A DNA stretch of 34,717 bases from an uncultured bacterium (GTDB taxonomy: Bacteria > Verrucomicrobiota > Kiritimatiellia > PWTM01). The notes beneath the pieces were generated by a model. It was not told where the DNA came from. It did not search any database and was given only the letters and a program-made list of their open reading frames with translations. Of this stretch, positions 1 to 34,717 are shown one piece after another. Every line of letters starts with the position of its first letter. The first letter of the stretch is position 1. The DNA is taken from positions 1 to 34,717 of the forward strand of contig CAKZPT010000074.1 in assembly GCA_937139365.1 (NCBI GenBank). The letters are read 5' to 3'. Both the position numbers and the translations under genes were made by a program.

Positions 1-1
1 G

Positions 2-433
2 GCCGCACGGCTGGCTGAACGTTTGTCGCCGTACGAGTGGCGATGGGCCGTGACGGCCGGCTGGTGGTTCGCGTGGTTGGCGGCGGCCCTGGGGCTGTGG
101 CCGGTTGCCGCCCGGCGCGCGGCCCGGCGCGCGGCCTTCGCCGCGGCGGCGTGGACGGCGCTGGCGGGTGCGGCGCTGGCGCACTGGCGCGCGTTGGAGG
201 CGGAGCGCGTCGTCGTGGAAGCCGGCGTATCGGCGCTGTATGCCCCGCTCGACACGGCGCGCCCCCACATGCCGCTTCCGGTCGGCTCGATCGTCGAACC
301 GATCGAGGAACGCGGCGAGTGGATCCGCGTTCGGGCGGCCGGGCGCGAGGGGTGGATTCGTTCCCGGTGCCTGGAGCCGGTGCGGTGGGCGGTCGAGGGT
401 GGCGGGTTGCGCGCCGCCTCGGCGGGCGGATAA
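2..433 (+). CDS. C-terminal part of membrane protein with SH3-like domain (partial, BatE/BatD-like)
   Basis: The frame is open to the left edge, so the 5' end lies outside the window; a TTG at 23 is only the first internal start. The visible part has two hydrophobic, Ala/Trp/Leu-rich membrane segments (codons about 15-35 and 43-62). They are followed by an extracytoplasmic bacterial SH3-type domain, shown by ALYAPLDTA, a GSIVEP turn and EWIRVRAAGREGWI. This end resembles the C-termini of BatE/BatD-like aerotolerance-operon proteins, but the diagnostic TPR or VWA parts are not visible, so that link is inference. Its TAA stop overlaps the ATG of the S41 protease by one base (TAATG), implying co-transcription and translational coupling. 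Confidence 0.6.
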   Translation, partial: AARLAERLSPYEWRWAVTAGWWFAWLAAALGLWPVAARRAARRAAFAAAAWTALAGAALAHWRALEAERVVVEAGVSALYAPLDTARPHMPLPVGSIVEPIEERGEWIRVRAAGREGWIRSRCLEPVRWAVEGGGLRAASAGG

Positions 434-1665
434 TGGTTCGGATGCGCAGGTGTGGAACAACCCGGCTTAGAGCATGCGCGGCCGCCGCGCTGGCGTGGGC
501 GGGCGGCGCCCCGGCTCGGACCGATGCGCCCACGCCTCCGGTGGATGGTCCTTACGAGAGCCTCAACCGCTTCGTCGAGGCCCTGCACCATGTGCGGCAG
601 AACTACGTCGAGGCCTCGCGGACCGCCTACGGCGACCTTGTGGACCAGGCGTTGCGTGGCATGTTGTCGTCGCTGGACGAACACTCCGAGTTTCTCAGCG
701 TCGATGAGATGCGCGCGATGCAGGAGGACACCGCCGGTCAGTTCGGGGGCATCGGCGTCGTGGTCGGCCAGCGGGCCGGGGGCCTAGTCGTGATCGCGCC
801 GATCGATGGCACCCCCGGCCAGCGGGCCGGGCTTCGGGCCGGCGACCGGCTGGTGGAGATCGAAGGGCGCCGCACGGAGGAAATGGGGATGGAGGATGCC
901 GTGCGCCTGATGCGCGGCCCGCCCGGCTCGCGCGTGCGGCTGCGCGTGGCCCGGGGCGAGCACGAGGAGCCTCGCGAGCTGATCATCGAGCGGGCCGCGA
1001 TCCGCGTCGACAGCGTTAAAAACGCGCGGATGTTGGACGGCGACACCGGGTACGTCCGGATCACCCAGTTCGACGAGCGGACCGCCCGTCTGCTGGACGA
1101 GGCCCTCCGGCGGCTGGAGTCGCAGGGCGCCCGGGCGCTGGTGCTGGACCTGCGCAACAACCCCGGAGGTCTGGTGGAAAGTGCGGTGGATGTCTGCAGC
1201 CGCTTTCTGCCGCGCGGTAGGCTCGTGCTGATGTTGCGTGGTCGGGGCGACGAGCAACGACAGGCGTTTGTCACCCGCGGCCCCCCCCGCGTGTTCGAGG
1301 GGCCGCTAGTGGTGCTGATTAACGAAGGCAGCGCCAGCGCCGCCGAGGTCGTCGCCGGATGTCTGCAGGACCACCGCCGGGCGCTCCTCGTCGGCGAGCG
1401 AAGTTTCGGCAAGGGGTCCGTGCAAACCCTCTTTCCGCTGACCACCGGCGGGGCGCTGCGCCTCACCACCGCCCGCTACTTCACGCCCAACCGCCGGATG
1501 ATCCACGACCTCGGCATCGAGCCCGACATCCGCGTGCCGATGTCGCCCGCCGAGTTTGCGGCGCTGGCCGGCGACGAGGCCGGCGCCCCGCACCCCGTGC
1601 GGGACGTCCAGCTTGAACGCGCCGCCGACGCGATCCGGGGTGTCCTGTTGCTGCGCCGCGGCTGA
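433..1665 (+). CDS. S41 family C-terminal processing peptidase (CtpA/Prc-like)
   Basis: A 410-residue periplasmic serine protease that trims or degrades proteins from their C-terminus. Order: signal-like N-terminus (basic MVRMRR, then an Ala-rich core to about residue 30); an N-terminal helical cap with SLNRFVEALHHVRQNYVE; a PDZ domain around residues 100-185 (GIGVVV, AGLRAGDRLVEIEG); then the tail-protease core. The catalytic pair follows the family spacing: Ser302 in GSASAAEV and Lys327 in SFGKGSVQ, 25 residues apart. The DLRNNPGG motif is intact. The ATG at 433 is chosen because it overlaps the upstream stop and gives a signal peptide; earlier in-frame starts read through the upstream gene. 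No lesions. Confidence 0.93.
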   Translation: MVRMRRCGTTRLRACAAAALAWAGGAPARTDAPTPPVDGPYESLNRFVEALHHVRQNYVEASRTAYGDLVDQALRGMLSSLDEHSEFLSVDEMRAMQEDTAGQFGGIGVVVGQRAGGLVVIAPIDGTPGQRAGLRAGDRLVEIEGRRTEEMGMEDAVRLMRGPPGSRVRLRVARGEHEEPRELIIERAAIRVDSVKNARMLDGDTGYVRITQFDERTARLLDEALRRLESQGARALVLDLRNNPGGLVESAVDVCSRFLPRGRLVLMLRGRGDEQRQAFVTRGPPRVFEGPLVVLINEGSASAAEVVAGCLQDHRRALLVGERSFGKGSVQTLFPLTTGGALRLTTARYFTPNRRMIHDLGIEPDIRVPMSPAEFAALAGDEAGAPHPVRDVQLERAADAIRGVLLLRRG

Positions 1666-1711
1666 GCCCGCCCGGCTTGCGCCCGGCGCCGTTCGGAATG
1701 ACGATGCCGCC

Positions 1712-2119
1712 ATGATCCCGGACCTGCAATCCTGCCTCCTCTGCGACGACGTCCGTCAGGAGCGGAACGGCAAGTTCATCCTGATCGGCATCTTCGAAGC
1801 CATCGGCGCGCCGACCTTCCCGCTCGTCTATCCTCGGCTGTTCGTCGTCACCCGCTGGTGCAGCGGCGAGGGCACCTTTCACCAGCAGACCCGCATCGTC
1901 GCCCCCGACCAGGTCACTCCAGTGATGGAAGGACAGGCCATCCCCTTCCACCTGCCCCATCCGGTTGCAACGGCCACGAACGTGGAGGTGTTTCTGAACA
2001 AAACCATTGCCGCGGAAGGGATCCATTGGGTGGAGGTCCTGCTCGAGGGCGACATGAAGCTGCGTTTCCCGCTCCAGATCCAACGCATTTCCCCCGCTCC
2101 TCCGGCCCCGCCGGCGTAA
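1712..2119 (+). CDS. DUF6941 family protein
   Basis: A 135-residue protein of unknown function. It opens with MIPDLQSCLLCDDVRQE followed by GKFILIGIFEAI, the hallmark start of the DUF6941 family, then predicted beta strands with conserved RLFVVTRWC and a WVEVLLEGDMKLRFPL end. The start at ATG 1712 is set by this conserved N-terminus; there is no strong ribosome binding site. It lies 46 bases after the protease and probably shares its transcript. The family is small, soluble and widespread in PVC bacteria; no biochemical role is known to me. Confidence 0.82.
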   Translation: MIPDLQSCLLCDDVRQERNGKFILIGIFEAIGAPTFPLVYPRLFVVTRWCSGEGTFHQQTRIVAPDQVTPVMEGQAIPFHLPHPVATATNVEVFLNKTIAAEGIHWVEVLLEGDMKLRFPLQIQRISPAPPAPPA

Positions 2120-2162
2120 GCCGCCGTCCGCGAGGCCGCCGGGACCGGATTCCCGGTGTGGG

Positions 2163-2190
2163 TTGACGCCAGGCTGCACGCAAGTACACT
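2163..2190 (+). promoter_or_regulatory. sigma-70-type promoter for bioB
   Basis: TTGACG at 2163-2168 and TACACT at 2185-2190 are separated by 16 bp and lie about 32 bp upstream of the bioB ATG. Both hexamers are near consensus and stand out in this GC-rich background. No operator-like palindrome overlaps them. Confidence 0.5.
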
Positions 2191-2221
2191 TTCCGCCCTT
2201 CGCGGACGCGCAGGAGGCATC

Positions 2222-3211
2222 ATGACGAGCGGGCGATGGCTGAAGCTGGCGGACGAGATCCTCGATGGTCGGCCGATGACCCGCGACGAGGGGCTCGGGA
2301 TATTGCATGCGCCGGACGACGATCTGCTCGAGATCCTCCAGGGCGCATATCTCCTTCGCCGTCGGTTCTTCGGCCGCGCCGTGGACCTGCACGTCCTCGA
2401 CAGCGTCCGCGGTGGGCTGTGCAGCGAGGACTGCGCTTTCTGCAGCCAGTCGGCGGTCTCCCGGGCCGACGTCCCCGTGTTTGACCGCCAACCCGTCGGA
2501 GACATCGTTGCCCGCGCGCGGAGGGCGGCGGAACTGGGCGCGGTGCGGTTTTGCATAGTCACCAGCGGACGAGGGCCCTCGGGCGCGGATATGGAATGGC
2601 TCTGCGAGGCCGTCCGCAGGGTCAAGGCCACCGCGAACTTGCAGGTGTGCGCCTCGCTCGGCCTGCTTACGGACGACCAGGCCTGTGCGCTGGCCGAAGC
2701 CGGCGTGGACCGCTACAACCACAACCTCCAGACCTCGGAGCGGTTCTACCCGCAAATCTGCGCCACGCACACCTGGGCCGACCGTGTCGCGACGATCCGC
2801 GCCGCGCGCGCCGCCGGAATCGAAATCTGCTGCGGCGGAATCATCGGCATGGGCGAAGCCGACGAGGACCGCGTGGACCTGGCCCTGGCCCTGCGCGACC
2901 TCGGCGCGGACTCGATCCCGGTTAACTTCCTCGATCCCCGCCCCGGCACCCCCCTGGGGGAGCGCCCCCATCCCTCCCCCTCCGAGTGCCTGCGTGCGCT
3001 GGCGCTGTTCCGCTACGCGTGTCCCGACCGCGAGATTCGCGCAGCCGGCGGCCGGGAGAGCTGCCTGCGAAGCCTCCAGCCGCTGGCGTTGTGGGTGGCC
3101 AACGCGATGTTCACCGAGGGGTATCTGACCACCCCCGGCCAGGGCTGGGAGCGCGACCGCGCGATGATGGAGGACGCGGGCTTCGAGGCCGGCCGCTGGG
3201 GTCTGGCGTGA
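2222..3211 (+). CDS. bioB: Biotin synthase
   Basis: Radical SAM enzyme that inserts sulfur into dethiobiotin, the last step of biotin synthesis; 329 residues, a normal length. The SAM-binding [4Fe-4S] ligands are Cys67, Cys71 and Cys74 in GLCSEDCAFCSQS. The YNHNLQTSERFY and GGIIGMGE motifs match BioB, and the C-terminal IRAAGGRE stretch holds the Arg expected to ligate the auxiliary [2Fe-2S] cluster, followed by LTTPGQ. ATG 2222 follows a GGAGG-type site (GCAGGAGGCATC). No other biotin gene is adjacent, so regulation is probably independent through the promoter just upstream. No lesions. Confidence 0.95.
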   Translation: MTSGRWLKLADEILDGRPMTRDEGLGILHAPDDDLLEILQGAYLLRRRFFGRAVDLHVLDSVRGGLCSEDCAFCSQSAVSRADVPVFDRQPVGDIVARARRAAELGAVRFCIVTSGRGPSGADMEWLCEAVRRVKATANLQVCASLGLLTDDQACALAEAGVDRYNHNLQTSERFYPQICATHTWADRVATIRAARAAGIEICCGGIIGMGEADEDRVDLALALRDLGADSIPVNFLDPRPGTPLGERPHPSPSECLRALALFRYACPDREIRAAGGRESCLRSLQPLALWVANAMFTEGYLTTPGQGWERDRAMMEDAGFEAGRWGLA

Positions 3212-3589
3212 CGGGCGGGCCGCACCGAAACGTCCTCCCACGGCGCCGAACATACCTCGCCCCACTCCGGCGCCATGCGGCCGCAACGGTGGATCGGCGA
3301 GCGAACAATGCCCGACGCCTCGCCCGATGTCCGGCAACAGACCGGATGACTTCCGGCCCAGCGCTGCGGCCGGATGCGGTGAAGAGAATCACCGCACGCC
3401 GTGCCGTGGCAGGCGAGTGGAATCTCCGGACACGCGCTGATCCCGACCGGCCAGGAAGGGGGGCTCCGCGCCGCGGGCTTTCGCCTCTTGCCCGAGGTAG
3501 ATGCCTTTCCCCTAGAACCGTACCCCGAATACTGGCGCCGAAGGAACAGCGCACTTTTCGGGCCCGAGGCAGACTGGCAAACTGAATAC
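3212..3589. other. Intergenic stretch, 378 bp, with an unexplained open frame
   Basis: No recognisable gene or RNA. On the plus strand the frame from 3401 is open and joins the HzsA-like gene in frame. Its translation just before 3590 (FRLLPEVDAFPLEPYPEYW) is less Arg/Ala-rich than typical shadow frames here, and its third positions are less GC-rich. It might be a scrap of a decayed gene or simply leader DNA. The signal peptide beginning at 3590 argues against it being part of the next gene. Confidence 0.3.
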
Positions 3590-6500
3590 ATGTGGCCGTG
3601 GCGTCAATGCCTTTGTGCACTCGCGGTGGTTGGCGCCGCCGACACTGGCAAGGGCGAGAATGCTTGCGCGGCGTTCCGCCTCGCCATCGCCGACCTTGCC
3701 GCTTCCTTTCCCTCCCAGTACACCAACGCGCCCGCCTATCTCGCTCGCCTTGACGTGATCGCTGCGGACCTGGCGCGGGACGTGGACGTCTCGGCGCCCC
3801 TCGAAGCGCTGCGGCGGGAGGCGCTGCTGACGAACCCGCTGTTGGATTTCGACCAACTCCTCGTCGTGCGCCGCTCGGCGCAGCAGATGGGGCTCCCCGC
3901 CAATTGGCAGGGGAACTCGAGCCTGCGGCGGACGGGCTTCGCCAACGAAATCGCCGTCCTATCGAACCTTCGCAGCGGCGGAGATCTGACCACGCTCTAC
4001 CGTCCGCCCGGCGGCGAATTCGTCGGAGACCTCGAGCCCGACTTCGACGCCTCGCGGCTGCTCTTCTCCATGCCCGCCGGCGGCCGGGCATGGCGCGTGT
4101 CGAGCTGTCGTTCGCAGACGGCGCCCAGCCCGTGGAGCTGCCCCTGATCCCGGACGACGACGTCGACAACTACGATCCGTGCCTTTTGCCCGACGGCGAT
4201 GTGATCTTCGCCTCGAGCGCACCCTTCACCGGCGTGCCCTGCGTGGCCGGCCACGATCACGTCGTGAACCTGTACCGCTGGCATCGCGCGGACGGCCGCA
4301 TCCGCCATCTCACGTTCGAGCAGGACCACGACCGGTGCCCGACTGTGCTGCCCGATGGCCGGGTGCTGTACCTGCGCTGGGAGTACACCGATCTGCCGCA
4401 TTTCGTGTCGCGAATCCTGTTCACGATGAACCCCGACGGCACCGCGCAACGCGCCTTCTACGGCAGCAACTCCTACTGGCCGAACGCGCTGTTCTACGCG
4501 CGACCTGTGCCCGGCGATCCGGCGCGTTTTTTGCCGTGGTCGGCGGGCATCACGACCATCCCCGAATGGGTGAACTGGTCCTGTTCGATTCGCGGGGCGG
4601 ACGCGTCGAGGCGGAGGGCGCCGTGCAGCGGATCCCCGGCCGAGGCCGTCCGGTCGTGCCGGTGCTGCGCGACGGGCTGACGAAGGACAGCTGGCCGAAA
4701 TATCTCCATCCCTGGCCGCTCGGCGACTGGCACGCGCTGGCGGCGGCGCGGCCCTCGCCGGCATCGGAGTGGGGCTTGTACCTGGCCGACACGTTCGACA
4801 ACCTGGTCCTGATCAAGGAGATCCCCGGCGAAGCCCCGCTCGAACCGATCCCGCTTGCGCCCCGTCCGCGTCTGCCGATGCCGCCCTCGAGGGTCGGTCC
4901 GGCCAATCGCGACGCGATCGTCCAACTCGTCGATGTGTACGCCGGCCCGGGGCTTCGCGGTGTGCCGCGTGGCACGGTGAAGCGGTTGCGGCTCTTCACA
5001 TACCACTTCGCCTACCACGGCATGGGGGGGCAGGTAAACCGCGTGGGACTGGACGGACCCTGGGACATCAAACGGGTGCTGGGCACCGTGCCGGTCGAGC
5101 CGGATGGGTCCGCGCACTTCCACGTGCCTGCCAACGCCCCCATCGCGGTGCAGCCGCTTGACGCCGAGGGCGCCGCGCTGCAGCTGATGCGGAGTTGGTT
5201 CGTCGGGATGCCGGGCGAGATCGTCGGCTGTGTCGGCTGCCACGAGCGCGATGGCACCGCGCCGGCGTGCGTGCCCGTTTCGGCCCTCGGGCGCGCGCCG
5301 TCGAACATCGAGCCCTGGTACGGGCCCGTGCGGGGGTTTTCGTTCGAGCGCGAGGTGCAGCCGGTGCTCGACCGGCATTGTGTTGGGTGCCATGACGGCG
5401 CGGCGCCGGACCATCCCGATTTCAGCCGGCGTCCGGGGACAACGCCGCCGGGACCACCGAACGACTACCAAACGGGGTCCTGGTTTCCGCCGTCCTATCT
5501 TGCGCTGTACCCCTATGTGCGCGGACCTGCCATCGAAAGCGACATGCACCTGCTCCGGCCAGCCGAATACCGCCTCGACGACCCACCTGGTGCAGATGCT
5601 GCGTGCCGGGCATCACGGCGCCGCGCTGGAATGTGAGGACTGGGACCGGCTCATCACCTGGATCGATCTCAACAAGCTCGCGCACGGCAGCTGGACCGAA
5701 ATCGTCGGCGTGGACGCGGCCTCCGCTTCACGGCGCCCCGGCGCGGTCGTTGTCGCCGCCGGGCAATCCGTGGGGCCCACGCTCGAGGGGTGGCCGTTCG
5801 ACGCCGCGGAAGCGCGGCGGCGGCAGGAAACCGGCGGTCCGCCGCAACGGACGATCGACCTCGGCGGCGGCGTCACGCTGCGCCTTCGCCGCATTCCCGC
5901 CGGCCGATTCGTCGCCGGCAGGTCCGCGCCTCGGGTCGTGAAGATTGCTCAACCATTCTGGATGTCCGCCTGCGAGATCGACAACGCCCAGTTTGCGCGG
6001 TTCGATCCCGCCCACGACAGCGGATTGGAAACGGGAGATTTCCTGCAGTTCAGCGAGGCCGAACGCGGGTGGCCGCTGAACGCCTCGAACCAGCCGGTGG
6101 TCCGGGTCTCGTGGCATCGGGCCATGGAGTTCTGCCAGTGGCTGTCGGCGGCCACCCGGGAATCGTTTTCGCTGCCGGACCAGATGCAATGGGAATACGC
6201 CTGTCGGGCGGGCGCCGCGACCGAACTCTGGTTCGGGCCGGCGGAGGCGGACTTCGCCCAATTCGCGAACCTGGCCGACGCCGCTTTCTGGCGTGTCGAG
6301 ACCTTTCCGCCGTGGGGGTTGCCGTCGGGGGCGACCGACCCCTACCGGCCGGCGGTGACGACGGAGGCCGACGGTCACCGCGTCAGTGCGCCGACCGGAT
6401 CCTTTCGCCCAAATGCTTGGGGGTTGTACGACATGCACGGAAACGTTGCGGAATGGACATCGTCGCCGTTCGCTCCCGGCGGCGGTGCCGACACCCCGCG

Positions 6501-6643
6501 CGTGGTCCGGGGGGGGATCGTGGTCCGAGCGGCCGCGGTGGGCGGGCGCCTCGCGGCGCGTTGCGTATCCGCCTTGGCAGGCCGTGCATAACGTCGGTTT
6601 CCGCGTGATGTGCCCTGAGCTCAAGGTGGCGACCGCGCCATGA
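3590..6643 (+). pseudogene. HzsA-like cytochrome fused to FGE/SUMF1-like domain, four frameshifts
   Basis: Reconstructed across frames this is a secreted protein of about 1,015 residues. It has a signal peptide (MWPWRQCLCALAVVGAADTG), an HzsA-like beta-propeller/middle region (DPCLLPDGDVIFASS, LPDGRVLYLRWEY), two CxxCH heme-c sites (5229-5243 and 5379-5393), and a C-terminal FGE/SUMF1-like domain (MSACEIDNAQF, MQWEYACRAG, MHGNVAEW). The reading frame changes near 4100 (one base missing; restoring a T gives Val-Phe-Glu), at a T6 run 4527-4532 (T7 would restore), near 5571 (+1 or -2), and at a G8 run 6509-6516 (G7 restores RGGSWS). Each side matches the family, so the gene was functional recently. 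HzsA-like here means the fold only; no hydrazine synthase beta/gamma partner is present. Substrate unknown. Confidence 0.85.
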
Positions 6644-6888
6644 GCCGGCATGGCGGGCCTCGGGCCGTCCCGCGGGGTGCCGCCGGCCCGCGCAATGGTC
6701 GGGGGATCGCGGCCTGCAATGGGACGTTCGGCTTTGCCCTGCGGCACCGTTGTTCGCCGGGCAGGGTGGTTGCGCGCGGACGTAAGCATCGGCGCATGCC
6801 GTCCGGTGCCGCATCTGCCCTGATGGAGATGTCGCCCGCGGTCGCGTCGGGTGCCGTTGAGCATCGACGCCTGGCGGTCGCGTCCGCA
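6644..6888. other. Intergenic stretch without recognised gene
   Basis: GC-rich spacer after the FGE-like end. A weak inverted repeat (CCCTGC near 6737 with GCAGGG near 6763) could form a hairpin but has no T-tract, so it is not called a terminator. The MocA promoter lies immediately to its right. Nothing else seen. Confidence 0.4.
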
Positions 6889-6918
6889 TTGCGCCACGGG
6901 GCTGGCGCAGGGTATAGT
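6889..6918 (+). promoter_or_regulatory. Candidate promoter for the MocA pair
   Basis: TTGCGC at 6889-6894 and TATAGT at 6913-6918 are separated by 18 bp, about 74 bp upstream of the first MocA start. The -10 is one of the few AT-rich hexamers in the region. The -35 is only moderately close to consensus. Confidence 0.4.
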
Positions 6919-6991
6919 GCACAGTGTTTCGATCCGCTCCAAATCTGCGGTCAATGAACGGGCCGCTGGGGGCGGACGCGAGGAGGTGGCC

Positions 6992-8281
6992 ATGACGCGA
7001 CGAGGTGGCGTGAGCCGGCGGCGGTTTCTCGGAAGGAGCGCCGTGGCGATTGGCGGCTGGGCGACGGCGGGCGTGGCCCCGCGGGTGGCGTTCACGGCGG
7101 CGACGGAGACATTGCGCGTCGGCGTCATCGGCTGCGGCAGCCGGGGGACGGAGGCGGCGGACAACTGCGTGGCGGCCGCGCCGGGGGTGCAGATCACCGC
7201 GCTGGCCGACGCGTTCGTTGACCGGCTGAAGGGGCTGAAGGAAAAGTACAAGGTGCCCGACCAGCGTTGCTTCGTCGGGCTCGACGCGTGGCGGCAGCTG
7301 CTGGCGCTGTCCGATGTGGACATGGTGATCCTCGCCACCCCGCCGGGGTTCCGTCCGATGCATTTCGCGGCGGCGGTGGAGGCCGGCAAGCACATCTTCA
7401 CGGAAAAGCCGGTCGCGGTCTGCGCGGCGGGGGTCCGCGACATGCTCGAGGCCGCGAAAAGGTCGGAGGAGAAGAAGCTCTGCGTGGCGGCGGGCACGCA
7501 GCGACGGCATGACCCCCGCTACGTCGAGACGATGAAGCGCATCCACGACGGGGCCATCGGGGACTTAGTGTCGGCGCAATGCTACTGGAACCAGGGCGGG
7601 CTTTGGGTGAAGCCGCGCGAGCCGAAGATGACGGACGTGGAGTGGCAACTGCGCAACTGGCTCTACTTCGTGTGGCTGTCGGGCGACCACATCGTCGAGC
7701 AGCACGTGCACAACATCGACGTGATCAACTGGGCGTTCCGTGCGCTGCCGGACCAGGTGCACTCGCTCGGCGGACGTCAGTTCCGGACCGGGCCGGAGTT
7801 CGGGAACATCTACGACCACTTTGGCACGGAGTTCTTCTATCCCGGCGACGTGCGGACGATTAGCATGTGCCGCCAGATCCAGGGGACGACCGGCAACGTG
7901 TCGGAGAGAGTGGTCGGCACGAAAGGCGTCAGCGACTGCGCCGGGACGATCGCCGGCGAGGAGCCCTGGAAGTACGAAGGGCCAACGCCGAACCCCTACG
8001 TCGAGGAACACCGCCATTGGATCGAGGCGATCCGCGGCGGGCCGTACCTGAACGAGGCCCGGCAGGTCACTGAAAGCACGATGTGCGCGATCATGGCGCG
8101 CGAGTCGGCGTACTCGCAGCAGCAGATGAAGCGCGAGTGGTTCATGCAGCGGTGCGAGCTGGACCTGCGGCCTCGGCCGGACCTGAAGATGACCGACCCG
8201 CTGCCGGTGACGCCGGTGGCGGTGCCCGGCAAGTACCAGTTGCCCGGTATGGTCAAGGAGCCGCAGGGCCGACGGGGCTGA
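6992..8281 (+). CDS. Gfo/Idh/MocA family oxidoreductase, Tat-exported
   Basis: A 429-residue NAD(P)-dependent dehydrogenase-like protein, probably acting on a sugar or polyol. It begins with a twin-arginine signal (SRRRFLG at residues 8-14, then a hydrophobic Ala/Gly stretch), so export in folded form with cofactor is expected. The Rossmann motif GCGSRG is at residues 47-52 and the family EKP motif at 138-140. AGTQRRHDPRY and EQHVHNIDVINW are typical of the large PVC subgroup. ATG 6992 follows AGGAGG at 8 bp. A paralogue follows 28 bp downstream, presumably in one operon. Substrate cannot be read from sequence. No lesions. Confidence 0.92.
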   Translation: MTRRGGVSRRRFLGRSAVAIGGWATAGVAPRVAFTAATETLRVGVIGCGSRGTEAADNCVAAAPGVQITALADAFVDRLKGLKEKYKVPDQRCFVGLDAWRQLLALSDVDMVILATPPGFRPMHFAAAVEAGKHIFTEKPVAVCAAGVRDMLEAAKRSEEKKLCVAAGTQRRHDPRYVETMKRIHDGAIGDLVSAQCYWNQGGLWVKPREPKMTDVEWQLRNWLYFVWLSGDHIVEQHVHNIDVINWAFRALPDQVHSLGGRQFRTGPEFGNIYDHFGTEFFYPGDVRTISMCRQIQGTTGNVSERVVGTKGVSDCAGTIAGEEPWKYEGPTPNPYVEEHRHWIEAIRGGPYLNEARQVTESTMCAIMARESAYSQQQMKREWFMQRCELDLRPRPDLKMTDPLPVTPVAVPGKYQLPGMVKEPQGRRG

Positions 8282-8309
8282 CGCGGAACACGAACTGGAG
8301 GAGCTTTTC

Positions 8310-9629
8310 ATGGACAGGCGGACGGACGGAATCGCGAAGAACACCGGCCGGGCGGCGTTGGCGGCCGCGGGGCTGGCCCCCGGGGTGCGGGCGGCGGGAT
8401 CGGACGAAATCCGGGTGGGTCTGCTAGGATGCGGCGGGCGGGGCAGCGGAGCGGTACGCCATTGCCTCGCCGCGGACCCCGGCGTCGTGGTGGTTGCGCT
8501 GGCGGACCTCTTTCCCGACAAGGCGCGAAAGCTTCGGGACGCGCTGTTGAAGGACCCCAAATACAAAAACCGCATCCGCGTGCCGGATGACGCGATCTTC
8601 GGTGGCTTCGATTGCTACGAGCAACTGGCGAAGAGCGACACGCACCTCCTGCTGATGGCCACCGCGCCTGCCTTCCGGCCGTGGGAGATGATGGCGGCGA
8701 TCCAGGCCGGGAAACACGTGTTCACGGAGAAGCCGATCGCCACGGACGTCGCCGGCTGTCGGCTCTTCATGGAGGCCTCGCGCCTGGCGGAGCAGAAGGG
8801 ACTGGCGATCGTCGCCGGCACCCAGCGCCGGCACGAGTTTAACCGGATCGAGCTGATGAAGCGCATCCACGACGGCGCGATCGGCGAGCTAGTCGGCGGA
8901 CAGTGCTACTGGTTCGGCGGCGGCATATGGTACCGCGGCCGCGACTGGGAGATGACCGAGTTCGAATGGCAGTGCCACAACTGGTACCACTTTACGTGGT
9001 TGTCCGGCGACCAGATCTGCGAGCAGCACATTCACAACATCGACGTGCTGAACTGGTGCTTCAACGGACCGCCGAAGAAGTTCACCGCCGTCGGCGGGCG
9101 CGCCACGCGCGACTACAGCGAGCAGGCCAAGAAAGTCGCTCAGGCCTTCGGGCGGCCGGACGACTGGGCGAAGTACAACGGCGACATCTGGGACCATATC
9201 GTCAGCGAGTTCGAGTATCCCAACGGTGCGCGGTGCCTGAGTTTCTGTGGGCACGGCCCGGGCACCGACCGCAGCAACGAGAAGATCGTCGGCACCAAGG
9301 GCGTCAGCGACTGCGCCCGGCGGATCCTGGACCACAAGGGCGGGAAGATCTGGGAATACGAGGGGCCCTCGGTCAACGGACAGGAGCAGGAACACGTCGA
9401 CCTGATCCGCAGCATCCGCGCCGGAAAGCCGATCAACCACGGCATTCGCATTGCGGAGAGCACGCTGACGGCCATCGGGGGGCGGATCGCGGCGTACACC
9501 GGGCGCACCTTCACGTGGGACTGGCTGCTCAACGCCTCCAAGAACGCCTTGGTGCCCGATCCCTCGAAGTGGAAGCCGGGACCCGGACTGTTCTTCCCGA
9601 TTCCGAACGGCGCGGCGCCGTTGGAGTGA
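8310..9629 (+). CDS. Gfo/Idh/MocA family oxidoreductase, degenerate Tat signal
   Basis: A 439-residue paralogue of the preceding gene. GCGGRG (residues 40-45) binds the nucleotide and FTEKPIATD (EKP at 140-142) is the catalytic-domain signature. AGTQRRHEFNR and EQHIHNIDVLNW mirror the upstream protein. The N-terminus keeps Arg-Arg and an Ala-rich stretch, but the expected hydrophobic pair after RR (as in RRxFLK) is replaced by TDGIA before KNTGRAALAAAG, so Tat export is doubtful. ATG 8310 follows GGAGGAG. Tandem duplication with later divergence is the likely origin. The body of the protein shows no lesion. Confidence 0.92.
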   Translation: MDRRTDGIAKNTGRAALAAAGLAPGVRAAGSDEIRVGLLGCGGRGSGAVRHCLAADPGVVVVALADLFPDKARKLRDALLKDPKYKNRIRVPDDAIFGGFDCYEQLAKSDTHLLLMATAPAFRPWEMMAAIQAGKHVFTEKPIATDVAGCRLFMEASRLAEQKGLAIVAGTQRRHEFNRIELMKRIHDGAIGELVGGQCYWFGGGIWYRGRDWEMTEFEWQCHNWYHFTWLSGDQICEQHIHNIDVLNWCFNGPPKKFTAVGGRATRDYSEQAKKVAQAFGRPDDWAKYNGDIWDHIVSEFEYPNGARCLSFCGHGPGTDRSNEKIVGTKGVSDCARRILDHKGGKIWEYEGPSVNGQEQEHVDLIRSIRAGKPINHGIRIAESTLTAIGGRIAAYTGRTFTWDWLLNASKNALVPDPSKWKPGPGLFFPIPNGAAPLE

Positions 9630-9664
9630 GCGGGGGCGTCCGTCGGGGCAGGCGGAGGCGGCGC

Positions 9665-10366
9665 GTGAGGACGAGGTGGGTGGGCCGCGGTCGATGGCGG
9701 GGCTTCACGCTGGTTGAGCTGCTGGTGGTGGTGGCGATCATCGGCATCCTGCTGTTCCTGCTGGTGCCGAACATCGCCGGGGCGACAGAGCGTGCCCGGC
9801 AGGCCTCGTGTGCGGCCAACTTGCACGCGCTCCTCGTTGCGACTCAAACGGCCGCCGCTGACTCGGACAACTGGTACCCCCCCATTCGCTCGTCCTCGGA
9901 TTGGCCCTACTACTTGCGGTACCTGACGAACAACCTCCTCCTCTCCAGCTACGGCATCACGCGCGGCCACCGCTACTGCCCCAGCAACCGCCGGGACTGG
10001 AACTTCGACCGTTTTTGGAACTGGTCCATGGGGGGGCAGATGTCCGTGTGGGGCTACGTCTACCTTGCGAAGGACGTGCCGAATGTGATGTCGGGTTGGA
10101 GCACGTTGCAAACCCACACCCGCGTGCCCGTGTTCCCGACCCAGTTGACGGACAACCCGTCGGCGCGCATGCTCTGGGTGGATGTCACGCGCGAGTAAAG
10201 CGGCTTTGGGTGGTTCGGTCCGGACTCCCCCCGCGGCGCCAACCACCTGCCCGGTCGGAACCCCGCCGGCGCCAACGAGGGGTTCGTGGATGGCTCCGTG
10301 CGCTGGGTGCGGTGGGAGAAAATGAAACCCCAATCGCGCAGTAAGGCATTCACCATCCATTGGTGA
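9665..10366 (+). pseudogene. Prepilin-type secreted protein (type II pseudopilin family), in-frame TAA
   Basis: GTG 9665, 6 bp after GGAGG, starts a short basic leader followed by the prepilin peptidase site and hydrophobic helix (GFTLVELLVVVAIIGIL), as in type II secretion-like pseudopilins abundant in PVC bacteria. An in-frame TAA at 10196-10198 ends the first open part at 177 residues. The same frame continues with the conserved family C-terminus (SGFGWFGPDSPRG, then EGFVDGSVRWVRW) to a TGA at 10364-10366, giving about 233 codons in all. A single substitution (for example GAA or CAA to TAA) explains it. The shortened product would lack the DGSVRWV end. Confidence 0.8.
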
Positions 10367-10370
10367 GTTC

Positions 10371-11336
10371 ATGCCCGCACGCGCGTATCGCATCCTCAGC
10401 CTCGACGGCGGCGGCATCCGCGGATGGATGACGGTGCGCCTGATCGAACGGCTGGGCGAGGAGGTGCCGGGATGGTGGCGGCGGGCGGACCTGCTGGCGG
10501 GCACCTCCACCGGCGGATTGATCGCGCTGGGGCTGGCCGCGGCTCTAGAACCGGCCACTCTGCGTCATCTCTACGAGTCGGCCGGACCGCAGGTGTTTCA
10601 CGATACCTGGATGGACAACGTTCGCGATTTGGGGCGGCTGGTCGGCGCCCAGTACGACGAGCGCCCGCTGCGCCGCGTGCTGGAGAAGACGTTCGGCGAC
10701 CTGCGACTCCGGGATCTACGGTGCCGCGTGCTGGTGCCCGCCTTCGACCTCGACAACGAGCATCCCGACCCGGCGCGGCGGGGCTGGGCGCCGAAGTTTT
10801 TTCACAACTTCCCCGGCCCGGACAGCGACGGGGAACGGCGGGTGCGGGACGTTGCGCTCTACACCTCGGTGGCGCCCGTCCATTTTCCGAGCGCCGACGG
10901 CTACATCGACGGCGGGGTCGTGGCCAACAACCCTTCCATGGCCGCGCTCGCCCAGACCCAGGACGGCCGCAGCCGCCAGCCGCGCCCGGCGCTGAGCCGC
11001 ATCGTGCTGCTCTCCATCGGCACCGGCGGCTCGCCGAAATTCATTCCCGGCCGCCGCCTCGACTGGGGACTCGGCCAGTGGAGCCGGCCGTTGCTGGACA
11101 TCCTTATGGAGGGCGGCATCGGCGTGCCGGACTATCAGTGCCGCCGGTTTCTTGGCGAACGCTACCATCGTCTCAACCCTCTCCTTCCTCCGGGGCTCGA
11201 AATCCGCATGAACGACGTAGTCGCCCTGCCCCGCCTGAAGGACTTCGCCGAACAACTGGACCTCGCGGACACGACAACATGGTTACAGACCTACTGGAAC
11301 GACCCCTCGCCCCCCCGACGGCGGCCGACGGCGTGA
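10371..11336 (+). CDS. Patatin-like phospholipase
   Basis: A 321-residue lipid acyl hydrolase with a Ser-Asp dyad. The oxyanion-hole loop is DGGGIRG (residues 12-18), the nucleophile is Ser46 in GTSTGG, and the partner is Asp180 in the DGG motif (YIDGGVVANNP). No signal peptide is evident, so it is probably cytoplasmic. It starts 5 bp after the prepilin remnant's terminal stop, and its TGA overlaps the next gene's ATG (TGATG), so it sits intact inside a cluster of broken genes. CapV-type CBASS effectors are in this family, but no CD-NTase is nearby, so a housekeeping or secretion-linked lipase role is equally likely. Confidence 0.88.
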   Translation: MPARAYRILSLDGGGIRGWMTVRLIERLGEEVPGWWRRADLLAGTSTGGLIALGLAAALEPATLRHLYESAGPQVFHDTWMDNVRDLGRLVGAQYDERPLRRVLEKTFGDLRLRDLRCRVLVPAFDLDNEHPDPARRGWAPKFFHNFPGPDSDGERRVRDVALYTSVAPVHFPSADGYIDGGVVANNPSMAALAQTQDGRSRQPRPALSRIVLLSIGTGGSPKFIPGRRLDWGLGQWSRPLLDILMEGGIGVPDYQCRRFLGERYHRLNPLLPPGLEIRMNDVVALPRLKDFAEQLDLADTTTWLQTYWNDPSPPRRRPTA

Positions 11337-13127
11337 TGCTGTCCTTCCGACGCTCCCATCGGGTTGCATGGTGGATGCTCGCCGTCGCGTTGCCGGCCGT
11401 CGCCGGACCCGCCAACGTCGTGCCGGCCGATTGGTGTCGCCGGCTGCCCCGGCCCGATCCCGCGGAGTGGAGCTGCGAAGTGGTCGACGGCGGCGCGGAC
11501 CAACCGGTCTTGAGGATCGAAGTGCGCCGCCCTGCCACGCCCTTTTACCGCCACCAGCTCACCTGGCCGCTCGAGTGGGCGTGACCAGAGTCCCACCACC
11601 TGGCGTTGACCCTCCGTGCCCGAGCCTCCGGCGCCAACCCCGTCCGCGTGCTCGTGGAGCAGCTCGGCGAGCCCTACCGGGCCCTCGCCGAAATCGACGT
11701 CCCGGCGCAGGGGACGGAATGAAAGGTCTATGGCGTCACCCAGACCGTCGATTTCGCATGGCCGCCGCGCTCCACGGCGCTGCGGTGCCAGTTCGGGGCG
11801 AAGACGATGGGGTGGTCGAATTCGCTGAACCGTGCGTGCTCGATCCGGGGGCCGACCCTCAGGCCATTATCGCCGGGAGGGCGACGACGCCGGAGGCGGT
11901 CGAGCAACGCATCCGACGCGTGAGGTACGCCGACCTGGTGGTCCGCGTCCGCGACCGCGGTGGACGGCCGGTCGCCGGCGCTGCCGTGGATGCGGAACAG
12001 GTCCGGCATACCTTTCTGTTCGGGTGCAACGCATTTCTGTTGCAGCCGGGGACCGACGCGCCGTGGCAGACAGGGTATCGGCGTCGGCTCACGGAGCTGT
12101 TCAATTACGTGACCCTGCCGTTCTACTGGGGTGCCTATGAGCCCCGCCCCAACCACTGTCAGAGGGACGGCTGGAGGCGATGGCTCGCTGGTGCTCGGAC
12201 CATGGTCTGGAAGCGAAGGGCATCCCATCTGCTGGCACGAAGTCTGGCCGGCGTGGGCCCCGACCCGGGCGGACGAAGCTATTCCCTTGCTCCGGGCACG
12301 CCTTGAGACGCTGCCGCGGCGTTACCGGCCGTGGATCCGTTACTGGGACGTCTGGAACGAGGCCCACGCCGCGACCCACCACCCATCGACCGGTGTCGGC
12401 GACTGGATCGCCCGCGACGGGGCCGCCGCCGTAGTCGCGCAGGCGATGGGATGGGCCCGGGCCGCCGCTCCGCCGGGCACGGTGCTTCTGTAGAACGACT
12501 TCGATGTGTCCGAGGCCAACGTCCGGCCGCTCCAACGACTTCGGGAGATGAACGCCCTGCCCGATGCCGTCGGCATCCAGTCGCACATGCGCGGCGGCGC
12601 CTGGCAGGACCGGCATCTCTGGCGCGTGCTGGAAACGTTCGCCCGGTTCGGCCGCCCGCTACATTTGACCGAGGTGACGATCGCCAGCGGCGGTTCGATG
12701 CCGCCCAAACGCGGCCGGCGTTCGTTCGACCCCGGCGAATGGCCGACGACGGCCGAGGGCGAGGCTCGGCAGGCGGCCGAGGTGGAGCGGTTCTACCGGC
12801 TTGCGTTCAGCCACCCGGCCGTGGAGGCGATCACGTGGTGGGACTTAAGCGACCGCGGCGCGTGGCAGCGGGCTCCGGCCGGACTGCTGCGGGAGGAGAC
12901 ATGACGCCCAAGCCGGCCTACGAACGCCTCCAACAGATCGTGCGCAGGGAGTGGTGGACCCGGGCGTCGGGACGAACCGACTCCACGGGCGCGGTCCGGC
13001 TGCGCGTTCTTCGTGTGCGCTCCACCGCCTCTCCGCCGTGTTGCACGACGGCCGCCGGAGCGCGCGCGAAGTCGTGATCCCCCAACTAGGCCCCGCCGAG
13101 GTGGTAGCGGACATCGCGGTGGAATGA
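11336..13127 (+). pseudogene. Secreted GH10-like glycoside hydrolase, heavily interrupted
   Basis: Pieced together across frames: signal peptide (AWWMLAVALPAVAG), an N-terminal beta domain, a linker domain (VVRVRDRGGRPVAGAAV), then a GH10-type barrel (HTFLFGCNAFLL, LPFYWGAYEP). The acid/base Glu in WDVWNEA (near 12350) and nucleophile Glu in HLTEVTI (near 12670) are still encoded. Lesions: TGA 11582-11584, TGA 11720-11722 (where Trp is expected), a missing G at 11809-11812, a missing base near 12169, a missing G at 12218-12220, TAG 12491-12493 (before NDFDV, where Tyr fits), a shift near 12896 and at least one near 13005-13030. The true C-terminus ends at TGA 13125-13127. Likely ancestral activity: endo-xylanase or related. 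Confidence 0.85.
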
Positions 13128-13171
13128 GGCTGCGGTTGCCGCGCGGGGTCTCCGGCCGTACGGTGGAGCCG

Positions 13172-14134
13172 ATGGACACGGCGCGCAGGCGAGCGGAACG
13201 GGTGGGTGACCTTGGCGAACGGGAGATCATACGGCGCATCTCGAGGCAGACCGACCCCGGCCGCGGTGTACGGCGCGGCATCGGCGACGATTGCGCCGTC
13301 GTGCGGGTGGCCGGCTCGACCCACGACTGGCTGCTGACGACCGATCCAGTGATCGAAGGCGTCCACTTCCTTGCCGGCACCGCCGGCCGTCGCGTCGGCC
13401 ACAAGGCCGCCGGCCGAGTGTTGAGCGACATCGCGGCGATGGGCGGCGAACCGCTGTACGTGCTCTTCAACCTGGTTGCGCCACCTCGGGCGGAGGCCCG
13501 GTGGATCGACGACCTCTACCGCGGAGCCACCGCCCTCTGCCGCCGGCACGGCGCAGCCATCGTCGGCGGCGACGTCGCTCGGGGGCCGCGCCTCGAGGTC
13601 CATGCCTTCGCGGTCGGCCGCTGCCCCGCCGGCAGCGCGGTGCTGCGCCGCGGAGCGCGGCCCGGCGATCTTCTCTACGTCACTGGCCGGCTGGGCGGGA
13701 GCCTCCTTGGCCGTCACCTGGCGTTCGAGCCCCGCGTCGAGGCCGGCCGCTGGCTGGCGCGCGGCCGGTGGGCGGCCGCGATGCTCGACCTCAGCGACGG
13801 CCTGGCCTCCGACACGCGACGGTTGATGGAGGAGAGTGGCATCGGCGTGGACATCGACGCGGATCGCGTTCCCGTCTCCGTCGCCGCCCGGCGACTGCGC
13901 GACAGCCGGCCGCCTCTGTACCACGCGCTGTGCGACGGCGAGGACTTCGAGCTGCTGTTTGCCGTCCGCCCGCGCCGTGCCGCCGCCCTGGAGCGGCGGT
14001 GGCGGCGGAGATTTCCGAACCTCGAACTGAACCGGATCGGCCGCGCGACGGCGGAGACCGGCGTCCTGGCCGTGGTCTCGAACGGACGGCGCTGCGTCTG
14101 GGCCGGCACGGGATACGAGCACTTCGTCACGTGA
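13172..14134 (+). CDS. thiL: Thiamine-monophosphate kinase
   Basis: Phosphorylates thiamine monophosphate to thiamine diphosphate, the final step of the cofactor pathway; 320 residues, the normal length. Metal and ATP site motifs are GDDCAVV (38-44), TTDPVIEGVHF (56-66), LSDIAAMGG (84-92) and VGGD (131-134). DLSDGLASD and DGEDFELLF further match ThiL of the AIRS/PurM fold. ATG 13172 is preceded by GGTGGAG; GTG 13163 is an alternative. No other thi gene is adjacent. The 3' end overlaps the convergent carbonic anhydrase gene by 8 bp. Confidence 0.94.
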   Translation: MDTARRRAERVGDLGEREIIRRISRQTDPGRGVRRGIGDDCAVVRVAGSTHDWLLTTDPVIEGVHFLAGTAGRRVGHKAAGRVLSDIAAMGGEPLYVLFNLVAPPRAEARWIDDLYRGATALCRRHGAAIVGGDVARGPRLEVHAFAVGRCPAGSAVLRRGARPGDLLYVTGRLGGSLLGRHLAFEPRVEAGRWLARGRWAAAMLDLSDGLASDTRRLMEESGIGVDIDADRVPVSVAARRLRDSRPPLYHALCDGEDFELLFAVRPRRAAALERRWRRRFPNLELNRIGRATAETGVLAVVSNGRRCVWAGTGYEHFVT

Positions 14135-14750
14135 CCGTCACCGCCAATCCTTGCGGTAGGGTGGGCGCGGTGAGTGGAGGGAACAGCTCGATCAGCCGGC
14201 CGTCGACAAGGTCGTAGAACCAGCCGCGCAGCCGGAGGACGGCTCCCGCCGCCCACCGCGCACGGACAGACGGCGTTGCGGCGAGACGCGAGACCTGTGT
14301 CCGCACGTTCCGCTCGGCCGCCGCGCGAACGGGGTCCGATGCGCCTTCCAGGAATGCGGACACATCGCCCAGTCCGGCGCGGAGGCCGGCAATCCACGTT
14401 TCCATCGGACCGGCGGCCGGGAGGGACAGCGCGGCCTTGATGGCTCCACAGTCGCTGTGCCCGCAAACGACGATGTCGGAGACTCCCAGCGTCTCCACGG
14501 CGTACGACAGGGCGGCCATGGCCGACGGGTCCTCCGGCGGGGCGGCGTTGCCGATGTTTCGGAGCACGAACAACTCGCCGGGTTCGGCCCCGGCGATGAG
14601 TTCAGGGGGGACCCGACTGTCGGAGCATCCGATCCAGAAGACGGCCGGGTGCTGGCCGCCAAGTATGTCTGCGCGAACGGACGGCGAGACGGAGAGCATC
14701 CGACGCACCCATCCCTGGTTTCGGTGGAGCAGTTTCTCAGCGCCGGTCAT
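14127..14750 (-). CDS. Beta-class carbonic anhydrase
   Basis: A 207-residue zinc enzyme interconverting CO2 and bicarbonate in the cytoplasm. Zinc ligands are Cys42 (CSDSR, with the Asp44/Arg46 dyad), His98 and Cys101 (GHSDCG). LFVLRNIGN and the C-terminal RGWFYDLVDGRL strand are standard. ATG 14750 fits the family N-terminus (EKLLHRNQGWV); an in-frame ATG at 14778 is possible but adds an atypical extension. It stands alone, convergent with thiL. Bicarbonate supply for carboxylases is the usual role. Confidence 0.93.
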   Translation of the reverse strand: MTGAEKLLHRNQGWVRRMLSVSPSVRADILGGQHPAVFWIGCSDSRVPPELIAGAEPGELFVLRNIGNAAPPEDPSAMAALSYAVETLGVSDIVVCGHSDCGAIKAALSLPAAGPMETWIAGLRAGLGDVSAFLEGASDPVRAAAERNVRTQVSRLAATPSVRARWAAGAVLRLRGWFYDLVDGRLIELFPPLTAPTLPQGLAVTVT

Positions 14751-15098
14751 GGTCGGACAAGCCTTTGCGACAGGCATGGCCAGTGTTGCGTCCCGGCGCC
14801 TCGACGGCAAGTCCGATCCCGACACTGGTCGCTGGTCTCGACGCACGCACCGGTGCGGCGTGCGGAGACGGGGGGCGCGCGCTAGTCCGCGCAGTTCCGG
14901 ATGTCTCGCCCGGCGCGGGTGGTGCGCGGCAACGCACCTGCTGTTCCTCCTGCCGGCGGCGACGGGGAAGCGGTGTGGTGCGGAAGGAGAATTGCCCCAC
15001 ACCTGCCGGCGTCCCGCCGGATCGCCCTGAAGGGACTTTTCAGAATACGCGGGTCGTGCTAGGTAGTTTCTGTTCCGATGCAACCCTAGGGGCGCTTC
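14751..15098. other. Divergent intergenic region between carbonic anhydrase and DUF1080 gene
   Basis: It must hold promoters for both flanking genes, but no hexamer pair is convincing. A short CCCT/AGGG hairpin precedes a TTTTC stretch near 15025-15037. All six frames give only Arg/Pro-rich shadow translations. Confidence 0.35.
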
Positions 15099-15833
15099 AT
15101 GGTGCGTACGAAGGCTTGGAGAATCGTGCCGCTGGCCGTGGCCATGTCGACGATCGCAGCGGCGGCGGAACCCAACACCCTGAGCGGCGCGGAAAAGGCC
15201 GAAGGATGGCAACTGCTCTTCGACGGCCAGTCGCTTGAGCACTGGCAGGGGCTCGCTAAGCCTGAGATCGGATCCGGATGGGTCGTCCGGGACGGCGCGA
15301 TCGTGATCCGCCCGAAGTCCAGAGCCGGCGACATCATTACTCGCCGGACGTATCGGAATTTCGACTTCCGCTTCGAGTTCCGTGTGTCCCCCGGCGCCAA
15401 CAGCGGGGTGAAGTACTTCGTTGACCCTGGCCGGGCCCAGGGGGGGCACGGCATCGGGTGCGAATATCAGGTGCTCGACGATGCCCGCCATCCAGACGCG
15501 AAGCTGCGCGCCGACGGAAGCCGGACGGTTGCTTCCCTCTACGACGTGCTGCCCGCTGCCCCTGACAAGCCGGTGCGACCGCCGGGGGAGTGGAACGAAG
15601 GCCGGATCGTCGTCCGGGGTCCCCGCGTCGAACACTGGCTCAACGGCGTCAAGGTCCTCGCATACGAGCGCGGTTCGCCCGCCTACCGCGCGGCGGTGGC
15701 GAACAGCAAGTTCGCGAAAATCGAGGGCTTTGGCGAGTGGCCCGAGGGCCATCTCCTGCTGCAGGATCACAACGACGAGGTTGCGTACCGCAACCTGAAG
15801 ATCCGTCCGCTGGATGACTCTGCGCGTCCGTAG
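15099..15833 (+). CDS. DUF1080 (3-keto-disaccharide hydrolase-type) secreted protein
   Basis: A 244-residue secreted protein: signal peptide (WRIVPLAVAMSTIAAAAE), then one concanavalin-like beta-sandwich of the DUF1080 family. Signature pieces are GWQLLFDGQSLEHW, FDFRFEFRVSPGANSGVKYF, GCEYQVLDD, WNEGRIVVRGPRVEHWLNG and GHLLLQDHNDEVAYRNLKI. Members bind or cleave keto-sugars and are often near MocA oxidoreductases, as here (about 5.5 kb away). ATG 15099; the upstream AGGGG may be the ribosome site. It is intact, unlike most secreted genes in this window. Confidence 0.9.
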   Translation: MVRTKAWRIVPLAVAMSTIAAAAEPNTLSGAEKAEGWQLLFDGQSLEHWQGLAKPEIGSGWVVRDGAIVIRPKSRAGDIITRRTYRNFDFRFEFRVSPGANSGVKYFVDPGRAQGGHGIGCEYQVLDDARHPDAKLRADGSRTVASLYDVLPAAPDKPVRPPGEWNEGRIVVRGPRVEHWLNGVKVLAYERGSPAYRAAVANSKFAKIEGFGEWPEGHLLLQDHNDEVAYRNLKIRPLDDSARP

Positions 15834-15903
15834 GAACGCGATGCCGTCAGACGACCGGCGTGGAGCGAGGGGCGAACGGAACGACCGGGGGAGAGCAAGA
15901 GAC

Positions 15904-16755
15904 ATGGCCATGAACCGCCTCGCCGCTGACCACCGCCGAGTTCTCGCCGGCCTGCGGCTCCGCCGCTTCGCGGCCGCCGCGACCCTATGGAGTGCCGCAA
16001 CCGCCCACGCCGCCGACGCGACGCTCGATGTCGCACTTTGGTCGAAGTACGTCTTTCGCGGCCAGGTGTACACCGACGACCCCGTGCTACAGCCGTCGCT
16101 CACGCTGGCGGGACCGTCCGGCCTGTCCTTCAACACGTGGTTGAACTTCGACCTGACCGACGCCAACTCCACGCCCGACCGCGACACGCGGGGCCGCCCG
16201 ACGGAGGCGGACGTGACCCTCTCGTGGACGCCGGCGGAAGGCTTGTGGACGCCCGAGGTCGGCGTCACCGCCTATCTCATCAGCGAACCTCCGGGTGCGG
16301 CGGGCACGACGGCGGACGCCTGGGCCGGTTTGCGATTCGATCCGGCGGAGCTGGTCGAGGGGGCGGCGGCGGTGCTGCCCGCGGTCTCGGCCAGGGTGTG
16401 GTACGAGTTTCTCGACATCGACGATCTCTATGCCGCGCTGGGCGCCGACCGCGTGTGGGAGCTGGCGGAGGGCCTGACGTTGTCGCTTTCGGCGTCCGTC
16501 GGCTACGGCCGGCGGCCGTACAACGAGTATTTCTTCGGGGGCGACGATCCGGAGGCTCCGGTGGTGGACCGCGGGGGGTGGAACGACGTCACGGTGGTGG
16601 CGGAGCTGGCTTGGACCATCGGCGAAGGCGTGACGGCCGGCCTGATGGGCCAGTACACCGCTCTTCTGGACGACATGATCCGGGCGGCCGCGCGAAGCCG
16701 GTATGGCGGCGACGAGTGGTGGCTCGGCGGGGCGAGAGTGTCCTGGGAGTTCTGA
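15904..16755 (+). CDS. TorF-family putative outer-membrane porin
   Basis: A 283-residue predicted beta barrel. A basic N-terminus and hydrophobic signal ending near AHA-ADA is followed by alternating amphipathic strands. ALWSKYVFRGQVYTDDPVLQPSL resembles the first strands of the TorF/Gcw_chp family, and the protein ends in Trp-Glu-Phe, the aromatic C-terminal residue expected for outer-membrane assembly. ATG 15904 is taken with the GGGGGAG site upstream; ATG 15910 is equally possible. It follows the DUF1080 gene by 70 bp. The permeant solute is not predictable. Confidence 0.7.
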   Translation: MAMNRLAADHRRVLAGLRLRRFAAAATLWSAATAHAADATLDVALWSKYVFRGQVYTDDPVLQPSLTLAGPSGLSFNTWLNFDLTDANSTPDRDTRGRPTEADVTLSWTPAEGLWTPEVGVTAYLISEPPGAAGTTADAWAGLRFDPAELVEGAAAVLPAVSARVWYEFLDIDDLYAALGADRVWELAEGLTLSLSASVGYGRRPYNEYFFGGDDPEAPVVDRGGWNDVTVVAELAWTIGEGVTAGLMGQYTALLDDMIRAAARSRYGGDEWWLGGARVSWEF

Positions 16756-16825
16756 GGCTGCGCAGGGGCGGCGACGGGATTGGGCCCCGTCTCGGGCCGC
16801 ACCGGAGAAGACAAGGAGGACGCCC

Positions 16826-16924
16826 CTGCCCACGCAACACCGTTTCGCGGTTTTCGCGGCCGCGGCGCTGGCGGCGGCGAAGGCCGGGGCCCGCGTGTTT
16901 CTGGCGACGCCCCACACCTACCTC
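16826..16924 (+). pseudogene. Remnant of FAD-dependent oxidoreductase N-terminus
   Basis: After an AAGGAGGA site (about 16813) the plus frame reads RFAVFAAAALAAAKAGARV followed by FLATPHTYL. This matches the beta-alpha-beta start of secreted FAD-dependent oxidoreductases of PVC bacteria, where FLATPxxYLGED is common. The glycine loop between the first strand and helix looks partly lost. Homology stops at about 16924, where the sequence passes directly into the sulfatase remnant on the other strand. The call rests on about 33 codons, so it is tentative. Confidence 0.45.
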
Positions 16925-17127
16925 GTGGAGGCCGTGAACACCATGCCCTCGGCCGCGAGGCGGTCGAGATGGGGGGTGGGGATGTTGCCGTCCGGGTTGA
17001 GGGCGCGGACGTCGCCATACCCCAGATCGTCGGCCAGAATGACGACAATGTCCGGCAGAGCGGGGAAGCTGCGGATTGCACCGAGGCATGTGGCGACCAG
17101 GACGGCAGGCCAGACGGGATGTTTCAT
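16918..17127 (-). pseudogene. Truncated N-terminus of arylsulfatase-type sulfatase
   Basis: From ATG 17127, with GGAGG 8 bp upstream, it reads a signal peptide (MKHPVWPAVLVATCLGAI) and then the sulfatase opening DIVVILADDLGYGDV, with the metal-binding Asp pair, and TPHLDRLAAEGMVFT. Family members continue to the Cys/Ser-X-Pro-X-Arg formylglycine site about 20 residues later and reach 450-500 residues. Here homology ends after MVFT and a TAG follows four codons on. The catalytic residue and everything after it are missing, so the product cannot be active. Confidence 0.85.
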
Positions 17128-17206
17128 CGCGGCGACCTCCGGCGCCCGATTCTACTCCGGTTCGCCGGCCGGTGAAAAGGATCCCTGCTCGCTGTGATCT
17201 GGGTGG

Positions 17207-17235
17207 TTGCACAGAAACGGTGCGTGAAGTATAGA
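17207..17235 (+). promoter_or_regulatory. Candidate promoter for xylA
   Basis: TTGCAC at 17207-17212 and TATAGA at 17230-17235 have an ideal 17-bp spacer and lie about 44 bp upstream of the xylA ATG, in a locally AT-richer stretch. No clear CRE or XylR-like operator palindrome was recognised around it. Confidence 0.5.
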
Positions 17236-17278
17236 GCTCTAAATTGGCCGCCCGGCGCGGCGTGGAAAGGGGTGCGGG

Positions 17279-18607
17279 ATGAAGGTGTGGGTCGGCGAGC
17301 GGGAATTCTTCAAAGGAATCGGCAAAATCGTTTACGAAGGCCCCGAAACAAAGAACCCATTGGCGTTCCAGTGGTACGACGAGGAGCGAGTCGTCGCGGG
17401 GAAGAAGATGCGGGACCACCTGCGATTTGCCGTGGCCTACTGGCACTCCTTCTGCGGCACCGGCGGCGATCCCTTTGGTGCGCCGACCCGCCGTCTTCCC
17501 TGGATGACGGCGACCGATCCACTGCAACGCGCCCGCGACAAGATGGATGCCTGCTTCGAGTTCGCGACGAAGTTGGGCATCCCGTTCTACTGTTTCCACG
17601 ACTACGACCTGATCGAGGAGGGCGCGACGCAGGCCGAAAGCGAGCGGCGCCTCGATGCAATGGTGGAGTATGCCAGGGCCAAGCAGAAGGCCACTGGCGT
17701 ACGGTTGCTCTGGGGCACGGCGAACCTCTTCAGCCACCCGCGGTACATGAACGGCGCGGCGACGAACCCCGATTTTGCGGTCGTTGCCCGGGCGGGCGCG
17801 CAGGTGAAGAAGGCGCTCGACATCACGATCGCACTCGGCGGGCAGAACTATGTCTTTTGGGGCGGCCGCGAGGGTTACCTGAGCCTCTTGAACACCGACA
17901 CGAAACGCGAACTGGAGCACATGGCGCGGTTCCTTGCGATGGCGCGCGACTATGCCCGCGCCCAGGGGTGGAAGGGAACGCTGCTGATCGAGCCCAAACC
18001 GATGGAGCCGTCGAAACACCAGTACGATTTCGACGCCGCCACGGTGATCGGTTTCCTGCGTCACTACGGCCTCGACAAGGATTTTAAGCTGAATATCGAG
18101 GTCAACCACGCCACGCTCGCCAACCACTCCTTCCAGCACGACCTGCAGGTGGCGGCCGACGCCGGCATGCTCGGCAGCATCGATGCCAACCGCGGCGACT
18201 ACCAGAACGGGTGGGACACCGACCAGTTCCCCATCAACTTGTACGAGCTGGTCGAGGCGATGCTCGTCATTCTGCCCGCCGGCGGGTTCAAGACCGGAGG
18301 AATCAACTTCGACGCGAAAGTGCGCCGCAATTCGACGGACCTTGAGGACATGGTGATCGCCCACATCACCGGGATGGATGCGTTTGCCCGGGCGCTGGTC
18401 GTGGCCGACGACATCCTCCGCAACTCGCCCTACCTCAAGATGCGGAAGGAGCGGTACGCTTCCTTCGATTCGGGCGACGGCGCCAGGTTCGAGAAGGGGA
18501 AATTGACATTGGAGGACCTCCACCGCATCGCGATGCAAAGCGGGGAGCCGAAGCAGATCAGCGGCAAGCAGGAGCTCTACGAGCTGATCCTCGCCCGCCA
18601 CATGTAA
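17279..18607 (+). CDS. xylA: Xylose isomerase
   Basis: Converts D-xylose to D-xylulose (and glucose to fructose) in the cytoplasm; 442 residues, a class II length. [10 protein letters not shown]-type N-terminal strands are present ([10 protein letters not shown]). His107 and Asp110 of FHDYD form the catalytic pair, VFWGGREGY is the family signature, and the metal-site DANRGD and FDAKVRR motifs are complete. ATG 17279 follows AAAGGGG. No xylulokinase or xylose transporter is adjacent, so it is a lone gene with its own promoter, next to a deletion scar. No lesions. Confidence 0.96.
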
Positions 18608-18959
18608 CGCAAGTGGCGTTATCGGGCGCGCCCTGCGCGCTCCGTTCCGGCGCCACGAGAGGGAGCCGGCGGAAGGGGGCGACGCGGGCGTGCAGCCCTC
18701 CCGGAGCGATCGGGAGTGGGCGGACGGCATCCGTCCCCGCGCCGTTTTTCGACTCCGCCCGATGGGAAACCTTTCATCGTATTCGCGGCGGGCCTGAAAA
18801 CTTTGGGTTCCTTTTCCCGGAGCAACGTCCGTTGAACGGCGATGTCCGAGGGTGGGATCCCACGGCGGGAGAGTCTGTCCCTTTTTGACGGCGGTGTCCT
18901 TCTGATGGGACCGCAGCCGGGGAGGGCCGGGCAAACCAGCGTCTGCGCCGGCGGTCGGT
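18608..18959. other. Intergenic stretch with palindromes between xylA and the NIPSNAP gene
   Basis: Convergent intergenic DNA. It contains GGGCGCGCCC (18624-18633) nested in a longer GTGGCG/CGCCAC pair (18613-18618 with 18650-18655), and a perfect 12-bp palindrome GTGGGATCCCAC (18852-18863). Neither hairpin is followed by a clean T-tract on the relevant strand. The first is placed where an xylA terminator would be. No gene seen. Confidence 0.4.
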
Positions 18960-19751
18960 TCAGATGTCGGAGCCGGGGAGGGGACGAAGGATGAGGTTGG
19001 TGATACGCGAGACGGTGTCCGCGTACTTCGGATCGTCCTTCAGACGAATCCAAGCCGGGTCAGCGCGGAACTTCGCCCACGCCGCCTCCATGGCCGACGG
19101 CGACTCGAACGCCAACATGTAGGTCAGATTGGGCATCAACGTGCCGCCCACTGACCGGCCGAAAAACACGGGCAGCAAACCCACGCTCCGGAAAATCGCG
19201 ATCTCCCCGCCCTGGTCGAACATTTCCACCTTTCGCCTTGCGCGTTCCTCGTTGTGGCTCTCGTAGATCCGCAACTGCACCACGCGCTGCGGCCCCGAGA
19301 CCGGCGCAACCACCCGCGGGCATTCCTGAAACCCCGCCATGATCTGCGTCTCCCGGCGCAGGTACACGGGGTCCTTCATCGGCGCTTGAAGCGCCGCGGC
19401 CTCCGCAGCGGCGTGCGCGGCATCGACGGCGAGCCTGTCGTCGAGGAGAAACACCGAGTCGAAGGTCGGATGCGGGATCAACAGCAACAACCGAAATTCG
19501 TTGCTCCACGCGGCCGGCAGGTTCTTGTTGTCCTCCGCGCGCAGCGCGAACAAGCCCACCGGCCGGCATCCGGCGCGGTGCAGCGCCGGGACAAGCGCCT
19601 CCCGGGCGTAGGCCGCAAAGGCCTCCAGTTTGGCCTCGGACGCGAAAAGGTAAGTCCGGAGCTCGATCGCCTGCCGTTCCTCCGCCGCCGGCACACGAAC
19701 CGCTAGGGATCCAAGGACAAGGGCCGCGTTCAGCAGGACACGCCGGGTCAT
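18960..19751 (-). CDS. NIPSNAP family secreted protein
   Basis: A 263-residue protein: signal peptide (MTRRVLLNAALVLGSLAVRVPAAE), then two ferredoxin-like NIPSNAP repeats. The first opens with IELRTYLFASEAKLEAFAAYA and the second with VVQLRIYESHNEERARRKVEMF, continuing with LTYMLAFESPSAMEAAW. ATG 19751 has GGAGG 6 bp upstream. It is the last gene of the minus-strand cluster, 67 bp after the FAD/discoidin pseudogene, so its transcription may depend on that unit. Function of bacterial secreted NIPSNAP proteins is unknown. Intact. Confidence 0.9.
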   Translation of the reverse strand: MTRRVLLNAALVLGSLAVRVPAAEERQAIELRTYLFASEAKLEAFAAYAREALVPALHRAGCRPVGLFALRAEDNKNLPAAWSNEFRLLLLIPHPTFDSVFLLDDRLAVDAAHAAAEAAALQAPMKDPVYLRRETQIMAGFQECPRVVAPVSGPQRVVQLRIYESHNEERARRKVEMFDQGGEIAIFRSVGLLPVFFGRSVGGTLMPNLTYMLAFESPSAMEAAWAKFRADPAWIRLKDDPKYADTVSRITNLILRPLPGSDI

Positions 19752-19818
19752 AGCAACCTCCGTCACAGTGCGCCTTATGTAGACGATCGAGGTGCGGTCT
19801 GGCAAACTCGCCCGGGCC

Positions 19819-22499
19819 TCACCGCGCGGGCGTCTCGTTCCGCCATGCGCGGATCTCGTACAAACGGGCCTCGGGCCGGCCTTCCGCGCGCAGGATTTCG
19901 AGGCGCAAACCCTGGGCGGCCGTCTCCGCGAATTCATGGCGCCGAAACCGGCGCCAGTTGCCCTTTTCGTCGGCGAGCGGGATCCGTCGGCCCCTCTGCT
20001 CGTGCGAAGAGACGGTAGTCGGCCGCCGTGGCCGCGCCGGAGGGATCCACGGAGGGGAAACGGCCAAAGATGTGAAGACGAGCGTCACGGTGTTGATCGG
20101 CACGGCGCGGCCCCAGTCCACCTCGATCCATTGAGGCAACCCCTTTGCCGAATCGCTCCGCCACTGATGTGCCGAGCCGTCCGCGGGAACGCCCACGCCA
20201 TCGATCGCCACTTCGGGGTCCCGCGCTGCGGACGGGTTCCGGGTAGCCGAGCGGACGGATAAGATCAACTCCGCGCGCCTCCGTCGAGCCGCCGGGGCTG
20301 CCGTAGAGCTGGCGGCCGCGGTGACGGTCGGTGAACGACCACGACAGCCCGCTGGCCCACTTCAGAAGACGACGGTATTCCTGGCGTGGAATCAACGGGG
20401 AAGGGAAATCGAACGCCACCCATCGAAAGTCGCCCGGGATCACTTCAGTGCGCGCGGACAACGTCGGCGCCCCTTCGCTGCTCAGCTCGATCTCCGCGAC
20501 GACGGGGTGCCGGTCCGCGGCGGCCAACCGCGGATGGATCCGGCGAACCCCCACCGTGGAGGCGGCGACAAGCTGCACGCGGTCGCATGTCATCGGCGCG
20601 GGCTTGGGGGCGCCGTCCTCCAGTGGCGTCACTTCAACCCATCCATCGGGCAGGCTGCTGGAGGCCGTCACGCGCGCCCCGCGGCAAACGTCGGCGGGGT
20701 CGTCGTCGGGAATGCCGGGCAGCCACCAGTCCCATCGGTGCAACAGCCGTTGCAGATCGCGGATCGCATCGGGGTACAACCCGCGCGGGCCGCAGCGGCG
20801 GTCGCGGCACAGGCGTGCGGCCGCCCCGAGGGCCTGCCCCAGCATTCCGATCGTTTGCATCGGGCGGGTGCTGCCCAGCGCCACGTGGGTGACGCTGACG
20901 TGGCGGCCCGCGAGGAAGAGGTTGTCGACGTCGCGCGCATACGGGCATCGATAGGGATAGTGTACGGCGCCTTCAGGTGCGTGAAGATGGCCGGCGGGAT
21001 ATCCTTTCCGCGAATGCACTGCGGGGGATGGATGTCGATGGGCCAGCCGCCGTACGCCACGGCGTCCCGGAAGATCCGGCCCCCTTCCACGTCGTTCTGG
21101 GTCAGGATGTAGTCGCCAAGAAACCGGCGCGATTCGCGCTTGCCGCCGACAATGAACACCGCGGCCAGCTTGTAGTGGGTGTTGGCGGCCCGGTGTTCGG
21201 GATCGTGGTTCTTCGCCCAGTCGAAGGCGCCGGAAATCACTCGAAGCAGTTCGTCGCGAATCTCCTCCGCCTCCACGATCGTGTCCCGCAGCCCGCCGTA
21301 TTCGATCCACCACGTCCCGTGGATCAGGTTCTGACGCCGTTTTGTGAAGTGCTCGGCGGTGAACCGGACCGCGAAGGGCGGCGGCGTGAACGGCTGCGGC
21401 TCCGCCATTCGGGTCGAGTGGTGAAGGATGGAAGTCCCCATCGTGTGCCGGGTGGGCTGTTCCGGCGCGCGCGCCTCGTCGCGCTCCGAACGCGCTTCTT
21501 CGCCATGCCGGAATGTGCATCCCGCGGCGGCCGCGATGACGCCGTCGCCGGTGCGATCGGCAAACAGGGGAGCCTCCAGCCGATACCGCGCGCCGGCGAC
21601 GATGTCCTCCGCCTCGATGGCGATGATGCGACGACCGGCCATCACGGGACGGACGGCCTCGGTGTCGAGGTGGACCTCGAGGTTTGGCGTGGCCGCCACC
21701 ACCAGGTCGATCGCCGCGCTCCAGTCGCCGCCGGCCCGGTGAAAGCCCTCGGCGATCTCCTCGCAGATACCCGGCTCGCGGAACGGCAGCACGTGGCCAC
21801 CGGCTCCTCCCGGCCCGACCCGGATTTCCCGACTGGCATTGCCGCCCGGCACCGGGGCGGTTCTGGACCAGCGCCGTCCGCAAACCCAGCCGCGCTGCCT
21901 GGACGGCGGCCGCGACACCCCCGTATCCTCCGCCCGCGACGACGAAGTCGAACCGCTGCGTCGTGACGCGGTACGGCCCCGTCAGTTCCTCGCGGAGGCG
22001 GGTCAGCTTTGCGGGGTCATCGGGCGGCCGCCAGTCGCCGTCCGCACACAGCAGAATGGCGTCGCAGCGGCCGTAGTATCCCGTCAGGTCCTTCAGCCGA
22101 ACTTCCACGTCGCCGACGGGCAGGTCGACGATGCCGCCGTCCGCCCACGCCCAACCGCCCTTGTAGGTGCCAAGGGTCACGGTGGACGCCCGCCCGCCGA
22201 GCCAGACCTGAAATCGGCCGGGCGAGGTCGGATCCCAGTCCTTGCAGCGAACCCACATCCGCCACTGTCCGGCGCGGGACATCCGCAGGCGGGTCACCGC
22301 GTCGGCCACCGGCTCGCCCGTGCCGGCAGCGATGAGGTAGGTCGAGAGCCCATCTGCTGACGAAACTGGGCGTCCACGGTCCAGCCGCCGATGTCGCGGA
22401 ATCGTTCGGCTCGAGCATCAGCGCCTCCGGCCGGCTGGCCGCCGGGGCCATGCCGGCCACCCCGAGCCCCCACAGCAACGCCCACCCTGTGTGCTTCAC
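19819..22499 (-). pseudogene. Secreted FAD-dependent oxidoreductase with discoidin-like C-terminus, about seven frameshifts
   Basis: GTG 22499, 5 bp after GGGAGG, begins a signal peptide (WALLWGLGVAGMAPAAS). In reconstructed order follow an N-terminal domain (WRMWVRCKDWDP), the FAD Rossmann start FVVAGGGYGGVAAAV, the oxidoreductase body (FADRTGDGVIAAAAG, ARDVDNLFLAGRHVSVTH), and a C-terminal beta-sandwich (GLPQWIEVDWGRAVPI). Frame changes occur near 22400, 22346, 21855, 20954, 20260, 20073 and 19990. Each is consistent with one missing or extra base, and the family sequence resumes at once after each. The ancestral protein was about 890 residues. Its substrate is not known; relatives are common secreted PVC proteins. 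Confidence 0.85.
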
Positions 22500-22543
22500 T
22501 CGGACCTCCCTGGGCAGGGGGCGACGCCCCGGGTCCCGGCTCG

Positions 22544-23515
22544 TCACCAGGCTTCGCCGCTCTCCAACTGCCCGATGTATTCCCGCACACCCTCCTCAAG
22601 GGGGGTGAACGCCGCCGTGCAACCCGCTTCGCGAAGGCGAGTCAGGTCGGCCTCCGTCCGGTACTGGTAGGTCGCACGGATCGCCTCGGGCATGTCGATG
22701 TACTCGAGGCTGGGCTGGCGTCCCATCGCGGCGAACACGGCCCGGGCCAGGTCGTTCCATGTACGCCCGGCGCCGGTGCCGACGTTGAAGATGCCCGACA
22801 CATTCGTATGGTCAAGGAAAAACAACGTGACTTCGACCGCGTCGCGCACGTACACGAAGTCGCGGACCTGTTCCCCGTCGGCGAACTCCGGCCGATGGCT
22901 GCGAAACAGCTGCAGGCGGCCCGTCTGGCGGATCTGACCCCATGCCTTGTGGACGACCGACCGCATGTCGCCCTTGTGGGCCTCCGGCGCGCCGTAGACG
23001 TTGAAGTACTTCAAACCGACGATCCGGTCGAGGAGCCCTTGCCGCAGCGCCCAGAGGTCGAAGAGGTGCTTGGAATAGCCGTACATGTTCAGCGGTCGAA
23101 GCTGGGGCAGCAGGGCGGGGTCGTCGGAGTAGCCGAGGGCGCCGTCTCCGTAGGTGGCGGCGCTGGACGCGTACACGAAGCGTGCGTCGCGGTCGACCGC
23201 CCACTCGCACAGCTCGCGCGAGAAACGGTAGTTGTTGTCGAGGAGGTAATCGGCGTCGGTCTCGGTCGTCGAGCTGCACGCCCCGAGGTGAAGGACGGCG
23301 TCCACCGTTCGCAACGCGTCGTGGCGGACCGCGTAGCGGAACTCGTCGATGCCGAGGATGTCGGCGAAGTCGAGGCCGTTGAGGTTCCGCCATTTGCCTT
23401 CGCGGCCGAGGTGGTCGACCACGAGAATGTCGGAGACGCCGCGCGCGTTGAGGGCGGCGATGACGCGGCTGCCGATGAAGCCGGCGCCGCCGGTGACGAT
23501 CACCCGCTGGGTCAT
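22544..23515 (-). CDS. hldD: ADP-L-glycero-D-manno-heptose 6-epimerase
   Basis: Converts ADP-D-glycero-D-manno-heptose to the L-glycero form used in the LPS inner core; 323 residues, normal length. NADP Rossmann motif TGGAGFIGS (8-16), ASSAATYG, and the SDR catalytic Tyr145-x-x-x-Lys149 (YGYSK) are present, with LKYFNVYG and KGDMRSVV typical of HldD. ATG 23515 has GGGAGG upstream and overlaps the rfaE2 stop by ATGA, so the two are translationally coupled. Its presence implies a heptose-containing LPS. Confidence 0.95.
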   Translation of the reverse strand: MTQRVIVTGGAGFIGSRVIAALNARGVSDILVVDHLGREGKWRNLNGLDFADILGIDEFRYAVRHDALRTVDAVLHLGACSSTTETDADYLLDNNYRFSRELCEWAVDRDARFVYASSAATYGDGALGYSDDPALLPQLRPLNMYGYSKHLFDLWALRQGLLDRIVGLKYFNVYGAPEAHKGDMRSVVHKAWGQIRQTGRLQLFRSHRPEFADGEQVRDFVYVRDAVEVTLFFLDHTNVSGIFNVGTGAGRTWNDLARAVFAAMGRQPSLEYIDMPEAIRATYQYRTEADLTRLREAGCTAAFTPLEEGVREYIGQLESGEAW

Positions 23516-24030
23516 GGCGATGCCCTCCCGCCGCTCCGGATGCGCTCGACAAGCGATGTGGTGGACCATCCGGGCAGCAGATCGGCCAACACGACGCGTC
23601 CACCCCGCGCCTCGACGATGTCGCGTCCGCTGACGTAGCGCGCCCAGTCTGCGCCCTTGACCAACACGTCCGGTTCGAGGGCCGCGATCAGGTCGCGAGG
23701 CTCGTCCTCGTCGAAGATCACGACCGCGTCCACGCACTCAAGGGCCGCCAGCATCCGAGCCCGCGCGGCCTCCGGAAGGATCGGCCGGTCCGGCCCCTTG
23801 TACCGGCGGACCGACGCATCGGAGTTCAGCCCGACGAACAGGGCGTCCCCCTCCCGGCGGGCGCGCTCGAGGATGTCCAGATGGCCGGGGTGAAGCAGGT
23901 CGAAGGTGCCGTTGGTGAAGACCACCGTGCGGCCCTCGCGCGCGAGGTGGCGCCGGGCCTCGACGGCCTGCGTTCGCGACAGCAGCTTGGTCTCCGCAGG
24001 GCGGGGTCGGAACTGGCCGGCCGTGCTCAC
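23512..24030 (-). CDS. rfaE2: D-glycero-beta-D-manno-heptose 1-phosphate adenylyltransferase
   Basis: Transfers AMP to heptose 1-phosphate, the step before HldD. At 172 residues it is the stand-alone C-terminal half of HldE (RfaE domain II), with no kinase domain attached. The nucleotidyltransferase motif [11 protein letters not shown] lies at residues 40-50, with [13 protein letters not shown] and LVKGADW following. GTG 24030 overlaps the icd stop (GTGA), and its own stop overlaps hldD's start. The heptose kinase and isomerase genes are not in the window. Confidence 0.93.
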
Positions 24031-25280
24031 ATGTGCCGCACGACCGCCTCCGCGAAGCCGGAGCAGGGGACCTCAGTGGCCCCGTCCATCAGGCGGGCGA
24101 AGTCGTAGGTGACCGTCCGGGCGGCGATGGCGCCCTCCATTCCCCGCACGATCCGGTCGGCGGCCTCGGTCCAGCCGAAGTAGCGGAACATCATCTCGCC
24201 GGAGAGGATGAGGGAGCCGGGATTGACCTTGTCCTGGCCGGCGTATTTCGGGGCGGTACCGTGGGTGGCCTCGAAGCAGGCATGGCCGGTTTCGAAGTTG
24301 ATGTTCGCCCCGGGGGCGATGCCGATCCCGCCGACGCACGCCGCCAGCGCGTCAGAGATGTAGTCGCCGTTGAGGTTGAGCGTCGCGATGACCGAATAGT
24401 CTGCCGGGCGGGTGAGGATCTGTTGCAGGAAGGCGTCGGCGATGCAGTCCTTGATCACGACCTCCCGGCCGTCGGCCCGCAGCCGGAGCCACGGCCCGTC
24501 GCCGATCGGCTCGGCGCCAAACTCGCGCCGGGCCAGCGCGTAGCCCCAATCGCGGAAACCGCCCTCGGTGAACTTCATGATGTTGCCCTTGTGGACGAGG
24601 GTCACCGACGGCCGCCCCTCGCGGATCGCAAACCGGATGGCCGCCCGCACGAGTCGCTCCGTGCCCTCCCGCGACACGGGTTTGACGCCGATGGCCGAGG
24701 TTTCGGGAAAGCGGACCTTCTTCACTCCCATCTCTTGCAGCAGAAACGCCAGCACCTTCCGGACCTCCGGCGAGCCGGCGGGCCATTCGATGCCGGCGTA
24801 GATGTCCTCCGAGTTTTCGCGGAAGATCACCATGTCGGTCAGTTCGGGGCGCTTCACCGGCGAGGGGACGCCGGGGAGCCACCGCACCGGCCGCAGGCAG
24901 ACGTACAGGTCGAGTTCCTGCCGCAGCGCGACGTTGAGGCTGCGGATGCCGCCGCCCACCGGTGTCGTCAGCGGGCCTTTGATGGACACGAGAAACCGCC
25001 GGCACGCCTCGAGCGTCTCCTCCGGCAGCCACACGCCCTCGCCGTAGACGCGGGTGGCCTTCTCGCCGGCGTAGATCTCCATCCACGCGACCCGCCGGGC
25101 GCCGCCATACGCCTTCTCGACCGCGGCGTTCCAGACCCGCATCGCCGCCCGCGTGATGTCCGGCCCGATCCCATCCCCCTCGATGAATGGCAGGATCGGA
25201 CGGTCCGGCACGCGGAGCCGGCCATCCGATCCCATCGTGATCGGCTCTCCATCCTTCGGCACGACCATGCGGCGTTCCAT
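24027..25280 (-). CDS. icd: NADP-dependent isocitrate dehydrogenase
   Basis: Oxidative decarboxylation of isocitrate to 2-oxoglutarate in the TCA cycle; 417 residues, like the E. coli enzyme. The substrate-site Ser114 is in SLNVALRQ (the serine phosphorylated in E. coli) and [12 protein letters not shown] follows. Lys345-Tyr346 in [10 protein letters not shown] is the NADP-specificity pair. ATG 25280 has GGGAG at 8 bp; an in-frame ATG at 25268 is possible. It overlaps rfaE2 by 4 bp, an unusual pairing of a TCA gene with LPS heptose genes. Confidence 0.96.
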
Positions 25281-25306
25281 GCGCGATCTCCCGTGCGGCC
25301 GCCCCG

Positions 25307-25648
25307 TCAGCCCACGCGCGGGGCGTCGTTCCAGAGCGTTTCGAGGGCGTAGAAGCGCCGCCGTTCCTCGGTCATCAGATGGACGATGACCCCGTAGAAG
25401 TCCCGGACCATCCAGCCGCTCTCGGGCGTCCCCGACAGCCGGGATGGGGTGCGGCCTCCGCCTCGGGTGGCCTGGTCGATTTCCTCATCCAGCGCCCGCA
25501 AGTGCGGCGCGCTACGCGCGGTGACGACGACCAGATAGTCGGCGACCTCCGAGAGCCCGCGAACGTCCAGGATGACCGGGTCCAGCCCCTTCTTCGATTC
25601 CGCCGCCGCACGAACCGCCCGCGCCAGTCCTCCGTAGTCAGGCTCCAT
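25307..25648 (-). CDS. rsfS: Ribosomal silencing factor RsfS
   Basis: Binds ribosomal protein uL14 and blocks subunit joining when nutrients are scarce; 113 residues, normal length. The signature is [20 protein letters not shown], with [18 protein letters not shown] and [16 protein letters not shown]. The ATG at 25648 overlaps the nadD end by 11 bp, reproducing the common nadD-rsfS pairing. A longer frame upstream lacks family similarity. Confidence 0.93.
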
Positions 25649-26246
25649 ACAGTCGGTGCTCTCGGATGTATCGCTCCACACCGTCCGGGACAAGGTAACG
25701 AACCGATCTTCCGGCGGCAAGCCGGCGGCGGATTTCGCTCGAGGAAACGTCCATCGCGCGCACCTTCGTCCACCGGGCCAGCAGGCGTGCCGGCCAGGGG
25801 GGCGGCAGCGCCAGCCGGGACGGGGAGGGACGCGGCACGCCCGGGCGGGCCATGGGGAGCAACTCGCAGAGCTCCAGCAGCGTGCCGATGTCCTTCCAGG
25901 TCGGCAGGTCCGGCAACATGTCGGCCCCGATCAGAAAGTAGAGCTCGGCCGATCGGTGGCGACGCCGAAACTCACGCACGGTGTCGATGGTGTAAGACGG
26001 CCCCGGGCGGCCGAGTTCCCAACGATTCAGCGCGAAGCCCCGCTCGCCGCGAATCGCCCGCGCGATCATGGCCGCGCGGTCTTCCGGGGACGCCAGCGGA
26101 CGGCCGGGTTTGTGCGGCGGACGGCCGCTGGGGATGAAGATGACCCGGTCCAGTCCATGCGCCTCCATTGCGTCGCGCACCGCAACCAGATGGCCGACGT
26201 GGATCGGGTCGAAGCTGCCGCCGAACAATCCGATGCGTTCGCCCAT
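25638..26246 (-). CDS. nadD: Nicotinate-nucleotide adenylyltransferase
   Basis: Makes deamido-NAD from nicotinate mononucleotide and ATP; 202 residues. The nucleotidyltransferase motif is GLFGGSFDPIHVGH (residues 6-19, with both His). IPSGRPPHKP and the C-terminal SSSEIRRRL (168-176) complete the active site. It is the first gene of the minus-strand cluster nadD-rsfS-icd-rfaE2-hldD and is divergent from the small HTH gene. The cluster promoter must lie in 26247-26380, but no good hexamer pair was found on this strand. Confidence 0.94.
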   Translation of the reverse strand: MGERIGLFGGSFDPIHVGHLVAVRDAMEAHGLDRVIFIPSGRPPHKPGRPLASPEDRAAMIARAIRGERGFALNRWELGRPGPSYTIDTVREFRRRHRSAELYFLIGADMLPDLPTWKDIGTLLELCELLPMARPGVPRPSPSRLALPPPWPARLLARWTKVRAMDVSSSEIRRRLAAGRSVRYLVPDGVERYIREHRLYGA

Positions 26247-26380
26247 AGCTCGGCACCAGTGTCCGACCGATGCGGCGGTCTGTCCAGCCGGGCGCCGGCC
26301 GACACCGCCCAGCGCGGTTGCGCCGGCCCGCGACCTATGTTAATAGACGCACCGGTCAACGCGAGAGGCAAGAAGGGGCC

Positions 26381-26611
26381 ATGAACAGCGATACCGGCCG
26401 GACGGGGGAAATGATGGAGTTGCGCCGGCTTGGGTGGACGCTGGCCGCGATCGGTGCCAAGTACGGCATCACTCGGCAGCGGGTGCACCAGATCCTGGAA
26501 AAGGCAAAAAAGGCCGCGCGACAGAAACGTCGTGCCGCGCGAATGGCGGCGGCGGGGGGGCCGGCCTCGAGCGGAGCCCCGGCAGCGTCCGACAGCTCCT
26601 CAAATCCTTGA
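26381..26611 (+). CDS. Small helix-turn-helix protein (sigma-70 region 4-like)
   Basis: A 76-residue basic protein not assigned to a named family. Residues about 13-46 form a helix-turn-helix resembling sigma-factor region 4: ELRRLGWTLAAIGAKYG, then ITRQRVHQILEKAKKAARQK. The tail is low-complexity Ala/Gly/Ser. ATG 26381 follows AGAAGGGG at 6 bp, and an AT-rich TAATAG at 26341-26346 could serve as a -10 with TTGCGC 17 bp upstream. It overlaps the end of convergent argS by 12 bp. Likely DNA-binding; the target could be the divergent nadD operon, which is inference. Confidence 0.65.
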   Translation: MNSDTGRTGEMMELRRLGWTLAAIGAKYGITRQRVHQILEKAKKAARQKRRAARMAAAGGPASSGAPAASDSSSNP

Positions 26612-28333
26612 CGGCGTTTCGATACCGAGCAGGTCCAGCCCGGTTCGCAGGGCCCGGGCAACGGCCATGCACAGCCGTACGCGGCTTTCGCGGATCCCCT
26701 CTGGCGCCTTGAGAAACGGAACGTTCTGATAAAACGTGCTGTAGAGCTGCGACAGCTCGAAGAGGTAGTCGGCCAGCACGTTGGGACGGCAGGCGGCGGC
26801 GGCATCCATCACAGCTTCCGGGAACCGCACGAGTGCGGCGGCCAAGCGCCGTTCGACCGGCTCCGACAGTCGGATCGCCGCGGTGGCCAACCGCTCCACG
26901 GGGAACTGCGCGGCGTACTTGTCCAGCACGCTGGCGATCCGGGCGCAGGCGTACTGGAGGTAGGGCGCGGAGTTACCATCCATCGCCAGCGCCTTTTCCC
27001 AGGTGAAGGTCACGACGCTCTGCGGGTTCTGGCTGAGGTCGGCGTACTTGACCGCGCCCAGCCCGACGGCCCGGGCCACCTCGGCCTGCTGTTCGGGCGG
27101 CATGTCGGGGCTGTTCTTCCGGACGATCTCCAGCGCGCGTTGTTCAGCCTCGTCCAGGAGCCGCTCGAGCTTGATCACATTGCCCTGCCGCGTAGAGAAC
27201 GTCCCTTCGGGCAGGCGCATGAGGCCGAACCAAACATGGACCAGCCGGCGGGTGACGCCGAGCCTTCGCGCGATCGCGAAGACCTGCCGGAAATGGAGCT
27301 GCTGGCGCTCGTCCGTAACGTAAACGATGGCGTCGGGCGCAAACTCCTCGTCGCGCGACAACACGGTGGCGAGGTCCGTCGTCGCGTAGTTGAATCCACC
27401 GTCGCGCTTGCGCACGATGCATACGGGGAGGTGCTCCTCCGAGAGATCGACGATCAGCGCCCCGTCGCTTTCCCGGGCCAGCCCCATCCGCGCCAGCCGC
27501 TCGATGACCCCGGGCAGTCGGTCGTTGTACCAGCTTTCCCCCCGCACCAGGTCGAACCGGATGCCCAGCCGCCGGTAGATTTTTTCGAATTCGCGCAGGC
27601 TGTGATCCACGAACGACTGCCATAGTTCCCGCCGGCCGGGATCGCCGCGCTGCAGGGCGACCAGCTCCGCGCGGGCGGCCTCCATCCATCGCTCGTCCTG
27701 CTGCGACCGCTGGTAGCTGAGCACATAGACGCGTTCCAATTCCTCGATCGGCGAGGCCTCGTAGGCGGTCGGGTCGGCGAACTCGCGGAACCCCAATAAC
27801 AATAGCCCGAATTGTGTCCCCCAGTCTCCGAGGTGGTTGTCGGCGATCACGCGGTAGCCGAGAAAGCGGTGCAGGCGGTCTAGGGCGTTGCCGATGACCG
27901 TGGAGCGGATGTGCCCGATGTGCATCGGTTTGGCGACGTTGGGGCTGGAGTAGTCCAGCACGATGGTGCGCCCCGCGCCCGGCCGGGGGGCGCCCAGGCG
28001 CTCGTCGTCGGCAATCTGCGACACACAGGCGGCCAGCCACGCGTCGTCGAGGCGGAGGTTGAGGAAACCGGGCCCGGCGACCTCGATCGAGGCGAGGGCG
28101 GGATGGGGATGCGCGAGGGCGGCCTCGCGTACGGCGCAGGCCACGTCGCGCGGAGGCCGACCCATGGCGCGCCCGGCGGCCATCGCGCCGTTGCACTGAT
28201 AGTCGCCGAATTCGGGTCGGCCGGCGGGCACGATGGCGAACTCAATGCCGGCTGGCAGGTCGGGCAGCGCCGCCTTCGCCGCGGCCTGCAGATGGCAGGA
28301 CAGATCGTCTTTCAACGGCAGATACGTCTTCAT
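26600..28333 (-). CDS. argS: Arginyl-tRNA synthetase
   Basis: Charges tRNA-Arg; 577 residues, class I. Order: N-terminal additional domain (PEFGDYQCNGAM), HIGH motif at 138-141 within SSPNVAKPMHIGHIRST, catalytic core with DNHLGDWGTQFG, STRQGNVIKL in the KMSKS position, and a C-terminal anticodon-binding helical domain (APYLQYACARIASVL). ATG 28333 matches the family N-terminus; a longer open frame upstream runs into spacer DNA. Transcribed away from tRNA-Val. No lesions over 1.7 kb. Confidence 0.96.
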   Translation of the reverse strand: MKTYLPLKDDLSCHLQAAAKAALPDLPAGIEFAIVPAGRPEFGDYQCNGAMAAGRAMGRPPRDVACAVREAALAHPHPALASIEVAGPGFLNLRLDDAWLAACVSQIADDERLGAPRPGAGRTIVLDYSSPNVAKPMHIGHIRSTVIGNALDRLHRFLGYRVIADNHLGDWGTQFGLLLLGFREFADPTAYEASPIEELERVYVLSYQRSQQDERWMEAARAELVALQRGDPGRRELWQSFVDHSLREFEKIYRRLGIRFDLVRGESWYNDRLPGVIERLARMGLARESDGALIVDLSEEHLPVCIVRKRDGGFNYATTDLATVLSRDEEFAPDAIVYVTDERQQLHFRQVFAIARRLGVTRRLVHVWFGLMRLPEGTFSTRQGNVIKLERLLDEAEQRALEIVRKNSPDMPPEQQAEVARAVGLGAVKYADLSQNPQSVVTFTWEKALAMDGNSAPYLQYACARIASVLDKYAAQFPVERLATAAIRLSEPVERRLAAALVRFPEAVMDAAAACRPNVLADYLFELSQLYSTFYQNVPFLKAPEGIRESRVRLCMAVARALRTGLDLLGIETPSRI

Positions 28334-28376
28334 ATGTTTAGACCGGCGCCCCGGCCGCCCTCGCCGGGTGGGCCGA

Positions 28377-28406
28377 TTGACAGGCCGCCGTTCGCAATGG
28401 TTCAAT
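28377..28406 (+). promoter_or_regulatory. Promoter of tRNA-Val
   Basis: A perfect TTGACA at 28377-28382 and TTCAAT at 28401-28406 with an 18-bp spacer end 10 bp before the mature tRNA 5' end. The GC-rich segment after the -10 (TCCCCGCG) resembles the discriminator of growth-rate-controlled stable RNA promoters. Confidence 0.55.
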
Positions 28407-28416
28407 TCCCCGCGTC

Positions 28417-28493
28417 GGGCGCTTAGCTCAGTTGGCTAGAGCACTACCTTGACATGGTAGGGGTCACAGGTTCAAGTCCTGTAGCGCCCACCA
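28417..28493 (+). tRNA. tRNA-Val (anticodon GAC)
   Basis: A 77-base cloverleaf. The acceptor stem GGGCGCT (28417-28423) pairs with AGCGCCC (28483-28489), discriminator A28490, and CCA is encoded at 28491-28493. The anticodon arm CTACC/GGTAG encloses TTGACAT with anticodon GAC at 28451-28453, reading GUC. The T loop is GGTTCAAGTCC. Confidence 0.97.
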
Positions 28494-28567
28494 TTGCCTC
28501 GCTCCGTTGTCCGGCGCGGTCCCTTCGGTCCGTCCGCGTCGACAATCCTCGCTGGCGCAAAAGCCGG

Positions 28568-28613
28568 TTCCAGCCTTTGGAAGATGGAAGGCCGTCGGCC
28601 TCCAAGGGTTGGA
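28568..28613. repeat. Pair of intergenic inverted repeats
   Basis: TTCCA-N5-TGGAA (28568-28582) and, 18 bp on, TCCAA-N3-TTGGA (28601-28613), in the 213-bp spacer between tRNA-Val and the second HzsA-like gene. Similar TTCCAA/TTGGAA hairpin-type intergenic elements recur in verrucomicrobial genomes as I recall them; only this copy is visible here, so dispersal is untested. Confidence 0.45.
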
Positions 28614-28706
28614 CGCCGAGGGGGCCGGCCGCGCGTTGTGTCCATCCGCCCTTTCCAATACAAAGGTAGACAGCCGCGGTCACGCGCGGTCACAGGGAGC
28701 AGTGCG

Positions 28707-31088
28707 ATGGGCTGGACGCGACATGCCGTCCCGGCCGTCCTAGCTGCCGCATCGGCGGCCATCGGAGCGCCGCCGGGAGGCCCTCCGGAGCCTAAGGGAC
28801 TACTCGATTCGGTGCTGTCCGGGCCGTTGCGAGGGGTGGAGGAGGTCGTCTTCGTCGTCCGCGTTTCCGGTCGCGACCACTGGTACGGCAATTTCGGCAA
28901 CTACGCGAGCGACCTGGACGATCCGCGCCGACTGGCGTTCAAGTTTGAAGACGGGGTCTACTGGGCGTATGGCGAGGGCGCCCGGCTGTGCCGGTTGAAC
29001 CTCCGCACGCGGGAGCTGCGCGTGCTGCTCGACGACCCGCGCGGAGGCCTTCGCGACCCCTAGGTCCATTACGACGGCGACCGCACTCTGTTTTCGTGGC
29101 GGCGGGGGGGCACGCACACCTACCGCCTGTACGAAATGAAGGCGGACGGCATGGGGATCCGCCAAATCACCGACGGGCCCGACGACGACATCGAGCCGAC
29201 GTGGCCGCCGGTTCGTCAACTGCTGGCACACGCGCGTCGGCCAGCTCTACACATGCAACGGGGACGGCAGTGGGCTTCGCATGCTCTCGCCGAACATCGA
29301 ACACGACAACACGCCATGGCCGCAGCCGGACGGTCGCGTGCTGTACGTGCGCTGGGAGTACGTGGACCGTTCGCAGCTCGATTATCACCATCTCTGGACG
29401 ATCGATCCCGACGGCACGCAGGTGCTGACCTTCTTCGGTAACCAGAACCCCGGCAACGTCATGCTCGACGCCAAGCCGATCCCCGGCACGCCGCTGGTCG
29501 TCGCGTCGTTCTCCCCCGGCCACGGCCGCCCCGAACACGCCGGCCGGCTGACGATCGTGGATCCCCGCTTCGGGCCGGACCGCCTCGAGTCGGTCCGCTA
29601 CATCGGCAACCGATCGAACATCCGGGATCCGTGGGCGTTTTCGACCAACGGTTTCTTCGCGGCGGACGACGAGGGGATCATCGTGATGGACGGCGACGGC
29701 CGCCGGGAGGTCGTATGGCGCCTGCCGCCGGAGGAGGCCGCGGCCCAGCCGCGGCGTCATGCGCACGAACCGCGTCCGCTCGTGCCGCGGCCGAGGGAGG
29801 CGGTCATCCCGGATCGGGTGGACCTCTCAGAGGACACCGGCGAGATGATCCTCTTCGACGTCACCCTCGGCCGAAACATGGACGGCGTGCGGCCGGGCGA
29901 GGTCCGAAAACTGTTGGTGCTGGAACAACTGCCCAAGCCCCGTCAACTTCTCCGGCGGCATGGAGCCGTTGACGCTGCACGGTTCGTTCACGCTGGCGCG
30001 GATCCTCGGCACAGTGCCGGTCGAACCGGATGGCTCGGCCCGATTCGAGGTGCCCGCGCTGCGGCCGGTGTTTTTTTGTCGCACTGGACAAACGCGAGCT
30101 CTCGGTGAAGCGCATGCAGAGCTGGTGCGGCGTCCAGCGGGGGGAGCGGATCGGCTGCGTCGGCTGCCACGAGATGCGGACGCACGCGATGCCGGCCGGC
30201 CCGATGCCCGCGGCGATGCGGCGGCCGCCCAGCCGGATCGAGCCGATCCCGGACGTGCCCTCCGTAATGGATTTTCCGCGCGACATCCAGCCCATCCTCG
30301 ATCGGCGCTGTGTTCGTTGCCACAACACCGAACGCTACGCCGGCAAACTCGACCTGGACGGCGGCCGGACCGAGATGTGCAGGGTTAGCTACGAGAGCAT
30401 CGTCCGGCGGGGTCTGGTCGCCGACGGGCCAAACCGCCCCAAAAGCAACTACCCGCCGCGCCAGATCGGCTCGTCGGCCAGCCGTCTCCTGCAGGTGCTC
30501 TTGGCGGGCCACCACGACGTCCAATTCGATTCCCGCGAGCTGAAGCTGCTTCGGCTGTGGATTGAAACCAGCGCGACCTATCCGGGCACCTATGCGGCGC
30601 TCGGCAGCGGCCGGGTGCCCGTCCATTTGCCCGGCAACGCGATGCACCGGTGTGCCGACTGTCACCTGCGCGAGTCCAAGGACGACGCCGGCAAGCCTGT
30701 GAAGACCTGGAACATCGGCTGGGGCGGGCGGCTCTGCAACCTCGATCGGCCCGCGGCCTCTCTGCTGTTATGCGCCCCGCTGGGCCGGGAGGCGGGCGGA
30801 CTCGGCCTGTGCGGCACCGACGGATGGACCTCGACGGCCGATCCCGGCTATCGGGCCGTGCTGGCCGCGATCGTCGCCGCCTCGAACGAGCTTCAACGCG
30901 TCAAGCGGTTCGCCATGCCCGGCTTCCGGCCCAACCGGCATTACGTTTGTGAGATGCAGCGGTTCGGCATCCTGCCGGCGAACCTCGCCAACGCCGACCC
31001 GGTGGATCCCTACACGACCGACGAGGCCTACTGGCGCAGTTTCTGGTGGCAGCCGGTTTCGTCGGCACCACGAACGGCCGGATTCTGA
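28707..31088 (+). pseudogene. HzsA-like multiheme cytochrome, nonsense plus frameshifts
   Basis: Starts at ATG 28707 with GGGAG upstream and a signal peptide (HAVPAVLAAASAAIGAP). Reconstructed, it is an HzsA-like protein with a propeller part (VVFVVRVSGRDHWYGNFGNY, DGRVLYVRWEYVDRSQ) and three CxxCH sites: CVGCH 30156-30170, CVRCH 30309-30323 and CADCH 30651-30665. Lesions: TAG at 29061-29063 where relatives have Gln (CAG to TAG); near 29210 about 45 bases are missing, with a frame change, between IEPTW and FVNCWHTR; an extra C in 29938-29941; and T7 at 30071-30077 where T6 restores VFFVALDKRE. Unlike the first HzsA-like gene it has no FGE domain. Periplasmic redox role inferred; substrate unknown. 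Confidence 0.85.
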
Positions 31089-31131
31089 GCGTCGCGTTGG
31101 CCTGTCGGGCGCCATCGCGTAGATTGTCGGG

Positions 31132-32508
31132 ATGAACGCGCCCGACCGGCGACAGCAGTTGTTCGAAGCCCTACAGACGATCGTGGACCCCGACCTCGGC
31201 CGCGACATCGTCTCGCTGGGCTTCGTGAAGAACGTCGAGGGGCTGGAGGACGGTCGCGTCCGGTTCGTCCTCGAGCTGACGACACCGGCCTGCCCGATCA
31301 AGGAACGGTTTCGCGACGAGTGCCACCGGGCCTTGTCGCGGCTGCCCTGGGTGCGGTCGGTCGACGTGAGGCTTTCCTCCCGCGTCCGGGGGGCGGCGCC
31401 GGCGGCGGAAGGCGGCCGTGACGGTCTCCGCGAGGTGGACGCGATCCTGGCCGTCGGCAGTTGCAAGGGCGGGGTGGGGAAGTCCACCGTCGCCGTCAAC
31501 CTGGCGTTCAGCCTCGCCGACCTCGGTGGGCGGGTGGGGTTGTTCGACGCCGACATCTACGGTCCGAGCCTTCCGACTATGGTGACGCCGGAGGATCGCG
31601 AGCTGCGTGTGCGCGACGGCATGATCGCACCGCCGGTGTACGAGGGCGTTCGGCTGATGTCGTTCGGCTTCGCCAACCCCGACGGGGCGCCGGCCATCAT
31701 GCGCGGTCCGATGGTCAGCCAGGTGCTCGACGATCTCCTGACGCGCACGGCGTGGGGGCCGCTCGACTACCTGGTCATCGACCTGCCCCCCGGCACCGGC
31801 GACATTCAGTTGACGCTAATGCAGCGCGTGCCGTTGACCGCCGCCGTGATCGTCACGACGCCCCAGGAGCTGAGCGTCGTGGACGTGGTCAAGGGCATCC
31901 GGATGTTCCAGAAGCTCAAGGTGCCGGTCGTGGCCGTCGTGGAGAACATGGCCTGGTTCGAGTGCCCCGACTGCGGCCAGCGCCACCGCCCCTTCGGCGG
32001 GGGGGCGCGGGAGCGGCTGGTTCGGCAGTACGGGCTGCGCGTCGCCGTGGACCTGCCGGTGCGGGCGGAGATCTCGGCGGCCGGCGACCGGGGTCGCCCG
32101 GTGGCGCTCGCCGAACCCGACGGGCCGGTCGCGGCCGCCCTGCGCGAGCTGGCGGCCGGCACGGTGCGGGAGATCAGTCGGCTGCGCGCGGGGCTGGGCC
32201 GGCCGCCGCAGGTCCGGTGGGACCCGGCGCGCGGTGTGGTCGTCGAACACGAGGACGGCAGAGTGTTCGCGCTGGCCGCCCGACTTGTGCGCGACGCGTG
32301 CGCCTGCGCGGCGTGCGTGGACGAGCGGACGGGCGAGCGCCGAGCCGCCGCCGCCCCCGCGGATGTCCGGCCCGTTTCGATCGAGCCGATGGGCAACTAC
32401 GCCGTGGCGGTGGCGTGGTCCGACGGCCACACCTCCTCGGTCTATCCCTACGAGACGCTCGAGGCCCTCGCCGGCGACCTCACACGACGAGGCTCGTCAA
32501 CAGAATGA
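31132..32508 (+). CDS. apbC: Mrp/ApbC-type iron-sulfur carrier ATPase with MIP18 and DUF971 domains
   Basis: A 458-residue P-loop ATPase thought to carry and transfer Fe-S clusters. Domains: MIP18/DUF59 at the N-terminus (IVDPDLGRDIVSLGFVKNV, about 1-95); Mrp/NBP35 ATPase with deviant Walker A CKGGVGKST (111-119), DADIYGPSLPTM, DLPPGTGD and the cluster-binding CPDC; then a C-terminal DUF971 domain (about 360-455) with CACAACVDERTGERR and ETLEAL. The DUF971 fusion is known in some bacteria but is not in the E. coli protein. ATG 31132. Its 3' end overlaps convergent gntP by 29 bp. No lesions. Confidence 0.92.
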   Translation: MNAPDRRQQLFEALQTIVDPDLGRDIVSLGFVKNVEGLEDGRVRFVLELTTPACPIKERFRDECHRALSRLPWVRSVDVRLSSRVRGAAPAAEGGRDGLREVDAILAVGSCKGGVGKSTVAVNLAFSLADLGGRVGLFDADIYGPSLPTMVTPEDRELRVRDGMIAPPVYEGVRLMSFGFANPDGAPAIMRGPMVSQVLDDLLTRTAWGPLDYLVIDLPPGTGDIQLTLMQRVPLTAAVIVTTPQELSVVDVVKGIRMFQKLKVPVVAVVENMAWFECPDCGQRHRPFGGGARERLVRQYGLRVAVDLPVRAEISAAGDRGRPVALAEPDGPVAAALRELAAGTVREISRLRAGLGRPPQVRWDPARGVVVEHEDGRVFALAARLVRDACACAACVDERTGERRAAAAPADVRPVSIEPMGNYAVAVAWSDGHTSSVYPYETLEALAGDLTRRGSSTE

Positions 32509-33841
32509 AGCCGAGTCCGGCGACGGCGATGATCGTCTCCATCACCGTCCACGACTGCAGCGTCTGTTTCTCCGTCAGCCCGCAGTAGCGGCCGACGAGC
32601 CAAAACCCGCTGTCGTTCACGTGGGAGAGAATGGTCGCGCCCGCCGCGATCGCCAGCACAACCAGCGCGCGGTGCGGATCGGACAGGTTCGCGCGCTCGA
32701 CCAGCGGGGCGGCGATCCCCGCGGCCGTGATCATCGCGACGGTCGAGGACCCCTGCGCGATCCGCACCACCGCGGCCAGCAGCCAGCCGAGCACGATCGG
32801 CGGCAGCGCCATGCGGCCGAACCACCCCGCCAGCAGGTCGCCTACCTTGCTGTCGACCAACACCTGCTTCAGCATCCCGCCGGCGCCGGTGATGAGGATG
32901 ATCACGCCGGCCGGCGCCAGCGACCGAACGCACAGCTCCATCAGCCGGTCGGCGGACCAGCCGCGGCGAATGCCCAGCAGGTACAGCGCAAGCAACGTGG
33001 AGACCAGCAATGCGGTGAACGGGTGGCCGGCGAAGGCGACGAGGCGGCTCCAGGAGCCCTCCGTCCATACGCCGCGCCGCACGAGCAGTTCGCCAGCGGT
33101 GCGCGAGAGGATCAGCAGCAAGGGCAGCGCCAGGAGCGCTGCCACCAGCCCCCACGGCGGCGAGCTGGCCGCCTGCGTCGCCGGCGGCGCCGGTTCCGTC
33201 GCCGGCGGAGCGCCTCGGATGCGCCGTCCGATCCACGAACCGAACAGCGGGCCGGCCACCAGCGATGTCGGCAACCCCGTGACGATCCCCAGCAGGATCA
33301 CCCAGCCGAGGTCCGCCTTCAGGATGTCCGCCACCGCCACCGGGCCGGGCGTCGGCGGCACGAAGCTGTGCGTCACCGCCAGCCCCGCCAGCAGCGGAAT
33401 AGCGTAGTGGAGGATCGAGCGCCCCGTCCCGGCGGCCAGCGCCGTCAGCACCGGCACGAGGATGATGAACCCGACGTCGAAAAACACCGGGATCGCGATG
33501 CAGAAGCCGGCCAGCATCAGCGCCAGCGGCGCCCGCCGCGGACCGAACCGCCGCACGAGGGTCATGGCCAGCGCCTGCGCGCCGCCGGTCGACTCGAGTA
33601 CCTGCCCCAGCATTGCGCCCAACCCTACGACGGTGGCGACAAACCCCAGCGTCGAGCCCATGCCGTTCTGCATGCTCGCCAGCAGCGCCGCCGGCTCCAT
33701 CCCCGCCGTCAGGCCCACCGCCATGCTGGCGAGGACCAGCGCGAGAAAAGCCTGAACCCGAAAACGCAAGATGAGCGCCAACAGCAGGGCGACGCCGAAG
33801 ACCGGAGCGACGATCAAACGGACAGGCATAGAACCGACCAT
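32480..33841 (-). CDS. GntP family gluconate:proton symporter
   Basis: A 453-residue inner-membrane transporter with about 12 hydrophobic helices. Family motifs include GMGSTLGFVATVVGLGAMLG, PVFFDVGFIILVPV, VPPTPGPVAVADIL, AQGSSTVAMITAAG and SHVNDSGFWLVGRY. Gluconate or a related sugar acid is the usual substrate; the exact one cannot be set. ATG 33841 is used; ATG 33829 (MPVRLIVAP) is equally plausible. No gluconate kinase or dehydratase is adjacent. Intact. Confidence 0.92.
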   Translation of the reverse strand: MVGSMPVRLIVAPVFGVALLLALILRFRVQAFLALVLASMAVGLTAGMEPAALLASMQNGMGSTLGFVATVVGLGAMLGQVLESTGGAQALAMTLVRRFGPRRAPLALMLAGFCIAIPVFFDVGFIILVPVLTALAAGTGRSILHYAIPLLAGLAVTHSFVPPTPGPVAVADILKADLGWVILLGIVTGLPTSLVAGPLFGSWIGRRIRGAPPATEPAPPATQAASSPPWGLVAALLALPLLLILSRTAGELLVRRGVWTEGSWSRLVAFAGHPFTALLVSTLLALYLLGIRRGWSADRLMELCVRSLAPAGVIILITGAGGMLKQVLVDSKVGDLLAGWFGRMALPPIVLGWLLAAVVRIAQGSSTVAMITAAGIAAPLVERANLSDPHRALVVLAIAAGATILSHVNDSGFWLVGRYCGLTEKQTLQSWTVMETIIAVAGLGFILLTSLVV

Positions 33842-33941
33842 CCGATGTCGTGTACCGGTTTAGCGGCGGGCTGTCCAGCGCGGCGGAGGGGTGCCAGCGG
33901 GACCGGGAGCGGGCCCGACACCGCGGGGAACGGCCGGGCGA

Positions 33942-34717
33942 TCAGGGGCGGGCCACGGGCTGGCCCCAAGCGGCAGCGGTCTCGAGCAGGGCCGCCAGCT
34001 TGGGAGAGTCCGCCGGCGTCGAGTCGTAGTATTCGGCCAACCCCCAGGCGCCGTGGTTACTCCACCCGCCGACGCTCGAAAAATGGCAGAACGTGCCCCC
34101 GCCCAACTCCCGCCAGCGGGCGAAGTAGGGGCGGTACAGGCCACCCATCCGTGGGTGCCGGTTGGCCGCGTGCATCGTCGTCGCGATCGCCTGGACGAGC
34201 TTCGCGTCGCGCAGCATGGCGACCATGTGCTGGCCGCCTTCGTACGCGATCATCGCGAGGCCGTACTCGTCGGCCAGCGCCTTGTCCCCCTCCATCTGGT
34301 GCAGCGCGTTGGAAAAGGCATGGGCCTCAAAGTGGTCGAGCACCCGCTCCACGGACCAGCCGGCCATCTCCACGACGAGGGCGGGATCGGCCAGCCGTCC
34401 GCGGCCGACGGTGTAGGGCATGTACGGCGCGGTGGCCATGGCGTCCGCATGCCGATGTGCCTCGCGAAAGCCGCAGACGCCGCGGATCACGCCCGCGTTG
34501 CCACTTTGAACCGGCAGTACTCGGATCAGCCGCTCCCGGCCGCCAAACACCTCCTCCCAAATTCGAAAGATCTCCAGGGACCGCACGGCCGTGAACCGCC
34601 ATCCGGCCTCCCAGGGTCGCTCCTTCGACCCGAGATCGAGCGCGAGGCCGCGGCCGATCGCGTACCGGCATTGCGGGAACTCGAAATTTTACACCTCGTT
34701 CGAGTACTCGACGTACA
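33942..34717 (-). pseudogene. C-terminal part of secreted YVEYSNE-motif protein, in-frame TAA (partial)
   Basis: Runs off the right edge. The frame reads YVEYSNEV, then TAA (34689-34691, minus strand), then NFEFPQCRYAIGRGLALDLG and on through FRIWEEVFGG, ATAPYMPYTVGRG and YEGGQHMVAM to the stop at 33942. In relatives that I recall (secreted cellulose-binding or glycosidase-like proteins) the motif continues EYSNEVWN, so the stop replaces Trp. A restart downstream would yield about 214-250 residues without the N-terminal part. The exact family name is uncertain. Confidence 0.65.

Follow-up and report, generated by a model that had tools for sequence, protein, structure and literature searches.

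The signature enzyme of anammox is hydrazine synthase (HZS), whose origin is a matter of debate. In its alpha subunit, HzsA, Tyr591 is the proximal residue at heme alpha-I (PMC12607021). Alpha/beta-gamma pairs have been described outside anammox and inferred not to be hydrazine synthases (Hagglund et al. 2025, PMC12758564). In other HZS-like clades Trp stands in place of HzsC His144, as it does in CCP/MauG (PMC12758564). PVC bacteria also produce the PSCyt cytochromes, heme proteins with CBM modules that are encoded near sulfatases and for which a role in carbohydrate metabolism has been proposed (PMC5615132). No published description of a class of HZS-alpha proteins bearing a formylglycine-generating-enzyme (FGE) domain, or of an HZS-alpha–FGE fusion, was found among open-licence papers.

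A gene combining these parts was examined in a 34,717-nucleotide stretch of DNA (the window) from an uncultured bacterium of the class Kiritimatiellia. Its reading frames were compared with those of an intact homologue, L007 (1143 aa), which has the identical order of parts and 68–89% piece-by-piece identity to it. The frame changes four times, leaving five frame pieces with no stop inside any of them (Table 1). The initial annotation had described an HzsA-like heme protein, broken four times, with an FGE/SUMF1-like C-terminus. The breaks, the HZS_alpha domain with its propeller region and two CxxCH motifs, and the PF03781 match in the C-terminal part bear this description out. Both CxxCH motifs, whose conservation the annotation had proposed as a check, are invariant in an alignment of 44 homologues (alignment A1). 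Since L007 has the same order of parts and the heme motifs are kept in 44/44 homologues, the architecture of the window gene is not due to chance. Over 1013 codons dN/dS against L007 is 0.167, and the differences by codon position number 138/106/383. These values, together with the stop-free pieces, indicate that until recently the window gene encoded a protein under selection. The coding region is probably a recently inactivated gene. Its surroundings show no conserved synteny with the L007 locus or with stretches from congeners.

Table 1. Coordinates of the HzsA-like gene, its parts and its frame changes, and of a second HZS-alpha gene in the window
Feature	Position	Strand	Evidence
HzsA-like (HZS alpha) coding region with C-terminal FGE-like domain, five frame pieces	3590..6643	+	frames, Pfam, dN/dS vs L007
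N-terminus MWPWRQCLCALAVVGAADTG, possible signal sequence (weak)	3590..3650	+	read from sequence alone
Beta-propeller region (HzsA N-terminal propeller)	3850..4925	+	PD40 hint E 0.0075; L007 AF2 strands mapped; 5C2V and TolB matches
Frame change 1	about 4096..4102	+	comparison with L007
Frame change 2, T6 run	4527..4532	+	sequence, comparison with L007
HZS_alpha domain, PF18582	4971..5246	+	Pfam E 4.7e-34
CxxCH 1 (CVGCH), HzsA heme alpha-I equivalent; H+4 is Gly, no Tyr591 equivalent	5229..5243	+	sequence, alignment
CxxCH 2 (CVGCH), HzsA heme alpha-II equivalent	5379..5393	+	sequence, alignment
Frame change 3	about 5570..5572	+	comparison with L007
FGE/PvdO-like domain, PF03781, without copper cysteines	5893..6613	+	Pfam E 4.1e-29
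GNVAEW motif in FGE/PvdO-like domain	6440-6457	+	
Frame change 4, G8 run	6509..6516	+	sequence, comparison with L007
GGSWSERP motif in FGE/PvdO-like domain	6512-6535	+	
Second HZS-alpha gene, no FGE-like tail seen, split over several frames	28494..31088	+	

The structure of L007 was modelled with AlphaFold2 using alignment A1 as input (pLDDT 83, pTM 0.84). In a Foldseek search of the PDB the first match was HzsA (5C2V_A; 805 columns, E 4.4e-25, TMt 0.60), followed by PvdO (TMt 0.73, at the C-terminus), FGEs, TvpA and TolB. Sequence profile comparisons concur on both the HzsA likeness and the FGE/PvdO-like tail. As judged from these profiles and the predicted fold, the window protein is a distant relative of the anammox HZS alpha subunit. 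With HzsA of Kuenenia (PDB 5C2V) the family shares the propeller, PF18582 and two CxxCH motifs in the same order, as well as beta and gamma counterparts in the form of a fused homologue nearby or in the same genome. It differs from HzsA in its extra FGE-like C-terminus, its sulfatase-rich hosts, a sequence identity of 16% and the loss of the proximal tyrosine. The Tyr591 position was set at CxxCH His+4 by profile alignment with HzsA; Tyr is found there in 0/44 homologues of alignment A1, which have N, G, S, R, H, Q, D or T instead.

Homologues were sought with the middle piece as query in 84,980 species genomes, which gave 175 relatives, and 80 loci were kept. Their records are from Planctomycetota, Verrucomicrobiota, Lentisphaerota (Lentisphaerae), Hydrogenedentota and Armatimonadota; a few are labelled Bacteroidota and one Gammaproteobacteria. 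The records labelled Gammaproteobacteria, Labilibaculum and Alistipes (L032, L055, L064, L068) reflect transfer or mis-binning. Reconstructed homologues that do not run into a contig end measure about 970–1630 aa and have two CxxCH motifs, with FGE motifs in nearly all. A minority carry LamG, CBM6, NPCBM or F5/8 modules of carbohydrate-binding type. Paralogues of HZS-alpha are very strongly expanded in two sulfatase-rich genomes of the same class, with 27 PF18582 matches in G006 and 23 in G013. In a tree built from 95 HZS-alpha regions by a quick method that warns of long branches, a single branch with a support of 100 groups all FGE-bearing proteins together. The only member of this clade scored as lacking the domain, L122_17932, is the L112 gene truncated where the retrieved stretch ends. 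Because the FGE-bearing alphas form a single clade, the fusion looks like one old event as far as this tree can tell. c-type hemes mature in the periplasm. The heme motifs and the signal-like N-termini of homologues such as L067 make a secreted protein plausible.

At 11/61 homologue loci the flanks encode a protein of about 640 aa. In profile comparisons, columns 61-407 of this protein match HzsB (E 7.5e-42) and columns 423-579 match HzsC (E 2.8e-35); di-heme peroxidases are matched as well. This beta-gamma protein has two CxxCH motifs, the first followed by the invariant Trp of an NWD motif. Its gene lies tens of bases downstream of alpha at L058 and L068; in G007, G014 and G040 the two are kilobases apart on the same contig, and in the window genome beta-gamma is on a different contig from the window alpha. 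Adjacency at 11/61 loci is far above chance, as by our own estimate about one or fewer would be expected from a few copies per ~3 Mb genome. Beta-gamma was found in 12/13 alpha-bearing genomes tested; five alpha-less genomes gave one weak partial match. The flanks also contain 24 further HZS-alpha stretches, at 14 loci. Thus a fused HzsB+HzsC homologue is tied by position and occurrence to the alphas, which is new here. The family displays the defining trait of the published HZS-like systems, an alpha beside a fused beta-gamma, and resembles their clades I–IV (PMC12758564) in this co-localisation, in the loss of the heme alpha-I Tyr and in the Trp in gamma. In contrast to those pairs, for which no FGE/SUMF1-like or sulfatase domain is mentioned, its alpha has the FGE-like tail and its beta-gamma has just two CxxCH motifs.

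Our preferred reading, with a probability of about 0.5, is that the gene encoded the alpha-like, diheme subunit of a periplasmic HZS-like redox complex serving (sulfated) polysaccharide use, with an FGE-like binding module, and was recently inactivated. Alpha and beta-gamma would form a complex in which the diheme, CCP/MauG-like site of beta-gamma donates electrons to a substrate, or takes them from it, at heme alpha-I or close by. Binding of a glycan or a partner would fall to the FGE-like (C-type-lectin-like) tail, together with the LamG, CBM6 and NPCBM modules of some homologues. The strongest competitor is a cytochrome of electron transfer or extracellular electron transfer without catalysis, in which the propeller and the FGE-like domain serve for docking. 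Two c-heme motifs, paralogues numbering up to 27 per genome and the lack of known catalytic residues all fit such a cytochrome. However, the linked CCP/MauG-like diheme partner and the strongly conserved surroundings of heme I (MPGE..SCVGCH) point to a role beyond electron transfer, and we consider a purely electron-carrying role possible but well short of probable.

A link to polysaccharides is suggested indirectly, by the genomes in which the family occurs, by the carbohydrate-binding-type modules of some homologues, by gene neighbours and by the shared decay of HZS-like genes and sulfatases described below. Among 58 related genomes, at least ten sulfatase candidates are present in 14/14 alpha-bearing genomes versus 19/44 others (p 1e-4), and the number of alpha copies follows sulfatase density with a Spearman coefficient of 0.61, both values ignoring kinship. 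Several sulfatase-rich genomes have no alpha. The neighbours of homologues include genes for GH78 (rhamnosidase), GH32, IclR and sulfatases; a sulfatase-signature match lies near alpha at only five loci, two of them doubtful, so linkage in the immediate flanks is weak. Downstream of the alpha gene in the window are Gfo/Idh/MocA oxidoreductases and a sugar-isomerase-like TIM barrel. The planctomycete-type PSCyt cytochromes (PMC5615132) have a like setting of heme, CBM and sulfatase, as an analogy only since the families differ (PSCyt/PSD). The alpha/beta-gamma complex may serve the use of (sulfated) polysaccharides. More tentatively, and with the odds against it, PVC and allied bacteria could use a widespread HZS-derived three-part heme complex with a glycan- or partner-binding FGE-like tail to carry out on (sulfated) polysaccharides an oxidative step as yet undescribed; the complex would be gained and lost with sulfatases.

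In the genome that contains the window (G000; 2.82 Mb in 117 contigs, 97% complete), 6/6 HZS-like genes, five for HZS-alpha and one for beta-gamma, are split over frames. Of 17 such genes in three congeners, 12 for alpha and 5 for beta-gamma, none is broken (0/17) and each reads in a single frame, with one alpha at a contig end. PF00884 sulfatases, counted after grouping pieces by our own rule, are broken in 18/40 cases in the window genome versus 4/89 in two congeners (p 8e-8). Of 12 large core genes of the window genome (rpoB, rpoC, aminoacyl-tRNA synthetases and translation GTPases) none is broken. The four breaks could be sequencing or assembly errors in a gene that is intact in life. Two of the four fall in homopolymers, which makes sequencing error conceivable for some, and a dN/dS of 0.167 would suit an intact gene. 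Errors should strike core genes also, which they do not (0/12, versus 6/6 HZS-like genes and 18/40 sulfatases), and we regard this explanation as unlikely. Because random sequencing error does not predict breakage of HZS-like and sulfatase genes with intact core genes, the breaks look mostly genuine, the product of selective decay. The main alternative to genuine decay is a consensus of mixed strains. A codon-usage HMM was also tried as evidence for frameshifts (2.6 per 10 kb here versus 0.6–1.0 in controls) and was dropped because many calls were antisense confusion; the enrichment in HZS genes by this measure reached only p 0.055. An FAD-dependent oxidoreductase (PF12831) gene at 19934-22309 (-) in the window is seemingly split over frames too. 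The sole anSME-type sulfatase maturase match of the genome (G000:C84:32307-33437) is interrupted by two stops, which may leave the remaining sulfatases without maturation. On the reading of genuine decay, the lineage would be shedding polysaccharide capacity together with its sulfatases.

From the FGE-like domain the initial annotation had proposed a redox modification of an extracellular partner, to be checked at the copper-binding cysteines, whose positions were set by alignment with S. coelicolor FGE. The inspection upheld the fold and not the copper site. The first copper Cys is absent from 44/44 homologues (D in 38, E in 3, Q, A or N in the rest); the second is present in only 8/44, with Ala in L007 and in the window domain, which has neither cysteine. 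The family therefore has the PF03781 fold and C-terminal GGS motif of S. coelicolor FGE (6MUJ) without the two Cys that should follow GGS(Y/W), and unlike that enzyme it is fused to a diheme protein. Profile and structure comparisons gave their best scores to PvdO (5HHA) and PorK/GldK (9MZU), the nearest solved relatives of the domain, with true FGEs behind. Unlike the window family these relatives are stand-alone or secretion-ring proteins without hemes. The FGE-type modification was thus not sustained; a redox role with a partner is plausible, the likely partner being the HzsBC-like diheme protein. In the window genome no copper-Cys pair was seen in three FGE-domain matches, and the motif scan left a broken copy on contig C91 unresolved. 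The genome's other non-HZS FGE-domain protein, L129 (G000:C96:30632-31267), reads RGGAWSERDPAIC, with the first copper cysteine missing. In a Lentisphaerae-type subclade (L060, L061, L067) the tail reads RGGSWCDRPFRC, with a Cys pair whose first Cys is off the FGE copper-cysteine position.

Because the FGE/C-type-lectin-like fold serves both as an enzyme and as a binding or structural part (PorK/GldK, TvpA), we favor, with moderate confidence, a binding module for the tail. The domain might instead be an active FGE- or PvdO-like oxidase or modification domain that, with the hemes, oxidises a cysteine or other residue of an extracellular partner. Its fold is intact and strongly conserved (GGSWxDRP, GNVAEW, HDSR), PvdO is annotated as an enzyme, and beta-gamma resembles CCP and MauG, a protein-modifying enzyme. 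With the first copper Cys absent from 44/44 homologues and the second from 36/44, and with the same fold in non-enzymatic parts such as PorK/GldK and DGR variable proteins, an active oxidase is distinctly unlikely. A true hydrazine synthase, or another N-N forming enzyme outside anammox bacteria, is highly improbable: homologues of all three HZS subunit types are present, but no Tyr591 equivalent is found in 44/44 homologues, heme gamma-I of the partner is followed by a conserved Trp, and a Trp replaces HzsC His144 in other HZS-like clades, and the published analysis came to the same negative (PMC12758564). On these alignments HZS chemistry and FGE chemistry are both unsupported for the family. 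Since the hallmark catalytic residues of neither parent enzyme are kept, the protein probably had another redox job.

A multi-phylum HZS-alpha subfamily with its own C-terminal domain and a beta-gamma partner shows that relatives of HZS exist in carbohydrate-degrading bacteria. In PVC genomes, neither HZS_alpha matches nor FGE annotations should be taken as signs of anammox or of sulfatase maturation. The intact copies in many genomes offer a concrete system for testing the function of HZS relatives, and the fact that HZS-like genes and sulfatases are broken in parallel in one species gives a hint of the pathway that they served.
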